A stretch of 64,000 nucleotides of DNA from an uncultured Gelidibacter sp. Lineage in GTDB: Bacteria > Bacteroidota > Bacteroidia > Flavobacteriales > Flavobacteriaceae. The translations under genes and the position numbers were made by a program. The notes beneath the pieces are model-generated. The model was given only the letters and a program-made list of their open reading frames with translations. It made no database searches and was not told where the DNA came from. Of the stretch, positions 1 to 64,000 are shown piece by piece (position 1 is the first letter of the stretch; each line of letters opens with the position of its first letter). The stretch covers positions 372,001-436,000 of the forward strand of contig NZ_CANMTE010000001.1 of NCBI RefSeq assembly GCF_947500795.1. Direction: 5' to 3'.

Positions 1-21
1 CATTAAAAGTTGGGAGTTTTT

Positions 22-993
22 TTAATCGTATCTTAAATTGATGAGATGCCTGACATCATCTAATATAAACATAAGGTTTTTACTAAAATCGTGGGTCATT
101 ATCGGGCTTTCAACTTTGTTGGTTCGTAACAGATCATTAAAATGTTCAGTTTCATAGCTGTAACCGATTGTGGTGTATCCGAACTCGTGCGTTGTTTCTT
201 GTCCTTTATGTGTGATGGTTACGGTAGAAGGTTGATGGAATCTGGTGTTGATTTTAATGGTGCCGTGTTCACAATGAAAAATTGCTTCGGTGGGTGTTTC
301 TTCCAACAACGTGCTTTTTAAAAACGCCTTCACACCATTATTGTAATTGAAAATAACATCACAAGTGGCATCCACACCATTATCAAAAAACGTGGCTTTA
401 GCTTCAATATCTATTGGTTTTCCTAAGGTGGATAAGGCAGCGAAAATAGGGTAGATGCCAATATCCAACAAACTACCGCCACCGAGTGATTTTTTGAATA
501 CTCGTGATTCCATGTCTATGGTCGGTTGAAAACCAAAATCGGCTTCTAATTTTTGGATCGCACCGTATTTATTTGATTTCAATTCACTTAAAACGAATTG
601 GTAATGCGGTAAAAAATAGGTCCATAAAGCTTCCATAAACAATACATTGTTCAACTTGGCGCTGGCAATCATCGCTTCTACGTCCTTAAGATTCAAAGCT
701 AATGGTTTCTCGCACAATACCGCTTTTTTATGGTTCATGCACATGATGGCATGCTCCTTATGATAACTGTGAGGTGTCGCTATGTAAATAGCATCAATAT
801 TAGGGTCAGCCGCTAAAACTTCATAAGAATCGTAAGCTTTAATGGCATTATATTGCTTGGCAAACGAATTTGCTTTTTCCTGATGTCTTGAGGCCACCGC
901 ATAAAGTTCGCAATGGGTAACCGATTGCAGGTCTGTAGCAAACTTATTGGCAATTTTACCGAGCCCGATAATGCCCCATCTTATAGTTTTCAT
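22..993 (-). CDS. Gfo/Idh/MocA family oxidoreductase
   Basis: Predicted cytosolic NAD(P)-dependent dehydrogenase of the Gfo/Idh/MocA family, 323 residues, the usual length. A Rossmann fold starts at the N-terminus (GIIGLGKIA, residues 7-15) and CEKPLA at 94-99 supplies the conserved EKP lysine. The remainder is the alpha/beta substrate domain. Its ATG overlaps the TGA of the symporter gene by four bases, so translation is probably coupled, and it is the last gene of a leftward operon with a PIG-L deacetylase, a small membrane peptide and a symporter. That context suggests oxidation of an imported sugar or sugar conjugate. This is inference; the substrate cannot be read from the sequence. Confidence 0.88.
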   Translation of the reverse strand: MKTIRWGIIGLGKIANKFATDLQSVTHCELYAVASRHQEKANSFAKQYNAIKAYDSYEVLAADPNIDAIYIATPHSYHKEHAIMCMNHKKAVLCEKPLALNLKDVEAMIASAKLNNVLFMEALWTYFLPHYQFVLSELKSNKYGAIQKLEADFGFQPTIDMESRVFKKSLGGGSLLDIGIYPIFAALSTLGKPIDIEAKATFFDNGVDATCDVIFNYNNGVKAFLKSTLLEETPTEAIFHCEHGTIKINTRFHQPSTVTITHKGQETTHEFGYTTIGYSYETEHFNDLLRTNKVESPIMTHDFSKNLMFILDDVRHLINLRYD

Positions 994-2759
994 GACATGG
1001 AATTTTTATAGATTAAATAACTGAAATAGGCCAGGAGGCTAATCAAAAATAGTAATGTGAGTCGGTTGTTTTTTGATATACCTTTGAAATCAATGAGCAT
1101 GGCGATAATAATGGCTAAAAAGCAGCCCACAAAATTCAACCATAAATACGGAAGATTGATGTAATTGTATTCATCTAAAAAGTATAAACTCAACACAAGG
1201 GCTTGGGTAATAAGTGCGGAAATAAATACCGCATTGCCTCTAACATGTTTAAAGAAAAAGGCCAACAGGAAAATGCCCAAAATATTGCCATAAAAAATGG
1301 AGCCAATGATATTGACCAACTGAATTAAATTATCCGCCAAATAGGCTGCTGAAGCAAAAATAATAGCTAAAACGCCCCAAGCCAGGGTAAACCATTTAGA
1401 GGCTTGTAAGTAGTGCTGTGGACTTTTATCTTGAGCGTAGCTGCGCTTGTACAAATCCATAGTCGTGGTTGAAGACAAGGCATTAAGCTCACTCGCAGTG
1501 CTCGACATGGCAGCGCTTAAAATTACTGCCAGTAGCAAGCCGATCAATCCGCGTGGTAGGTTGTTTAAGATGAAATGGATAAACACATAATCTTTATCGT
1601 TTGTTTCTACAGAAAGTACGCGTTCTGTATTGGCTTTGCTGATCAATTCTTTTGCAGCCTCTCTATTGGCTCTATCTTCATCATTATAGAGTGCAATTTG
1701 CGTTGCTAAGAGCTCACTTTTGTTACCCGCATACTGCATCATGACTTCCTTTTTCTCCTCAAAAATGTCATTTTGTTGTTGTTGCAATTTGGTGTAATCT
1801 TCAGCATATGAGGAATTCATCACGGTTTCTGTGGCGGCCGGATTAAAATTGATAGGCGAGGTGTTAAATTGGTAAAACACAAAGACCATCACCCCGACCA
1901 ACAGAATAAAAAACTGCATCGGTACTTTTAAGAGCCCATTAAAAATCAGTCCCATTTGCATTTCCTTAACTGATTTCCCTGACAGGTAACGCTGCACCTG
2001 ACTTTGATCTGTCCCAAAATAGGAGAGCGCCAAAAATGAACCTCCAATAACCCCACTCCAAAAGGTGTAACGGTTATTGAAATCAAAGGAAAAATCCAGA
2101 ATTTCCATTTTTCCGCTTGCCCCAGCAATTTCTAAGGCTTTGGTAAACGTGATGTTTTCTGGAAGGTAGCTGACAATGAGAAAAAACGCAATGAACATGC
2201 CCGTAAAAATAACCGCCATTTGCTGTTTTTGGGTGATGCTGACCGCTTTCGTACCTCCTGATACTGTATAAATAATTACCAAAATTCCAATAATGATAAT
2301 CAGTAAGTTCAGATTCCAACCCAATACCGCAGAGAGGATAATGGCAGGTGCGTAAATGGTAATCCCTGCAGCCAAGCCGCGTTGGATTAAAAATAAAATA
2401 GCGGTCAAGCTTCTGGTTTTTAAATCGAATCGATTTTCCAAAAATTCATAAGCGGTGTAGACTTTGAGTCGGTAATACAGCGGAATAAACACCAAACAAA
2501 TGATGATCATGGCAATGGGCAATCCAAAGTAGAATTGCACAAAGCCCATCCCGTCGTGAAATGCTTGTCCAGGCGTGGATAAAAATGTAATCGCACTGGC
2601 TTGGGTGGCCATCACACTTAAGCCTATGGTCCACCATTTAGCTTCATTGCCGCCTTTTAAATAATCCTCAACATTTTTGCTGCCGCGCGTTTTCCAAGTG
2701 CCATAAATAACAATGGCCAATAGCGTTCCGATGAGTACAATCCAATCTAATAGCTGCAT
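990..2759 (-). CDS. Sodium:solute symporter (SSS family)
   Basis: Inner-membrane Na+/solute symporter with a LeuT-type fold, 589 residues and about 13 predicted membrane segments. The family's early helix region is recognisable (WWTIGLSVMATQASAITFLS from about residue 41). A hydrophilic, glutamine- and glutamate-rich insert of roughly 70 residues lies near residues 315-385 between membrane segments, a feature seen in some Bacteroidota members. It lies one base downstream of a 36-residue membrane peptide and overlaps the following oxidoreductase gene by four bases. The transported solute is unknown; a sugar or N-acyl-sugar product of the neighbouring deacetylase is plausible. Confidence 0.88.
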   Translation of the reverse strand: MQLLDWIVLIGTLLAIVIYGTWKTRGSKNVEDYLKGGNEAKWWTIGLSVMATQASAITFLSTPGQAFHDGMGFVQFYFGLPIAMIIICLVFIPLYYRLKVYTAYEFLENRFDLKTRSLTAILFLIQRGLAAGITIYAPAIILSAVLGWNLNLLIIIIGILVIIYTVSGGTKAVSITQKQQMAVIFTGMFIAFFLIVSYLPENITFTKALEIAGASGKMEILDFSFDFNNRYTFWSGVIGGSFLALSYFGTDQSQVQRYLSGKSVKEMQMGLIFNGLLKVPMQFFILLVGVMVFVFYQFNTSPINFNPAATETVMNSSYAEDYTKLQQQQNDIFEEKKEVMMQYAGNKSELLATQIALYNDEDRANREAAKELISKANTERVLSVETNDKDYVFIHFILNNLPRGLIGLLLAVILSAAMSSTASELNALSSTTTMDLYKRSYAQDKSPQHYLQASKWFTLAWGVLAIIFASAAYLADNLIQLVNIIGSIFYGNILGIFLLAFFFKHVRGNAVFISALITQALVLSLYFLDEYNYINLPYLWLNFVGCFLAIIIAMLIDFKGISKNNRLTLLFLISLLAYFSYLIYKNSMS

Positions 2760-2760
2760 G

Positions 2761-2871
2761 TTAGAAGGATTTCATGATAAAATAAAACAAAACAATATAA
2801 AGCGCATTAGCCACAAGGACTAAGGTGTACGATTTTTTCCAGCGCTCTTTTGGTGGTTGTTGTAGTTTCAT
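2761..2871 (-). CDS. Small single-pass membrane peptide (36 aa) paired with symporter
   Basis: A 36-codon ATG-to-TAA frame fills the gap between the deacetylase and symporter genes with 8 bases upstream and 1 base downstream. The peptide starts MKLQQPPKERWKKSY, a positively charged amphipathic segment, followed by one hydrophobic helix (LVLVANALYIVLFYFIM) and a short tail, so it should be a cytoplasm-in single-pass membrane protein. Tight spacing, absence of other coding sequence and the positive-inside pattern support it being real. Small membrane subunits paired with SSS transporters are known in other bacteria; a helper role here is inferred. It is too short for many gene callers. Confidence 0.72.
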   Translation of the reverse strand: MKLQQPPKERWKKSYTLVLVANALYIVLFYFIMKSF

Positions 2872-2879
2872 GAATAAAT

Positions 2880-5405
2880 TTATTGTTTTAATTGTTGATT
2901 GGCTTTGATATTTTCTTTTCCGATAGAAAGCATATTTGCAAATAATCGAAACGCTCCTGCAACCCCTTCTGGGAATTCTCTAAAAAAGCTCAATCCCGTA
3001 TAAATATAATGTCCTTTTCCGTATTTGGCCACTAATAAGCTCCCTTCTTTTGGGGTTTCACCGGTATCGTGCATGGATAATACGGGAGTGAAGGCCTCTG
3101 ACCACGTATCAGGAAAATAGAGTCCGCGTTCTTGAGTCCAACCTTCAAAATCGGTTTGGGTGATTTTGTTGGGATAGTTGAGCAATTCGTGTTGCGGATT
3201 GAGAAACGTTACCTCAGAATTTTCATCCGTTACACGGTCTCTTGAAAGTTTCATTGGATATGGCGCTAAATCATCTACCACAAGTCCTCCGCTTGTATTG
3301 TACTGCACAATTAAATTGCCGCCCTGATTAACAAATTCGAACAATTGGTGTTGTTTAAATTTCAGTGCGTCTATAGTATTGTAAGCTCTGATTCCGACTA
3401 CAATAGCGTCAAATCGATTAAGATTGTCTGTAGTAATATCTTCAGGTTTTATGATCACAACGTTGTAGCCAATTTGCCTTAGACTTTCTGGGACCACATC
3501 TCCTGCGCCTTCAATATATCCGATATTTTCACCCTTTTTCTTTATGTCCAAACGTACAATTTTGCTCTCGCTTGGCATTAATATGGTTTGAAAGGGAATG
3601 TGATTATAGTCCATTTCAATCAGCTGTTTTGTGTAGACCTCATTGCCGATATGAACCATTGGCGATAAAAGTCCTTCACTTTGATTTTTAGGCGGAATCA
3701 CCGTAAATACTAAGGTTTTTTCTTCACCTTTATGAAGGAGCGATACTTTTTGCTTCTCAGGATATACATTCCAGCCTTTAGGATGGGCTAATTGTACAAA
3801 ACCTTCTAAGTTTTCTCGCTGTGCTTTGACGATAACTTGAATATCCTTTTGCTGATCATCGGCGAAAATGATGACTGGTTCCGCGATATGTGCTGAAACC
3901 TGCGGAACGATTTCAAACGGTTTGTAGACCTCACCTTTTACAGGGTCGTTGGTTTTGTAAATTACAGGTCTGACGTATGGAATCACTACACCGTTAATGG
4001 AAATATTGAAGGTTGCCGTTACATTTCTAGGGGTTTCCGGTAAGCCGATAAGTTGTTGATCGTCCACCTTGTACATGCCCAAACTCCCCTTGGAGTCCAA
4101 CCAATATGGAGTAGAGTAGGACGTAGTTGGAGCAATTGTCATCTCAGATTTAAAGCGATGGGAGTCATTATTTTGTAAATCGGTATTTTTTTGAATTCTG
4201 GAACCATCCGAAAATACTACAGATAATAATTTGATGTTTTGCGGACTTCTGTTGATGGCTTCTAAACTTAAATTTATGACGCTTTTTGGTGAAGCAGTAT
4301 TAGATGCGGCTGCAACTTCAAGATACAGGCCGGCACATCCTGCAATTACCTCTTTGATAGCTTCAGATTTCACGGTTTTCCAATGGTTGTCCTCTAATTT
4401 CTGAATCAATTTGTAGGCTTCAACTAATTTTTGAATAGAGGCTGAAGGATTGTTGAAATCATAATTTTCTTGAACGCTTTTAAGTAGTTCACCGATAGGT
4501 TTTCCTCCTTTTACGCGATTCCAACTCGTATCAATTCCTTCAAAAATATTTGTTTTATCGGTTGGTTTGTTGCCTTTTATCAATTCCAAATATTCGGTTT
4601 CACTACCACGAGAGCCGGTATTTCCAAAGCCTTGCGATTGATGAGAGCTTCTACTTAACGCTGCAATCTCGGCATTGGAGAGTCCGAGGGCAGGGTAGAA
4701 GTTGCCCACTTCCAATTCGTAAAAGTTTGTTTTATCGGCGGCATCAAATTTTTCTTGACTGCCATAAAACCACCACGACGGATTGAAAAATTCACGTTTT
4801 GGTTGCCACACTTTTACATGTTTAAGCTGCTCAGGATATTTTGTAGGGTCAGCCGCTGCATCAAAAGCTTCCATGCTTAACATGGCGGAACTGGTATGAT
4901 GTCCGTGGGTAGACCCAGGACTACGGTGGTCAAAACGGTTGATGATAATATCTGGCTGAAATTTACGAATGGCCCAAACCACATCACTCATAACCTCATC
5001 TTTGTTCCAAATGGCCAAAGTTTCATCCGGATGTTTAGAATATCCAAAATCATTAGCTCGGGTAAAGAATTGTTCACCTCCGTCAATTTGTCGTGCTGCA
5101 ACCAATTCTTGGGTTCTGATCACTCCTAAAAGCTCTCTGAGTTCAGGTCCGATAAGGTTTTGGCCACCGTCGCCACGGGTTAACGAGAGGTAAGCGGTTC
5201 TTGCCTTAACGGCATTCGACATGTGTGAAATGAGTCGCGTGTTTTCGTCATCAGGATGCGCTGCAACATACAATACAGAACCTATAAAATTGAGTTTTTC
5301 TATGGCTTCATATAATTCTGAACTCGTTGGTTTTTTTGGCTGCTGGGCTTGTATCGAAATACAAGACATTAAAATAATTAAAAGTAATAACTGACGTCTG
5401 AACAT
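2880..5405 (-). CDS. Secreted PIG-L family deacetylase
   Basis: An 841-residue exported protein. A signal peptide occupies about residues 1-20 (MFRRQLLLLIILMSCISIQA). The PIG-L/LmbE zinc hydrolase domain follows, with the metal-binding AHPDDE at residues 49-54 and a downstream HGHHTSSAM histidine cluster. PIG-L enzymes remove N-acetyl groups from N-acetylglucosamine-type conjugates. The long C-terminal part contains beta-rich regions and a glutamine-amidotransferase-like region near the end (DAIVVGIRAYNT, GGNLIVQYNTSGG). It is first in a leftward operon with a small peptide, a symporter and an oxidoreductase, suggesting outer processing, uptake and oxidation of one compound. A -7 box lies just upstream. 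Confidence 0.86.
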   Translation of the reverse strand: MFRRQLLLLIILMSCISIQAQQPKKPTSSELYEAIEKLNFIGSVLYVAAHPDDENTRLISHMSNAVKARTAYLSLTRGDGGQNLIGPELRELLGVIRTQELVAARQIDGGEQFFTRANDFGYSKHPDETLAIWNKDEVMSDVVWAIRKFQPDIIINRFDHRSPGSTHGHHTSSAMLSMEAFDAAADPTKYPEQLKHVKVWQPKREFFNPSWWFYGSQEKFDAADKTNFYELEVGNFYPALGLSNAEIAALSRSSHQSQGFGNTGSRGSETEYLELIKGNKPTDKTNIFEGIDTSWNRVKGGKPIGELLKSVQENYDFNNPSASIQKLVEAYKLIQKLEDNHWKTVKSEAIKEVIAGCAGLYLEVAAASNTASPKSVINLSLEAINRSPQNIKLLSVVFSDGSRIQKNTDLQNNDSHRFKSEMTIAPTTSYSTPYWLDSKGSLGMYKVDDQQLIGLPETPRNVTATFNISINGVVIPYVRPVIYKTNDPVKGEVYKPFEIVPQVSAHIAEPVIIFADDQQKDIQVIVKAQRENLEGFVQLAHPKGWNVYPEKQKVSLLHKGEEKTLVFTVIPPKNQSEGLLSPMVHIGNEVYTKQLIEMDYNHIPFQTILMPSESKIVRLDIKKKGENIGYIEGAGDVVPESLRQIGYNVVIIKPEDITTDNLNRFDAIVVGIRAYNTIDALKFKQHQLFEFVNQGGNLIVQYNTSGGLVVDDLAPYPMKLSRDRVTDENSEVTFLNPQHELLNYPNKITQTDFEGWTQERGLYFPDTWSEAFTPVLSMHDTGETPKEGSLLVAKYGKGHYIYTGLSFFREFPEGVAGAFRLFANMLSIGKENIKANQQLKQ

Positions 5406-5428
5406 TTGAAGTGCATTAGCTTGAACTT

Positions 5429-5436
5429 CAAATATA
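5429..5436 (-). promoter_or_regulatory. Bacteroidota -7 promoter box for the PIG-L operon
   Basis: On the minus strand these bases read TATATTTG, an exact match to the Bacteroidota -7 element TAnnTTTG, 24 bases before the deacetylase ATG. No TTG is seen at the expected -33 distance, so the assignment rests on the -7 box and position. Confidence 0.5.
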
Positions 5437-5571
5437 AAAAAGATGGGACGTAATTTTAACTTTTAGATTTTATTTAACTTGAATTTTACTGAGATTTCAG
5501 GCGATTTTGAGAAGTATGGAAATTTTAAACTTTTAATAATAAGATTTTAATGATGGCGCTTCAAATTGTGC

Positions 5572-6114
5572 TTAAATCATGTCCGTATTATCTTCAAATA
5601 ATTCGTCAATAGCATCTTTTTTAATTAGTGTGACTGCTTTTTGTAGCATTAAGTTATTGGGATAGGTTACCAAATCGCCATTTTCAATGCGTAAATGCAG
5701 TTGAAAGGCTCTAATATCTTCTATAATACCTTCAAGCGGAAAGTCTTTATCATGAATTTGTATTTTATCACCTACTTTATAGGGAAATGAGAAAAACATA
5801 ATGATGCCTGAGGTGATATTGCTGAGAATGGACCAGATAGCGAACAGACCGATACCAATAACGGCAAATACCGATGAAAACAGCAGAATCAAATCTTTGG
5901 CCTCTGTTCCAAAAATAAAAGGAATAATCAACAGTGCAACAATAAATAGTGCAACACTAACATAGCGTTGCATTAAGTGAATGCGCGCAATGTTAATGCC
6001 TTGTTTTTTTGAAACTTTAGCAATAACCTTGTTAACGAAAAATCGTATGATCAGTAGAAACAGAAGTAAAAAACCGGTATAGATAAAACCGTCCTGATAG
6101 TCTTTAAAAAACAT
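5572..6114 (-). CDS. Mechanosensitive ion channel, MscS family (short form)
   Basis: A 180-residue MscS-type channel of the inner membrane that would release solutes on osmotic downshift. It shows three hydrophobic segments (about residues 10-28, 48-66 and 70-92), then the pore-lining helix and the start of the beta domain (GIIMFFSFPYKVGDKIQI, about 103-120). It ends soon after the beta domain, so the C-terminal alpha/beta vestibule of E. coli MscS (286 residues) is missing. Such short forms occur in flavobacteria and no frameshift is evident. It is monocistronic with its own -7 box. Confidence 0.85.
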   Translation of the reverse strand: MFFKDYQDGFIYTGFLLLFLLIIRFFVNKVIAKVSKKQGINIARIHLMQRYVSVALFIVALLIIPFIFGTEAKDLILLFSSVFAVIGIGLFAIWSILSNITSGIIMFFSFPYKVGDKIQIHDKDFPLEGIIEDIRAFQLHLRIENGDLVTYPNNLMLQKAVTLIKKDAIDELFEDNTDMI

Positions 6115-6141
6115 AGATTTTTTTTAAAATTTGATTAATAG

Positions 6142-6149
6142 CAAAGATA
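6142..6149 (-). promoter_or_regulatory. -7 promoter box for the MscS-type gene
   Basis: The minus strand reads TATCTTTG, matching TAnnTTTG, 27 bases before the ATG of the channel gene. No clear -33 TTG is visible. Confidence 0.45.
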
Positions 6150-6158
6150 CATACAAAT

Positions 6159-7100
6159 CTATTGTTTCTGTTTTAAACCAAGGCTTTCTCTGAGGCTTGC
6201 ATCTGCATTGGAATTTTTGTTCCAATAATCGGATTTGATAGACTTCATCCTTGTCGCTTTTGTGGTCAATTCTTTAGCTTTTTCCCCCTGACCACTAATA
6301 AAGGTCTCTTCCCAAGAAATGATGTCAAATGGGGATTTTGGATTGAAGGAGATGCTAATGCTTCGGTTTAATTCTGGATACGATAGCGTGTATCGGTCCT
6401 GTGTCAATTCTGCGGAAGCGTTATAAGCCTTAAAAGGAATGTGTCTTAAACGTAAAAATTCGAAAGCCGGAATGATCTCCACATTGCCGGTAGGTAAACT
6501 TTTAGGGTCGATACGTAATTGTGTCCATAGTTCGTTTTCGAGGATGTTTTTATTGAAATCAAACTCTTCATCAGCTTCGCCTTCAAAATAAGAATGAGAT
6601 CGCACCTCAAAATCTGAGCGGTTGTTGAGTTGGATGTACACTTGACCACACCACTCCTGCACGGAACACGTAACCTTTAAAGCATGCTGATTGTTCGCTG
6701 CGGGATAAAACACACTTTGCATGATGCTATAGGGGTAAATGCCGGTATTGAAATTTTTAGTGGCATTCAATTTTAATACCGGAATACTATTGGAGGACGC
6801 TTGGTCTGCTTTTACTTGTTCGGATTTCAAAAAAGGCTCGGTGACATAAACTAATACAGCGGTGCCTTTACGGATTTCGCCATAACGTGCTTGCTCTAAA
6901 GCATAGGAAGTGATTTCCGCCTCGCCCTGATACCAGTAGTCCTTAAAATCTTGCGATAAAGGTTGTGCTTTTTTTAGTTTCTCTCCTGAAGTTTTATGTT
7001 CTTGTAAATCAGTGTTTTGAATTGGTTTGTTTTCATCTTTACATGAAGAGAACATCAAAAGAAAACAAGCACTAAACACTAAGGTAATTGACGATTTCAT
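6159..7100 (-). CDS. Predicted lipoprotein of unknown function
   Basis: A 313-residue lipoprotein starting MKSSITLVFS, with a hydrophobic signal segment and a lipobox ending FSSC at about residue 20, so Cys would be lipidated and the protein anchored in the envelope. I prefer this ATG to one nine codons upstream because a TAACTTTG promoter box covers 7125-7132, which would place the longer start at or before transcription initiation. The mature part has no motif I recognise. It lies between maf and an MscS gene; databases sometimes label such neighbours as Maf-like, which the sequence does not support. Confidence 0.8.
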   Translation of the reverse strand: MKSSITLVFSACFLLMFSSCKDENKPIQNTDLQEHKTSGEKLKKAQPLSQDFKDYWYQGEAEITSYALEQARYGEIRKGTAVLVYVTEPFLKSEQVKADQASSNSIPVLKLNATKNFNTGIYPYSIMQSVFYPAANNQHALKVTCSVQEWCGQVYIQLNNRSDFEVRSHSYFEGEADEEFDFNKNILENELWTQLRIDPKSLPTGNVEIIPAFEFLRLRHIPFKAYNASAELTQDRYTLSYPELNRSISISFNPKSPFDIISWEETFISGQGEKAKELTTKATRMKSIKSDYWNKNSNADASLRESLGLKQKQ

Positions 7101-7124
7101 AGCGATAAAATTTGTATAAAAATA

Positions 7125-7132
7125 CAAAGTTA
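7125..7132 (-). promoter_or_regulatory. -7 promoter box for the lipoprotein gene
   Basis: The minus strand reads TAACTTTG, an exact TAnnTTTG match that overlaps the maf stop codon and lies 24 bases before the lipoprotein ATG. It decides between two possible starts. Confidence 0.5.
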
Positions 7133-7723
7133 ATTGCTTTTAACAATGTCATTTAACGTTTGATATACGAGGTGTGTCGGCAAACCCATGACATTAAAAT
7201 AAGACCCTTCAATTTTGGTAACACCAATTTGGCCTATCCATTCTTGAATGCCATAGGCACCCGCTTTATCAAAAGGTTTGAAGGTGTTTATGTAGTAGTT
7301 GATCTCCTCATCGGTCAAATTTTTAAAGGTGACTTTTGTGACCGAATTCACCGTTTTTTCAATACTTGTAGTTGTAAAACAAACAGATGTAATGACTTCG
7401 TGCGTGGCATTGCTCAAGGATTTAATAAGCTCAAAAGCTTCTGCAGCGTCCCTTGGTTTGCCCAATGCTTTTGTGTTGTGCCACACAATGGTGTCGCTGG
7501 TAATGAGAATATCTTTGGGGCGAAGTTCGTTTTTGTAAGGCAGTGCTTTGAGCTGTGCTAAATAATCGCTGATTTCAAAATGTACCAACCGTTGTGGGTA
7601 ATCTTCCAAAACAGGCTTTATACGGATTTCAACATCCAATCCTAAATCTTTAAAAAACTGTTGTCGCCTTGGTGAATTAGAGGCTAAAATAACATGGTAG
7701 TCTTTTAAGGTGTCGTTAAGCAT
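7130..7723 (-). CDS. maf: Maf family nucleotide pyrophosphatase
   Basis: A 197-residue Maf protein, full length for the family. The signature ILASNSPRR lies at residues 12-20, and the family's central SDTIVW segment and the later YGIQEWIG segment are present. Maf proteins hydrolyse nucleoside triphosphates, often dTTP, UTP or modified pyrimidine nucleotides, to monophosphates and pyrophosphate in the cytosol, and are linked to nucleotide-pool cleaning and septation. Genes for a UbiA-type prenyltransferase and a KdsC-like phosphatase lie upstream on the same strand, an arrangement common in flavobacteria. Confidence 0.92.
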   Translation of the reverse strand: MLNDTLKDYHVILASNSPRRQQFFKDLGLDVEIRIKPVLEDYPQRLVHFEISDYLAQLKALPYKNELRPKDILITSDTIVWHNTKALGKPRDAAEAFELIKSLSNATHEVITSVCFTTTSIEKTVNSVTKVTFKNLTDEEINYYINTFKPFDKAGAYGIQEWIGQIGVTKIEGSYFNVMGLPTHLVYQTLNDIVKSN

Positions 7724-7776
7724 GGTATCTAATTTTCAGTCTCGATTTGGATAAACTTTAAGTGATATATGGGCTG

Positions 7777-8700
7777 TTATTTCAAAACTATCGGATATAA
7801 TAACAGCGACAGCATCCCAAAAAGCATTACTAATTTAAACATATTACTGATATGGGAATAGTCTTTTTTAGATTTTGCGCTAAAGATTCTAATGGCAATA
7901 TAAATGAGTGGTGCAATGATGAATATTAGAAAATATCCGATAAACAGTTCATATTTAAAAAGGTATGTGACCACATAATAAATAGAACCCAAAAGAGGCA
8001 CTAACGTTACAACTAATGCAATTTTAGCAGCTCTGTCTCGCCCGATGGCGATAGGCAAAGTGTTCATCCCGGCTTTATAATCGCCATCTACGTCTTCCAA
8101 ATCTTTGATGAGTTCCCGCACCAAATTGATTAAAAATGCAAAAAGGGCATAGTCCAATAAGATTTTAAAAAAGGTGAGCTGTGTTGCTTTATTTTGTTCG
8201 GTAATAACAGGAATCAATTCGAAGACACCCACAATCAAAATACTCAGAGCCACCAAGACGGAAATGATAATATTTCCTATTAAAAGTGTTGGTTTTAAAT
8301 AGGAAGCATAGACATAGAGCAATGCAGAAATAATCACAAAAAGGGCGAAAAACCCGCTGCGGCCCACTAAATTGGAGAGGTAGAACCCAATAAGAACACC
8401 AATAACATTAAAGGTGATAAACAGAATGTTTGCTGTTTTTTCAGAAATTTTAGAACCTACAATCACTTTTGAAGGTTTATTCACCAGATCGGTTTCGACA
8501 TCATAAATATCATTAATGATGTTCCCGGCCGCCGCAATGCAGAGTGTGGAAAACACCAATAATCCAAAACCAAACCCATTGAGTGTGATGGTCAGATTTG
8601 TGGTTTCTAAAAACGGCTCAAAAAGCGCGTATTTTATAAGTAATTGCACAAGGGCAATCAGCAATAAATTTTTCCAGCGGATTAAGTTTAGGATATGCAA
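7777..8700 (-). CDS. UbiA-superfamily prenyltransferase
   Basis: A 307-residue integral membrane prenyltransferase with eight to nine hydrophobic helices. The first aspartate-rich motif NDIYDVETD is at residues 63-71, followed by the basic NKPSKV; the second is the DLEDVDGD region near 200-207. These bind Mg2+ and the prenyl diphosphate. Flavobacterial members at this locus are usually annotated as geranylgeranylglycerol-phosphate geranylgeranyltransferase, but the sequence alone does not fix the acceptor; a quinone or lipid precursor is possible. It is preceded on its strand by a repeat-filled gap and the KdsC-like gene. Confidence 0.85.
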   Translation of the reverse strand: MHILNLIRWKNLLLIALVQLLIKYALFEPFLETTNLTITLNGFGFGLLVFSTLCIAAAGNIINDIYDVETDLVNKPSKVIVGSKISEKTANILFITFNVIGVLIGFYLSNLVGRSGFFALFVIISALLYVYASYLKPTLLIGNIIISVLVALSILIVGVFELIPVITEQNKATQLTFFKILLDYALFAFLINLVRELIKDLEDVDGDYKAGMNTLPIAIGRDRAAKIALVVTLVPLLGSIYYVVTYLFKYELFIGYFLIFIIAPLIYIAIRIFSAKSKKDYSHISNMFKLVMLFGMLSLLLYPIVLK

Positions 8701-8734
8701 TGGGTGGCTATGTGTTGGTTAGTTTTATAGTTGG

Positions 8735-8867
8735 CAGTATTCAGTGTTCAGTATTCAGTGTTCAGTATTCAGTATTCAGTGTTCAGTGTTCAGTATTCAG
8801 TAGGCAGTATTCAGTTTGCAGTCTTCAGTGTTCAGTGTTCAGTATTCAGTATTCAGTGTTCAGTTGT
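8735..8867. repeat. Heptanucleotide array CAGTNNN, 19 units
   Basis: Nineteen consecutive 7-base units start at 8735, each beginning CAGT with a variable three-base tail (mostly ATT or GTT, also AGG, TTG, CTT, TGT). There is no slip in register across 133 bases. It lies between the UbiA gene start and a second heptad array. All frames stay open because the period is 7, which creates spurious reading frames. It resembles the short tandemly repeated (STRR) heptamers described in cyanobacteria. Confidence 0.92.
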
Positions 8868-8882
8868 GAATTTTTCATCATC

Positions 8883-8966
8883 AATCAACAATCAACAATC
8901 ACCAATCACCAATCATCAATCAGCAATCGTCAATCATCAATCAACAATCCTCAATCCTCAATCCCT
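8883..8966. repeat. Heptanucleotide array AATCANC, 12 units
   Basis: Twelve consecutive 7-base units start at 8883, each beginning AATC and ending mostly ANC (AAC, ACC, ATC, AGC, with GTC, CTC and CCT variants). The last unit ends at the base before the stop codon of the KdsC-like gene at 8967. It is a different heptamer from the CAGTNNN array 16 bases away but has the same period. Confidence 0.9.
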
Positions 8967-9497
8967 CTAGTCATATTTCGCGCTAAAGTTTCCATTCCAT
9001 TTGTCCTGTACTTTTAAGACTTGTTCAATAACGTCTCTTACGCAACCTTGGCCACCGTTTTTATGGGAAATGTATTTAGAAATGGCCTTAATTTCTGGTA
9101 CGGCATCTTGCGGACACGTTGGTAAGCCCACACGTTTCATCACCGGATAATCAGGAATGTCGTCGCCCATATACAACACGTTTTCAGGTTTGATATTATG
9201 AAGCGCTAAATACTCCTCCATCTGCTCAATTTTGTTATGTGCACCTAAATAGATCGCGTTAACGCCCAAACCTTCTAATCGTTTACGAACACCTTCATTG
9301 CTGCCTCCAGAAATAATGCAAACATTAAAGCCTTCCAGTAGCGCGGTTTTCATGGCGAAACCATCTTTAGTGTGCATCGTGCGCAACATTTCGCCAGAGG
9401 TAGTCAAGGTAATGGTGCCGTCTGTCAATACGCCATCAACGTCAAAAATAAAAGTGGTGATATGTCCTAGGTATTCTTTATAACTTTTTTCTTCCAT
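8967..9497 (-). CDS. KdsC-like HAD phosphatase
   Basis: A 176-residue HAD-superfamily phosphatase of the KdsC type (3-deoxy-D-manno-octulosonate 8-phosphate phosphatase, used for LPS Kdo synthesis). The nucleophile motif DVDGVLTDG is at residues 19-27, SGG near 61-63 is motif II, and MGDDIPD is the late metal-binding motif; there is no cap domain, as in KdsC. Its start overlaps the end of the DUF2520 gene by 20 bases, so the two are co-transcribed. Exact substrate specificity, Kdo-8-P or another sugar phosphate, is not proven by sequence. Confidence 0.85.
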   Translation of the reverse strand: MEEKSYKEYLGHITTFIFDVDGVLTDGTITLTTSGEMLRTMHTKDGFAMKTALLEGFNVCIISGGSNEGVRKRLEGLGVNAIYLGAHNKIEQMEEYLALHNIKPENVLYMGDDIPDYPVMKRVGLPTCPQDAVPEIKAISKYISHKNGGQGCVRDVIEQVLKVQDKWNGNFSAKYD

Positions 9498-10245
9498 GTG
9501 TTTTTTGGATGCTTGCTGTCATGAGTTCATAAATAGCTTTATGTTGCTCGTTTTCTAGCAATTTTAAATGTTTTTTAATCGTTTTTTTATCGTTGCGTTT
9601 AGCAGGACCTGTTTGCGCCATATACGGGGACATGTCTTGCACTTTTTTCGCGGTTTCAAGTATTAATGGCTTTAAAATGTCAAATTCGACACCTTTTGAT
9701 TCGGTGATTTCATGTGCCACACGATACAGCTGATTGGTGAAATTATTCACGTAAACAGCAGCTAAATGCAACGCTTTACGCTGTTGTGTGTTCACTTTGT
9801 GCGCATTGCAGCCAATTGCTTTTGCCAACGACTTTAAAGTCTTCAAATCCGCCTTATCCAACACCTCCAAACAAATAGGTACGGTAGCAAAATCTAACGT
9901 TGCCGCTTTGCTAAAGGTTTGTAAAGGATAAAATACGCCGCGTCTGTTTTTCTTGTCCAAATCATGGACATTCACAGATCCTGAGGTGTGCACAACCAAT
10001 TTGTTTTCAAAGGACAATTGGGTAGAGAAATTAGCAATAGCATCATCACTTACTGCAATAATATAAACGTCAGCGTCCACCAATTCAGAAAGGTTATCTG
10101 TAATGGCAACTTTGTTTTTGTAAGATTGGATGCTTTTGATAGATCTGTTATACCATTGTTTAACCTCTACTTGTTCTGCTTTCTCAAAAGCATTGAACAA
10201 ATGGGTGGCAACATTGCCCGCGCCAAGAATAATTACTGATATCAT
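9478..10245 (-). CDS. Rossmann-fold protein with DUF2520 domain
   Basis: A 255-residue cytosolic protein with an N-terminal NAD(P)-binding Rossmann fold (MISVIILGAGNVATHL, GxGxxxxH) resembling F420-dependent or ketopantoate-type reductases, followed by the helical DUF2520 domain (KALHLAAVYVNNFTNQLY region, about residues 155-172). The reaction is unknown. Its 3' end overlaps the KdsC-like gene start by 20 bases, suggesting translational coupling. Confidence 0.85.
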   Translation of the reverse strand: MISVIILGAGNVATHLFNAFEKAEQVEVKQWYNRSIKSIQSYKNKVAITDNLSELVDADVYIIAVSDDAIANFSTQLSFENKLVVHTSGSVNVHDLDKKNRRGVFYPLQTFSKAATLDFATVPICLEVLDKADLKTLKSLAKAIGCNAHKVNTQQRKALHLAAVYVNNFTNQLYRVAHEITESKGVEFDILKPLILETAKKVQDMSPYMAQTGPAKRNDKKTIKKHLKLLENEQHKAIYELMTASIQKTHGRKKL

Positions 10246-10357
10246 GCCGCTAAATTAATGAAGAAATAAGACATAGGAATTATGAATTTTGAATTTTCAT
10301 GCTGATGATAACGCCTTAGAGTGATTTGTCTTTAAAATCTTTTAATGGTAACAGACT

Positions 10358-10945
10358 TTAAATGACTACTTTCCGGTCAATAATAGCCAAGGCTTTTGAT
10401 TTTTCAAGCTTTTTTATGGCTCTGATTACGGTTTCCACGCGTAGTCCTGTCAATTCTGATATTTGTTGTCGCGTTAGTGGCACTTCAAAATCGGTTTCTA
10501 CTTTGGCATTGGATTTTAAATGATTCAACAAGGTTAGAATCCGATGTTCCGGCGGGTAAATAGACACTTCCCGGGCTATTTTCGCTTTGTAGATCATGCG
10601 CTTACATATCATTTTGGTGAATGTGAGATGAATGTCAGGATGCATTTTCAACAGCTCAAAAAAGGCGGATTTTGAAAGTAGATAAAGTTCAGTATCCTCT
10701 AACGTCTGCGCTGTCGCAGGATATTTATAATCTCCAAATAGAGGCGGCTCTCCAAATGAATCATCATTTTTAAAGAATCCCTGCACAAATTCTTTTCCAT
10801 CTTCCGTGAGGTTAAACATTTTTACATGTCCGGTTTTTATCTGGTAATAAAAATCGGCGTGCTCTCCTTCGTTAAAAATGGTGCGGTCTTTTGAATAGGT
10901 TTTCAAAGTGCCTCCAAAAGATTGAATGATCTGTTCTGGAATCAT
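10358..10945 (-). CDS. Crp/Fnr family transcriptional regulator (FNR-like helix)
   Basis: A 195-residue regulator with an N-terminal cyclic-nucleotide-binding-type beta barrel (about 15-110), a dimerisation helix and a C-terminal winged helix (about 130-192). The recognition helix reads GLRVETVIR; Val170, Glu171 and Arg175 align with Arg180, Glu181 and Arg185 of E. coli CRP, making it more FNR-like. There is no N-terminal cysteine cluster, so no FNR-style iron-sulfur centre. It diverges from a small membrane protein and a truncated hemoglobin, and a TTATGA-N6-TCATAA palindrome lies in the 72-base gap. A role in respiration, oxygen or nitric oxide response is inferred. Confidence 0.9.
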   Translation of the reverse strand: MIPEQIIQSFGGTLKTYSKDRTIFNEGEHADFYYQIKTGHVKMFNLTEDGKEFVQGFFKNDDSFGEPPLFGDYKYPATAQTLEDTELYLLSKSAFFELLKMHPDIHLTFTKMICKRMIYKAKIAREVSIYPPEHRILTLLNHLKSNAKVETDFEVPLTRQQISELTGLRVETVIRAIKKLEKSKALAIIDRKVVI

Positions 10946-10949
10946 GGTC

Positions 10950-10967
10950 TTATGATTTGAGTCATAA
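10950..10967. promoter_or_regulatory. Predicted Crp/Fnr operator TTATGA-N6-TCATAA
   Basis: Perfect 6-base inverted repeat with a 6-base spacer in the gap between the divergent regulator (10945) and the membrane protein (11018). The inner TATGA-N6-TCATA has CRP/FNR architecture. Exactly 21 bases separate it from GAACTTTG (10988-10995), a near match to TAnnTTTG, placing its centre at about -40 for the rightward promoter, a class II activator position. It also sits just upstream of the regulator start, so autoregulation is possible. Confidence 0.6.
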
Positions 10968-11017
10968 AAATACGGATAATCATTTAGGAACTTTGTAATA
11001 ACCTAAAAAGAAAGATC

Positions 11018-11308
11018 ATGACATTATACAATAAAGGCTTATTCGACTTCAAAGAGCACCTTACATTATATGTACCATTGAGCATCATTTTTCAAAGCTG
11101 CATTGGCTCTATAGCGGCAATGCTGATTTTAATGAACAGTAGCGACACCTTTCATTTTCTCGATTTGACTATGGTGGTTATTTTTGCGATGGCCTATAAT
11201 GGTTCGCTGTATGCCCAAATGAAACCAAAGGTGATTTTCAATTTATTGATTGTGACCGTTTTGGTACACATTACATTTATTGTCATAAATTTGTTGCGAA
11301 TGGCATAA
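11018..11308 (+). CDS. Small integral membrane protein, unknown function
   Basis: A 96-residue protein with three hydrophobic segments (about 19-38, 48-65 and 72-94) and almost no soluble part. I do not recognise the family. It is divergent from an FNR-like regulator and 6 bases upstream of a truncated hemoglobin gene, so the two are co-transcribed from the promoter beside the predicted operator. A link to oxygen or nitric oxide handling at the membrane is inference from this context. Confidence 0.8.
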   Translation: MTLYNKGLFDFKEHLTLYVPLSIIFQSCIGSIAAMLILMNSSDTFHFLDLTMVVIFAMAYNGSLYAQMKPKVIFNLLIVTVLVHITFIVINLLRMA

Positions 11309-11314
11309 GATAGA

Positions 11315-11716
11315 ATGGAAAAAAAAGATATTCAAAGTAGGGAAGATGTATTTCTACTCGTTTCAGAATTTTACAAAAAAGTTAGAAAAGATAAGGTTTT
11401 AGGCCCTTTTTTCAATCGCGTGATTACAGATTGGGATGCGCATATTGAACGCTTGACCACCTTTTGGGAAAGTAGTTTGTTTATGTCCAAAAAATTGGAG
11501 CAACGCTACCATGGTAATCCTTTAGAGGTCCATATTAAGGTGGATGAAGAGAATAATAACACCATAACTTCAGAGCATTTTGGCTTGTGGCTCAATCTGT
11601 GGTTTGAAACTCTAGACCAACTTTTTGAGGGTGAGTATGCCGATAACGCAAAAAATCGTGCGCGTAAAATGGGGACTTTTATGTTTATGAATATTTTTCA
11701 AGCAAGGCAGTCATAA
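11315..11716 (+). CDS. Group III truncated hemoglobin
   Basis: A 133-residue 2-over-2 globin of group III. The segment QRYHGNPLEVHIKV (about residues 63-76) fits the family's pre-F/F-helix region, with His73 as probable proximal haem ligand, followed by the EHFGLWLNLW helix (88-97). Helix B has the expected FFNRV. Such globins bind O2 or NO and are associated with nitrosative stress and microaerobic growth. It starts 6 bases after the membrane protein gene, under the predicted Crp/Fnr operator. Confidence 0.9.
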   Translation: MEKKDIQSREDVFLLVSEFYKKVRKDKVLGPFFNRVITDWDAHIERLTTFWESSLFMSKKLEQRYHGNPLEVHIKVDEENNNTITSEHFGLWLNLWFETLDQLFEGEYADNAKNRARKMGTFMFMNIFQARQS

Positions 11717-11833
11717 ACCGACTTTTTATGAAGAAGTCAGTGGGTTTTTGGCTTTTTCTGATTGTAATTTCCTGATCTCTAAAATATATCAACTTTAACA
11801 TCTTTTAACTCTTCCTCAATCAACAAAATTGGC

Positions 11834-11841
11834 TAATTTTG
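11834..11841 (+). promoter_or_regulatory. -7 promoter box for the ccs gene
   Basis: TAATTTTG matches TAnnTTTG exactly, 39 bases before the ATG at 11881. It covers an in-frame upstream ATG at 11839, which therefore is unlikely to be the translation start. Confidence 0.55.
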
Positions 11842-11880
11842 CACTGCTTCAAGGAAAGCCCAGAAAACCGACCTTATATC

Positions 11881-14800
11881 ATGCAAAAAAGACTCGCTAA
11901 CATTCTTTTCTCCACCCGATTAACAGCCATTTTATTTGTTGTTTTTGCCTTAGCTATGGCAATCGGTACATTTTTAGATGCCAATCAAGACACCTCTCCA
12001 ACACCGTACACACGACATTTAATTTACAATGCGTGGTGGTTTGAGGCTATTATGGGTATTTTCATGATCAATTTTATTGGTAATATGTATCGCTACCGTT
12101 TATTGCGATGGGAAAAATGGGCCACCTTAACTTTACACTTAGCTTTCGTATTAATCATATTTGGTGCTTTTGTAACGCGATATATCGGATACGAAGGAAT
12201 GATTGCCATTAGAGAAGGCGAAACCGAAAAGCAGTTTTTATCCCAAAAAACCTATGTCACCGCTTATATTGATGGTGATTATATGGTGGATGGCATGGCA
12301 CAACGAAAGATTGTTGAGCGTGAAGTTGACTTTTCATACCGATTGAACAATAAATTCAAGGCTGAAACCGACTATAATAACATCCCAGTTTCTATTGAAC
12401 TTGAAAAATATATTAAATCAGCTGAAATTGATGTGATTCCTGACGAATCTGGAGAAACCTATTTAAAAATTGTTGAAGCCGGAGATGGACTACCTCATAA
12501 TCACTTTTTAAAATCTGGCGAAGTACAAAACTTGCATAATGTTTTAATCGCCTTAGATAAACCAACACCAGGTGCAATTAATATTACCAGCACTCCTGAT
12601 GGACTAACCATTGAGTCTCCTTATGAAGGCGATTATATGACGATGGCCACACGTGCTACAGGAGTTGTAGTAAAAGATAGTGTGCAGCCATTGGTGTTGC
12701 GCTCACGTTACCAAATTGCCAATATGTCTATGGTATTCCCAAAACCTATGGTGAAAGGTGTTTTTGATGTGGTTAAAAAATCAGAAATGCTTAAAGGTGA
12801 TGAAGATGGAGTGGTGATGAAAGTAACCGTTAATGGTGAAACAAAACGTGTTAATCTGTTGGGCGGTCCTTATAAAAACAACCCATTTGAACAGGTTGAA
12901 TTCGGGAATATTATTGTGTCTTTAAAATATGGTTCTAAATTGATTGATCTACCGTTTGAAGTGAAACTGAACGATTTTATCGCTCAAAAATTCCCAGGAA
13001 CAGAAAAGAGTTATTCTTCTTATGAAAGTAAAGTGACTGTTTTGGATAAAGAGCAGGGCGATTTTGATTACCACATTTATATGAATAATATTTTAGATCA
13101 CCGAGGATACCGATTTTTCCAAGCAAGTTTTGATCCAGATGAGAAAGGAACAATTCTTTCTGTAAATCATGATTTCTGGGGAACTTGGATCACTTATATT
13201 GGCTACTTCCTCCTTTATATTGGGTTGATGGCGATTTGGTTTGATAAGAATACACGTTTTGCAGATTTAAATAAGATGCTTGAAAAAGTTAAAAAGCAAA
13301 AGCGAAAAATCACCACGATTTTCCTTTTAGGATTTACCACTTTTGGTTTCTCACAAACACATTCTGCAGATGATGGCCATAACCATGGTCTACCAACAAA
13401 AGCGCAAATTGACTCTGTGTTGAGGGCCAATATTACCCCAAAGGAACATGCTGATAAATTTGCACATCTTGTAGTCCAGGATTACAGTGGCCGTATGATG
13501 CCAATGGATACCTATGCGTCAGAGATTTTACGAAAACTGAGCAAGAGTGATACTTATGAGGAGTTTGACGCTAACCAAATTATGCTATCTATTCAGGAAA
13601 GCCCATTGTTATGGTACAATGTGCCGGTTATTTATTTAGCACCACAAAAGGCGGATACCATTAGAAAAATTATTGGGGTGCCAATGGATAGAAAACACGT
13701 CGCTTTTGTTGACTTTTTCAAACCTGATGGTACTTATAAATTGGAGCCTTATCTTAATGATGCGTACAGAGCTCAAGTTCCAAACGGAACTCAAAAGGAA
13801 TTAAAAGAAGCTGATCAGCGTGTCAATTTGATGCACAATGCACTTGAGGGCCGCGCAATGAAAATCTTCCCGGTACCTAATGATGATAATAATAAATGGA
13901 TTTCTTCGAAAGAGTTTCGTGATGGAAATTATAGAGAAAAAATTGAAGATTCCCTTTTAGGGAATTTCATGAACAATGGATTTAGCGCGTATTTATTAAC
14001 GTTAAATAAAGCTAAGCATGACGGCGATTTTTCAAAAGCGGAAGATGTGCTGAATGGCATCAAAAAGACTCAACAAAAGTACGGAAGTGAAGTGATGCTG
14101 TCTGATGAAAAAGTCAAGACTGAAATCGCCTATAACAAATATGACATTTTCAAAAACCTGTTCAGTTGGTATATGTATGCCGGAACATTGATGTTTATTG
14201 TGTTAATCATGCAGATTTTTAACGGCAACAATAAAATAATCAACATCAGTGTAAAGGTGTTTGCCTTTATCATCTTAGGTTTATTCCTTTTACATACGGC
14301 CGGACTCGGGGTACGTTGGTACCTTGCTGGGCATGCACCTTGGAGTGATGCGTATGAATCCATGATTTATGTGGCGTGGGCTACAATGTTCTTTGGATTG
14401 GCATTTGGTAGAAAGAGTGATTTAACCATTGCGGCAACAGCATTTGTAACTGCAATTATTTTGATGGTAGCGCATTGGAATTGGATGGATCCTGCAATAT
14501 CAACCTTAGAGCCTGTATTGGATAGTTATTGGTTGATGATACACGTTGCGGTAATCGTGATGAGTTATGGTCCGTTTGCGCTCGGTTTGATTTTAGGATT
14601 GGTATGTTTAATCTTAATGATTGTTACTACTAAAAAGAATCGCAGCAAGATGTTGCTTAATATTAAAGAGTTGACCATTATTAACGAAATGGCTTTGACT
14701 ACCGGTTTAATCCTATTGACCATTGGTAACTTCTTAGGAGGTATGTGGGCCAATGAGAGTTGGGGTCGTTATTGGGGTTGGGACCCTAAGGAAACTTGGG

Positions 14801-15072
14801 CATTGATCAGTATTATGGTTTACGCATTTGTAATCCACATGAGATTGGTTCCTGGACTTCGAGGTCGTTTTGGTTTTAACTTGGCTTCTATTATTGCATT
14901 TGCGAGTATTATGATGACGTATTTCGGGGTAAATTTCTATCTTTCAGGACTTCATGCCTATGCAAGTGGAGATCAAATTGTGAGCTTGAAGTTTATTGCA
15001 ATAACAGCGGCTATTGTTGCTGTGATAGCAATTTTAGCTTACCGTAAATATGTTATATATTATAAAAAATAA
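11881..15072 (+). CDS. ccsA: Cytochrome c biogenesis fusion protein ResB-CcsA
   Basis: A 1063-residue inner-membrane system II cytochrome c synthase that exports haem and ligates it to CXXCH apocytochromes. The N-terminal half is ResB-like: membrane helices at about 10-30, 45-62 and 72-92, a large periplasmic domain, then a helix near 435-455. The C-terminal CcsA part has multiple helices and the tryptophan-rich haem-handling motif WGRYWGWDPKE at 961-971. Fusion of the two halves is known in Bacteroidota and epsilonproteobacteria. I chose this ATG over one 14 codons upstream because a TAATTTTG box covers the latter. Confidence 0.93.
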   Translation: MQKRLANILFSTRLTAILFVVFALAMAIGTFLDANQDTSPTPYTRHLIYNAWWFEAIMGIFMINFIGNMYRYRLLRWEKWATLTLHLAFVLIIFGAFVTRYIGYEGMIAIREGETEKQFLSQKTYVTAYIDGDYMVDGMAQRKIVEREVDFSYRLNNKFKAETDYNNIPVSIELEKYIKSAEIDVIPDESGETYLKIVEAGDGLPHNHFLKSGEVQNLHNVLIALDKPTPGAINITSTPDGLTIESPYEGDYMTMATRATGVVVKDSVQPLVLRSRYQIANMSMVFPKPMVKGVFDVVKKSEMLKGDEDGVVMKVTVNGETKRVNLLGGPYKNNPFEQVEFGNIIVSLKYGSKLIDLPFEVKLNDFIAQKFPGTEKSYSSYESKVTVLDKEQGDFDYHIYMNNILDHRGYRFFQASFDPDEKGTILSVNHDFWGTWITYIGYFLLYIGLMAIWFDKNTRFADLNKMLEKVKKQKRKITTIFLLGFTTFGFSQTHSADDGHNHGLPTKAQIDSVLRANITPKEHADKFAHLVVQDYSGRMMPMDTYASEILRKLSKSDTYEEFDANQIMLSIQESPLLWYNVPVIYLAPQKADTIRKIIGVPMDRKHVAFVDFFKPDGTYKLEPYLNDAYRAQVPNGTQKELKEADQRVNLMHNALEGRAMKIFPVPNDDNNKWISSKEFRDGNYREKIEDSLLGNFMNNGFSAYLLTLNKAKHDGDFSKAEDVLNGIKKTQQKYGSEVMLSDEKVKTEIAYNKYDIFKNLFSWYMYAGTLMFIVLIMQIFNGNNKIINISVKVFAFIILGLFLLHTAGLGVRWYLAGHAPWSDAYESMIYVAWATMFFGLAFGRKSDLTIAATAFVTAIILMVAHWNWMDPAISTLEPVLDSYWLMIHVAVIVMSYGPFALGLILGLVCLILMIVTTKKNRSKMLLNIKELTIINEMALTTGLILLTIGNFLGGMWANESWGRYWGWDPKETWALISIMVYAFVIHMRLVPGLRGRFGFNLASIIAFASIMMTYFGVNFYLSGLHAYASGDQIVSLKFIAITAAIVAVIAILAYRKYVIYYKK

Positions 15073-15098
15073 GAACTAAATACCTACTATAATACATC

Positions 15099-15129
15099 AG
15101 CCATAAGCATTTTTTGTTTATGGCTTTTG
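15099..15129 (+). terminator. Rho-independent-type hairpin after ccs
   Basis: Arms AGCCATAA (15099-15106) and TTATGGCT (15118-15125) form a perfect 8-bp stem followed by T residues, 27 bases after the ccs stop codon. Confidence 0.6.
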
Positions 15130-15183
15130 CCATTTATGGCGTAAAAATTAGAGTATCGTTTGAAGACTAAATCTTAAGAATAG

Positions 15184-15630
15184 ATGAAAATATTTAAAGA
15201 ATTCAAGGAATTTGCTGTTAAAGGGAATATGATGGACATGGCCATCGGGATTATTATTGGCGCGTCTTTTAATAAAGTGATTGACGTGTTGGTGAAAAAA
15301 GTGTTGATGCCACCATTATCCTTAATGACCGATGGTTTAAATTTTCAGGACAAGCGATTTGTTTTAAGAGAGAAAATTGTAGATGCTACTGGAAAGCTAA
15401 TTACAGACGAAGTAGCCATCGGGTATGGCGAACTTTTCGAAACTTTCCTTGACTTTTTAATTATTGGATTCACTGTTTTTATCCTTGTCAGATTCCTAAA
15501 TGGCCTTAAAAACAAAGCGCAGGATCCCAAAGATAAAACGGTTCAAACACCTAAGGATATTGAACTGTTATCGCATCTTACCGAGTTGATGGAAGAGCAA
15601 AATCAGTTGCTTAAAAAACAACAGAAGTAA
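15184..15630 (+). CDS. mscL: Large-conductance mechanosensitive channel MscL
   Basis: A 148-residue MscL homologue, close to the usual 130-150. It begins with the amphipathic N-terminal helix (KEFKEFAVKGNMMDMAIGIIIG), with the pore-forming TM1 glycine/alanine pattern GIIIGASFNKVI, a periplasmic loop, TM2 near residues 82-102 and a charged C-terminal bundle (LTELMEEQNQLLKKQQK). It opens under extreme membrane tension during hypo-osmotic shock. It is monocistronic and separated from the ccs gene by a hairpin. Confidence 0.95.
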   Translation: MKIFKEFKEFAVKGNMMDMAIGIIIGASFNKVIDVLVKKVLMPPLSLMTDGLNFQDKRFVLREKIVDATGKLITDEVAIGYGELFETFLDFLIIGFTVFILVRFLNGLKNKAQDPKDKTVQTPKDIELLSHLTELMEEQNQLLKKQQK

Positions 15631-15676
15631 TCTGCTGTTTTCAAGAAGTTAGAAAAACTAAAAAAAAAGAATAGTT

Positions 15677-16354
15677 TTATTTCTGAGGAACCATAGCATT
15701 AAAATGCTGTGCTATTTTCGCGTAGGCGATGTCTTTAAAATTGCTGACTACTAAATCTGCAAGGCCATAATCTTGGTCATGGGAATGTAGACTATCATAA
15801 CCCACACAAAAAATACCTGCATCTTTAGCGGCTCTAATTCCGTTAGTGGAATCTTCAATAACGATACATTCATGAGGCTTATACCCTGAAGCCATGGCTG
15901 CTTTTTCAAAAATTTCAGGATGTGGTTTAGATGCTTTTAAATCGGCACCACTCAATTTAGCCACAAAATAAGGGTTCAAATGGAAGCGATCAAAGATATT
16001 GTTGATGTTGTCCATTGAGGCCGAAGAAGCCAAAACTAAGGTCAATCCGTTATTGTGGTAATCTTGAATTAAGTCCAGAACACCAGGCAAAAGATCCAAT
16101 TCGTCATCGTTTTCAAATAAATATTTAAAATGATCACGTTTGAGATCTACCAAGGTTTGCGGACCTAAAGGCAGATTAAAATGTTCTACCAATTCTTCAC
16201 AAATGGCTCTCGTGGCTTGACCCGTGAACGAGGCATAGAGTGATTCTGAAACATTAATGTTAACATCCCTAAACATGAGATGATACGCTTTGTGGTGTAG
16301 CGGTTCAGTGTTTACGATAACACCGTCCATGTCAAACAATACGGCTTTAAGCAT
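15677..16354 (-). CDS. HAD family phosphatase, beta-phosphoglucomutase-like
   Basis: A 225-residue HAD hydrolase with nucleophile motif FDMDGVIVNTEP near residues 7-18, a helical cap (about 17-90), the motif II serine in LASSASMDN, lysine in KASKPHPE and the acidic motif VIEDSTNGIRAA. The arrangement matches the beta-phosphoglucomutase/phosphoglycolate-phosphatase subfamily, acting on small sugar phosphates in the cytosol. It is convergent with mscL (46-base gap). Specificity cannot be inferred. Confidence 0.88.
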   Translation of the reverse strand: MLKAVLFDMDGVIVNTEPLHHKAYHLMFRDVNINVSESLYASFTGQATRAICEELVEHFNLPLGPQTLVDLKRDHFKYLFENDDELDLLPGVLDLIQDYHNNGLTLVLASSASMDNINNIFDRFHLNPYFVAKLSGADLKASKPHPEIFEKAAMASGYKPHECIVIEDSTNGIRAAKDAGIFCVGYDSLHSHDQDYGLADLVVSNFKDIAYAKIAQHFNAMVPQK

Positions 16355-16615
16355 TTGGAGAGTAATTAATTAATAGCTCTACGAATATAAGGGAATTGGA
16401 CTTCAATCCATAAAAAATGGTTTAAACTTTTTATTATTTCTCAAACGTTATCGATTTATCAAGGCCTTTAGGAGTTATAAATAAGCTTTAATTAAACTAA
16501 AACCGGTAGATGGAATAAAAATTCTGGGATGTAACGGAATTGTTATTTCTTATAAAAAGGACTCTTCTAATGAGTGCAGGTGTTGTCAATTATTTGTAAT
16601 TTTAAAGCTTACTAA

Positions 16616-17797
16616 ATGTCAGATCTAATGTCTATATCAAAATACGGATTAAATACCATTTGCACGCATGTTGGCGAAATTAAGGATCAACAGTTTAAAG
16701 GTGCAGTGTCACCAATTTATATGTCTACGTCCTATGAGTTTGAAGATGTGGATGTAAAACGTTATCCACGCTATTTCAATACGCCAAATCAGGAGTTCAC
16801 CTCTAAAAAAATCGCTGCGTTGGAGCATGCTGAAGCAGGAATGCTTTTTGGAAGCGGAATGGCTGCCATTAGCACTGTTTTCTTGGCATTTTTAAAACAT
16901 GGCGATCATATTGTTGTTCAAAATACGCTTTATGGTGGCACGAGTAATTTTATTAGGGAGGAATTTCCAAAATATGGAATCGAATTCACGTTTACGGACG
17001 GCTATGAAGTTTCCGATTTTGAAGCGGCAATTCGTCCAAATACCAAACTTATTCATATTGAGACACCATCCAATCCGTTGTTAACCATTACAGATATTAA
17101 AGGTGTTGCTGATTTAGCGAAATCCAAGAATCTGATCACAACCATCGATAATACCTTTGCAAGTCCCGTCAATCAAAATCCAATCGATTTTGGAATTGAT
17201 ATTGTCATGCATTCCGCCACAAAATATTTGGGTGGACATTCTGATATTTTAGCGGGTGCCATTGCCTGTAGTGATGCGCATATGAAGATCATTTGGAATG
17301 TTGCCAAAAATTTAGGCGGTAGTTTGAGTGATATGACCGTTTGGATGTTGGAGCGCAGTATGAAAACATTGGCTTTACGCGTTAATGCTCAAAATAGAAA
17401 TGCTAAAAAGTTGGCAAAATATTTAGAGAAGCACGAGGATGTGAAACAGGTTTTCTATCCTGGTCTTAAAACCCATCCGCAATACGAATTGGCAAAATCT
17501 CAGATGAAAGGATTTGGAGGAATGATGTCCTTTGAATTGGCTGACGGATTGGATGCCATGGCTTTTCAAAAGGCATTAAAATTGATCAAATCGTCTATGA
17601 GTTTGGCAGGTGTGGAAAGTACGGTATTGTCGCCACATAAAACATCACATTCATTGCTGACCCAAGCTGAACGTGATGCTATGGGGGTGAGTGATAATTT
17701 AATTCGTTTTTCTGTGGGAATCGAATCTAAAAAAGATTTGATTGATGATATTGAGCAAGCCATCAACAAGGTGAAAAACGCATCATATGTGTCTTAA
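16616..17797 (+). CDS. Cys/Met metabolism PLP-dependent enzyme
   Basis: A 393-residue fold-type I PLP enzyme of the cystathionine gamma-synthase/beta-lyase/methionine gamma-lyase family. SATKYLGGHSD contains the PLP lysine, Lys203; FGSGMAAIS near residues 80-88 fits the phosphate-binding turn, and DNTFASP is the conserved aspartate strand. The enzyme acts in trans-sulfuration of cysteine and methionine; which reaction is not decided by sequence. A second in-frame ATG lies four codons inside. The 261-base upstream gap shows no recognisable riboswitch. Confidence 0.88.
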   Translation: MSDLMSISKYGLNTICTHVGEIKDQQFKGAVSPIYMSTSYEFEDVDVKRYPRYFNTPNQEFTSKKIAALEHAEAGMLFGSGMAAISTVFLAFLKHGDHIVVQNTLYGGTSNFIREEFPKYGIEFTFTDGYEVSDFEAAIRPNTKLIHIETPSNPLLTITDIKGVADLAKSKNLITTIDNTFASPVNQNPIDFGIDIVMHSATKYLGGHSDILAGAIACSDAHMKIIWNVAKNLGGSLSDMTVWMLERSMKTLALRVNAQNRNAKKLAKYLEKHEDVKQVFYPGLKTHPQYELAKSQMKGFGGMMSFELADGLDAMAFQKALKLIKSSMSLAGVESTVLSPHKTSHSLLTQAERDAMGVSDNLIRFSVGIESKKDLIDDIEQAINKVKNASYVS

Positions 17798-17838
17798 CAT
17801 TTTCATTAAAAATTTCAAACCATCAAAAATTAAATAAT

Positions 17839-18732
17839 TTGCATAAAAAATCACTTCATAATAATAAATACAATTTTGATGAACTCGTTAAACATCACGA
17901 GGCTTTAAAACCGCATGTGTTTGTAAACGATTATCAAACCCAAACGATAGATTTTTCAAATCCAGCAGCCGTAAAAGCTTTAAATACGGCGCTCTTGGCC
18001 ACATATTATGGTGTAAAGTACTGGGAGTTTCCTGATGAAAATTTATGTCCGCCCATTCCGAGTCGTGCTGATTACATGCATCATTTAGCGGATGTTTTAA
18101 GACGAAGTAATCTAGAAGACAACGTTACTGTACTGGATGTGGGAACGGGCGCCACATGCATTTATCCGTTATTGGGCAATGCGCTTTATAACTGGAATTT
18201 TGTAGGGACTGATATTGATAAAAAATCACTTCAAATCGCTCAAAAAATCATTGATAAAAATAATTTATCGGAAGCTATTGAAGTGCGATTGCAGCCGGAC
18301 TATCAGCAGATATTAAAAGGAATCATCAAACCATCAGATAAGTTTACCGCTTCAGTGTGTAATCCGCCATTTTTCAAAAGTCAAGCAGATGCTTTTGAAG
18401 CTACCAAAACGAAATTGAAAGGATTAGGTAGGGAAGGGGACAAAGTGGTTAGAAACTTTAGTGGTACGCCAACAGAGTTGTGTTATGCAGGAGGCGAGAA
18501 GGCTTTTTTACATAATTATCTATACGAAAGCTCACAGTATAAACAACAGTGTTTTTGGTATACAAGTTTGGTGTCTAACGTTAACCACGTCGAATCTATG
18601 AAAGCATCTTTAAAGAAATTGGGCGCTACAGAGTTTCAGGTTGTAGATATGATTCAAGGCAATAAAGTGAGTAGAATAGTGGCTTGGAGTTTTTTAACCA
18701 AGCAAGAACAAAACGAGTGGAATAAAAATTAA
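17839..18732 (+). CDS. rlmF: 23S rRNA (adenine(1618)-N6)-methyltransferase RlmF
   Basis: A 297-residue SAM-dependent methyltransferase that modifies A1618 of 23S rRNA. The SAM-binding motif is LDVGTGATCIYPL (about residues 99-111), and the catalytic CNPPFF near 174-179 is typical of N6-adenine methyltransferases. N-terminal HKKSLHNNKY matches the conserved start of the family, which supports the TTG codon at 17839 as the true start. bshB1 begins 4 bases after its stop, so the two are in one operon. Confidence 0.9.
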   Translation: MHKKSLHNNKYNFDELVKHHEALKPHVFVNDYQTQTIDFSNPAAVKALNTALLATYYGVKYWEFPDENLCPPIPSRADYMHHLADVLRRSNLEDNVTVLDVGTGATCIYPLLGNALYNWNFVGTDIDKKSLQIAQKIIDKNNLSEAIEVRLQPDYQQILKGIIKPSDKFTASVCNPPFFKSQADAFEATKTKLKGLGREGDKVVRNFSGTPTELCYAGGEKAFLHNYLYESSQYKQQCFWYTSLVSNVNHVESMKASLKKLGATEFQVVDMIQGNKVSRIVAWSFLTKQEQNEWNKN

Positions 18733-18736
18733 ATAC

Positions 18737-19453
18737 ATGAAATTAGATATTTTGGCTATCGGAGCACATCCTGATGATGTAGAATTGGGTTGCGGCGGAA
18801 CCATAGCAAAAGAAGTACATAACGGGAAAAAAGTAGGCATTATTGATCTTACTCGAGGCGAATTAGGAACACGCGGTACGGCAGAAACAAGAAAATCTGA
18901 AGCTGAAGAAGGCGCCAAAATTTTAGGAGTTGCCGTACGGGAAAATTTAGGGTTTGCGGATGGTTTTTTTGTCAATGATAAAGAACACCAATTGCAAATT
19001 ATTAAAATGATCAGAAAATATCAGCCTGAAATTGTGTTATGCAACGCCATTGATGATCGTCATATTGATCATGCTAAAGGCAGTAAATTGGTAAGCGACG
19101 CTTGTTTTTTAAGCGGATTGATGAAAATTGAAACAGAATTGGATGGCAAAATGCAAGAACAATGGCGTCCAAAATTTGTTTACCATTACATTCAATGGAA
19201 AAATATTGAGCCAGATGTGGTAGTGGATGTTTCTGGATTTATGGATATAAAAATTGCAGCGGTCCACGCTTATAAAACGCAATTCTTTGATCCTGAGAGT
19301 GAAGCGCCACAAACACCTATCAGTAGTAAAAACTTTACAGATAGCATAGATTATAGAGCGCGGGATTTAGGAAGATTAATCGGAACTGAACACGCTGAGG
19401 GGTTTACGGTAGAACGTTACCCTGCTGTGAAAAGTTTATTCGATTTAGTGTAA
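18737..19453 (+). CDS. bshB1: Bacillithiol biosynthesis deacetylase BshB1
   Basis: A 238-residue cytosolic zinc deacetylase of the LmbE/PIG-L family that removes the acetyl group of GlcNAc-malate in bacillithiol synthesis. AIGAHPDDVELGCGG (residues 7-21) holds the zinc-binding HPDD, and the histidine pair in DDRHIDHAKG completes the site. Length and motifs match BshB1 closely, and bacillithiol is the low-molecular-weight thiol expected in Bacteroidota. It follows rlmF by 4 bases. Confidence 0.9.
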   Translation: MKLDILAIGAHPDDVELGCGGTIAKEVHNGKKVGIIDLTRGELGTRGTAETRKSEAEEGAKILGVAVRENLGFADGFFVNDKEHQLQIIKMIRKYQPEIVLCNAIDDRHIDHAKGSKLVSDACFLSGLMKIETELDGKMQEQWRPKFVYHYIQWKNIEPDVVVDVSGFMDIKIAAVHAYKTQFFDPESEAPQTPISSKNFTDSIDYRARDLGRLIGTEHAEGFTVERYPAVKSLFDLV

Positions 19454-19471
19454 TTTTTTTTCAAAAAGACT

Positions 19472-19501
19472 TTGTAAACATTAGTAAATAATATACATTT
19501 G
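19472..19501 (+). promoter_or_regulatory. Bacteroidota-type promoter for tRNA-His
   Basis: TTG at 19472-19474, a 19-base spacer, then TACATTTG at 19494-19501, an exact match to the -33/-7 consensus. It lies about 50 bases before the tRNA, giving a short 5' leader. Confidence 0.7.
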
Positions 19502-19551
19502 CACCTCCCAACCAATACAGGTTGGATCGCATCGCAAGATGTGGCTACATG

Positions 19552-19625
19552 GTGGTTGTAGCTCAGTTGGTTAGAGCATCGGTTTGTGGTACCGAGGGTC
19601 GCCGGTTCGAGCCCGGTCTTCCACC
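19552..19625 (+). tRNA. tRNA-His (anticodon GTG)
   Basis: Cloverleaf readable by eye: D arm GCTC...GAGC, anticodon stem TCGGT/ACCGA with loop TTGTGGT giving anticodon GTG at 19586-19588, and T arm GCCGG-TTCGAGC-CCGGT. A G at 19551 is the encoded or near-encoded G-1 opposite discriminator C at 19625, a histidine identity feature. CCA is not encoded. The acceptor stem GTGGTTG/CTTCCAC has two adjacent U-U mismatches at pairs 5-68 and 6-67. Confidence 0.93.
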
Positions 19626-19706
19626 CAAAATATAAGCCTTCAAAGCAATTTGAGGGCTTTTTTTGTGCCCAACGCTGAACTAAACACGTCTAGGGCGAGA
19701 AAGCTT

Positions 19707-19850
19707 GTACTGAGCGTAGTCGAAGAACCTGTACTGAGCGCAGTCGAAGAACCTGTACTGAGCGCAGTTGAAGAACACGTACTGAGCGTAGTCGAAGAAC
19801 CTGTACTGAGCGCGGTCGAAGAATCTGTACTGAGCGCAGTCGAAGTAAGG
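19707..19850. repeat. 24-bp tandem repeat, six units
   Basis: Six consecutive 24-base units start at GTACTGAGCG, the rest approximating YAGTCGAAGAACCT. Core ACTGAGCGCAGT has 4-base inverted arms. Units differ at one to six positions, most in the last. Related GAGCGCAGTCGAAG sequences are widespread intergenic repeats in Bacteroidota genomes (from memory). Because 24 is a multiple of three it keeps a frame open; it starts 82 bases after tRNA-His and is not likely to be translated. Confidence 0.9.
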
Positions 19851-19900
19851 GATAATTCTCAAAAGTTGTGGGATTTCTATGCTCTGTCATTCCATTCCAA

Positions 19901-20364
19901 TTTGTCATTCCGACGTCAGGAGGAATCCCATAACCGTGGAGGCACTATGGGACAAAGATGATGCGATGTCTCATTACATTCGACATGACAAAAATGGGAC
20001 GAAGTCGAAAAATTGTGGGATTTCTACGCCCTGTCATTCCATTCAAATTTGTCATTCCGACGTCAGGAGGAATCCCATAACCATGGCGACTCTATGGTAC
20101 AAAGATGATGTGATGTCTCATTACATTCAACATGACAAAAACGGGAAGTGTCATTCCCTATCGCCGTTGTGGTTTTGTCATTCCGACGTTAGGAGGAATC
20201 CCATATCCGTGGAAGTTCTATGGTACAAAGATCATGTGATGTCTCATTACATTCGACATGACAAACCTGGGAAGTGTCATTCCGACGTCAGGAGGAATCC
20301 CATGACAGTGGTGATTCTATGGTACAAAGATGATGTGATGTCTCATTACATTCGACATGACAAA
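19901..20364. repeat. Four tandem 92-bp elements with terminal inverted repeats
   Basis: Copies at 19901-19992, 20048-20139, 20174-20265 and 20273-20364, each exactly 92 bases. Each starts TTTGTCATTCCGACG (the fourth has two changes at its start) and ends CATGACAAA, giving 8-base terminal inverted repeats TTTGTCAT/ATGACAAA. Inside, ATTCCGACGTCAGGAGGAAT can fold on itself. Middle and right parts are strongly conserved. They contain no credible coding sequence, so they look like MITE- or REP-type non-autonomous elements. The cluster ends 8 bases before the nuclease stop codon. Confidence 0.85.
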
Positions 20365-20372
20365 AATGTTAA

Positions 20373-21152
20373 TTAAAACAAATCATTCAAGACCTTAGCG
20401 AGTCTAATACCTGCAATTTGCATTTGTGTACGCGCCGTATTTAAATATTTATAAGAATATTCATAACGTAAATTTTCACCTGCTTCAGTAGCATTGTAAA
20501 CGTCTTTTGCAAGAACTTGTGTTTCATTCACCCAATCAACGATAGAACCTTGTTGCAAATATTTCACTTGGGCTTTTGATAACTGGTCAGCATTTGCTGA
20601 TAGTTCACTATAGGTCATGCCGTAGGATTCCAGCATTTGACTGTCCCATACTCTATGAAGGTTTGTGTCTTTATTGAACCATTTTACCCTAACATCATTA
20701 CCGCCTTTGTCTTCCTCACGACCAACATGCAACGGCTGATGTAAATCGCCAATCAAATGAATGAGCATTTTTAAGTAAAATGCTTTATCGTCATCGGACG
20801 CATTTTCATCTGTGATGATGCTTTTGCATTTTGCTATTCCTGTCACTAAATCGCCTTCTGGATTTTTTGTAGACGTTTCATAGGTGTCCTCAAAAGACAT
20901 ATTAACGTAATGCCAAACGCCAAATTCCCTGTAGCGTGGATCAGATTTTATTTCATCGCTAAACGTAGATACCAACGCTAAAGATTGGTGGTTTAATAGC
21001 TTTTTGAGCTTACGTTTGGTTTTGTTGGTTGTATGTTGATCAGCAATAGCACCCACCACACGATGTCCTGTGGCGCCCCATTTTTTAGTAGCGAAACTCT
21101 GTGTATTAAAAAGTAAAGCAAGGAGTAATAGAAGTACTGGAATTGGTCTCAT
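20373..21152 (-). CDS. Secreted S1/P1-type nuclease
   Basis: A 259-residue exported nuclease starting MRPIPVLLLLL. The signal peptide runs to about residue 21 (NTQSFA) and the mature protein begins near TKKWGATGHRVVG; the tryptophan and histidine here are zinc ligands in S1/P1 enzymes. The later HLIGDLHQPLHVG gives further ligands of the tri-zinc site. Such enzymes cleave single-stranded nucleic acid and 3'-nucleotides outside the cytoplasm. An 18-codon longer frame exists upstream but lacks a signal-like start. A cluster of 92-bp elements abuts its 3' end. Confidence 0.9.
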   Translation of the reverse strand: MRPIPVLLLLLALLFNTQSFATKKWGATGHRVVGAIADQHTTNKTKRKLKKLLNHQSLALVSTFSDEIKSDPRYREFGVWHYVNMSFEDTYETSTKNPEGDLVTGIAKCKSIITDENASDDDKAFYLKMLIHLIGDLHQPLHVGREEDKGGNDVRVKWFNKDTNLHRVWDSQMLESYGMTYSELSANADQLSKAQVKYLQQGSIVDWVNETQVLAKDVYNATEAGENLRYEYSYKYLNTARTQMQIAGIRLAKVLNDLF

Positions 21153-21168
21153 AAAATTTAATATCGTA

Positions 21169-22518
21169 TTATTTTTTGTTACGTCTGTTGTAGTTTTTGT
21201 CGCCACGTGTTTTAGGCTTTTTGTATTTTTTTACGATTTCTCGCCTGTAGGAACCTCCCAAATTTTCCTTTTGGTTTTTCTCCTTTTTCTCATGAAAAGC
21301 AGGTCCTGGAGCATCTTCGTCGCGTCGTTTTATCGGATTATAGCGTTCCTTGTATTGTGGGCGTTCTTCTTCAAGAAGTTCTGTAGACATTTCAACGCCT
21401 TCAGGGATTTCTTTTAGCGGAATTTCCATCTGCATCAATTCTTCAATGCCTGTCACCATTTCCTGTTCAGCTTCTGTTGAAAAAAGTAAGGAATGTCCTT
21501 CGCGTTCTGCACGACCGGTACGTCCAATTCGGTGCATATAATTCTCAGGGAAACTTGGCGTGTCAAAATTGATAACATGGCTGATATGATCAATATCGAG
21601 TCCACGTGCCATCACATCTGTAGCAATTAAGATGCGATTGCTGCCTTCTCTAAATTGTTCAATACTCCTAAGTCGGTAATTTTGTGTTTTGTTGGAGTGA
21701 ATAACGCAACTTTCATCACGAAAGTGTTCTTCTATTTTGTCAAATAATAAATCTGCCATTTTTTTATAGGCGACAAAAATCAACACCTTATTATAGGTTT
21801 CTTTATCTGCCAATAAATGTTTTAAAACATTCACCTTTGAATAAAAGTTAGGCACATTATAGCGTTCTTGACTAATATTTTCTAATGGCGTTCCAGACAC
21901 AGCAATCGTTACTTTTTCAGGTTTAATGAAAAAATTAGTAATCAATTCATCCACATCCTCAGTCATAGTTGCTGAAAACATGATGTTTTGTCTGCGCTCC
22001 GGAAGAATGTCAAAAATGTTCAAAAGTTGATGTCTAAACCCTAAATCGAGCATCACATCTACTTCATCAATCACCATTTTTTGAATGGATTTAAGTTGCA
22101 GCACGTGACTCACCGCCAAATCGAACAAACGTCCAGGAGTGGCTACTACGATATCTAAACCTTGGGCAACAGCATGTTTTTGGGTGTTGATATTGACACC
22201 TCCATAAACGCCAAGTACTCTTACATTGATGTATTTGGTAAGTTTTTCAATCTCATCTACAACCTGAACAACCAACTCTCGCGTTGGTACCAATACAAGG
22301 ACGCGTGGATTGTTTTGTTTGGAATATGGCAGATTCCTAAGAATCGGCAACATATAAGCATAGGTTTTTCCCGTTCCTGTTTGTGCAATTCCCACCATGT
22401 CTTTTCCTGAAGCCACCACATTAAAGGCTTCTTCCTGAATAGGTGTAGGAGTGGTAAACCCTAAATCGTCTAGGGCGTTATATAATGGGGTATTTAAGTT
22501 CAGGTTTTTAAAGCTCAA
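21169..22518 (-). CDS. DEAD-box ATP-dependent RNA helicase
   Basis: A 449-residue RNA helicase. The Q motif is TTPTPIQEEA, motif I AQTGTGKT near residues 43-50, motif Ia PTREL, motif II DEVD (in place of DEAD), motif III SAT, and motif VI HRIGRTGRA. The last 70 residues are rich in lysine, arginine and glutamate, a typical RNA-binding tail. It unwinds short RNA duplexes in ribosome assembly, cold adaptation or RNA decay. The nuclease gene follows 16 bases downstream and may be read from the same transcript. Confidence 0.93.
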   Translation of the reverse strand: MSFKNLNLNTPLYNALDDLGFTTPTPIQEEAFNVVASGKDMVGIAQTGTGKTYAYMLPILRNLPYSKQNNPRVLVLVPTRELVVQVVDEIEKLTKYINVRVLGVYGGVNINTQKHAVAQGLDIVVATPGRLFDLAVSHVLQLKSIQKMVIDEVDVMLDLGFRHQLLNIFDILPERRQNIMFSATMTEDVDELITNFFIKPEKVTIAVSGTPLENISQERYNVPNFYSKVNVLKHLLADKETYNKVLIFVAYKKMADLLFDKIEEHFRDESCVIHSNKTQNYRLRSIEQFREGSNRILIATDVMARGLDIDHISHVINFDTPSFPENYMHRIGRTGRAEREGHSLLFSTEAEQEMVTGIEELMQMEIPLKEIPEGVEMSTELLEEERPQYKERYNPIKRRDEDAPGPAFHEKKEKNQKENLGGSYRREIVKKYKKPKTRGDKNYNRRNKK

Positions 22519-22623
22519 GGTATTTAATTTTAAATGATGTTTAATATGTTGTGTTGAAGCTTCAGTTTTAAGTAACTACATGGCTTTTTTACACAATTGG
22601 CAAAGTTAATGCTAATTAATAAC

Positions 22624-23514
22624 TTATGCTAAATGCGTTTTATGTATTTCAATGGTGTAGGAGGCGCTGTAAGTCTTGCTCTTGTCTAATGCAATAATAC
22701 CTTCTTTGTCTTTTAAAAGTTGTGTACTGTTTTCAGAATCGGCAACACCTTGCCAAGGTTCTATACAGACAAAATGGGCTTTTGGCTTGGCCCAAATTCC
22801 CATAAAAGGAAAATCAGCAAAGCGGACGTTAAGAATTTCGCCATATTTTTTACTGGTTAAGGTGATTTTATCCGATTTAAGATCTTTAAATACAAGCGCA
22901 TCCTTATCAAATAAATGTTCATGTAAATTGATGGTGTTTGGTGTCGAAAAAATAGGTTCAGTGTTTAAGTTTAAGAGACCATTCTCCATATTGATGAGAT
23001 GTGTTAAGCTGTTTTCTGCTTGATTAAACTCTAGAGTATAATTAGAATAATCTTCATCAGAATATAGCGGACATTTAAATGCAGGATGTCCACCAACCGA
23101 GAAATACATGGTTTTTTCGTCCTTGTTTTTTACGGTATAGGTGATCTTAATGCGATTGTCCAGCAACTCATAACTGACCAAATATTCAAATTCGAATGGA
23201 TAGTTTTTAAGTGTTTCTTCTGATGATACTAATTTTAAAGTCAGTTGTTGGTCACATTTTTCTTCAACCGAAAAGGAAGTGTTGTGCCTAACGAAGCCAT
23301 GTTTTGGTAAAGTGTATGATTTGTTGTCATGAATGAACGTGTTTTCTTTTAAAGCACCTACAATTGGAAATAAATTGGGTGCATGTCCAGTCCAAAACTC
23401 AGGATTGCCATCCCACATGAATTCCATATTATTTTTTACGGCGGATATTTTTTGTAATTCCGCGCCAGTTGGATGAATGGCGAGTTCTAAAAGTCCATTT
23501 TTTAAGCTAAACAT
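22624..23514 (-). CDS. Aldose 1-epimerase family protein
   Basis: A 296-residue beta-sandwich protein of the galactose mutarotase/YeaD-like family. Visible family features: GAELQKIS early in the fold, the HGFVRH segment near residues 79-84, the catalytic-region histidine in GGHPAFKCP (about 150-158), and the acidic strand around CIEPWQG near 250. It would interconvert sugar anomers or bind hexose phosphates. Another in-frame ATG lies two codons upstream (23520). It diverges from the chorismate-binding gene. Confidence 0.87.
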   Translation of the reverse strand: MFSLKNGLLELAIHPTGAELQKISAVKNNMEFMWDGNPEFWTGHAPNLFPIVGALKENTFIHDNKSYTLPKHGFVRHNTSFSVEEKCDQQLTLKLVSSEETLKNYPFEFEYLVSYELLDNRIKITYTVKNKDEKTMYFSVGGHPAFKCPLYSDEDYSNYTLEFNQAENSLTHLINMENGLLNLNTEPIFSTPNTINLHEHLFDKDALVFKDLKSDKITLTSKKYGEILNVRFADFPFMGIWAKPKAHFVCIEPWQGVADSENSTQLLKDKEGIIALDKSKTYSASYTIEIHKTHLA

Positions 23515-23595
23515 GAGCAATATATTTTCAACTAAAGTACAAAGTTCTTAATAAGTTTGCAGAATGTGATTAACTTTACTTCGGAAAATTGAGCC

Positions 23596-24885
23596 TTGAG
23601 AACACGACATACTTTTACGATAGCGAACCCAGATTTTAAAGCACAACTTTTACAGTGGAGCCAACAATTTGAGGAAGTAGTTTGGTTAGATTCCAATAAT
23701 TATCAGCAAAACTACAGCACCTATGATGTCGTTTTGGCGGTAGATGCTTTTACATGTATTTCTACGGATAGTCATCAGGGATTCGATCAATTGCAAGAAT
23801 ATCAAGCCATCACTAAAGACTGGATTTTTGGCTACTTAACCTACGATTTGAAAAATGATCTTGAAAACCTAAAATCGGAGCATTTTGACGGTTTAGAGTT
23901 TCCAGAACTTTTCTTTTTTCAACCTAAAAAGATTTTCTTAATTAAGGGTGATATTGTCGAAATGGACTATCTAAAAATGGTGGATGACGAATTTGAATCT
24001 GATCTAAAAGAAATTGCCGCAATTGACTTCGATGAACCAACAAAACCGAGAAAACCTGTAAACATTCAAATGCGATTGACTAAAGAGCAGTATGTTGCTA
24101 AAGTCAATACCATGTTGGACCATATTCATAGAGGCGATATTTATGAAGCTAATTTTTGTCACGAATTTTATGCTGATAAGGCCCAGATTGATCCTCTAAC
24201 GACCTATAAAAAACTGAATGCCATTTCTAAAGCACCCTTTGCGGCGTATTTCAGGAACCATGATCACTTTCTATTGTCTGCCTCTCCGGAAAGATATCTA
24301 AAGAAAATTGGGAACAAGGTAATTTCTCAGCCTATTAAAGGGACGGCTTCGCGATCAAAAGATCAATTGTTAGATGAAAATTTAAAAAACGAACTTCAAA
24401 ACAATCCAAAAGAGCGAAGTGAGAACATCATGATTGTTGATTTGGTACGTAATGATTTGTCACACACCGCGAAAAAAGGAAGTGTCACCGTTGAAGAATT
24501 GTGCGCCATCTATACCTTTGAACAAGTACACCAAATGATATCGACAATTACGTCTGAAGTAGAAGCTACAATTCCGCCGGTTCATATTTTAAAAACTACG
24601 TTTCCTATGGGAAGTATGACGGGAGCACCAAAAATTTCTGCCATGCAAATTATTGAGGACCTGGAAGAAAATAAGCGCGGATTATATTCTGGGAGCATCG
24701 GTTATTTTACACCTTCGGGCGATTTTGATTTTAATGTGGTTATCAGAAGTATTCTTTATAATGCCGATAACAACTATGTTTCCTATTCTGTAGGCAGCGC
24801 CATTACTTCAAAAAGTGATCCTCTTAAAGAATATGAGGAGTGCTTGATTAAGGCGAAAGCAATGAAGGAAGTGCTGGAAAATTAA
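23596..24885 (+). CDS. pabB: Chorismate-binding enzyme (PabB-like component I)
   Basis: A 429-residue chorismate-binding protein of the anthranilate synthase I/aminodeoxychorismate synthase family. It starts at TTG (23596), preceded by a -10-base gap from the divergent promoter region. Catalytic-core motifs visible are PIKGTASR, ENIMIVDLVRNDLS, the TTFPMGSMTGAPK loop and a final KEYEECLIKAKAMKE helix. The genome context lacks trp genes, favouring PabB (4-amino-4-deoxychorismate for folate), but trpE-like function cannot be excluded. tilS follows 79 bases downstream. Confidence 0.8.
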   Translation: MRTRHTFTIANPDFKAQLLQWSQQFEEVVWLDSNNYQQNYSTYDVVLAVDAFTCISTDSHQGFDQLQEYQAITKDWIFGYLTYDLKNDLENLKSEHFDGLEFPELFFFQPKKIFLIKGDIVEMDYLKMVDDEFESDLKEIAAIDFDEPTKPRKPVNIQMRLTKEQYVAKVNTMLDHIHRGDIYEANFCHEFYADKAQIDPLTTYKKLNAISKAPFAAYFRNHDHFLLSASPERYLKKIGNKVISQPIKGTASRSKDQLLDENLKNELQNNPKERSENIMIVDLVRNDLSHTAKKGSVTVEELCAIYTFEQVHQMISTITSEVEATIPPVHILKTTFPMGSMTGAPKISAMQIIEDLEENKRGLYSGSIGYFTPSGDFDFNVVIRSILYNADNNYVSYSVGSAITSKSDPLKEYEECLIKAKAMKEVLEN

Positions 24886-24964
24886 TTATATTTAAAGACA
24901 ACCGTGGCGAAGAGAAAATGCTGAGTTCCGCCATTCCAGTCTTTAAACGCCTAATACAAAACTT

Positions 24965-26275
24965 ATGCTAGAAACTTTTCAAAAACATCTTGGGACTAAT
25001 TTAAATATGCTTCATGACAGCCGATTGTTGCTGGCAATTTCTGGAGGTCTTGACAGTGTGGTTTTAGCACATTTATGCCATCAATTACATTTAAAAGTGT
25101 CCTTGGCACATTGTAATTTCAATTTGAGAGGTGATGAAAGTGATGCTGATGAAGATTTTGTATTGCAGTTGGCTGAAGATTTGGATATGGAAGTATTTAT
25201 TGAAAGTTTTGATACCGAAACCTACGCTAAAGAAGAGGGACTTTCCATCCAAATGGCTGCTCGCGAATTGCGTTACACATGGTTTCATGAACTGGCTGAA
25301 CAACTGAAATTTGATTATATCCTCACTGCACACCATGCGGATGACAATCTGGAAACCTTTTTAATCAACTTAACTCGTGGAACGGGCTTGGAAGGCTTGA
25401 CCGGAATTCCAGAAATGGCGGGTAATATTGTCAGACCTTTATTGCCATTTTCTAGAGAAACGTTAGAGGTGTATGCTATTGGACAGGGAATGTCATGGCG
25501 TGAAGATAGTAGTAATGCCTCCACAAAATACTTGAGAAATAAATTGCGACACGATATCATTCCGGTATTGAAACAAATGAATCCGCAATTGCTTCAGAAT
25601 TTTCAAACCACTATTTCAAATCTGCAGGATAGTCAAGATCTTATTGACGACAGTGTTGTACGCATTCAGAAGAAATTCACTAAAGTTGAAGACGATCAGA
25701 TTAAATTGGATGTTCATAAACTTAAAAAGCTCTCTAATCCTAAAGCATATCTCTACCAACTTTTAAAGGATTTTAATTTTACGGCGTGGACTGATGTGGT
25801 GAATCTATTGGATGCACAATCGGGGAAACAGGTGTTTTCATCCACCCACAGACTGCTCAAGGACCGGGATTTTTTGTTGTTGAGTGAAATTGACTCTGAA
25901 ACTGCAGCACAGCCTATATCTATTGAAGAAAACGAGAAAGAAATTGCACTGCCTTTTGGAACATTAGCTTTTGACAAGGTGGATACAATTTCAGAAACAG
26001 CTCCAAACATTCTTTATGTTGATGCTGAAAAATTGATATTTCCGTTAACCTTAAGAAAATGGGAGGAAGGCGATGTGTTTTATCCTTTAGGAATGAAAGG
26101 AAAAAAGAAGTTGAGCAAATATTTTAAGGATGAGAAATTCTCCTTGATTGAAAAAGAGCAAGTGTGGATTATAGAATCTGCTGGAGATGTGGTTTGGATT
26201 GTGGGGAAACGTGCAGATGACCGATTTAAAGTCACCGAGAACACCACTAATATTTTAAAAATAGAAGTACAGTAA
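24965..26275 (+). CDS. tilS: tRNA(Ile)-lysidine synthetase TilS
   Basis: A 436-residue enzyme that converts cytidine 34 of tRNA-Ile (CAU) to lysidine, so it reads AUA. The N-terminal PP-loop ATPase has AISGGLDSVVLAH (about residues 23-35) and HHADDNLETFL near 121-131. Linker helices and the C-terminal TilS domain (about 360-430, FPLTLRKWEEGDVFYPLGMK) follow. It is essential in bacteria that use AUA. Its TAA is followed directly by the adenine deaminase ATG. Confidence 0.95.
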   Translation: MLETFQKHLGTNLNMLHDSRLLLAISGGLDSVVLAHLCHQLHLKVSLAHCNFNLRGDESDADEDFVLQLAEDLDMEVFIESFDTETYAKEEGLSIQMAARELRYTWFHELAEQLKFDYILTAHHADDNLETFLINLTRGTGLEGLTGIPEMAGNIVRPLLPFSRETLEVYAIGQGMSWREDSSNASTKYLRNKLRHDIIPVLKQMNPQLLQNFQTTISNLQDSQDLIDDSVVRIQKKFTKVEDDQIKLDVHKLKKLSNPKAYLYQLLKDFNFTAWTDVVNLLDAQSGKQVFSSTHRLLKDRDFLLLSEIDSETAAQPISIEENEKEIALPFGTLAFDKVDTISETAPNILYVDAEKLIFPLTLRKWEEGDVFYPLGMKGKKKLSKYFKDEKFSLIEKEQVWIIESAGDVVWIVGKRADDRFKVTENTTNILKIEVQ

Positions 26276-27898
26276 ATGAAGTTACAAGGACAGATCGTCG
26301 ATATTCAAAATAGACGCATTTATAAAGGAGAAGTCACCATTGCACATGGGAAAATCACCAATATTACCGAGAAGTACCACAGCATTGAACATTATATTCT
26401 CCCGGGTTTTGTAGATGCGCATATCCATATAGAAAGTTCAATGTTGGTGCCGAGTGAGTTTGCCCATTTGGCAGTTGCCCATGGTACCGTTGCCACCGTT
26501 TCTGATCCGCATGAAATTGCCAATGTGCTAGGTGTAGAAGGCGTTGAATTTATGATTGCCAACGGAAAGAAAGTACCCTTTAAATTTAATTTCGGGGCGC
26601 CTTCATGTGTGCCAGCTACTGATTTTGAATCGGCGGGTGCCATTATCGATGCTGACGGCATCAAGGAACTGCTAGAGAGCCCCGACATCAAATATCTGGC
26701 GGAGATGATGAATTATCCCGGCGTATTGTTTGATGATCCTGAAGTGATGAAAAAAATCGAGTGGGCAAAACATTATAACAAACCGGTAGACGGCCATGCG
26801 CCAGGTGTTGTAGGAGACGATATCACCAAATATATCAAGGCAGGTATTACTACAGATCACGAATGTTTTACCTACGATGAAGCACTCGAAAAACTTCAAA
26901 AAGGGATGAAAATCTTGATTCGGGAAGGAAGTGCAGCCAAAAACTTTGAAGCCCTTATCGATCTTTTACCGGAACATTTTGAAAACATGATGTTTTGTAG
27001 TGACGATAAACATCCTGACGATTTGCTGTTGCATCATATCAATGATCTTTGTGCAAGAGCTGTCGCAAAGGGCATGGATGTTTTTAAAGTCTTACAAGTG
27101 GCATGTCTTAACCCTGTAAAACATTACGGATTGGATGTGGGTACATTAAATAGTGGAGATGCTGCCGATCTAATTGTAGTTGAAGATTTGAAAGCATTTA
27201 AAACCCTGCAAACATATATTGATGGCGAGTTGGTTTTTGATCAAGGAGAGTCATTGCTTAAAAAAGTAACATTCCAAAATCTAAATAATTTCAATACGTC
27301 GACAAAAGAAATCAGCGAATTTAGATTCCCATCCAACTCCAAACACATTCGTGTCATTGAAGCTCTGGAAGGTCAATTGGTCACCAATGAAGTTATCGAA
27401 GAAAGTTTGGTTGAAAATGGGAATGTGGTTTCAAATATAAAAACTGACGTTCTTAAAATGACTGTTGTAAATCGATATCAAAATCTACCGCCAGCTATCG
27501 CATTTATCAAAAATTTTGGTTTAAAAGAAGGTGCTATTGCAAGTTCCGTGGGGCACGATTCGCATAATATTATTGCCGTTGGTGTTTCTGATGAAATGAT
27601 TTGTAAAGCGGTCAATTTGGTGATAGAACATAAGGGCGGAATTTGCGCAGTTTCAAATGCAGATGAACAGATCTTACCTTTGCCAGTTGCCGGAATTATG
27701 AGCGATAAGGATGGTGAAACTGTAGGCAAAGCGTATGCTCAATTAGATAAAATGGCGAAACAATTGGGGAGCACTTTAAATGCACCGTACATGACGCTAT
27801 CATTTATGGCGCTTTTAGTTATTCCTGCATTAAAACTCAGTGATAAAGGCCTTTTTAACGGGAAAGAATTTAAGTTTACTACTGTTGCCGTCGATTAA
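26276..27898 (+). CDS. ade: Adenine deaminase
   Basis: A 540-residue cytosolic metalloenzyme converting adenine to hypoxanthine and ammonia in purine salvage. The amidohydrolase barrel shows [12 protein letters not shown] (about residues 46-57) with paired metal-ligand histidines, then [21 protein letters not shown] and [10 protein letters not shown], the catalytic aspartate region. The C-terminal domain ([11 protein letters not shown]) is typical of the bacterial Ade branch. Length is normal for a 540-600 residue family. The ATG abuts the tilS stop codon with no gap. Confidence 0.94.
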
Positions 27899-27931
27899 AA
27901 TTTCAATTAACCAGTTAATTTACAATCAAAA

Positions 27932-28900
27932 ATGCCCATTATAGAATCTTCATTTAAAGCACCATTTTTATTCCGAAAGGGATTTGTTGCTACCGTTTAT
28001 TCTGGATTGTTCAGAACAGTCAAATTAGAGCAAAAACGTGAACGTTTAGAGTTGGCAGATGGCGATTTTATTGACTTAGATTGGAGTTATGCCGAGCAAA
28101 AATCTGATAAAGTGATCATTTTACTTCATGGATTGGAAGGCAATGGCCAACGTCCGTATTTAACGGGAACGGCAAAATTATTCAATCAGAATGGGATTGA
28201 TGCCATCAGCGTAAATTTTAGAGGCTGTAGTGGCGAGCCTAACCGAAAATATTATGCCTATCATTCTGGAGCAACGGACGATTTGCACGACATTGTAATG
28301 CACGCCATTGAGGATAAAAACTATGCTGAGGTTTTTATTTATGGGATCAGTTTAGGAGGGAATTTAGCATTAAAATATTTAGGGGAACGCGATGTTCCAT
28401 CAGAAGTGAAAGCGGGTATTGGAATCTCCGTGCCATGTAGTTTAAAGCATTCCGCCAAACGTTTGCACAGTTTGGAGAATAAATTATTTCACGACCGATT
28501 TAAAAACAAATTAGTGGACAGTTTAAAGCTTAAGCAGGCGTTATTCCCTGAGCATTTATCGCTGGAAGAGGTGAATTCCATAAAAACCTTAACTGAATTT
28601 GATGAGGTATACACTGCAAAAGCTCACGGATTTGAAAACGCTCAAGATTATTATGAAAAAAGCAGTTGTCTGCAATTTTTACCTTCTGTTAAAGTCCCAA
28701 GTTTAATCATCAATGCGCTCAACGACTCATTTTTAACCCCAGAATGTTTCCCAGTAAAAGCAGCCAAAAATAATCCCAACCTCTATTTAGAAATGCCAAA
28801 ACATGGTGGGCACGTTGGTTTTGTGCAACGCGGCGGATTTTATTATACGGAGAAACGTGCCTTGGAATTTGTAAAGGAGCACTCGACTAAGGACTCGTAA
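27932..28900 (+). CDS. YheT-family alpha/beta hydrolase
   Basis: A 322-residue alpha/beta hydrolase. The oxyanion-loop segment HGLEGNGQRPYL (about residues 65-76), nucleophile elbow YGISLGGN (near 138-145), acid in NALNDSFLTP, and histidine in HGGHVGF place it in the YheT/EMB8-like group, whose members act on esters or lipids with unclear substrates. It lacks a signal peptide, so is cytosolic. It is likely the last gene of the pabB-tilS-ade-YheT run. Confidence 0.87.
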   Translation: MPIIESSFKAPFLFRKGFVATVYSGLFRTVKLEQKRERLELADGDFIDLDWSYAEQKSDKVIILLHGLEGNGQRPYLTGTAKLFNQNGIDAISVNFRGCSGEPNRKYYAYHSGATDDLHDIVMHAIEDKNYAEVFIYGISLGGNLALKYLGERDVPSEVKAGIGISVPCSLKHSAKRLHSLENKLFHDRFKNKLVDSLKLKQALFPEHLSLEEVNSIKTLTEFDEVYTAKAHGFENAQDYYEKSSCLQFLPSVKVPSLIINALNDSFLTPECFPVKAAKNNPNLYLEMPKHGGHVGFVQRGGFYYTEKRALEFVKEHSTKDS

Positions 28901-28948
28901 AACAATGACCGTTTCGCGTCAATTCGTGAAATTCGTGTCTCTAAAATC

Positions 28949-30418
28949 TCATCGTTTCAAAGCCTCAGGAAAGCCTTCCACCGTCAAATCCCATAGCATT
29001 GGCAACATAAAATAGACAAACAAGGTCAGAATGACGATAGATATAACATTCATCACAACACCTTTACTTACCATATCAGGAATGCGCAAATACCCAGAGC
29101 CGAAAACCACGGCATTTGGAGGTGTAGCTACGGGTAACATAAACGCACACGACGCAGCCACCGCGGCGCCCACCATTAGGATAAATGGATGAATGTCTAC
29201 AATAACCGCCATGGGAGCCAGTACAGGTAACAACATGGCCGTAGTTGCGGTATTGGAAGTGATTTCCGTTAAAAAGTTGATGGATGCAATCAGTAAAAGA
29301 ATTAAAATGATGGTAGATAAACCAGCAAACGTGGTCATTTGATTGCCGATAAACACCGCTAATCCGCTCGATTCAAATCCGCTTGCAATGGCTAATCCAC
29401 CGCCAAATAATAGGATTACACCCCAAGGGAGTTTAACGGCATCTTCCCAAGTCATTAATTTTTCTTTTTTATTTTTTGAAGGGATGAGGAATAGGACTAT
29501 TGTAAAAATGATGGCAATAATGGTGTCATCTAATTTCGGAATCAATTTGTCAAATAGGAGGGAACGGGTTATCCAAAAGAAGGCTGTTGTTCCAAAAACA
29601 ATCGCTACCATTTTTTCTTCATAACTTATGTTACCGAGCAATTTTAGCAGTCGTTTGATTTCTGTCTTTCCTCCAGGAAATTCTTTTTGAGTAAAATTAA
29701 ATGCGTAGGAGGTTAAATATTTCCAACAAATAAGAAGGAGCACAAGGGAAATTGGCAATCCGAACATAAACCATTGTAAGAAGGTGATTTCGTAGTCATA
29801 AATATTTGAAACGACACCCACTAAAATCAAGTTTGGCGGAGTGCCGATTAAGGTCGCAATGCCACCAATAGAGGCGCTGTAGGCTATGGCCAGCATTAAG
29901 GCTTTTCCAAATAAATTAGTTTCGTTTTCAATGGTATTTGGATTGTCTTTAAGTTGTGTAATAATAGCAATGCCAATAGGTAGCATCATGACAGCCGTTG
30001 CGGTATTTGAAATCCACATGCTCAAAAAAGCGGTGGCCACCATAAATCCGAGGATGATTTTTTTAATGTCCGATCCAATAAAATTGATGATGTTGAGGGC
30101 TATTCGTTTATGGAGGTTCCATTTTTCAATGGCAATTGCAATGATAAATCCGCCAATGTATAAGAAGATGTACTTATGGCCGAATGAAGCCGTTGTTGTG
30201 CTCAAATCTAACCCTCCAGATAAGGGAAAGAGCACAATGGGTAACAAGGCTGTGGCTGCAATAGGAATTGCTTCAGTAATCCACCAAATAGCCACCCAAG
30301 CTGTGGAAGCCAATATGGCTCTGGCTTCTGTGGAAAGTCCTTCGGGTTTAAAAAATAATAAAATCAGGATAAAAGCTAGTGGTCCTAAGATAAAACCGAT
30401 GCGTTTAATAGTGCTCAT
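28949..30418 (-). CDS. SLC13/DASS family divalent anion:sodium symporter
   Basis: A 489-residue inner-membrane transporter with about 12 hydrophobic segments. The two inverted-repeat sodium-binding SNT motifs are present (SNTATAVMMLPIGI near residue 135-150, TSNTATTAMLLPVL near 390-405). Family members carry dicarboxylates, citrate or sulfate with Na+. A 6-codon longer start at 30436 is possible; I favour MSTIKRIG because the shorter form begins nearer the first helix. It is the last intact gene before the comM-associated insertion. Confidence 0.87.
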   Translation of the reverse strand: MSTIKRIGFILGPLAFILILLFFKPEGLSTEARAILASTAWVAIWWITEAIPIAATALLPIVLFPLSGGLDLSTTTASFGHKYIFLYIGGFIIAIAIEKWNLHKRIALNIINFIGSDIKKIILGFMVATAFLSMWISNTATAVMMLPIGIAIITQLKDNPNTIENETNLFGKALMLAIAYSASIGGIATLIGTPPNLILVGVVSNIYDYEITFLQWFMFGLPISLVLLLICWKYLTSYAFNFTQKEFPGGKTEIKRLLKLLGNISYEEKMVAIVFGTTAFFWITRSLLFDKLIPKLDDTIIAIIFTIVLFLIPSKNKKEKLMTWEDAVKLPWGVILLFGGGLAIASGFESSGLAVFIGNQMTTFAGLSTIILILLLIASINFLTEITSNTATTAMLLPVLAPMAVIVDIHPFILMVGAAVAASCAFMLPVATPPNAVVFGSGYLRIPDMVSKGVVMNVISIVILTLFVYFMLPMLWDLTVEGFPEALKR

Positions 30419-30436
30419 AGTGTTTGGTTGGTGCAA

Positions 30437-30855
30437 CTAAGATATGTTTTTTAGCGCAATGATTGATGAAAATGTGAGTATCTCGGCTGATGCATTAAAT
30501 TCATCATTCTTTAAGTATATTATCGTTGATCTCTATTTTCCCCTTTGTAGTTGAAGGCATTCTTCCTACATTTAACAAATTGTATGCATTATGCTCAAGA
30601 AATTTTTTGGTAGTGCCGTTTTTGGACAAAACCATGGTATCAAAATCGCAAAAGCAAAAGGCACTTACAAGAGGTCGTAAGATAGGGGCAATGTAGTCTG
30701 ATACTGATTGCTTGAATCGTCGTAAAGATGTTTTAGAACTCCTTAAAAGACGGTTTGTCATTGAACAAAACATCGAAGTGTACTGAAAAATCTTTTGTAA
30801 CTGTTAAAGCAGTAAAATTGAGAATGGAACAAGTTGCTTAATGATAATAATAAAT
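30437..30855. other. Left junction of insertion: orphan comM promoter and remnant DNA
   Basis: This stretch holds no credible full gene. 30437-30534 is the SLC13 upstream region. 30535-30625 is a copy of the comM promoter and start. 30626-30855 begins immediately after the copy diverges and contains only broken frames: two plus-strand fragments, 30634-30696 and 30697-30786, share one frame interrupted by a TAG, which suggests decayed coding DNA I cannot identify. The comM-copy start codon would make a 29-residue chimeric peptide (30591-30680). Confidence 0.65.
30535..30625 (+). repeat. Left copy of 91-bp direct repeat (comM promoter and 5' end)
   Basis: 90 of 91 bases are identical to 33123-33213 (single difference: T at 30603, G at 33191). 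It includes TTG (30545-30547), a 19-base spacer, TACATTTA (30567-30574), the start codon at 30591 and codons 1-11 plus two bases of comM. After it the sequence is unrelated to comM. It points rightward, toward the 3' end of the leftward HEPN-like gene. Confidence 0.92.
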
Positions 30856-32745
30856 TTATTTTTTATCAAAAAGATTTACTTTACCATCGTCAAAATCCAT
30901 AAGGAACTTTTCCTTATTAATATAAATATCAAAAATTATTGTGCTGAGAGTTTTTTCTTCGTCAAATTCATTAATAAATTTCCTAAGAAGGCCACCGCAA
31001 TATGATTTTGCTTTCCAAGCATAGTATGGTAGAAGAGTATTGTCATAATGAGCATTATGGACAATTAAATTTCGAATTCTAGCAATCATTAATATATCAG
31101 TTTTTATGTTGGAGATATGTTGATTGATAATTGACTTTGTATAATCTAAATCTTCATAAAATTTTGAAGCGGCATTAATTTTATCTAATATAAATACATT
31201 GGTTTCGTGTTTTTTGATTTCATCTAGACAGTCGATAAAGTTTTTTAGATATATTTCATCGCCTGCTTCTACCTTAATTTGGGCTTTCTTTATAAGTTCA
31301 TGTGGTAACTTACTTTTATAATAATTTTTATTTCTATAATACCAATATAGCTCCCATCCATAATCATATACAAAATTATAGACCTCTCTCGATGCAACAA
31401 TTTCTTGAACTATATGTGCTTTTCCGATTCTAGGCTTATCCAATATGTTTTCTATTAAGTTACTTTCCATATTACATAATGTCTCAAGTGCAATCCAATA
31501 ATTGAGAATTCTATCTTCATCTCGATGTGATTGTTCAGCCTTTCGATGCCATCTTAATGCATTTTTAATTTTGGATAATGTCTCGTTATTATTACTATCG
31601 TTCCATATAAAACTAAATTCTTGAATATTATCTATTTGTTTTTCATTCTGTGAAATGTCTAAAGAATTAAAATGCATTATATTTTCATCGGGATATTTAT
31701 CACCTCCTTTTGAAAAAATCATTTTTCCGTTCTCGTCATAAATTATATAACCATATTCATTGTATGATAGAGGTGATTTTATATTGAAATAGCAATGAAG
31801 TACGTCAATAGCTGTCTCTAATTTTCGTTTGGCAATTTTCGATGATGATTTAGGCATTAGATAATCAACTTCTACTTTGGCTTGAAGGTATTTCTCACTA
31901 GGCTCACTATCTCTTTGTAGATTTTCCCAATAGTCCAAATCGTTTGGTGTATCAATATCAGGAGTATAGAAAGTAACACCTAAAACATTTTTATTTATAA
32001 TATTTTCACTTTTTAAACCGCGGATCACAAAAATATATTTAACTTTTTCCGTTTCCTTGTTGTAGTAGTAGCCAAGTGCATTAATTCTATCCCTTAAACT
32101 AAGATTGTCTATTTTTTCTTTTTTAACTTGAGTATACTTTTCCTTATCTAGTTCTCCAAATTCATTTTTGTAGTCATTATGATTTATCTCTACAGGGAAT
32201 TTTGTATTTAATAAGGTAGAATTTCTGTAATAAGAATAATTATCAAAGATATTAGTTAGGAAATTTTCAATATCCTCTAATACGTAGGTCTTCTTAATGA
32301 AATCAACGATTAAGCTTTGCGAATAATAATTAATTTTATTTACGAAATTCAAATTAATTTCGTCATCAGATAAGATTATATTTTCAACTAATTCTAATGT
32401 GTGTTTAAAATATAAGCCTTTTTCCAGTATTGTTTTTATTTGCTTACACAGAGAAAGAGTGTATCCATCTTTTGTAGTGTTTATTGCTTTTTGAAGTAAG
32501 GAGAATTCAGATTTTAAAATAGTTTTGATAACTTCATCATTGTTCTTGTATTCTGCAACTTTTGCAGAAAAATATCTTTTATTATCGGCATTTTTAAACT
32601 TATTATCTTCAATTTCAGTGATGATATCCTCAATTAAGATTTGAGGAGAATACAAGTTAAACCCATAGGATCGTTTAAGAAAATTACTAATTAGATCAGT
32701 CCATAACTCTTTCCAAAATTCGATTTTTAAATCTGTATTATTCAT
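30856..32745 (-). CDS. HEPN/ApeA-like protein, candidate defence gene
   Basis: A 629-residue cytosolic protein with no signal peptide or membrane segment. The first ~390 residues match no family I recognise. From about 398 the pattern changes to one typical of HEPN/ApeA-like domains: a helix around RILNYWIALETL (about 408-425) and a C-terminal RNLIVH (Arg558 to His563), the Rx4H metal-independent RNase motif, followed by NAHYD. HEPN RNases of this kind act in abortive-infection, toxin and ApeA-type phage defence. The gene is visibly more A+T-rich than neighbours and lies alone between 91-bp direct repeats of comM, indicating transfer. Function is inferred. Confidence 0.6.
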   Translation of the reverse strand: MNNTDLKIEFWKELWTDLISNFLKRSYGFNLYSPQILIEDIITEIEDNKFKNADNKRYFSAKVAEYKNNDEVIKTILKSEFSLLQKAINTTKDGYTLSLCKQIKTILEKGLYFKHTLELVENIILSDDEINLNFVNKINYYSQSLIVDFIKKTYVLEDIENFLTNIFDNYSYYRNSTLLNTKFPVEINHNDYKNEFGELDKEKYTQVKKEKIDNLSLRDRINALGYYYNKETEKVKYIFVIRGLKSENIINKNVLGVTFYTPDIDTPNDLDYWENLQRDSEPSEKYLQAKVEVDYLMPKSSSKIAKRKLETAIDVLHCYFNIKSPLSYNEYGYIIYDENGKMIFSKGGDKYPDENIMHFNSLDISQNEKQIDNIQEFSFIWNDSNNNETLSKIKNALRWHRKAEQSHRDEDRILNYWIALETLCNMESNLIENILDKPRIGKAHIVQEIVASREVYNFVYDYGWELYWYYRNKNYYKSKLPHELIKKAQIKVEAGDEIYLKNFIDCLDEIKKHETNVFILDKINAASKFYEDLDYTKSIINQHISNIKTDILMIARIRNLIVHNAHYDNTLLPYYAWKAKSYCGGLLRKFINEFDEEKTLSTIIFDIYINKEKFLMDFDDGKVNLFDKK

Positions 32746-33122
32746 TGACTATAATTTTGTATCAAAGTAGAAAGATTAATCTTAATGGCAGATGTTTTTA
32801 ATTAATATTAAATAGAAAATTTTAAGCGATGTTGTTTTCAAATCTCCTGTCCAAATAATGTTTGGTACGGTGCTTCTTTGTATATTTATACTGATACTTT
32901 ACGGTGATAATCATGGTTAATTCTTTTCGCCAATTAGTTGAAAATATCAATACTAGTCAGCACTAATTCTTATTCATCTATAGTTGGAAATACGAAATCT
33001 TCTACGATATAAACTTATGTGTAATTAGTTGAACATGCGATATTTTAAAAACTCTTCTTCTGATTAATGACAACATAATTCGACAAAACAGTATCGTTTT
33101 TCAGTTAATTCCTGCGATCCTA
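32746..33122. other. Right part of insertion, non-coding
   Basis: Very A+T-rich DNA between the HEPN-like gene start and the right repeat copy. I see only very short frames, no tRNA, no terminal inverted repeat and no integrase remnant. The region should hold the promoter of the HEPN-like gene near 32746-32790, but no exact TAnnTTTG is present (TCTACTTTG at the minus strand is one base short in spacing). Confidence 0.55.
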
Positions 33123-33213
33123 ATTTTCCCCTTTGTAGTTGAAGGCATTCTTCCTACATTTAACAAATTGTATGCATTATGCTCAAGAAAGTTTTTGGTA
33201 GTGCCGTTTTTGG
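33123..33213 (+). repeat. Right copy of 91-bp direct repeat (functional comM 5' end)
   Basis: Pairs with 30535-30625, 90 of 91 identical. Here the sequence continues into an intact comM gene. The copies define a 2.5-kb insert with the HEPN-like gene inside, like attL/attR of an element that targets the 5' end of a gene and restores it. Confidence 0.92.
33133..33162 (+). promoter_or_regulatory. Predicted comM promoter
   Basis: TTG at 33133-33135, 19 bases, then TACATTTA at 33155-33162, one base off TAnnTTTG, with the ATG 17 bases downstream. It lies wholly within the 91-bp repeat, so the left copy at 30545-30574 has it too. Confidence 0.55.
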
Positions 33214-34717
33214 TGTTGAGGCCACAACAATTACTGTTGAGGTTAATGTAGATAATGGCGTAGGATATCATCTCGTTGGGCTTCCCGATAATGCCATTAA
33301 AGAAAGCAACTACCGTATTGCTGCTGCTCTTCAGAATAATGGGTATAAAATTCCAGGTAAAAAGATCATCATTAACATGTCGCCTGCCGATTTACGAAAA
33401 GAAGGTTCCAGTTATGATTTGACTTTAGCCATCGGGATTTTAGCGGCAACAGGTCAAATTGAAGCTGATAATTTAGGCGAGTACTTAATTATGGGCGAAT
33501 TGGCTTTGGATGGCAATTTGCAACCCATAAAAGGATCATTGCCAATCGCTATAAAGGCTCAAGAAGAAGGTTATAAAGGATTTATTCTTCCGCTGCAAAA
33601 TGCCAAAGAGGCTGCCATTGTTTCAGATTTGGAAGTTTATGGTGTAGATAATATAAGGCAAGTCATCGATTTTTTTGATAAAAACGAACCGATTGAACGT
33701 ACCGTCATTAACGTTCAGGAAGAGTTTTATAAGAATTTGGATTTTCCCGAATTTGATTTTTCCGATGTGAAAGGCCAAGAATCCATCAAACGCTGCATGG
33801 AAATTGCAGCGGCGGGCGGACATAATATCATCTTGATTGGACCTCCAGGAGCTGGTAAAACAATGTTGGCAAAACGATTACCCAGTATTTTGCCACCCAT
33901 GACCATGCGGGAAGCATTAGAAACAACTAAAATTCATTCTGTTGCTGGACGCGTTAAGGACAACACAGGCTTAATGTCGCAACGACCGTTTAGGAGCCCA
34001 CATCATACCATATCGAACGTTGCCTTGGTTGGTGGTGGGAGTTATCCGCAGCCAGGAGAAATCTCATTATCTCACAATGGGGTTTTATTTTTAGACGAAT
34101 TACCAGAATTTAAACGCGATGTCCTGGAGGTGATGCGACAACCTTTAGAAGATCGGGAAGTGACCATCTCTAGAGCAAAATTCACAGTAACTTACCCATC
34201 ATCATTTATGTTGGTGGCGAGTATGAATCCGAGTCCCGGCGGTTATTTCAACGATCCTAATGCGCCCGTAACTTCATCTCCTGCTGAAATGCAACGCTAT
34301 TTAAGTAAAATCTCGGGACCACTTTTAGATCGGATTGACATTCATATTGAAGTAACACCTGTCCCTTTTGAAAAATTATCTGACGAGCGTAAGGGCGAAG
34401 CATCTATTGACATCAGAAAACGAGTTACAGCTGCCAGAGAACGACAAACCGAGCGATTTTCAGACAATCAGAATGTGCATTACAATGCGCAAATGAATAC
34501 CAAACAAATCCGGCAACACTGCATTTTGGATGACGCCTCCAAAAATCTCTTAAAAACAGCCATGGAGCGCTTAAATCTTTCGGCGCGAGCCTATGATCGC
34601 ATATTAAAAGTCTCAAGAACTATTGCCGATTTAGAAGGTGTGGTTGAGGTAAGTGGCGCGCATATAAGTGAAGCCATTCAATACCGAAGCTTAGACAGAG
34701 AAGGTTGGTTGGGTTAA
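33179..34717 (+). CDS. comM: YifB/ComM family Mg-chelatase-like AAA ATPase
   Basis: A 512-residue protein with an N-terminal ChlI/S5-like domain (about 1-165), the AAA core with Walker A IGPPGAGKTML near 218-228, Walker B FLDELPEF and the arginine-finger region in the SSPAEMQRYLSKISGPLLDRIDIHIE stretch, and a C-terminal helical domain. ComM is a hexameric branch-migration helicase that helps integrate non-homologous DNA during natural transformation. The gene is intact despite the adjacent insertion, which duplicated its promoter and first codons. comM is a known island insertion target in Acinetobacter. Confidence 0.93.
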   Translation: MLKKVFGSAVFGVEATTITVEVNVDNGVGYHLVGLPDNAIKESNYRIAAALQNNGYKIPGKKIIINMSPADLRKEGSSYDLTLAIGILAATGQIEADNLGEYLIMGELALDGNLQPIKGSLPIAIKAQEEGYKGFILPLQNAKEAAIVSDLEVYGVDNIRQVIDFFDKNEPIERTVINVQEEFYKNLDFPEFDFSDVKGQESIKRCMEIAAAGGHNIILIGPPGAGKTMLAKRLPSILPPMTMREALETTKIHSVAGRVKDNTGLMSQRPFRSPHHTISNVALVGGGSYPQPGEISLSHNGVLFLDELPEFKRDVLEVMRQPLEDREVTISRAKFTVTYPSSFMLVASMNPSPGGYFNDPNAPVTSSPAEMQRYLSKISGPLLDRIDIHIEVTPVPFEKLSDERKGEASIDIRKRVTAARERQTERFSDNQNVHYNAQMNTKQIRQHCILDDASKNLLKTAMERLNLSARAYDRILKVSRTIADLEGVVEVSGAHISEAIQYRSLDREGWLG

Positions 34718-34794
34718 TCGTGTTCACTATTAGAAAATATCATATTTAATGAATCAAAATAGAAGTACCATATATTAAAAATTACACCACCTTA

Positions 34795-35916
34795 ATGAAA
34801 TCACTACTACTCAGCATTCCATTTTTATTAGTCTTAAGTTGTAACCAATCCGAAGAAAAGAAAGCTAAAACCCCCATACAAACTACTACAGAAGTAGCAC
34901 AGGTAACTGCACCTACACTTCATTTGGAAGAGGCCAATCGGTTGGCCCAATTGCCCATCCATTGCATCCAGACAGAATATCCTAACAAGCTTGGGCAAAC
35001 TATAGGAGGTAAGGACGATTTACAAGAGCCAAAGACACTTCACCCAGCATTTTACGGGTGTTTTGATTGGCATTCCGCAGTACATGGCCATTGGAGTTTG
35101 GTGAGTTTATTAAAGCAATTTCCTGAACTTGAGAATGCAGAAGAGATCAAACAAATGCTTCAGCAAAACATCTCAAAAGAAAATATTCAAAAGGAAGTCG
35201 AATATTTTTTCGGGAAACATAATACGAGTTACGAGCGCACTTATGGTTGGGCGTGGCTATTGAAACTTGCTGAAGAATTGCATACTTGGGATGCCCCGTT
35301 GGCAAGAGAATTGGAGACCAATTTGCAACCACTAACAGATCTTATTGTAGAAAAATACATCGAATTTTTACCAAAGCTTAATTATCCTATTCGTGTTGGC
35401 GAGCATCCTAATACCGCTTTCGGACTATCCTTTGCTTATGATTATGCTGTAACGGTAGGTAATGAAACATTATCATCAGTTATTGCACAACGCGCAAAAG
35501 ATTTTTATTTAAAAGATGCTAATTGTCCATTGTCGTGGGAGCCAAGTGGATTTGACTTTTTATCGCCATGTTTTGAAGAAGCGGCATTAATGAAACGGGT
35601 GTTGCCAAAAGAGGAATTTAAAACTTGGCTTGCCGATTTTCTGCCACAATTAAAAGATAAGAACTTTAAGTTGGAACCTGGGATAGTGAGCGATAGAACT
35701 GATGGGAAATTGGTGCATTTAGATGGCGTCAATTTTTCAAGAGCGTGGAGCTTATATGAAATAGCTAAAGATTTACCAGAATATGTACATCTGGAAAACA
35801 CCGCAAATGCACATATCAACTATTCCCTGCCAAGTATTGTAGGAGATAGTTATGAAGGTGGGCATTGGTTAGGCAGTTTTGCCATTTATGCCTTAAACAC
35901 CGTAGCGCGTGATTGA
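34795..35916 (+). CDS. DUF2891 domain lipoprotein
   Basis: A 373-residue envelope lipoprotein. Residues 1-16 form a signal segment ending VLSC with Cys at 16, followed by a lysine- and threonine-rich linker and the DUF2891 domain from about residue 45. The family's CFDWHSAVHGHW (about 89-100) and later WLGSFAIYAL near the C-terminus are visible. Many conserved histidines, aspartates and tryptophans suggest an alpha-toroid carbohydrate-active enzyme, but no activity is established. No operon partner; 78 bases follow comM. Confidence 0.85.
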   Translation: MKSLLLSIPFLLVLSCNQSEEKKAKTPIQTTTEVAQVTAPTLHLEEANRLAQLPIHCIQTEYPNKLGQTIGGKDDLQEPKTLHPAFYGCFDWHSAVHGHWSLVSLLKQFPELENAEEIKQMLQQNISKENIQKEVEYFFGKHNTSYERTYGWAWLLKLAEELHTWDAPLARELETNLQPLTDLIVEKYIEFLPKLNYPIRVGEHPNTAFGLSFAYDYAVTVGNETLSSVIAQRAKDFYLKDANCPLSWEPSGFDFLSPCFEEAALMKRVLPKEEFKTWLADFLPQLKDKNFKLEPGIVSDRTDGKLVHLDGVNFSRAWSLYEIAKDLPEYVHLENTANAHINYSLPSIVGDSYEGGHWLGSFAIYALNTVARD

Positions 35917-36076
35917 AAAAAAATGGTTTAAAACTATAGGTCACGGACTAACGTGAGAAAAAATTTACATTTAAGATGCTGTATTAATAGGATAAAACCA
36001 TAAATCTTGATAGTTTAGGGGTTGATATTCAGAATTATATCACCTTCAATACATAACCAACTTATACCAACCAAAT

Positions 36077-36580
36077 ATGAAAAATCTATTACTACTCATT
36101 TTAGGAATCCTTATTGGCGCATTTATTACGTATTTCTATTTTTCTAAAACCGATGCGGATTTTGCTATAAACGCACCCAAAGGACTCATTTCTCCTGAGC
36201 AAATCAAAACCTTGGATAACGCCTATAACCCGCGTTACAAATTAATCAGTGATTCCATCGTGACCAGGGAAGGCGGCGATAACCGTTCATCATGGTACGG
36301 ATTAGATCAAGTTCGGGACTATCTCAATTATGCAGAAGACGAAGCTAAACAACGTGGTTACACCATGGATGGCGTTCGTATTTATTTGGGGGCACATCCT
36401 GATCAGGATGGTAAAGCAGGCTATACCACGATGTTTTTTGTGCCGACAGGAAAACTTGTCAAAACTGAAGCCTCCATGCTTAATTTTTCTTTGCAAAATG
36501 GAAGCAGTGACATCCCTGATGGTGAGGGCTTAGACATGGGCGGTCATGGGTATCCTCCAAGTGCTAATTATCCTCAATAG
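36077..36580 (+). CDS. Membrane-anchored protein of unknown function
   Basis: A 167-residue protein with one N-terminal hydrophobic segment (LLLLILGILIGAFITYFYF, about 4-22) and a soluble remainder, probably facing the periplasm. A repeated-looking region with ISPEQIKTLDNAYNPRY and VRDYLNYAEDEA appears helical. I do not recognise the family. It is the first of three tightly spaced genes with an integral membrane protein and a histidine kinase, so probably belongs to that signalling unit. Confidence 0.75.
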   Translation: MKNLLLLILGILIGAFITYFYFSKTDADFAINAPKGLISPEQIKTLDNAYNPRYKLISDSIVTREGGDNRSSWYGLDQVRDYLNYAEDEAKQRGYTMDGVRIYLGAHPDQDGKAGYTTMFFVPTGKLVKTEASMLNFSLQNGSSDIPDGEGLDMGGHGYPPSANYPQ

Positions 36581-36590
36581 GCTAAAGGAA

Positions 36591-37295
36591 ATGGACGAAT
36601 TTTTGAGGCAAAATTATTTCATAATCACGCGTTCAGTTGAGTTTCTAGCGGCTGCTACTGGATTAATTTGTTTCTATAAGTATAGAAAAACGGCAGTTAA
36701 ATATTTTATCCTGTTTTTAGTCTATGCCGCTCTAGGGGATTATTTGGGTGGTTATCCAACATTTTTTGCACGTTTTAATGCCTTACACCTTATTGAAAAT
36801 ACGGTGTTTGAAAAAAATTATTTCTATTATGCTGTGTTTTGGGGAATTGGAACAGCAGTGTTTTTTCCGTTTTTTTATAGGAAAATCCTTTCAGATTCGG
36901 TTAGAAAGCGATTTTTATTCTTTGCAACGCTCTTGTTTTTTGTCGGATCTGTAATTTACTTGGCGCTGAATGCTCAGTTGCTCAACCACAAGTTCTATAT
37001 CCCGATATTTGTATGGGGTTCATTCCTCATTTTACTTTGTGTTTGTTTTTATTTTATAGAAGTTTTGGAGAGTGATAAAGTGTTGACCTTCTACAAGTCG
37101 ATTTACTTCTGGATAAGTTCAGTCATCTTGATATGGTTCTTAATTACAACACCATTATTGTTTTATGAGACTTATTTTTCCACTGCCGATTGGAATTTTG
37201 TTTTTTTAAAATGGCAACTTTATTTAGCTGCCAATATGTTTATGTATGTATCCTTTACAATTGCTTTATTATGGTGCAAACCGGAGAACAACTGA
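36591..37295 (+). CDS. Integral membrane protein, sensory-type, unknown
   Basis: A 234-residue protein with seven likely membrane helices and short loops, no recognisable motif. The chosen ATG (MDEFLRQNYF) lies 10 bases after the preceding stop; a longer frame starting 36546 would overlap the previous gene and adds no helix. Its 3' end overlaps the histidine kinase by 25 bases, indicating translational coupling and a probable joint role as membrane sensor partner. Confidence 0.78.
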   Translation: MDEFLRQNYFIITRSVEFLAAATGLICFYKYRKTAVKYFILFLVYAALGDYLGGYPTFFARFNALHLIENTVFEKNYFYYAVFWGIGTAVFFPFFYRKILSDSVRKRFLFFATLLFFVGSVIYLALNAQLLNHKFYIPIFVWGSFLILLCVCFYFIEVLESDKVLTFYKSIYFWISSVILIWFLITTPLLFYETYFSTADWNFVFLKWQLYLAANMFMYVSFTIALLWCKPENN

Positions 37296-38101
37296 TTAGT
37301 ACTGATGCCCAAAGGTATCTGTTGCTTTATATGATTGCTGTTTTAGTAATTGTGACAACGCTTATTATTGTGTTTTTTATCGTTTTTCAGAAGCGAAAGA
37401 ACAAGCTGTTAATAGATAAAATAAAGCAGCAAAAGCAATTTGAAGAAACGGTTTCTAAAACCAAAGAGGAAATTCAGGAGCAAACACTTAAATATATTGG
37501 CCAAGAACTTCACGATAATATCGGTCAATTACTTTCTTTGGCCAGTATGCAAATGGGAATGTTAGGCGTTAAAATTGGAGCGGATATTAAAGAGCCATAT
37601 GTTGAGACCCAAAGTATAATCAAAGAGAGTTTGGGTGAAGTGAGAGCGCTTTCTAAGTCCTTAAATACCGAAGTCATTCAAAATAGAGGATTTGTTGAAT
37701 CCATTAAATTTGAAATTGCACGTCTCAATAAGTTGAAATTAATGACAGCGGATTTTGTTATTACAGGTGACGTTATCCCTTTTAAAAACACTAAAGATAG
37801 TACCATCTTGTTTCGTATTTTGCAGGAATTTATTTCCAATTCTGTAAGACATTCTAGGGCATCAAAGCTTACGATAGCATTAGATTTTTCGCCAAATGAA
37901 TTGCTAATTGAAGCGTCGGATGATGGTGTAGGGTTTGCGATAGATGAGGTTAAGGACAGTTCAGGATTGTTAAATATGAAAAATAGGGCAGAGCTGGTAG
38001 AATCCGTTTTCAAGTTGACTTCTCAACCAAATCAGGGTACAAAGCTTAGTATAGCGTATCCAATTTCGAAACGTGTTTTAAAGGACAGTGAATTTTTATA
38101 A
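37271..38101 (+). CDS. Sensor histidine kinase (NarX/DegS-like, HisKA_3)
   Basis: A 276-residue kinase starting MVQTGEQLIS. One membrane segment (about 16-40), a short coiled-coil linker, then the dimerisation/phosphoacceptor helix with GQELHDNIGQLLS (phospho-His near residue 80) and an HATPase_c domain: N box LQEFISNSVRHS, G1 EASDDGVGF, G2 region GLLNMKNRAE. It belongs to the two-helix HisKA_3 class that usually pairs with LuxR-type response regulators. No response regulator is encoded nearby, so it is an orphan in this window. It overlaps the upstream membrane gene by 25 bases. Confidence 0.87.
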   Translation: MVQTGEQLISTDAQRYLLLYMIAVLVIVTTLIIVFFIVFQKRKNKLLIDKIKQQKQFEETVSKTKEEIQEQTLKYIGQELHDNIGQLLSLASMQMGMLGVKIGADIKEPYVETQSIIKESLGEVRALSKSLNTEVIQNRGFVESIKFEIARLNKLKLMTADFVITGDVIPFKNTKDSTILFRILQEFISNSVRHSRASKLTIALDFSPNELLIEASDDGVGFAIDEVKDSSGLLNMKNRAELVESVFKLTSQPNQGTKLSIAYPISKRVLKDSEFL

Positions 38102-38200
38102 TAGTAAGCCCAATATTCTGTTTTAAGCCATAAACCATTTGCAAAAAAAATGAGTAAATATTGATCCTTTCTAAATTTTGTAATTAGACCTTTCAACAAG

Positions 38201-38235
38201 TCTCTTCTCTCTTTTCTCTTCTCTCTTTTCTCTCT
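38201..38235. repeat. Heptanucleotide array TCTCTTN, 5 units
   Basis: Five consecutive 7-base units, TCTCTTC, TCTCTTT, TCTCTTC, TCTCTTT, TCTCTCT, with partial continuation to 38240. Same period as the CAGTNNN and AATCANC arrays. It lies between the kinase stop and the stop codon of the leftward pseudouridine synthase gene. Confidence 0.75.
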
Positions 38236-38258
38236 TCTTAGAATGTTAAAAACTGTTC

Positions 38259-38954
38259 CTACAAACAAGCATCCCAAAGTGGGGCACTAGGCAAAGGTGC
38301 TTCAACATGAATATTCTCATTAGAAACAGGATGGACAAACGATAAGGAGCGGGCATGTAAACTAATGCTTGCATCCGGATTGCTTCTATCAAAACCATAT
38401 TTTAAATCGCCTTTAATAGGGCATCCAATACTCGATAGTTGCGAACGAATTTGATGATGTCTACCTGTTTCCAAAGCGACTTCAATCAAGTAATAATTGT
38501 CTAAATTCTTAAGGACTTTATAATGTAGAATGGCTTTTTTGCCGTCAGCTATTTCTTTGGTGTAGGCAGTCGATTTGTTAATCTTCGGATTCTTTTTAAG
38601 CCAATGAATTAGGGTGTCTTCTGTTTTAGGAGGCATCTGCTTAACGAGTGCCCAATAGGTTTTTTTAGCGTCCTTTTCAGCGAATAATTTATTGAGACGT
38701 GGTAAGGCTTTACTCGTTTTTGAGAATACGATTACCCCTGTAGTTGGTCGGTCTAACCGATGCGCTACACCCAGGTACACGTTTCCAGGTTTATTGTATT
38801 TTTCCTTGATGTACGATTTAACAACTTCACTTAAGGGTTCGTCCCCGGTTTTATCACCTTGAACAATATCACCAGCACGTTTATTGATGATGATAATATG
38901 GTTGTCTTCGTATAAGACCTGTAAGTTGTCTTTATTTGAGAGTACTTTAGCCAC
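38259..38954 (-). CDS. RluA-family RNA pseudouridine synthase
   Basis: A 231-residue enzyme that isomerises uridine in rRNA or tRNA. The catalytic aspartate lies in VAHRLDRPTTGV (HRLD near residues 65-68), with GRHHQIRSQLSSIGCPIKGDLKYG as the later conserved segment. There is no N-terminal S4 domain, as in the short RluA branch. Its start is followed on the same strand, upstream, by an ACTGNNN heptad array and panB. Target site unknown. Confidence 0.9.
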   Translation of the reverse strand: MAKVLSNKDNLQVLYEDNHIIIINKRAGDIVQGDKTGDEPLSEVVKSYIKEKYNKPGNVYLGVAHRLDRPTTGVIVFSKTSKALPRLNKLFAEKDAKKTYWALVKQMPPKTEDTLIHWLKKNPKINKSTAYTKEIADGKKAILHYKVLKNLDNYYLIEVALETGRHHQIRSQLSSIGCPIKGDLKYGFDRSNPDASISLHARSLSFVHPVSNENIHVEAPLPSAPLWDACL

Positions 38955-39038
38955 GGATTTTTTTAGATAAGTTTTTGGATAAGAATTGCACTACGTTTAC
39001 AAAAGACACCGAATTACAGTCATTTTAATTAACCCCAG

Positions 39039-39116
39039 ACTGCCAACTGTCTTACTGCTAACTGCCAACTGAATACTGCTTACTGAATACTGCCTACTGA
39101 ATACTGCCAACTGAAC
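39039..39116. repeat. Heptanucleotide array ACTGNNN, 11 units
   Basis: Eleven units starting ACTG; ten are 7 bases long and the second (39046-39053) is 8. Tails alternate AAT with CCA, CTT, CCT. The unit is the same class as CAGTNNN at 8735 read on the other strand (CAGT is the reverse complement of ACTG). It ends 1 base before the panB stop codon. Confidence 0.9.
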
Positions 39117-39117
39117 C

Positions 39118-39936
39118 CTAATACTGTTCTTCCTCATTCGGAAAATCCAAATCCTTCACATCTTTCACATATTGTGAGATTGAATTGGTCATGTCTTCAT
39201 ACAAATTCATGTATCGGCGTAAGAATCGCGGATGGAACTCATGCGTCATTCCCAACATATCATGTAGGACAAGCACTTGTCCGTCAACGCCATTACCAGC
39301 GCCAATTCCAATAACCGGAATAGAGATGCTTTCTGCCACTTCTTGAGCTAATTTTGCCGGGATTTTTTCTAAAACAATGGCGAAACAGCCTATGCGTTCC
39401 AACATCAGTGCGTCTTCTTTTAGTTTTTCTGCTTCTTGCTCTTCCTTGGCTCTAACAGTGTAGGTTCCAAATTTATAGATAGATTGTGGAGTGAGTCCTA
39501 AATGGCCCATCACAGGAATTCCCGCATTTAAAATACGTTTGATAGATTCCTTTACTTCTTTTCCACCTTCTAATTTTACAGCATGTCCGCCACTTTCCTT
39601 CATGATTCTGATGGCAGATCGTAAGGCTTCTTTTGGATCACTTTGGTAACTTCCAAAAGGCAAATCGACCACCACTAATGAGCGCTCAATAGCACGAACG
39701 ACACCTGCAGCATGATAAATCATTTGATCTAAAGTTATTGGCAGCGTCGTTTCATGACCGGCCATTACATTACTTGCAGAATCACCTACCAAAATTACAT
39801 CTACACCAGCGCCATCTACAATTTTAGCCATTGTATAATCGTAGGCGGTAAGCATGGATATTTTTTCACCATTGGCTTTCATATCCACCAATGTTTTTAC
39901 GGTAATTCTTTTGTAATCTTTTTTAGCTACTGACAT
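39118..39936 (-). CDS. panB: 3-methyl-2-oxobutanoate hydroxymethyltransferase PanB
   Basis: A 272-residue TIM-barrel enzyme that adds a hydroxymethyl group from methylene-tetrahydrofolate to alpha-ketoisovalerate, forming ketopantoate for pantothenate and coenzyme A. Conserved segments visible are [19 protein letters not shown] (about 24-42), [25 protein letters not shown] and [18 protein letters not shown]. Length is normal (about 265). It is monocistronic, with a heptad array at its 3' end. Confidence 0.96.
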
Positions 39937-40076
39937 GTGTAATAATTTAGTGGTGTAAAAATAAGTGTTTTTAAATAAATGATGGTTTTTGAATTTAAAA
40001 GCACTTAGTTCAATGACAAAATTCCAAAATCATCTAGATTTTAGAATTCCGTATGTATTAATTATAAATTTTTATT

Positions 40077-41501
40077 TTAACAATCTGACAAATGTACGCC
40101 AACGGCTAAACCACCTTCAGAGGTTTCTTTATACTTCGTATTCATGTCCTTGGCGGTTTCCCACATGGTTTGAACCACTTTATCCAAAGGAACTTTTACG
40201 TTTTTAGGATCTGTATTTAGCGCCAATTCTGCAGCATTAATAGCTTTAAGCGCACCCATGGCGTTACGTTCTATACACGGAATTTGAACCAGTCCCGCAA
40301 TAGGGTCGCAAGTCAGTCCGAGATGGTGTTCCATGGCAATTTCAGCGGCAATCAATACTTGTTCAGGGGAACCTCCCATCAATTCACATAACGCAGCTGC
40401 TGCCATTGACGATGACACGCCAATTTCTGCCTGACAGCCACCCATTGCGGCAGAGATGGTCGCATTTTTCTTGAAAATACTGCCAATTTCTCCTGCAACC
40501 AATAAGAATTTCTTGATTTCCTCAAAGCCAGCGTCATGATTTTCAATCACTAAATAATACATCAAAACTGACGGAATAACGCCAGCACTGCCATTGGTAG
40601 GTGCAGTAACTACGCGCCCTAAAGCCGCATTTACTTCATTGACACTCAGCGCAAAACAGCTTACCCATTTTAGGATCTGTCTGAATTTGACTTCTGTTTT
40701 TCGGATGGTTTCTAACCATTCCTTTGGATTGTTATAAGGAAGGTCACCTTTTAAATTCTCGTACATGTCATACGCACGACGTCTGACATTTAATCCGCCA
40801 GGTAAATTACCTTCGGTATGACAGCCCGTGTACATACATTCTAACATGGTGTCCCAAATACGGTGCAATTCAAAATCGATGGTTTCCATATCCCTGATCG
40901 ATTTCTCATTTTCCAATACCACACTAGAAATTGGCAAGTCTAACTCCTTACAATACGCGAGAAGTTCAGTACCTAATCGGATAGGGTAAGGGAAAGTGTT
41001 TTCGAAAATTTTACAATTCTTCTTCGACACTTTTCGCTCTTCTTTAACTACGAATCCGCCGCCAATGGAGTAGAAGGTAGAACTGGATCTTCTGCCATCA
41101 ATCATTGCGGTGAATTTCATGCCGTTGGCGTGAAACGGTAAGAATTTTCTATTGAAAACAATATCAGCTTTTGGATCAAAAGTGATTGGTATTTCATTGT
41201 TAAACAGTAAGGTGTTGGTGCTTTTAACCGTCGCAATAATAGATTCAAGAGAATCTATTGGAATTCTTTCAGGATCTGCGCCATAAAGCCCTAAAATTAC
41301 CGCATAATCTGTAGCATGGCCTTTACCGGTAAGTGATAGAGAACCATAAAGATCTACGGTAATGCTTGTAACCTTATCAAATTTATTGCTATCCTTTAAC
41401 TCTTTAATCCAGCGTTCAGCAGCACGCCAAGGTCCTAAAGTGTGGGAACTTGATGGGCCAACGCCAATCTTTAACATATCAAATATAGAAATACACTCCA
41501 T
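40077..41501 (-). CDS. sdaA: L-serine ammonia-lyase (SdaA)
   Basis: A 474-residue iron-sulfur L-serine deaminase producing pyruvate and ammonia in the cytosol. The N-terminal beta domain contains [12 protein letters not shown] (about residues 12-23), and the catalytic alpha domain has [23 protein letters not shown] and the C-terminal GCQAEIG/CDPIAG cysteine segments that hold the 4Fe-4S cluster. The preferred start [10 protein letters not shown] follows a -7 box; an upstream in-frame ATG (41561) would lie before transcription starts. Single-chain type, length typical. Confidence 0.93.
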
Positions 41502-41523
41502 TAACGCAAACGATTTAGAGCTA

Positions 41524-41531
41524 CAAATATA
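41524..41531 (-). promoter_or_regulatory. -7 promoter box for sdaA
   Basis: The minus strand reads TATATTTG, an exact TAnnTTTG match 22 bases before the chosen ATG. It supports the shorter start. A clear -33 TTG is not seen at 17-23 bases. Confidence 0.5.
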
Positions 41532-41737
41532 GCCTCTTTTTATTTCAAAATGGAATTGCAATCACCTAGAAATAAATTATCGGAATATCTGCCTGAGACC
41601 CTATTAATTACGATTGTTTATACTTCAAAAAACGAATAAACATCTTTCCATAACTAAATAAAGAAAGGACGTTCATATCACAAGTAATCGTGACAACAAC
41701 ATCCTTTTTTAAATTTAAATGAAACGTAGAAAATCTA

Positions 41738-42259
41738 CTATTTTATATCAAAATGTGTAATATTAGTGGCTTGCATCACTTCGTTAAGATTAGAAATGTC
41801 TACACCATCTACATTATCTGCAGGAACGACAACCACTCTAAAAGTTTGGTTTTGTGTCCATTCAGCATCTAAGGTGTTGAATTTTTTAGTGCCATCTAAA
41901 AAGAAACGCACATCGGTTCGGGTAAAATCGTAGTTGTATACTAAAGTGCCATCATCAAAATAGACACTTTGTGGTAACATACGCCAAATGTCTGTGCCGT
42001 TATTAGTTTCCCATAAAATATAAACTAAGGTCACGTCAGAAGGTAAAACTTCAAAGCCATAATTTTCTGTGTACGAATAATTATTGTCAGCTGTGAAATT
42101 GACATCAATTTCAAATGCCGAGGAGACAATAATTCCGCCGTCAGCACCATCTACACCATCAATGCCGTCAAAACCAGGAGGTCCCATTGGTCCTTGGTCG
42201 CCTGTACAGGCCGTCAGTGTTATAGCTAATACAAATAATAAGGTTGCGATCTTTTTCAT
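41738..42259 (-). CDS. Lipoprotein with short collagen-like segment
   Basis: A 173-residue envelope lipoprotein: signal segment MKKIATLLFVLAITLTAC with the lipobox Cys at 18, then seven to eight Gly-X-Y triplets (GDQGPMGPPGFDG and onward, about residues 20-42), then a beta-rich C-terminal domain of about 125 residues with several conserved aromatic residues. Similar collagen-stalk lipoproteins are common in flavobacteria; the stalk may project the domain from the membrane. Function unknown. It diverges from dnaK. Confidence 0.82.
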   Translation of the reverse strand: MKKIATLLFVLAITLTACTGDQGPMGPPGFDGIDGVDGADGGIIVSSAFEIDVNFTADNNYSYTENYGFEVLPSDVTLVYILWETNNGTDIWRMLPQSVYFDDGTLVYNYDFTRTDVRFFLDGTKKFNTLDAEWTQNQTFRVVVVPADNVDGVDISNLNEVMQATNITHFDIK

Positions 42260-42341
42260 ATGAATTCGTTTTTAAGTGATTTGTAAATTTACGAATCCTT
42301 ATCTATATATGGTATAACTATGTCAAAACAAAGCATAAAAA

Positions 42342-42383
42342 TGACACCTTGTCAGATTTTCTGTCATGGCACAATGATTGACA
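42342..42383. promoter_or_regulatory. Inverted repeat cluster upstream of dnaK
   Basis: TGACA (42342-42346), CCT, TGTCA (42350-42354) form a perfect inverted repeat, and TGTCA (42362-42366) and TGACA (42379-42383) form a second, wider pair. All lie 50-91 bases before the dnaK ATG in the gap with a divergent lipoprotein. They are good candidates for a heat-shock or other repressor/activator site, but I cannot name the protein. No exact TAnnTTTG is present. Confidence 0.4.
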
Positions 42384-42432
42384 TATAGAAAGAGAAATTA
42401 AAAAATTAATAATTCAACACAAAACATATATT

Positions 42433-44343
42433 ATGAGTAAAATAATTGGAATCGATTTAGGTACAACCAACTCTTGCGTTTCGGTAATGGAAGGTAACGA
42501 GCCAGTTGTAATTCCTAATGCAGAAGGTAAAAGAACTACACCATCTGTCATTGCTTTCGTAGAAGGTGGTGAAATTAAAGTTGGTGATCCAGCAAAACGT
42601 CAAGCGGTAACAAACCCTACAAAAACGGTTTCTTCCATTAAACGTTTCATGGGTAACAAGTATTCTGAGTCTAAAAACGAAGCAGAACGTGTACCATATA
42701 AAGTGGTAAAAGGTGATAATGATACGCCAAGAGTAGATATTGACGGTCGTTTATATACACCACAAGAATTATCAGCAATGATTCTTCAAAAAATGAAGAA
42801 AACTGCAGAAGATTATTTAGGTCAAACAGTATCTGAGGCTGTAATTACAGTACCAGCTTACTTTAATGACTCTCAACGTCAAGCTACAAAAGAAGCTGGT
42901 GAGATTGCAGGTTTAAAGGTACGTCGTATCATTAACGAACCAACTGCTGCTGCTTTAGCTTACGGATTGGACAAAAAAGGAACAGACCAAAAAATTGTTG
43001 TTTTTGACTTTGGAGGTGGAACGCATGACGTTTCTATCCTTGAGTTAGGTGATGGTGTTTTTGAAGTATTGTCTACAGAAGGAGATACACACTTAGGTGG
43101 TGATGATGTTGATGAAAAAATCATCGATTGGTTAGCTGACGAATTCAATAAAGAAGAAGGTATCGATTTACGTAAAGATCCTATGGCGCTTCAACGTTTA
43201 AAAGAAGCATCAGAGAAAGCGAAAATTGAATTGTCATCTTCAGGACAAACTGAAATCAACTTGCCATATGTAACAGCTACAGCTAGCGGACCAAAGCACT
43301 TGGTAAGAACGTTAACTAAAGCGAAATTTGAGCAATTGATTGACGATTTAGTAAAACGTACTATCGAGCCTTGTAAGAATGCAATGAAAGCTGCAGGTCT
43401 TTCAATATCTGATATTGACGAAGTTATCTTGGTAGGTGGATCAACACGTATCCCAGCTGTACAAGAAGCTGTTGAAAAATTCTTCGGTAAAAAACCTAGT
43501 AAAGGTGTAAACGCTGATGAAGTTGTTGCCGTAGGTGCTGCAATTCAAGGTGGTGTATTAACTGGAGATGTTAAAGATGTATTGCTTCTTGATGTGACGC
43601 CGTTGTCTTTAGGTATTGAAACAATGGGTAACGTGATGACGAAGTTGATTGAAGCTAACACTACAATTCCAACTAAGAAATCGCAAATATTCTCAACAGC
43701 TGCAGACAATCAACCTTCAGTGGAAATCCACGTATTACAAGGTGAGCGTGCTATGGCAGCCGATAACAAAACAATTGGACGTTTCCATTTAGATGGTATT
43801 CCACCAGCAAAACGTGGAACTCCTCAAATTGAAGTAACGTTTGATATTGATGCCAATGGTATCATTCACGTAACGGCTGGAGATAAAGCTACAGGAAAAA
43901 CACAAGACATCCGTATTGAGGCGTCTTCTGGATTGACTGAAGAAGAAATTAAGAGAATGAAAGCTGATGCTGAAGCAAATGCTGAAGCTGATAAGCAAGC
44001 GAAAGAAAAAGCAGAGAAATTAAATGCTGCTGATGCAATGATTTTCCAAACAGAAAGTCAATTGAAAGAGTTTGGTGATAAATTATCTGATGATAAGAAA
44101 AAACCAATTGAAGAAGCGCTTGAAGAATTGAAAACAGCTTTCGAATCTAAAGATATCGCAGTAATCGACCCAGCTCTTGAGAAAATCAACGAAGCTTGGA
44201 AAGTTGCTAGTGAAGAAATGTACAAAGCACAAGCAGAGGCTCAAGGTGGACAACAAGGACCTGATGCTGGAAACGGAGCTCAAGGTGGTCAGTCTAATGA
44301 AGGTAGCGACGTTGAGGACGTAGACTTTGAAGAAGTAAAATAA
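42433..44343 (+). CDS. dnaK: Molecular chaperone DnaK (Hsp70)
   Basis: A 636-residue Hsp70. The ATPase domain starts [14 protein letters not shown] (residues 4-17), with [21 protein letters not shown] split by the phosphate loops and [14 protein letters not shown] as phosphate-2. A linker [14 protein letters not shown] leads to the substrate-binding domain (about 390-510) and a helical lid with the acidic C-terminal tail ending [11 protein letters not shown]. It folds nascent and stressed proteins with DnaJ and GrpE, neither of which is next to it. Codon use is highly biased, as expected for an abundant protein. Confidence 0.98.
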
Positions 44344-44412
44344 GCTGAAACCTTATTTTGATAATCATAATAAAGTGAATAGCTAATTCCGAGCTAGACT
44401 TGGAATACTAAT

Positions 44413-44446
44413 AAAAACGCAACCTTAAATTAAGGTTGCGTTTTTT
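44413..44446 (+). terminator. Terminator after dnaK
   Basis: Arms CGCAACCTTAA (44418-44428) and TTAAGGTTGCG (44430-44440), a perfect 11-bp stem flanked by A and T tracts, so it can work in both directions and would also stop the leftward paralogue gene. Confidence 0.85.
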
Positions 44447-44471
44447 ATTTGGTTGATTTTTAGAGAGACTG

Positions 44472-45020
44472 TTATTGCTTAGCACTTAAAACCTCGCCAT
44501 CACCATCTACTTTAATGTTCATCTTTTCACTGCCTTTTGAAATTTGCAGATGATAGGTTCTTTCAAGATCTCTATTGCTCGCAAACTTCACACGAAATAC
44601 CGTTGAGTTCAGTTTCCAATTAGGATACTTGTCTAAAAGCGATAATCTCACTTTTTCAGTCAGTTGCACATTCTCAAATCTTTCTATAGATTTTAACAAC
44701 TCTCCATCATTATTATATACCGCTCTAATTTTACCTGCATGATTTTTAAATATAATTAAATAGGATTCATATTTACCATACAAGTCAGAGCTGGTAATGT
44801 CGTACTTAGCAGCTGCCGTTTCAAGTCCCTTTACTGCTGTGGATGCAGTTGGATCGTAAACAGCATCATAATAGGTTACATTTTTAATAGGTGATAAAAT
44901 AATTTCATCTAAATCTACATAAGCTATCGTAGTTTCAGGATCCTGTGCATTAACCAAGTTACTTAGGCCTATAATTGCTAGCCCAACAAGCATTAGTTTT
45001 ACTTTTTTTATAGTTTTCAT
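44472..45020 (-). CDS. Secreted small paralogue, type A copy 1
   Basis: A 182-residue protein with a signal peptide (about 1-25, ending NLVNAQ) and a mature domain of about 155 residues. It shares with the other A and B copies an N-terminal LDEIILSPIKN block, a middle block GELLKSIERFENVQL and a C-terminal LLDKYPNWKLNSTVFRVKF block; the last resembles a PepSY-like/BLIP-type beta fold (low confidence). About 39 bases downstream of B1, so B1-A1 form an operon. Function unknown, secreted or periplasmic. Confidence 0.8.
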   Translation of the reverse strand: MKTIKKVKLMLVGLAIIGLSNLVNAQDPETTIAYVDLDEIILSPIKNVTYYDAVYDPTASTAVKGLETAAAKYDITSSDLYGKYESYLIIFKNHAGKIRAVYNNDGELLKSIERFENVQLTEKVRLSLLDKYPNWKLNSTVFRVKFASNRDLERTYHLQISKGSEKMNIKVDGDGEVLSAKQ

Positions 45021-45059
45021 GATTTCTAGGTGTTTAAGTTACAGATTGAATAGTTGGAT

Positions 45060-45590
45060 TTATTTAGGATTTAAAAGAACTCCATTATTATCAATCTTTA
45101 GATTCATTCTTTTGTTGTCTTTAATCAGTTGTACCTCGTATACCCGTTTGATATCTTTGTTCAACCAATAATTTACCCGATATTTTGTAGTATTAAGTCG
45201 CCAGTCCGGATAGGTGTTCTTGAGTGTCGCGACTACAATTTGTGGCAAAATGATACCTTCAAACTTTTCATTTGAATAAGTGATTTCACCATCACGATTA
45301 AATAGCGCCCAAACTTTGCCATGTTCAGATTCAAATAACACTTCATAATTAGAATTCTCTTTAGAAAATACCGTTGCCGTTGTAATATCATATTTGGCAA
45401 CTAGCTTTTCTAATTTTATAGCTCGTTTAGGAGCATTTGGATCATTAACTAAGTCGAAGTATTTTGCATTCTTATAAGGTGAAACAACAACCTCGTCCAG
45501 TTTCTCTTCACTTACCATTGTGGTAACAATTTGAGAGTTCATCATCAGGCTGGTCAGACCTAAAAAGAGACCAATCAGTAAAGTTTTCAT
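45060..45590 (-). CDS. Secreted small paralogue, type B copy 1
   Basis: A 176-residue protein with a signal peptide (about 1-20) and the array domain: DEVVVSPYKNAKYFDLV, then YDITTATVF, and a C-terminal TYPDWRLNTTKYRVNYWLNKDIKRVYEVQ block split across about residues 120-150. B types share KMNLKID...LNPK ends. Transcription likely begins about 240 bases upstream at a TACCTTTA box with a palindrome in front. It is the first gene of the B1-A1 operon. Function unknown. Confidence 0.8.
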   Translation of the reverse strand: MKTLLIGLFLGLTSLMMNSQIVTTMVSEEKLDEVVVSPYKNAKYFDLVNDPNAPKRAIKLEKLVAKYDITTATVFSKENSNYEVLFESEHGKVWALFNRDGEITYSNEKFEGIILPQIVVATLKNTYPDWRLNTTKYRVNYWLNKDIKRVYEVQLIKDNKRMNLKIDNNGVLLNPK

Positions 45591-45832
45591 AATATTTATA
45601 TTTAGGAGCAGGTACGATCAACCTTGAGAATTATAAAATAGTTAGATGCGATTAAAACGCTCAGTCTTAAAAAGGTCTACACTAAAATTGGGACATTAGC
45701 TTGCAGTAGCACCTTCACGTAAATCGTGTTGCTATTGACAAAATGCTAGTACTTGAATATCTTAAAATGATTTTTTTTGATACCTAAAAGGTAATGTTGA
45801 TGACTTGGGAGCCGAGGGGAAGTGTAATGATA

Positions 45833-45877
45833 TAAAGGTAGGTAAAACTTAAAGAAGGCTATGCTACTATAGTAGTT
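45833..45877 (-). promoter_or_regulatory. B1 promoter with Crp/Fnr-type palindrome
   Basis: Palindrome TGCTA-N6-TAGTT (45862-45877, right half-site two bases off TAGCA), then 21 bases, then TACCTTTA on the minus strand (45833-45840). Centre is about -40 relative to the start, a class II activator position. No -33 TTG is seen, which fits activator dependence. Confidence 0.6.
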
Positions 45878-45973
45878 TTTAGTATGCTTTTTCTTATGTT
45901 TTATTTTTGGTATTGGTTGTAAATCATAGAGTTGTGTGGTTTGGGGCTTTTGAAGGTTGTAATTAGCTGTCAT

Positions 45974-46002
45974 ATAAAAACGCAACCTTTTTATAGGTTG
46001 CG
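45974..46002 (-). terminator. Terminator after A2
   Basis: On the minus strand CGCAACCT (45995-46002) and AGGTTGCG (45981-45988) form an 8-bp stem followed by TTTTTATATG. It lies 29 bases after the A2 stop codon and ends the psiB-A2 unit. Confidence 0.75.
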
Positions 46003-46030
46003 CTCTTTAAGGATGACATTATTTAATTAA

Positions 46031-46582
46031 TTATAGTGAGGCGAAACAACCTGATTTTAATACATCTCCATCACAATTTACTTTTACATTCAATTTATCT
46101 GTGCCTTTTTGAATTTGTAAGTAATATGCTTTTTCAACATCTTTATTGTGGGCATACTTTACACGGAACACAGTTGAATTAAGTCCCCATCCAGGATATT
46201 TGCTTAAAAGTGCTAATCTTACTTTTTCTGGCAATTGGATGTCTTTAAATTTTTCTATAGAAGTAAGAAGCTCTCCATCTTTATCGTACATGGTCACAAT
46301 TTTCCCTACACTATTTTTGAATATGAACATGTAGGAGTCATAGTTGCCGTATACATCTGAAGCGGAGACATCGTGTTTAGCGACTATAGTTTCAAGATCT
46401 TTTACACCTTTTGCGGCATATGGATCATAAACGGCTTTATAATAGCTTACGTTTTTGATTGGCGAAATAATAACTTCATCTAATTTTACTCTATTTGTAG
46501 AAGTTTCAGGGGTCTGAGAGTGAACAAAATTGGAAAAGCTTATAAAAGCCAACCCAATTAATATTGTTTTCATCGTTTTCAT
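46031..46582 (-). CDS. Secreted small paralogue, type A copy 2
   Basis: A 183-residue protein closely similar to A1: signal peptide about residues 1-22, LDEVIISPIKNVSYYKAV, the YGNYDSYMFIFKN middle block, and the SKYPGWGLNSTVFRVKY C-terminal block. It ends DVLKSGCFASL, with a C-terminal cysteine absent from A1. The gene starts 46 bases after the stop codon of the psi-B remnant, which kept the promoter. The upstream motif ATGATTTCTAGGTGTTTAA is shared with A1. Confidence 0.78.
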   Translation of the reverse strand: MKTMKTILIGLAFISFSNFVHSQTPETSTNRVKLDEVIISPIKNVSYYKAVYDPYAAKGVKDLETIVAKHDVSASDVYGNYDSYMFIFKNSVGKIVTMYDKDGELLTSIEKFKDIQLPEKVRLALLSKYPGWGLNSTVFRVKYAHNKDVEKAYYLQIQKGTDKLNVKVNCDGDVLKSGCFASL

Positions 46583-46628
46583 GATTTCTAGGTGTTTAAC
46601 ATTGAATTTTAATTTTATTACTAGCTGT

Positions 46629-46819
46629 TATTTAGGATTTGGAATGACGCGATTACGGTCAATTTAATTTCATTTTTTATTGGATTACATCAAAATAAGC
46701 AGTGTTTTTAAAGGCGTTTAGACAAACTTCATTTAAGACCACTTCACTTATGTATGTTAAGGTTCGGGTGTGCCTAAGGCTGGTCGGACCTAGAAAAGAC
46801 CATTCAGTGAGTTTTTCAT
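46629..46819 (-). pseudogene. Type B remnant with internal deletion
   Basis: About 190 bases remain of a type B gene between B2 and A2. The start reads ATGAAAAACTCACTGAATGG, similar to B1 ATGAAAACTTTACTGATTGG, but a one-base loss brings an in-frame TAG at codon 10. The end preserves codons for IDRNRVIPNPK and a stop, matching the B1 C-terminal IDNNGVLLNPK, with an in-frame TAA just before. The middle of the coding region, roughly 340 bases, is missing. Its promoter and palindrome upstream are intact, so it may now only serve A2. Confidence 0.82.
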
Positions 46820-47171
46820 ATTATTGTATTTAGAAGCAGGTTGTTCCCAATGAGAGATAACTAAAAGCTACTAAGGATTAGCGCTCAGAGGTGCACCGTT
46901 CAGTACGAGAATTAGGGCAGTAGTGTGAAGTAGCAGATTTATGACATGACTCTGCTAACTTAATTTTATACGAGTTTTTGATTCTAAATTGGAACTATTT
47001 CTGACTTGGGTTTCGTGGGGGAAGTTTTATAGGATAAAGGTAAAAAATACTTGAAGTTGGTTTTGCTATTTAAATAGCATAAAATGTTATTTTAACTGAT
47101 TTTTTTGCTTTTTTTAACGTTGTCAAATCGTTGTTGTGTATGGCTTTATAAGGGTTTCTTGGAGATGAACG
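46820..47171. other. Leader region of psi-B
   Basis: Non-coding. It matches the B1 and B2 leaders in the GAAGCAGGT motif on the plus strand near the start codon, in GCGCTCAG-like and GAATTAGGGCAG blocks, and in the GGGGGAAGTTTT element beside the -7 box. Confidence 0.6.
47035..47079 (-). promoter_or_regulatory. psi-B/A2 promoter with perfect Crp/Fnr-type palindrome
   Basis: TGCTA-TTTAAA-TAGCA at 47064-47079 is a perfect 16-base palindrome. It is followed on the minus strand by 21 bases and TACCTTTA (47035-47042), the same spacing as at B1 and B2. Confidence 0.65.
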
Positions 47172-47217
47172 CAAATCAAGAACGCAGTCTTTTTATAAGA
47201 TTACGTTCTTGATTTGA
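47172..47217 (-). terminator. Terminator after B2
   Basis: AAATCAAGAACG (47173-47184) and CGTTCTTGATTT (47204-47215) form a perfect 12-bp stem, with T-rich flank. It is 21 bases after the B2 stop codon, so B2 is monocistronic. Confidence 0.75.
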
Positions 47218-47236
47218 TTAGTTGCTTATGTTGAAA

Positions 47237-47776
47237 TTAAAGGTTTTTAGGATTCATTATTACCCCGTTACAATCAATTTTCAAATTCATTTTTTTATCA
47301 TCTTTTGTAAGTTGTACTTCATACATCCGTTTGATATCCTTGTTCAAATTGTATTTTACTCGGTATTCAGTTGTATTAAGTCTCCAATCTGGATAGGTGT
47401 CTCTAAGCGAAAGTCTTACAGTTTCCGGTAATCGAATACCTTCAAATTTTTCGTTAGAATTTAATAGTTCTCCTTCGCCACTAAATGACGCCACAATACT
47501 TCCGTAGTTAGACTCAAATAAGACTTCATAGCTATTGTGATTTTTTGAGTATACTGTTGCAGTTTTAATGTCATATTTACCAACTTCATGTTCAAGTTGT
47601 TTGGCCTGGCTTGGCGCATTAGGATCATTTACTAAATTAAAGTATTTGGTGTGGATTACGGGCGATACTATTACCTCGTTCAGGGCAACTTCTTCTACAT
47701 TTACCGAAGCGTTCGGAGTTTGGGAGTACATAAGGGTGGTCAGACCTAAAAATAGACCAATCATTAAAGTTTTCAT
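47237..47776 (-). CDS. Secreted small paralogue, type B copy 2
   Basis: A 179-residue protein starting MKTLMIGLFLG with a signal peptide of about 19 residues. It shares with B1 the blocks NEVIVSPVIHTKYFNLVNDP, YDIKTATVYSKN and DTYPDWRLNTTEYRVKYNLN, each a clear match. A longer frame adds 21 codons upstream but lacks support. It stands alone between a terminator and its own promoter region; its A partner is missing. Unknown function, exported. Confidence 0.78.
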   Translation of the reverse strand: MKTLMIGLFLGLTTLMYSQTPNASVNVEEVALNEVIVSPVIHTKYFNLVNDPNAPSQAKQLEHEVGKYDIKTATVYSKNHNSYEVLFESNYGSIVASFSGEGELLNSNEKFEGIRLPETVRLSLRDTYPDWRLNTTEYRVKYNLNKDIKRMYEVQLTKDDKKMNLKIDCNGVIMNPKNL

Positions 47777-48254
47777 AATATATTTGTTTTGAAGCAGGTG
47801 ATCTCTTAATGAGAAATAATCGCAAAGCAACTCATGCATTATCGCTCATTCGTCAACGGTTCAATACTAAATTTGGGACATTATTGTGGTGTAGCAAGTT
47901 CACAAAAAGCGTGATGTCGCTAACTCAATTTTAATAATGGCTATTAGGGTTCTAACTAGGGAAATAAATTAACTGTGGGAATTTATATTGCTAAGAATTT
48001 GATTTGGTGCGCGGGGAAGTTTAATGATGTAAAGGTAAGATAATCACTAAGGCGACTTTGCTACTTATATAGCACTCAGGGCGTTTTAACAAAATTTTTT
48101 GTTTTTTAACATTCGGAAACCATGCAAATTATGATGGCATTCCAATGTTAAAAACGCAACCTCATACTAACTTCGGAGCGTGTGCTGGTGTTGCCATTTC
48201 TCTAAAATTATGGCGATTTTTTATACGGTTTAATTTGTGATTTAATCGGAAGGT
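47777..48254. other. B2 leader and promoter; 3' end of regulator transcript
   Basis: Non-coding. About 250 bases of B2 leader hold GAAGCAGGT on the plus strand and ACTAAATTTGGGACATTA, shared with B1. Beyond the palindrome, 48149-48203 can form a weak hairpin (GCAAC...GTTGC) with a T tract on the minus strand, a possible terminator for the regulator gene. Confidence 0.55.
48030..48074 (-). promoter_or_regulatory. B2 promoter with perfect Crp/Fnr-type palindrome
   Basis: TGCTA-CTTATA-TAGCA at 48059-48074, a perfect 5-base inverted repeat with a 6-base spacer. It is followed on the minus strand by 21 bases and TACCTTTA (48030-48037). Confidence 0.65.
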
Positions 48255-48965
48255 TTAAAGGAAAGGATCTTTTGTGTCACTTTGTTCTTTTAACAATTGA
48301 AGGTCTAATATTTTAATGTGTTTGCGACTGACATCGATAATTCCTTCTTTTTTAAATAGTTGTATGTGGCGATTAAAAACAGCACGTGAAGTGCCAATTA
48401 ATTCTGCCAACTGCTCATGGGCTAAATTATCAATGTGTTCTATTTTACCGGTACTCTCATTATAGTGTCGCAATAATAAATTTGCCAATCGAGCAGTAAC
48501 GGTATTTGTACCAATATCTAAAATATGCGACTCGAGTAATTTAAATTGTTGAATGGTGTATGTGAAAAAAGCCTTTAAAGTGTCAGGATTGGTTTTTAAC
48601 CAGTCTCTCATAATATCCATTGGAACCACTAATAGATCTAAATCTTCCAATAGTTCATAACAGACATCATGTTGAATGGTATTGATTAGTGTAAAGACAT
48701 CAAAAACATCATTTTTGGTGAGTATAAATAGCGTGAAATGTTTATCTGACTGGTTTAAATTGTAGACTTTTATTTTGCCTTTAACAATAAAATGAAATTT
48801 GTAGAGCGTACATTCTTTATCAATAGTGTGTTCTCCTTTGATAAGATGTTTCAAAGTACAACTATTTACCAAACTTAAAAGTGAGTGTTCAGTAGTAGTC
48901 TCGAAAATTGAATTGTTTCTTAACAGGTGTATGTATAAATCGCATTTGTTTTGGTCTGCAGCCAT
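48255..48965 (-). CDS. Crp/Fnr family regulator heading the paralogue array
   Basis: A 236-residue regulator: cNMP-binding-type barrel (about 20-125), dimerisation helix and a winged helix near 155-225. The recognition helix is GTSRAVFNRH, with Arg194, Ala195 and Arg199 aligned to CRP Arg180, Glu181 and Arg185. The lost glutamate suggests an altered site, fitting TGCTA over TGTGA. It is transcribed leftward into B2 and the other copies and is the best candidate to act on their palindromes. No cysteine cluster for an iron-sulfur centre. Confidence 0.88.
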   Translation of the reverse strand: MAADQNKCDLYIHLLRNNSIFETTTEHSLLSLVNSCTLKHLIKGEHTIDKECTLYKFHFIVKGKIKVYNLNQSDKHFTLFILTKNDVFDVFTLINTIQHDVCYELLEDLDLLVVPMDIMRDWLKTNPDTLKAFFTYTIQQFKLLESHILDIGTNTVTARLANLLLRHYNESTGKIEHIDNLAHEQLAELIGTSRAVFNRHIQLFKKEGIIDVSRKHIKILDLQLLKEQSDTKDPFL

Positions 48966-49091
48966 TATAAAAAATTGTGCAGGCAGCCCATAGTATAAAG
49001 GGGTAAAAATGCCAATGAAGTTACGATATTAATTTGTAATTAGAGAATTATGTTTGTTAACTTCAAAATACTATGCATGCATAATATTTCC

Positions 49092-49099
49092 TATATTTG
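49092..49099 (+). promoter_or_regulatory. -7 box for the nitronate monooxygenase gene
   Basis: TATATTTG matches TAnnTTTG exactly, 28 bases upstream of ATG 49120. It supports this start over one 22 codons upstream, which lies before the box. Confidence 0.55.
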
Positions 49100-49119
49100 T
49101 AAAAACAGCACGTATATAT

Positions 49120-50064
49120 ATGTCAAAACTTAACCAACTTCTCAATATAAAATACCCAATTATTCAAGCGCCAATGTTTTTGGTTTCAAATACCGCTATG
49201 GTTATTGAGGCTATGAAGTCAGGTATTGCAGGGTGTATTCCTGCTTTAAATTATAGAACCTTGCCCGAATTGAAATCTGCCATTCACGAACTGAAGGCGG
49301 CAAAGGTAGAAGGTGGTTCTTTTGGATTTAATTTGATAGTTAACAAATCTAATATCAAATACAAAGAGCAGTTACGCGTATTGTGTGAAGAAGGCTGTGA
49401 TTTTATCATCACCTCATTAGGCAGTCCTGAAGAAACAATAAATCAAGCTCACAAAGCGGGCATTAAAGTGTTTTGTGATGTCACAGATTTAAAATTTGCG
49501 CAAAAAGTGGAAGCCTTGGGTGCGGACGCTATTATAGCGGTTAATAATGAAGCAGGTGGGCACCGCGGAGAGATTTCGCCTAAAGACCTCATAGATCTTT
49601 TAAAAAGCAATTGTAATATTCCTATTATTTCAGCTGGTGGTGTTGGGACAAAAGCCGATTTGGATAAAATGTTGGCTTATGGTGCAGATGGCGTTTCTAT
49701 TGGCAGCCCATTTATCGCATCTGTTGAAGCTGGGGTGACGGAGGAATATAAACAAGCTTGTGTAGACTATGGCGCTGATGATATTGTGATGACACAACGT
49801 ATTTCGGGTACACCATGTACGGTCATTAATACGCCTTATGTCCAAAAAATTGGAACCAAGGAGTCGTGGTTGGAATCTGTGCTGAACAAGAATAAAAAGC
49901 TTAAGAAGTGGGTGAAGATGATCCGTTTTTCAATCGGTATGAAAGCCACAGAAAAAGCGGCCAAGGAAGCAACTTATAAAACCGTATGGGTGGCCGGGCC
50001 GAGCATTGAATACACTACACAAATCCTTCCGGTAAGAACAATTGTTCAAAATTTAACTGTCTAA
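49120..50064 (+). CDS. Nitronate monooxygenase family FMN enzyme
   Basis: A 314-residue TIM-barrel flavoprotein of the 2-nitropropane dioxygenase/nitronate monooxygenase family. Features: N-terminal IKYPIIQAPM, EAGGHRG near residue 151 (the phosphate region), and FMN phosphate-binding ISAGGVGTKADLDKMLAYGADGVSIG split around 176-205. It would oxidise alkyl nitronates or related compounds. It is divergent from the Crp/Fnr gene by about 155 bases. Confidence 0.87.
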   Translation: MSKLNQLLNIKYPIIQAPMFLVSNTAMVIEAMKSGIAGCIPALNYRTLPELKSAIHELKAAKVEGGSFGFNLIVNKSNIKYKEQLRVLCEEGCDFIITSLGSPEETINQAHKAGIKVFCDVTDLKFAQKVEALGADAIIAVNNEAGGHRGEISPKDLIDLLKSNCNIPIISAGGVGTKADLDKMLAYGADGVSIGSPFIASVEAGVTEEYKQACVDYGADDIVMTQRISGTPCTVINTPYVQKIGTKESWLESVLNKNKKLKKWVKMIRFSIGMKATEKAAKEATYKTVWVAGPSIEYTTQILPVRTIVQNLTV

Positions 50065-50144
50065 GATTTTGGAATTGGATTAATGTTTTGGGCAAATGGT
50101 TAAGTTAAACGGTTTAACTTTATCAGTGTTTAAAATATAACACT

Positions 50145-51350
50145 ATGCGCTTAACATCTTCGGAACCTTTTTGGTTGGTTAAAAATGGTATCATTCACTC
50201 GTACCCTTCATTAAATGAAGATATTGATACCGATATTGTAATTATAGGTGCCGGAATTACCGGGAGTCTTATTGCGCACCAATGTATTGCCGATGGTTAT
50301 AATACTGTTATTGTTGATAAACGGGAAGTTTGCCATGGGAGTACATCAGCCACGACTTCAATGCTGCAATATGAGATTGACAAACCTTTATATGAACTGA
50401 TTGATCTGATTGGTGAAGAAGGCGCCGTGCTCAGTTATAAAGCTTGTTTTGATTCTATAGATCAACTTCAATCCATTTCAAATCAGATAAAGTCTACCTG
50501 CGGATTTAAAAAAAAGGAATCACTCTATTTTGCATCAAGAAAAAAAGATGTGACTTGGCTGAAAAAAGAATTTGAAGCCCTTAAAGAGCATGGATTTCCT
50601 GTGAAATGGTTAGAACCCAAAACGATTTCAAAAAACTACCAGCTTGAACATACCTATGGCGGCATTCTGTCCGGTCAAGGTGGCAGTATTGATGCCTTTC
50701 AGTTGGCTCATGATCTTTTACACTATAATCACAAAAAAGGGCTGCAGATTTTCGATAAAACTGATGTTGTTACTATTGAATACCGCAGTAAAGACGTTAT
50801 CATTCATACTGAATTCAAAAAGTCCATAAAAGCCAAAAAAGTAATTTTCTGTAACGGATTTGAAAGCACTGAGATTATTCCCGAAAAATTTGTAGACCTG
50901 TTATCCACTTATGCCGTTGTAGGTGAACAAAAAGAGGACGACCTATCTCATCTTAATACTACTTTGTTTTGGAATACTGCAGATCCTTACAACTATATGA
51001 GAACTACTGATGATAACAGGCTGCTTATTGGTGGCGAGGATGAAGATTTTGTAAACGCCGATAAAAGGGATGCTCTTATCAAAAAGAAGTCTGCCAAATT
51101 GGAAAAAACAGTAGAAAAAATCCTTCCAAATTATGATTTTAGAATCGATTTTGGTTGGGCAGGCACTTTTGGTGAAACTAAGGATGGTCTACCTTATATA
51201 GGTAAACATCCCGACTTTAAAAATGCCTATTTTGTTTTAGGTTTCGGCGGTAACGGCATTACTTTTTCTGTCATTGGTATGGATATGGTTTCAGCTATGT
51301 TACATGGCAAAACGCACGAGCTCTCCAAGTATTTTAAGTTTGGGAGGTAG
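50145..51350 (+). CDS. FAD-dependent oxidoreductase (DAO family)
   Basis: A 401-residue flavoprotein. The FAD-binding ADP motif is DIVIIGAGITGSLIAH (about 29-44), followed by the glutamate-region VIVDKREVCHGSTSATT and an ending GFGGNGITFSVIGMDM near residue 370. The DAO fold oxidises amine or amino-acid-type substrates. It lacks the C-terminal Rieske domain found in some relatives. The next frame stays open for about 60 codons after its TAG, but that extension has no recognisable motif. Confidence 0.83.
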   Translation: MRLTSSEPFWLVKNGIIHSYPSLNEDIDTDIVIIGAGITGSLIAHQCIADGYNTVIVDKREVCHGSTSATTSMLQYEIDKPLYELIDLIGEEGAVLSYKACFDSIDQLQSISNQIKSTCGFKKKESLYFASRKKDVTWLKKEFEALKEHGFPVKWLEPKTISKNYQLEHTYGGILSGQGGSIDAFQLAHDLLHYNHKKGLQIFDKTDVVTIEYRSKDVIIHTEFKKSIKAKKVIFCNGFESTEIIPEKFVDLLSTYAVVGEQKEDDLSHLNTTLFWNTADPYNYMRTTDDNRLLIGGEDEDFVNADKRDALIKKKSAKLEKTVEKILPNYDFRIDFGWAGTFGETKDGLPYIGKHPDFKNAYFVLGFGGNGITFSVIGMDMVSAMLHGKTHELSKYFKFGR

Positions 51351-51872
51351 ACGATAAGCCTGAATATTCTTCGATTACAATACGACACAATAGATCATAA
51401 TTACATTTTGAAGATGGAACTTCTTGACGAAGTCATGCTTCTTATTTCTCGTTCTTCAGAGATGAAATTAATTGGTTTTAAGGCTTTTAATGTATTATTT
51501 GATGTTGTCGTTTCGATGCTTTGTTTAATTATTTGAAAAAAAACAATAAAAATTTAAAGCAATTGTCATTTTCGCCAAGCATTGATAAATTAAGGCAATT
51601 TGTGATGTTTTGATCATAATTTTATTTCAAATTAGTGTAGTTATTTATTAATAATCAGTCAATTGTGTTAATTGTCTGTTGATTCTGTTGATATATTTTA
51701 TATATTTGATTTTTCCTCCTAGAAATTTAATAATCAATCTTTTAAATAGATTAATAGCAGATTTTTTGATTAATAGCATTTTCAAAAATCAAGGTATCCT
51801 AACTATGCCTTTTATTTTTTAATTGCCCAATCCAAATTTACTGGTGTGCGACTTATTTATATGTTCATGTAA
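51351..51872. other. Intergenic region ahead of the giant surface-protein gene
   Basis: No confident gene. 51351-51536 is open in the frame of the preceding oxidoreductase and contains a 40-codon frame from ATG 51414 with no recognisable motif. The rest is very A+T-rich and includes the promoter at 51679-51708 and a 5' leader of about 150 bases. Confidence 0.6.
51679..51708 (+). promoter_or_regulatory. Predicted promoter of the surface-protein gene
   Basis: TTG at 51679-51681, 19 bases, TATATTTG at 51701-51708, an exact Bacteroidota-type promoter match with the optimal spacing. The transcript start would be near 51715, leaving a leader of about 155 bases to the ATG at 51873. Confidence 0.6.
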
Positions 51873-54800
51873 ATGAATTTATTAATTAAATCAAATGCTA
51901 TGCTATTATTCTACGTTACCAAAAACGGTAGACTCGAGAGGTCTATTATGAATCTGATTTGTTGTGCGTTAGTTTTGTTCTTTTCTGTCCAGTCAAGTCC
52001 AGAACTTTTTGCACAAAATGACACACCTTGTGAAGGTGCACAGAGGTGGACAAGAGGAGCTTCTTGGAATCAAAATGGATCCATTAATGATTCTAATCAA
52101 GCACCCTCTCCCAACGGTATCATACGTTGCGGGAGTTCTGCTGAAACTCAGTCGCAACTCGTCCCCTTTAATAATTCAGTTTATAATTCCAGTCAATTCG
52201 CCATTAATGTTGAAGGCTCAAATGCCTGTATAGATCCAAGTAATGGTCAGCCTGTCAATGTTAAAAATCCTACTAATGGGCAACCTATCATTTGGTTGAA
52301 TTTTGACGTAAGACCTAAAGCGGGCAGCTTTGAAATTCAATTGAACGATAATTCAGGCGATAAAGTAGGGTGGGCACTTTATGTTTCTAATGTTCATCAA
52401 ACAGGAACTACTTTAGCTGCCAATGGAAATATATTGAGTGGCGATTGTTCCAATTTAACAAAAGTAGCATGTGGTGTTGAAAGTTCAAGTATGTGGAATA
52501 CCATACCCATTGATGGGGCCGATTTTATTGAAGCTACCAATTTCTACCTCGCCATTTGGGATCAAAATGCAGATGGCAATTTATCTATTAATAATTTTAA
52601 AGCACGGTATGGCTGTGGTGATGCAGATTTTGAAACCTGCTCATTAAGTAGTGGGACACCAGAAGAAGTGTGTAATAATGACGGCACTTTTACTATTAAT
52701 GTGCCGATAGAAGGAATTAATGGAGAATATATTGGATATGACGCTAATGCTAAAAATGGCGGCTTATCAAATAGAGTTTGTTTGACCAATTCCGGTGAAG
52801 CAGGGAGTACGTCAGGTGTCATTTCCTTAACCTACGATCAAGGGGTTGATTATAATATTCAAATTTTTGAAACGACTAATTCTAACCCACCAACACCTGT
52901 AATACCAAGTGCAGGTTGTGATCATCCAGATCCTTATCCTGGAGATCCTAATAATGGAAACGCAGATAGTTGTGTGGCAACAGTTACCGGTACGGCACCG
53001 GAGTGTTGCGTAGCACCTACATTAGTAACAGCTAACGGCTCGGTGTGTGCAGAATCGCAATCTGATATTGACTTAACGACGTTGGTTACTTCTAATGGAA
53101 TTGTCAGTTTTCATGAAACTCAAGCTGAGGCAAATTCCAAGTCCAATCCAATCAACTCGACAGTAAGTCCACTAGCGCCCAAAACATATTATGTCAGAAG
53201 TGAAGTTGATGCATATTGCTTTGTGACAGCTATAATAGAAATCAGTATTGATCCATTACCAACAGTGACCGTTTCGGGCGGCTCCTGGTGTACGGATGCT
53301 GGACTTGTTCAAAATATAGCAGGTTCTGGAATGCCTTTGGGCGGTACATACAGTGGAACCGGCGTTACCGACAACGGTGACGGCACGTTCAATTTTGATA
53401 CCTCAATGGGTACGCAGACGCTGACCTATACCTATAGTGATGGAAATGGCTGTGAAAACTCAGCAACAGCTTCGCTAGAGATCAACGATCTTCCAACAGT
53501 GACCGTTTCGGGCGGCTCTTGGTGTACGGATGCTGGACTTGTACAGAACATTGCAGGTTCCGGAATGCCTTTGGGCGGTACCTACAGTGGAACGGGAGTT
53601 ACCGACAACGGTGACGGCACGTTCAACTTTGATACCTCAATGGGCACGCAGACACTTACCTATACCTATAGTGATGGTAATGGTTGTGAAAACTCAGCAA
53701 CAGCAAGTCTAGAGATCAATGATCTACCAACGGTGACCGTTTCGGGCGGATCCTGGTGTACAGATGCTGGACTTGTACAGAACATTGCAGGTTCGGGAAT
53801 GCCTTTGGGCGGTACCTATAGTGGAACCGGCGTTACCGACAATGGTGACGGCACGTTCAACTTTGACACCTCAATGGGCACACAGACGCTGACCTATACC
53901 TATTCCGATGGAAATGGTTGTGAAAATTCAGCAACAGCAAGTCTAGAGATCAACGATCTTCCAACAGTGACCGTTTCAGGTGGATCATGGTGTACAGATG
54001 CGGGACTTGTACAGAACATTGCAGGTTCTGGAATGCCTTTGGGCGGTACTTATAGTGGAACCGGCGTTACCGACAACGGCGACGGCACGTTCAACTTTGA
54101 CACCTCAATGGGCACACAGACGCTGACCTATACCTATAGTGATGGAAATGGTTGTGAAAACTCAGCAACAGCTTCTTTAGAGATCAACGATCTTCCAACG
54201 GTGACCGTTTCGGGCGGATCCTGGTGTACAGATGCTGGACTTGTGCAAAATATAGCAGGTTCTGGAATGCCATTGGGCGGTACCTATAGTGGAACCGGCG
54301 TTACCGACAATGGTGACGGTACGTTCAACTTTGATACCTCAATGGGCACACAGACGCTGACCTATACCTATTCGGACGGAAATGGTTGTGAAAACTCAGC
54401 AACAGCTTCGCTAGAGATCAACGATCTTCCAACAGTGACCGTCTCCGGCGGCTCCTGGTGTACAGATGCTGGACTTGTTCAAAATATAGCAGGTTCTGGA
54501 ATGCCTTTGGGCGGTACTTATAGTGGAACCGGGGTTACCGACAACGGTGACGGTACGTTCAACTTTGACACTTCGATGGGCACGCAGACACTGACCTATA
54601 CCTATTCCGATGGAAATGGATGTGAAAACTCAGCAACAGCTTCGTTGGAAATCAACGATCTTCCAACGGTGACCGTCTCCGGCGGATCCTGGTGTACAGA
54701 TGCTGGACTTGTTCAAAATATAGCAGGTTCTGGAATGCCTTTGGGCGGGACTTATAGTGGAACCGGGGTTACCGACAACGGTGACGGTACGTTCAACTTT

Positions 54801-57800
54801 GATACCTCAATGGGCGCACAGACACTGACCTATACCTATTCCGATGGAAATGGTTGTGAAAACTCAGCAACAGCTTCTTTAGAGATCAACGACCTACCAA
54901 CAGTGACCGTCTCCGGCGGCTCCTGGTGTACAGATGCGGGACTCGTACAAAATATAGCAGGTTCTGGAATGCCTTTGGGCGGTACCTATAGTGGAACAGG
55001 GGTTACCGATAATGGTGACGGTACGTTCAACTTTGATACCTCAATGGGCACACAGACGCTGACCTATACCTATTCCGATGGAAATGGATGTGAAAACTCA
55101 GCTACAGCGAGTCTAGAGATCAACGATCTTCCAACAGTAACCGTTTCGGGCGGATCCTGGTGTACGGATGCTGGACTTGTTCAAAATATAGCAGGTTCGG
55201 GAATGCCATTGGGCGGTACATACAGTGGAACGGGCGTTACCGACAACGGTGATGGCACGTTCAACTTTGATACCTCAATGGGCACGCAGACGTTGACCTA
55301 TACCTATAGTGATGGAAATGGTTGTGAAAACTCAGCAACAGCAAGTCTAGAGATCAACGATCTTCCAACAGTGACCGTTTCGGGCGGAGCCTGGTGTACA
55401 GATGCTGGACTCGTTCAAAATATAGCAGGTTCTGGAATGCCATTGGGCGGTATCTATAGTGGAACAGGAGTCACCGACAACGGAGATGGCACGTTCAACT
55501 TTGATACCTCAATGGGCACGCAGACGTTGACCTATACCTATTCCGATGGAAATGGTTGTGAAAACTCAGCAACAGCTTCGTTAGAGATCAACGATCTTCC
55601 AATAGTGACCGTTTCGGGCGGATCCTGGTGTACGGATGCTGGACTTGTACAGAACATTCCAGGTTCGGGTATGCCATTGGGCGGTACATACAGTGGAACC
55701 GGCGTTACTGACAACGGTGACGGCACGTTCAACTTTGACACTTCGGTGGGCACGCAGACGTTGACCTATACCTATAGTGATGGAAATGGATGTGAAAACT
55801 CCGCAACAGCTTCTTTAGAGATCAATGATCTTCCAACAGTGACCGTCTCCGGCGGCTCATGGTGTGCAGATGCTGGACTTGTTCAGAATATAGCAGGTTC
55901 TGGAATGCCAGCAGGCGGTACCTATAGTGGAACAGGCGTTACCGACAATGGTGATGGCACGTTCAACTTTGATACCTCAATGGGCACACAGACACTGACC
56001 TATACCTATAGTGATGGCGACGACTGCAGCAACAGTGCAACGGCAACATTGGACGTAAATGCATTGCCAACAGTGACCGTCTCCGGCGGCTCCTGGTGTA
56101 CGGATGCTGGACTTGTTCAGAATATAGCAGGTTCGGGAATGCCAGCAGGTGGTACCTACAGTGGAACCGGGGTTACCGACAACGGTGACGGCACGTTCAA
56201 CTTTGATACCTCAATGGGCACGCAGACGCTTACCTATACCTATAGTGATGGAAATGGATGTGAAAACTCAGCAACAGCTTCTTTAGAGATCAACGATCTT
56301 CCAACAGTGACCGTTTCGGGTGGCTCTTGGTGTACAGATGCTGGAATTGTTCAAAATATAGCAGGTTCCGGTATGCCAGCAGGCGGTACCTATAGTGGAA
56401 CAGGAGTTACCGACAACGGTGACGGCACGTTCAACTTTGATACTTCAATGGGCACGCAGACGCTGACCTATACCTATAGTGATGGCGATAACTGTAGCAA
56501 CAGTGCAATGGCAACCTTGGACGTAAATCCATTGCCAACAGTGACCGTTTCGGGTGGCTCTTGGTGTACAGATGCTGGACTTGTTCAAAATATAGCAGGT
56601 TCTGGAATGCCAGCAGGTGGTACCTATAGTGGAACCGGCGTTACCGACAACGGTGACGGTACGTTCAACTTTGATACCTCAATGGGCACACAGACGCTTA
56701 CCTATACCTATTCGGATGGTAATGGTTGTGAAAACTCAGCTACAGCGAGTTTAGAGATCAACGATCTTCCAACAGTGACCGTTTCGGGCGGATCCTGGTG
56801 TACAGATGCTGGACTTGTTCAAAATATAGCAGGTTCGGGTATGCCATTGGGCGGTACCTATAGTGGAACCGGCGTTACCGACAATGGTGACGGTACGTTC
56901 AACTTTGATACCTCAATGGGCACGCAGACACTGACCTATACCTATAGTGATGGCGATGACTGCAGCAACAGTGCAACAGCAACATTGGACGTAAATCCAT
57001 TGCCAACAGTGACCGTTTCGGGTGGCTCTTGGTGTACAGATGCTGGACTCGTTCAAAATATAGCAGGTTCAGGAATGCCAGTAGGTGGTATCTACAGTGG
57101 AACCGGCGTTACCGACAACGGTGACGGCACGTTCAACTTTGATACCTCAATGGGCACGCAGACGTTGACCTATACCTATTCCGATGGAAATGGTTGTGAA
57201 AACTCAGCAACAGCTTCGTTAGAGATCAATGATCTTCCAATAGTGACCGTTTCGGGCGGCTCTTGGTGTACGGATGCTGGACTTGTGCAGAACATTGCAG
57301 GTTCAGGAATGCCAGCAGGTGGTACTTATAGTGGAACCGGGGTTACCGACAATGGTGACGGCACGTTCAACTTTGATACCTCAATGGGCACACAGACACT
57401 GACCTATAGCTATTCCGATGGAAATGGATGTGAAAACTCAGCAACAGCTTCGCTAGAGATCAACGATCTTCCAACAGTGACCGTCTCCGGCGGATCCTGG
57501 TGTACTGATGCTGGACTTGTACAGAACATTGCAGGTTCTGGAATGCCATTGGGCGGTACCTATAGTGGAACAGGGGTTACCGATAATGGTGACGGTACGT
57601 TCAACTTTGATACCTCAATGGGCACACAGACACTGACCTATACCTATTCCGATGGAAATGGATGTGAAAACTCAGCTACAGCGATTCTAGAGATCAACGA
57701 TCTTCCAACAGTAACCGTTTCGGGTGGCTCTTGGTGTACAGATGCTGGACTTGTACAGAACATTGCAGGTTCTGGAATGCCTTTGGGCGGTACCTACAGT

Positions 57801-60179
57801 GGAACGGGCGTTACAGACAATGGTGACGGCACGTTCAACTTTGATACTTCGGTGGGCACGCAAACGCTGACCTATACCTATAGTGATGGCGATAACTGCA
57901 GCAACAGTGCAACGGCAACATTGGACGTAAATGCATTGCCAACAGTGACCGTTTCCGGCGGATCCTGGTGTACTGATGCTGGACTTGTACAGAACATTGC
58001 AGGTTCTGGAATGCCTTTGGGCGGTACCTATAGTGGAACCGGCGTTACCGACAATGGTGACGGCACGTTCAACTTTGACACCTCAATGGGCACGCAGACA
58101 CTGACCTATACCTATTCGGACGGAAATGGTTGTGAAAACTCAGCAACAGCTTCTTTAGAGATCAACGACCTTCCAACAGTGACCGTTTCGGGCGGATCCT
58201 GGTGTACGGATGCTGGACTTGTACAGAACATTGCAGGTTCTGGAATGCCATTGGGCGGTACCTATAGTGGAACAGGGGTTACCGATAATGGTGACGGTAC
58301 GTTCAACTTTGATACCTCAATGGGCACACAGACGCTGACTTATACCTATTCCGATGGAAATGGATGTGAAAACTCAGCTACAGCGATTCTAGAGATCAAC
58401 GATCTTCCAACAGTAACCGTCTCGGGCGGCTCTTGGTGTACGGATGCTGGACTTGTTCAAAATATAGCAGGTTCAGGAATGCCATTGGGCGGTACCTATA
58501 GTGGAACAGGGGTTACCGACAATGGTGACGGTACGTTCAACTTTGATACCTCAATGGGCACACAGACGCTGACCTATACCTATAGTGATGGCGATAACTG
58601 CAGCAACAGTGCAACGGCAACATTGGACGTAAATGCATTGCCAACAGTGACCGTTTCGGGCGGCTCTTGGTGTACGGATGCTGGACTTGTACAGAACATT
58701 CCAGGTTCGGGTATGCCTTTGGGCGGTACATACAGTGGAACCGGCGTTACCGACAACGGCGACGGTACGTTCAACTTTGATACTTCGGTGGGCACACAGA
58801 CACTGACCTATACCTATTCCGATGGAAATGGTTGTGAAAACTCAGCAACAGCTTCGTTAAAGATCAACGATCTTCCAACAGTGACCGTCTCCGGCGGCTC
58901 CTGGTGTACAGATGCTGGACTTGTACAAAATATAGCAGGTTCAGGAATGCCATTGGGCGGTACCTATAGTGGAACAGGAGTTACCGACAATGGCGACGGC
59001 ACGTTCAACTTTGACACCTCAATGGGCACGCAGACGTTGACCTATAGCTATAGTGATGGCGATAACTGCAGCAACAGTGCAACGGCAAGATTGGAGGTGA
59101 ATCCATTGCCAACAGTTACAATTACACCATTGGAACCAGTATGTATTGAGAATGGACTAGTTCAAATTATGGCAAGTCCATCGGGTGGAACATTTAGTGG
59201 TTCTGCTGCGATTAATCCAATTACAGGTTTATTTGATCCGATGATTGCTGGTAACGGTACACATACAGTGACTTACACTTATAATAGTTCAAATGGTTGT
59301 GAAGGAAAGGCAACAATTGATATTTCAGTAATTACCTGCCAAGCAGAACCGGAATGCGACACTGTATTTGCTTACAATAGTGAAACCTCCACGTGTTTCT
59401 CAGAAATTTCAGAGCTTAAAAACAACAATCGTTGGGGCTGGACAAATGAGATTACTGCACCAGGTACTTATAATTTCACCTTATATGGTGGCGCAGCACA
59501 CTGCGATATCGATAAAGGTCATAATTATGGCAATGCGAGAGTGGTTTATGCTGACAATGGCGATGTGACAGTCTATTATGAAATGACTGGAGGCAGCGTG
59601 TTAAGTGAAGCCCATGTGTATATTGGATGTACGCCTGTACCAATGGTAACAAAAGGTAAGAAAACCCAAGCTACAGTAGCGCCAGGTCAATACAACTTTA
59701 ATCCTAACTTAGGTGGTGGTGTTCAAAACTATCAAGTTGGACCAGTTAATGTGTCTGGTGGTTCATTCTATCTTATTGTTCATGGTGTAGCTTGTTCTTC
59801 AGGAGTTGTAGATGGTAATGAGAATGGCATATCGTTTAATAAACGAGCCTCTGTGAAATGCGCAACGCCAAGTATGGCATCTGTGGACAGCAATGTAAGT
59901 CTGCAAAAATCTGGAGATATCCTAATTTCACCAAACCCATTTGTTGATAAAGTGGATGTATCATATAAATATGATTATGATACTGATGTTTCAATCGAGA
60001 TTAGAGATATTAGAGGTCTGTTAATTGATTCTTACATAAACAATTCCTATAAGAAAGGTCAAAAGGTCAAAGTGAAATTTGATTTGACTAAAGCTGTAAA
60101 ACATATGTTATTTGTACAGTTTACCACTAATAAGGGGGTTGAAATTAAGAAAGTAATTTCCTCTGATGCCAAACGATAA
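51873..60179 (+). CDS. Giant T9SS-secreted repeat protein (2768 aa)
   Basis: Signal peptide near residues 26-48 (CALVLFFSVQSSPELFAQ) after an unusually long N-terminal extension; starting at Met26 (51948) is also possible. A Cys-rich N-terminal domain is followed by exactly 25 Ig-like repeats of 78 residues (about 462-2411), each with a WC near residue 10-11 and a G-C near 65, likely one disulfide. A related degenerate repeat (LPTVTITPLEPVC) and a C-terminal domain follow. The last ~80 residues (PNPFVDKVDV to KKVISSDAKR) are a type A T9SS sorting domain. Probably an adhesin or cell-surface fibre. Confidence 0.92.
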   Translation: MNLLIKSNAMLLFYVTKNGRLERSIMNLICCALVLFFSVQSSPELFAQNDTPCEGAQRWTRGASWNQNGSINDSNQAPSPNGIIRCGSSAETQSQLVPFNNSVYNSSQFAINVEGSNACIDPSNGQPVNVKNPTNGQPIIWLNFDVRPKAGSFEIQLNDNSGDKVGWALYVSNVHQTGTTLAANGNILSGDCSNLTKVACGVESSSMWNTIPIDGADFIEATNFYLAIWDQNADGNLSINNFKARYGCGDADFETCSLSSGTPEEVCNNDGTFTINVPIEGINGEYIGYDANAKNGGLSNRVCLTNSGEAGSTSGVISLTYDQGVDYNIQIFETTNSNPPTPVIPSAGCDHPDPYPGDPNNGNADSCVATVTGTAPECCVAPTLVTANGSVCAESQSDIDLTTLVTSNGIVSFHETQAEANSKSNPINSTVSPLAPKTYYVRSEVDAYCFVTAIIEISIDPLPTVTVSGGSWCTDAGLVQNIAGSGMPLGGTYSGTGVTDNGDGTFNFDTSMGTQTLTYTYSDGNGCENSATASLEINDLPTVTVSGGSWCTDAGLVQNIAGSGMPLGGTYSGTGVTDNGDGTFNFDTSMGTQTLTYTYSDGNGCENSATASLEINDLPTVTVSGGSWCTDAGLVQNIAGSGMPLGGTYSGTGVTDNGDGTFNFDTSMGTQTLTYTYSDGNGCENSATASLEINDLPTVTVSGGSWCTDAGLVQNIAGSGMPLGGTYSGTGVTDNGDGTFNFDTSMGTQTLTYTYSDGNGCENSATASLEINDLPTVTVSGGSWCTDAGLVQNIAGSGMPLGGTYSGTGVTDNGDGTFNFDTSMGTQTLTYTYSDGNGCENSATASLEINDLPTVTVSGGSWCTDAGLVQNIAGSGMPLGGTYSGTGVTDNGDGTFNFDTSMGTQTLTYTYSDGNGCENSATASLEINDLPTVTVSGGSWCTDAGLVQNIAGSGMPLGGTYSGTGVTDNGDGTFNFDTSMGAQTLTYTYSDGNGCENSATASLEINDLPTVTVSGGSWCTDAGLVQNIAGSGMPLGGTYSGTGVTDNGDGTFNFDTSMGTQTLTYTYSDGNGCENSATASLEINDLPTVTVSGGSWCTDAGLVQNIAGSGMPLGGTYSGTGVTDNGDGTFNFDTSMGTQTLTYTYSDGNGCENSATASLEINDLPTVTVSGGAWCTDAGLVQNIAGSGMPLGGIYSGTGVTDNGDGTFNFDTSMGTQTLTYTYSDGNGCENSATASLEINDLPIVTVSGGSWCTDAGLVQNIPGSGMPLGGTYSGTGVTDNGDGTFNFDTSVGTQTLTYTYSDGNGCENSATASLEINDLPTVTVSGGSWCADAGLVQNIAGSGMPAGGTYSGTGVTDNGDGTFNFDTSMGTQTLTYTYSDGDDCSNSATATLDVNALPTVTVSGGSWCTDAGLVQNIAGSGMPAGGTYSGTGVTDNGDGTFNFDTSMGTQTLTYTYSDGNGCENSATASLEINDLPTVTVSGGSWCTDAGIVQNIAGSGMPAGGTYSGTGVTDNGDGTFNFDTSMGTQTLTYTYSDGDNCSNSAMATLDVNPLPTVTVSGGSWCTDAGLVQNIAGSGMPAGGTYSGTGVTDNGDGTFNFDTSMGTQTLTYTYSDGNGCENSATASLEINDLPTVTVSGGSWCTDAGLVQNIAGSGMPLGGTYSGTGVTDNGDGTFNFDTSMGTQTLTYTYSDGDDCSNSATATLDVNPLPTVTVSGGSWCTDAGLVQNIAGSGMPVGGIYSGTGVTDNGDGTFNFDTSMGTQTLTYTYSDGNGCENSATASLEINDLPIVTVSGGSWCTDAGLVQNIAGSGMPAGGTYSGTGVTDNGDGTFNFDTSMGTQTLTYSYSDGNGCENSATASLEINDLPTVTVSGGSWCTDAGLVQNIAGSGMPLGGTYSGTGVTDNGDGTFNFDTSMGTQTLTYTYSDGNGCENSATAILEINDLPTVTVSGGSWCTDAGLVQNIAGSGMPLGGTYSGTGVTDNGDGTFNFDTSVGTQTLTYTYSDGDNCSNSATATLDVNALPTVTVSGGSWCTDAGLVQNIAGSGMPLGGTYSGTGVTDNGDGTFNFDTSMGTQTLTYTYSDGNGCENSATASLEINDLPTVTVSGGSWCTDAGLVQNIAGSGMPLGGTYSGTGVTDNGDGTFNFDTSMGTQTLTYTYSDGNGCENSATAILEINDLPTVTVSGGSWCTDAGLVQNIAGSGMPLGGTYSGTGVTDNGDGTFNFDTSMGTQTLTYTYSDGDNCSNSATATLDVNALPTVTVSGGSWCTDAGLVQNIPGSGMPLGGTYSGTGVTDNGDGTFNFDTSVGTQTLTYTYSDGNGCENSATASLKINDLPTVTVSGGSWCTDAGLVQNIAGSGMPLGGTYSGTGVTDNGDGTFNFDTSMGTQTLTYSYSDGDNCSNSATARLEVNPLPTVTITPLEPVCIENGLVQIMASPSGGTFSGSAAINPITGLFDPMIAGNGTHTVTYTYNSSNGCEGKATIDISVITCQAEPECDTVFAYNSETSTCFSEISELKNNNRWGWTNEITAPGTYNFTLYGGAAHCDIDKGHNYGNARVVYADNGDVTVYYEMTGGSVLSEAHVYIGCTPVPMVTKGKKTQATVAPGQYNFNPNLGGGVQNYQVGPVNVSGGSFYLIVHGVACSSGVVDGNENGISFNKRASVKCATPSMASVDSNVSLQKSGDILISPNPFVDKVDVSYKYDYDTDVSIEIRDIRGLLIDSYINNSYKKGQKVKVKFDLTKAVKHMLFVQFTTNKGVEIKKVISSDAKR
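53256..59105 (+). repeat. 25 tandem 234-bp units in the surface protein
   Basis: Units start at the codon for Leu in LPTVTVSGG; 25 times 234 bases equals 5850, from 53256 to 59105 with no indel. Units 1-11 all have GNGCEN near the end; from unit 12 on, GDDCSN/GDNCSN units appear at positions 12, 14, 16, 20, 23 and 25. Units 19 and 22, and 20 and 23, are near duplicates, implying a recent 702-bp (three-unit) duplication. Units are near identical in protein but differ at synonymous sites. Confidence 0.95.
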
Positions 60180-60200
60180 TTAATCTAATAACTTAAAACA

Positions 60201-60231
60201 AAAGCGACCATCTAAAAAATGGTCGCTTTTT
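60201..60231 (+). terminator. Terminator after the surface protein gene
   Basis: AAAGCGACCAT and ATGGTCGCTTT form a perfect 11-bp stem with T residues after it; A's on the other side let it work in both directions, serving the leftward esterase gene ending at 60234. Confidence 0.85.
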
Positions 60232-60233
60232 AT

Positions 60234-60878
60234 TTATACCAAATCGTTTAGAAGTGTTTTGTTGACCACATGTCCACCTTCAAAAGGAGTGATTTGTAAA
60301 TTGCAATGCCCAAATAATTCAAAAGCTCTATTTTTTTCTGAGACGAGACGATCTTCATCCAAATACTCATCAGAAGTCCCATAAATTAAAGAGACTTTGG
60401 TATTTGAATTTAAAAATTGAAAATCTGTAGCAACAAGTTCTTTTGGAATTCCGCCCGACATCATTACAATTTGAGCACATTTTAATTGCCTTTTTGCAAT
60501 GTATCGTAAGGCTACTGATACGCCTTGGGAATATCCTAAAACGATTAAATTTAAATCTTTGGAGATAGCTTCAGCCTCAAAGACGGCGTCAAAATACCGG
60601 AGTACATTTTCTGTTTCTTTTACGGTATTTTCCTTGGTCAACCAACTTGCACCAACATGCCTAAATTTTGGTGGCGTATAATATTTACTTGGTGCTTGTG
60701 GGGCAATGATAAAGTTCTCCTCAGGATTTAAATCGGTAAAATATTTTAGAAAATACCGACTCAAATAACCCATGCCATGACACACAAACCAAACATTTTT
60801 AGTCTTATCCGATATCTTATTTAAGGTGGAGTAGGTGTTTGTAGTTTGGTATGCTATTTCTTTTTCGTTTGAAGTCAT
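60234..60878 (-). CDS. Alpha/beta hydrolase, phospholipase/carboxylesterase-like
   Basis: A 214-residue alpha/beta hydrolase with GYSQG nucleophile elbow (about residues 109-113), oxyanion region CHGMGYLSRYF near 33-43, acid in YGTSDEYLDEDR and late His in GGHVVNK. It resembles the acyl-protein thioesterase/YpfH group. No signal peptide. It is divergent from the thioesterase-menF genes and next to them, so a part in menaquinone or CoA-ester metabolism is possible but unproven. Confidence 0.8.
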   Translation of the reverse strand: MTSNEKEIAYQTTNTYSTLNKISDKTKNVWFVCHGMGYLSRYFLKYFTDLNPEENFIIAPQAPSKYYTPPKFRHVGASWLTKENTVKETENVLRYFDAVFEAEAISKDLNLIVLGYSQGVSVALRYIAKRQLKCAQIVMMSGGIPKELVATDFQFLNSNTKVSLIYGTSDEYLDEDRLVSEKNRAFELFGHCNLQITPFEGGHVVNKTLLNDLV

Positions 60879-61034
60879 GCTGCTTATTTATCTTAAGTGT
60901 AAAGGTAATGAGAACTAAATAGAATCATAAAATTTTTGAATTTCTATAATGACAGCTACCCATTCATATGAATATTGGTCACATCTCATATTGTTTTGTA
61001 CCTTTACCTTTGGTTTAAAAAACATGAAATATCT

Positions 61035-61460
61035 ATGCAATTAACTAAAGAAGATTTATTGGCTAAAGCAAATGCAGCCAGTAAAAACACACTGATGGAA
61101 ACACTCAATATTGAAATGATTGATTATGGTCCTGATTTTTTAGTCGCTAAAATGCCGGTCAATTCTAGAGTTTACCAACCAGATGGAGTGCTTCATGGTG
61201 GTGCTACTGCTGCTCTCGCGGAAAGCGTAGGAAGCTTTGCGTCTCATATTTTTTTAGATACAGAACATTTATTTGTGCGCGGACTTGAAATTACAGCCAA
61301 CCATTTAAAATCTGTAAAAGAGGGCCATGTGTATGCCAAAGCAACGTTTCTTCACAAAGGGCGAACTACACAGCTATTAGACATCAGAATTACGGACGAC
61401 CATGATAATTTAGTGTCCATTTGTAGATTATCGACCATCACGCTGCCTAAAAATAAATAG
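61035..61460 (+). CDS. Hotdog-fold thioesterase (PaaI/MenI-like)
   Basis: A 141-residue hotdog thioesterase: VYQPDGVLHGGATAALAESVG carries the catalytic region near residues 49-69, with HGG and the following glutamate as key residues. Placement next to menF and menD suggests it hydrolyses 1,4-dihydroxy-2-naphthoyl-CoA (MenI role). I chose MQLTKEDLL; an upstream ATG 20 codons earlier lacks a sensible coding pattern and an ATG at 61024 is out of frame. Confidence 0.85.
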   Translation: MQLTKEDLLAKANAASKNTLMETLNIEMIDYGPDFLVAKMPVNSRVYQPDGVLHGGATAALAESVGSFASHIFLDTEHLFVRGLEITANHLKSVKEGHVYAKATFLHKGRTTQLLDIRITDDHDNLVSICRLSTITLPKNK

Positions 61461-61461
61461 A

Positions 61462-62604
61462 ATGCTTGCAGACGACTTTTTTGAGCAAATAGAAGTGCAG
61501 TTTGAACAGGAATTGCCTTTTGTTGCCTACAAAAAACCAGATACATTAGTTGTAAAAGGCGTGCTTCAAAAGGATAAGGAGCTTCATTATTCTCGTGATT
61601 TTACCGAAAGCGGATTTGTTTTTGCACCATTCGACGCAGAAAACGATGCGTTTTTACTTCCTTTTGAAAACGCTGCAATTATTACCCATGATTTTGTAAA
61701 GACGGAAGATTTGGAATTGTCGCAAAATTCAATCCAGAGTATTAGCACTCAGAAGGACTTTCATGTCAACCTTGTTCAGAAAGGAATCGATGCCATTGCT
61801 AAGGATTATTTTAAAAAAGTAGTGCTGTCGCGTCGTGAAGCTGTCGAAACGTCAGATAATAATCCAATTCATTTATTTAAAAAATTATTGAATACCTATC
61901 CAACAGCCTTTGTGTATTGTTGGTACCATCCAAAAGTGGGATTATGGTTGGGCGCCACTCCTGAAACCTTATTGAGCATCAGAGGTAACCGCTTAAAAAC
62001 GATGTCATTGGCAGGAACGCAAGCCTATAAAGGGAAAACAGCCGTTGTTTGGAAAGAAAAAGAGAAAGAGGAACAGCAAATTGTCACTGATTTTATCGTA
62101 GATAGTTTACGTGATTCTGTTGGCCAAGTGGATTCTAATACTCAACATATTGAGGTTTCAGAGCAACATACCGTAAGAGCTGGTAATTTATGGCATCTAA
62201 AAACGGACATCCAACTTAATTTAACTCCCGGAACTAAAACCCTAAAACCTATTATAGACGCGTTGCATCCAACCCCTGCAGTTTGTGGGTTTCCAAAAGA
62301 TGAAGCCAAAGCTTTTATTCTAGAGCATGAAGGTTATCCACGGGAGTTCTATGCTGGATTTTTAGGCGAATTGAACCTCAAAGAAACCATCACCAGAAAC
62401 ACCAACAGACGTAACGTTGAGAATAATGCCTACGGAGTTTCAAAAACTGTTTCTAATCTGTATGTGAATTTGCGTTGCATGCAAATTAAAGATGAAAAGG
62501 TTCATATTTATGTTGGTGGAGGAATCACCAGAGATTCCGATGCAGAACAAGAATGGGAGGAAACGGTTCATAAATCTCAAATTATAAAACGCGTGCTTTT
62601 GTAG
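61462..62604 (+). CDS. menF: Isochorismate synthase
   Basis: A 380-residue chorismate-binding enzyme of the isochorismate synthase branch, first step toward menaquinone. The catalytic barrel shows KKVVLSRREAVE (about residues 116-127), LGATPETLLS, the TMSLAGTQ loop, HPTPAVCGFPKDEA and the ending GGGITRDSDAEQEWEET. The start codon lies immediately after the thioesterase stop (one-base gap), so the two are translationally close. menD follows after 174 bases. Confidence 0.9.
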   Translation: MLADDFFEQIEVQFEQELPFVAYKKPDTLVVKGVLQKDKELHYSRDFTESGFVFAPFDAENDAFLLPFENAAIITHDFVKTEDLELSQNSIQSISTQKDFHVNLVQKGIDAIAKDYFKKVVLSRREAVETSDNNPIHLFKKLLNTYPTAFVYCWYHPKVGLWLGATPETLLSIRGNRLKTMSLAGTQAYKGKTAVVWKEKEKEEQQIVTDFIVDSLRDSVGQVDSNTQHIEVSEQHTVRAGNLWHLKTDIQLNLTPGTKTLKPIIDALHPTPAVCGFPKDEAKAFILEHEGYPREFYAGFLGELNLKETITRNTNRRNVENNAYGVSKTVSNLYVNLRCMQIKDEKVHIYVGGGITRDSDAEQEWEETVHKSQIIKRVLL

Positions 62605-62752
62605 AAAAGATAGTGTAGAGGTATTGAAATAAATTAATAGGATGCTTTAAATAACAATCTCAATAATTTCAATCCTATTAAGCATCATCGATTTTCATCT
62701 TAAACCATCAATTTTTCAATCTAAATAGCTTCATTTAGCGCACCTAATTTTG

Positions 62753-62760
62753 TATTTTTG
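62753..62760 (+). promoter_or_regulatory. -7 box before menD
   Basis: TATTTTTG matches TAnnTTTG, 18 bases before the menD ATG. No -33 TTG at the right distance is seen, so menD may have its own weak promoter in addition to read-through from menF. Confidence 0.4.
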
Positions 62761-62778
62761 TTTCAAGATTAGCTATGA

Positions 62779-64000
62779 ATGAAATATCCTAAAATTCCCC
62801 TTGCACAAACCGTAATTCAGCTTTGTAAAGCAAAAAACATTAAACATATTGTTATTTCTCCAGGAAGTAGAAATGCACCGCTGACCATTGGGTTTACCAA
62901 TGATCCGTTTTTTAAATGCTACAGTATTGTAGATGAGCGTTGTGCGGCGTTTTTTGCTTTAGGAATTGCGCAACAAATAGAAGCGCCTGTTCTGGTAGCT
63001 TGTACTTCTGGTAGTGCGCTGCTTAACTATTATCCGGCTGTAGCGGAAGCGTTTTACAGTGAAATTCCATTAATTGTTCTTTCTGCTGATCGACCAAAAC
63101 ACCTTCAAAATATTGGTGATGGACAAACCATCAATCAGAAGAATGTTTTTGAGAATCACATTTTACATTCTGCCAATTTAAAGCTGGATTTAAAAGATGA
63201 ATTGAATATTCCCGTCACTGAAGACATTCCTATTTTCAAGAATTTAGAAGATAAATTGGAACGCTTATTAGGGTTGCAAAAGGATATTCAAAAACATAAT
63301 GAGCAAGAGTTGAATGACGCCCTTAACAAGGCTGTTATTAAAAAAGGCCCGGTGCACATTAACGTGCCATTTGACGAGCCTTTATATGATATGGTTGATG
63401 CTTTAAAGGTGGCCCCAAAAAATATTCCTATTGAACTGGATGAACCCAAAATAGATACTTATATTTTAGATCAATGTTTGAATGATTGGCGTAAAGCCAA
63501 GCGAAAAATGATTTTGGTAGGGGAGTATGCACCTAACAAGATTGATCAAAAGTGGTTAAATTTATTGGCGAAAGATGAAAGTGTTATCGTACTTACTGAA
63601 ACCACTTCAAATTTAGATCATGGTACCTTTATTACAAGTATCGATAAGCTCATTGCGCCACTAAAAAAGGACGATTTCAAAAAATTACAACCTGAAATCC
63701 TCATCACGTTTGGTGGAATGATCGTTTCTAAAAAGATAAAAGCATTTTTAAGGGAATATCAACCTAAAGAGCATTGGCATATTAGTGAAACTAGAGCTTA
63801 CGACACATTTTTCTGTTTAACCCAACATATTAAGGAAACACCAAATTACTTTTTTAGCGAATTCTTACCGAAAGCTAAACAGGTAAAAACCTCCTATAAA
63901 AACTATTGGACAGGAATTAAATTGGACCGCGCCAAAAAGCACCTTACGTATGTTGAAGACCTTCCGTTTTCAGATTTTAAAGCGTTCGATATCCTTTTTA
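62779..64000 (+). CDS. menD: MenD, SEPHCHC synthase (partial, 3' end beyond window)
   Basis: An open frame from ATG 62779 to the window edge, 407 codons, of a normal ~550-residue protein. Thiamine-diphosphate enzyme that makes 2-succinyl-5-enolpyruvyl-6-hydroxy-3-cyclohexene-1-carboxylate from isochorismate and 2-oxoglutarate. MKYPKIPLAQTVIQL, HIVISPGSRNAPLT, DERCAAFFALGIA and CTSGSALLNYYPAVAEA are typical MenD motifs. It continues beyond 64000; the TPP C-terminal domain is not visible. It completes a menaquinone run with menF and the thioesterase. Confidence 0.93.
   Translation, partial: MKYPKIPLAQTVIQLCKAKNIKHIVISPGSRNAPLTIGFTNDPFFKCYSIVDERCAAFFALGIAQQIEAPVLVACTSGSALLNYYPAVAEAFYSEIPLIVLSADRPKHLQNIGDGQTINQKNVFENHILHSANLKLDLKDELNIPVTEDIPIFKNLEDKLERLLGLQKDIQKHNEQELNDALNKAVIKKGPVHINVPFDEPLYDMVDALKVAPKNIPIELDEPKIDTYILDQCLNDWRKAKRKMILVGEYAPNKIDQKWLNLLAKDESVIVLTETTSNLDHGTFITSIDKLIAPLKKDDFKKLQPEILITFGGMIVSKKIKAFLREYQPKEHWHISETRAYDTFFCLTQHIKETPNYFFSEFLPKAKQVKTSYKNYWTGIKLDRAKKHLTYVEDLPFSDFKAFDILF

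Follow-up and report, generated by a model that had tools for sequence, protein, structure and literature searches.

A Crp/Fnr-family regulator and its candidate class II operator beside exported PepSY/BLIP-like genes in Gelidibacter and other Flavobacteriaceae

Introduction

When E. coli CRP or FNR acts as a class II activator, its site lies at -41.5. The hallmark of a cAMP pocket in this family is a GE pair together with the arginine of the phosphate loop. Both are present in the actinobacterial Crp/Fnr regulator of PDB entries 3r6s/4byy, which we take to be GlxR and which carries an RETVNK helix. Bacteroidota promoters differ from the textbook kind, and to our knowledge few transcription factor sites have been identified in these bacteria. 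In Bacteroides and in Flavobacteriales bins, MalR-like members of the Crp/Fnr family have been linked to carbon sources, and the accessible text of that study describes their signal as poorly known (PMC8510549). Among exported proteins, Bacteroides BVU2987 contains a tandem repeat of the DUF2874 domain; the 2010 structure paper states that no DUF2874-like protein had been characterised biochemically at that date, and its accessible portion contains no link of these proteins to Crp/Fnr regulators (PMC2954215). We found no account of a module such as the one below in open papers, a search that the slashed spelling "Crp/Fnr" may escape.

The locus examined here lies in a 64,000-nucleotide stretch of a Gelidibacter genome (the window). 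It shares with the E. coli class II systems the protein family, a 16-base two-fold site and a distance of 29.5 bases from the centre of that site to the point where the downstream promoter element begins. It departs from them in the site (TGCTAC-YTAR-GTAGCA rather than a TGTGA- or TTGAT-type sequence), in the helix (RAVxNR rather than RETVGR-type), in its Bacteroidota-type -7 element and in the loss of the cAMP-pocket residues and the FNR cysteines. With the MalR-like proteins it has in common, as far as the accessible description goes, membership of the Crp/Fnr family in Bacteroidota (PMC8510549).

Results

Gelidibacter is a marine bacterium in which a small cluster of exported-protein genes adjoins a regulator gene. 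This gene (48255..48965, minus strand, as are all features below unless noted) encodes a 236-aa protein assigned to the Crp/Fnr family by an HTH_Crp_2 match and by its orthologues. It heads the array and reads into it, as the preliminary description held: its stop lies 180 bases before the B2 palindrome, towards which the gene is directed. Downstream are three tandem units, namely B2, psi-B with A2, and B1 with A1. The B2 ORF (47237..47776) encodes a PepSY-like protein of 179 aa, or of 200 aa from an in-frame ATG further upstream at 47839. Psi-B (46628..46819) is a remnant of a B gene whose two ends are still recognisable, whose middle is missing and whose frame is broken; it matches B1 by blastn (84% over 44 bases and 74% over 58 bases) and by tblastn (E 1.4e-7). 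Its promoter most likely now serves the ORF of the paralogue A2 (46031..46582, 183 aa). The ORF of a further paralogue, A1 (44472..45020, 182 aa), starts 39 bases after B1 (45060..45590, 176 aa) and lacks a palindrome of its own. Export of all these proteins is predicted from their signal peptides.

The units are set apart by hairpins detected by folding: a probable terminator after B2 (47165..47220, -22.7 kcal/mol, z -7.8) and another, with a T tract, after A2 (45972..46012, -17.9 kcal/mol, z -6.4), both missed by a simple scan. A two-way terminator between A1 and the convergent dnaK (44413..44445, no strand assigned) is found by scan and folding alike. The scan returned 18 sigma-70-type promoters versus 19.4 in shuffles and 3 terminators versus 2.9, and it therefore adds only the 44413 hairpin, beyond which folding backs the other two. 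Rfam gave no match in 44300-49200.

The array proteins resemble the BLIP-like periplasmic proteins of DUF2874 / PF11396 in their predicted signal peptide and may, going by the B2 model, resemble them in fold, as far as the accessible part of the structure paper goes (PMC2954215), but differ from them in profile scores: B1 reaches 23.3 bits against PF11396 PepSY_like, below the gathering cut-off of 28.3, and A1, A2 and B2 have no match. The structure model of B2 (residues 2-179) has a mean pLDDT of 88, and in the PDB it matches DUF2874 and BLIP-like proteins best, at E 7e-5 to 2e-3, with a query TM-score of only 0.34-0.37.

Three B promoter regions had been said to carry TGCTA-N6-TAGCA or a near form, and a pattern scan bears this out, with two exact copies and one with 2 mismatches. 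The operators are TGCTATATAAGTAGCA at 48059..48074 for B2, TGCTATTTAAATAGCA at 47064..47079 for the psi-B/A2 unit and AACTACTATAGTAGCA at 45862..45877 for B1; the last has 2/10 mismatches, both in the promoter-distal half. The -7 element TACCTTTA follows at 48030..48037, 47035..47042 and 45833..45840, respectively, and the gap is exactly 21 bases at all three promoters, as originally noted. The proposed centring near -40 becomes about -41.5 when reckoned from the -7 element rather than from a mapped start, and the class II CRP/FNR geometry claimed for these promoters is exact at the level of sequence.

The regulator has a C-terminal Crp-type HTH by the Pfam profile HTH_Crp_2 (56.2 bits versus a cut-off of 27, E 3.5e-15), while cNMP_binding scores slightly below its cut-off in the N-terminal sensor region (25.3 versus 27.5 bits). 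A profile of the regulator matched whole Crp/Fnr structures over nearly its full length; the best sequence match among solved structures is 3r6s/4byy (E 8.7e-30). Aligned to 3r6s, the cAMP pocket is not kept, with GE replaced by DV and R by H, and the family here has RAVxNR in place of RETVNK. Among 27 aligned orthologues, 5 of 10 invariant columns map to the HTH, close about the recognition helix, and the conserved N-terminal cysteine set of an FNR-type 4Fe-4S cluster was not found. The signal is probably not cAMP, and not one sensed by an FNR-type iron-sulphur cluster. None of the 7 named NCBIfam Crp/Fnr equivalogs listed (NtcA, FixK, CRP, Fnr and others) reaches its curated cut-off; the best, NtcA, scores 46.4 bits versus 245. 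The protein is best read as belonging to a new and as yet unnamed Crp/Fnr subfamily, present in Flavobacteriaceae, that has an operator of its own and acts on a local target.

The module was compared across 81 regulator loci, comprising 80 named loci chosen by the recognition-helix pattern RAVxNR and the window. Between -20 and +320 of the regulator stop, TGCTAC-N4-GTAGCA with at most 2/12 mismatches occurs right behind the regulator gene in 57 of the 81 loci versus 6 of 1620 shuffles. TAnnTT lies exactly N21 from the operator in 56 of these 57 (TAnnTTT in 47), and in 45 of 46 once like spacers are removed. Twenty-four loci fail the 2-mismatch limit: 16 have a weaker site with TAnnTT still at N21, four (L146, L151, L215 and L217) have a site further downstream, and four (L175, L179, L188 and L193) have none within 3.5 kb. 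The wider operator consensus is TGCTAC-YTAR-GTAGCA, of which TGCTA-N6-TAGCA is the Gelidibacter form. A PepSY-like exported ORF lies near the regulator in 75 of the 81 loci, downstream in 74. Operator, exact spacing and exported downstream gene accompany the regulator in 20 other named genera, the operator having at most 2/12 mismatches in 17 of them. Across nine Gelidibacter genomes, the regulator orthologue occurs in the same four that have a B-type gene alongside. Site, spacing, linkage and target family are established as features of the sequence. Autoregulation through the same operator was rejected: upstream of the regulator gene, none of the 81 loci has a site within the limit of 2 mismatches, and one has a site with 3.

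A pattern search of 397 family genomes gave 39 matches, spread over 32 genomes, where the reversed control gave 18; of the 39, 24 are within 10 kb of a separately found regulator orthologue. Protein search (E 1e-25) detects orthologues in 41 of these genomes. Site and regulator occur together in 20 genomes, the site only in 12, the regulator only in 21 and neither in 344, so that the site is present in 20/41 genomes with the regulator versus 12/356 without. In 42 chosen genomes, the strict operator with N21-TAnnTTT gave 37 matches in 25, versus 0 for the reversed control. The two locus sets are not independent because 25 of the 80 RAVxNR loci are identical in DNA to loci in the other set.

Within the Gelidibacter genome itself, the palindrome alone is not clearly enriched. 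The window has 41 matches with at most 2 mismatches versus 27.6 +/- 5.4 in shuffles, 11 of them inside one repetitive ORF (53306-58469), and the genome has 4 exact copies versus 6 for the reversed control; neither of the two beyond the array is followed by a -7 element at N21. Enrichment of the palindrome by itself was accordingly rejected as evidence, and the comparison with relatives was decisive. A genome-wide search for palindrome-N21-TAnnTTTA with at most 3 mismatches gave 35 + 45 matches versus 42 + 44 in the control and hence no excess; the sole two zero-mismatch matches are those of the array, and B1 is among seven with exactly 2. The detectable regulon in this genome is the array only. 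Where PepSY-like homologues occur beyond the array, in this genome and in relatives (L027-L033), their surroundings contain none of three palindrome forms, except for one weak form in L031 that adjoins its homologue and lacks a -7 element at N21.

Four regulators of one genus, two paralogous pairs, have an RTMxGR or RTIIGR helix and TGYGAC-type half-sites at N21. In the RAVxNR set, such half-sites occur at 1 of 81. L158 has a TGCGAC half together with an RAVxNR helix. Two of the four altered sites have poor symmetry, and one retains a TGCTAC half. These sequences support an operator that differs where the recognition helix differs, within this genus.

Discussion

Our comparisons suggest that the regulator subfamily very likely acts as a class II activator of adjacent exported PepSY/BLIP-like genes through its own operator. 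Many relatives have the same switch, site and exact spacing next to genes for related exported proteins, and for that reason the regulator very probably turns these genes on. A regulator dimer would bind TGCTAC-YTAR-GTAGCA centred at about -41.5 and, once bound, would turn on promoters in which a -7 element is present and a conserved -33 element is absent. In Gelidibacter, the targets would be the three adjoining tandem units. The original proposal that one regulator switches on a set of exported proteins gains support from this comparison, with binding and activation as its predicted steps.

Repression by the same protein, in which the dimer would cover the -35 region and block polymerase, is unlikely. 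The site overlaps the expected position of a -33 element, and activation and repression look alike in sequence, the geometry being compatible with both. However, a blocking protein would not need the 29.5 bases that separate site centre from -7 element at 56 of 57 loci, and the spacer contains no conserved -33 element (its commonest base reaches at most 0.59); the promoters therefore look activator-dependent. The palindrome might instead form an RNA hairpin that ends the regulator transcript, with no protein bound. It lies 8 to 80 bases past the regulator stop at many loci, a 6-pair stem is possible and some spacers begin with T. Yet two of the three window palindromes come after genes other than the regulator, some sites separate two divergent genes and have promoters on both flanks, arms such as GTAGTT disrupt pairing and the -7 element follows at an exact distance. 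A terminator as the palindrome's main role was rejected on context and spacing, and we regard the hairpin as very improbable.

Activation by the adjoining gene product is also preferred to reading of the site by a regulator encoded elsewhere, with the Crp/Fnr gene a bystander. In one genome (G044), 5 sites occur where protein search detects no orthologue, as that account would predict, but the site tracks the orthologue across the 397 genomes, adjoins its gene and varies with the helix in one genus, which makes a second regulator quite improbable. The window stretches of promoter plus 5' leader are copies of one duplicated unit, because they align over ~300 bases. This alignment and the lack of excess in the same genome would suit a functionless remnant of recent duplication, an explanation to which we attach almost no weight, given that other genera keep site and spacing while their spacers have diverged (45 of 46 non-redundant ones). 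Duplication alone was rejected for the operator as such, and the earlier argument from conservation to function is strengthened, the other genera having removed most of the doubt that three related copies leave.

A broader role is conceivable, though we hold it only tentatively: the subfamily may run a stress regulon across Flavobacteriaceae, simplest as one regulator with one exported PepSY/BLIP-like protein. In other genera this regulon would also take in universal stress proteins and others, and certain single operators would serve two divergent class II promoters at N21 on both sides. For this module, one joint prediction covers the regulator, its operator, the exact geometry and the target. 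Helix variants that occur in nature together with shifted half-sites could aid in reading the Crp/Fnr recognition code, and the module would offer a regulatory handle on the presumably periplasmic DUF2874-like proteins.

Organization of the Array

The window spans C1:372001-436000 of genome G000. Its array is read from the minus strand, beginning with the Crp/Fnr gene (48965-48255) and continuing through B2, a hairpin, the psi-B promoter with its B remnant, A2, a second hairpin, the B1 promoter, B1, and A1, after which come a two-way terminator and the convergent dnaK. The preliminary description placed the regulator gene at the head of the array, oriented into it, and this gene order agrees. 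Folding of the stretch that separates the regulator from B2 reveals no outstanding hairpin (z 0.6), so transcription may read through from one into the other. By sequence comparison, the A and B proteins are paralogues, and A1 shares 59% identity with A2, 39% with B1, and 41% with B2; their signal peptides were called by eye. The 5′ leaders before B1 (45590-45828) and B2 (47776-48025), ~240-250 bases long, are similar between copies and have no Rfam match; corresponding leaders in several other genera appear much shorter. A 102-aa B/A-type fragment in another Gelidibacter (L143, 5581-5889) is a second sign of decay in the array. At 51873-60179, the window also holds a 2768-aa ORF with many near-identical repeats (LPTVTVSGGSWCTDAGLVQNIAGSGMP...), which by eye resembles a giant secreted protein of the adhesin type carrying a sorting domain at its C terminus.

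Conserved Spacing between Operator and −7 Element

The three sites and their 21-base gaps had been described from the window, and all are present, the B1 palindrome being a two-mismatch form. In E. coli class II promoters, the site is centered at −41.5 and the element lies at −12; the same centre-to-element distance (8 + 21 bases) is found here, measured from the position of the −7 element, as the proposed class II geometry had it. The palindrome TGCTA-N6-TAGCA by itself is not clearly commoner than controls in the window or its own genome. The window by itself was not enough to tell function from duplication as the source of the conserved sites.

Regulator loci from other genomes were compared in two sets. 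The first comprises 43 loci (42 fetched from genomes plus the window). Around exact palindromes, TAnnTTT[AG] occurs at offset 21 in 25 cases when the regulator's strand is read and in 4 on the opposite strand, and one-mismatch palindromes add 8; every other offset accounts for at most 2 cases. Palindromes with exactly two mismatches give no peak in these loci (3 at offset 21 and 4 at offset 22 among 710). The window also belongs to the second set, together with 80 loci chosen by the helix pattern IG[TS][TS]RAVxNR, of which 25 duplicate DNA already represented in the first set. Between −20 and +320 of the regulator stop, the best site has 0, 1, 2, 3, 4, or 5 mismatches of 12 in 23, 19, 15, 10, 10, and 4 of the 81 loci, respectively. 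Shuffles reach two or fewer mismatches in 6 of 1620 trials, and no such site lies upstream of the regulator in any of the 81 loci. TAnnTT stands at offset 21 in 56 of the 57 sites with at most two mismatches (TAnnTTT in 47) and at offset 22 in the remaining one; it is also at offset 21 in 16 of the 24 loci beyond that limit. Nowhere in the spacer is a −33 element conserved, the commonest base reaching 0.59 at most. The distal half-site, TGCTAC, is near-invariant, and the proximal half varies at positions 15 and 16 (C 0.59, A 0.76).

Counted by record title, the 80 loci span 21 named genera including Gelidibacter, with Gramella counted under Christiangramia and unnamed bins kept apart; L222, despite its Chlorobiota record title, has the DNA of G239, which belongs to the same family as the window. 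Sites with at most two mismatches occur in 18 of these genera and are missing from Algibacter, Pricia, and Pareuzebyella. In L156 (4001-4714) and L193 (4001-4726), the translated regulator match has one stop, reflecting either a broken gene or misplaced end coordinates.

Site and regulator were also searched for separately in 397 genomes. TGCTA-N6-TAGCA followed by N20-22 and TAnnTTTA gives 39 matches in 32 genomes, versus 18 for the reversed pattern (summed over columns), and the regulator is present in 41 genomes at E 1e-25. Both occur in 20 genomes, the site only in 12, the regulator only in 21, and neither in 344 (odds ratio 27; Fisher 1.3e-14, computed as if species were independent, although they are not). 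For 24 of the 39 sites, an orthologue is found within 10 kb; of the other 15, 3 are in regulator genomes but at a distance from the regulator locus (G341, G073, G145) and 12 where no orthologue was detected. The site, its spacing, and its linkage to the regulator are established at the level of sequence. Within Gelidibacter, the orthologue is found in four of nine genomes, namely, the window's own (G000), G. gilvus (G002), G. salicanalis IC162 (G007), and G. sediminis (G008), and in the same four its neighbours include close B-type genes; a 32% homologue is present in G001, where no regulator orthologue was found.

Recognition Helix and Half-Sites

CRP uses an arginine to recognize the G of TGTGA, and a glutamate contributes to recognition of the inner G:C pair. 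Here, that arginine and the TG are kept, whereas the glutamate is absent and the inner G is replaced by T. Ten columns are invariant in 27 orthologues, five of them within the HTH (G191, R194, V196, R199, Q202). The RAVxNR pattern aligns with RETVNK of PDB 3r6s, which we take to be GlxR; in the same alignment, the cAMP-pocket residues are not kept, and no conserved FNR cysteine set was seen across the 27 orthologues. Among the seven NCBIfam models listed, none reaches its own cut-off for the regulator.

Two loci of one genus (g160), L110 and L113, each hold two tandem regulator and PepSY-like units, and every regulator has a helix and a type of site of its own. These four regulators have the helix RTMVGR, RTMIGR, or RTIIGR, and their candidate sites at N21, ranked first or tied for first on symmetry and spacing, are TGCGACCCAGGTCACA, TGCTACCTAGGTCACA, TGTGACCGTGGTATTA, and TGTGACCCTGGTACTA. 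Two have 4/8 symmetric pairs, and one retains a TGCTAC half; such an altered half-site occurs in 1 of the 81 RAVxNR loci (L158). The comparison, whose real sample is two paralogous pairs, is suggestive of an operator that varies with the recognition helix. Further helix variants are too few to compare, and L130 and L141 have no clean site at N21.

Candidate Target Proteins and Possible Wider Regulon

A profile seeded with the four window proteins finds a PepSY-like homologue in 75 of the 81 loci, downstream of the regulator on the same strand in 74; none was found in L151, L175, L201, L210, L215, or L217. Downstream homologues number one in 66 loci, two in 5, three in 2, and four in the window, and L164 carries one upstream in addition to its three downstream. 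The B2 model, minus its first residue, has a mean pLDDT of 88, with residues 41-170 in blocks at or above 95. Its best structure matches, at low TM-scores of 0.34-0.37, are DUF2874 and BLIP-like entries (3u1w, 4ipb, 4hbr, 4k61, 4fr9). Enzyme inhibition has been proposed as the role of this family (PMC2954215), and one could guess the same of the window proteins.

The strict pattern TGCTAC-N4-GTAGNA-N21-TAnnTTT was searched in 42 genomes (every regulator genome except G089, making 40, plus G002 and G044) and gives 37 matches in 25 genomes, with 0 for the control. It has no match in the window's own genome, G007, or G008 because their arms read TGCTAT. Three palindromes (G341, G295, G264) are flanked in each direction by a −7 element at N21 and are possible two-way class II operators; divergent genes flank two of the three in the ORF map (L253, 5025-5040; L135, 9134-9149; L126, 3285-3300). 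In the regulator-bearing genome G196, a site (L256) precedes a same-strand run of genes that includes a weak PepSY-like, a YceI-like, a dehydrogenase, and a universal stress protein (Usp) gene. In G044, a site is followed by two Usp genes and an NDH2-like gene (L257). This genome, in 320 contigs, carries five strict sites near Usp and NDH2-like genes (L257, L258); no regulator orthologue was detected, and its best Crp/Fnr match (9.5e-19) has a different helix (TSRVVISR). A scan covered 20 proteins from six such loci. Because several had no match and a few lie near a regulator rather than beside a site (L126), a stress regulon should be regarded as a lead rather than a result.

Proposed Mechanism

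The regulator family, promoter geometry, and target fold are already known kinds. For the subfamily, operator, and regulator-target pairing, no report was found in the open-access literature by searches that may miss the spelling "Crp/Fnr". We propose that a signal acts on the regulator, whose dimer would bind at −41.5. The bound dimer would recruit polymerase to the −7-only promoter of each unit, probably activating it, and the A and B proteins, predicted to be exported, would then be made.
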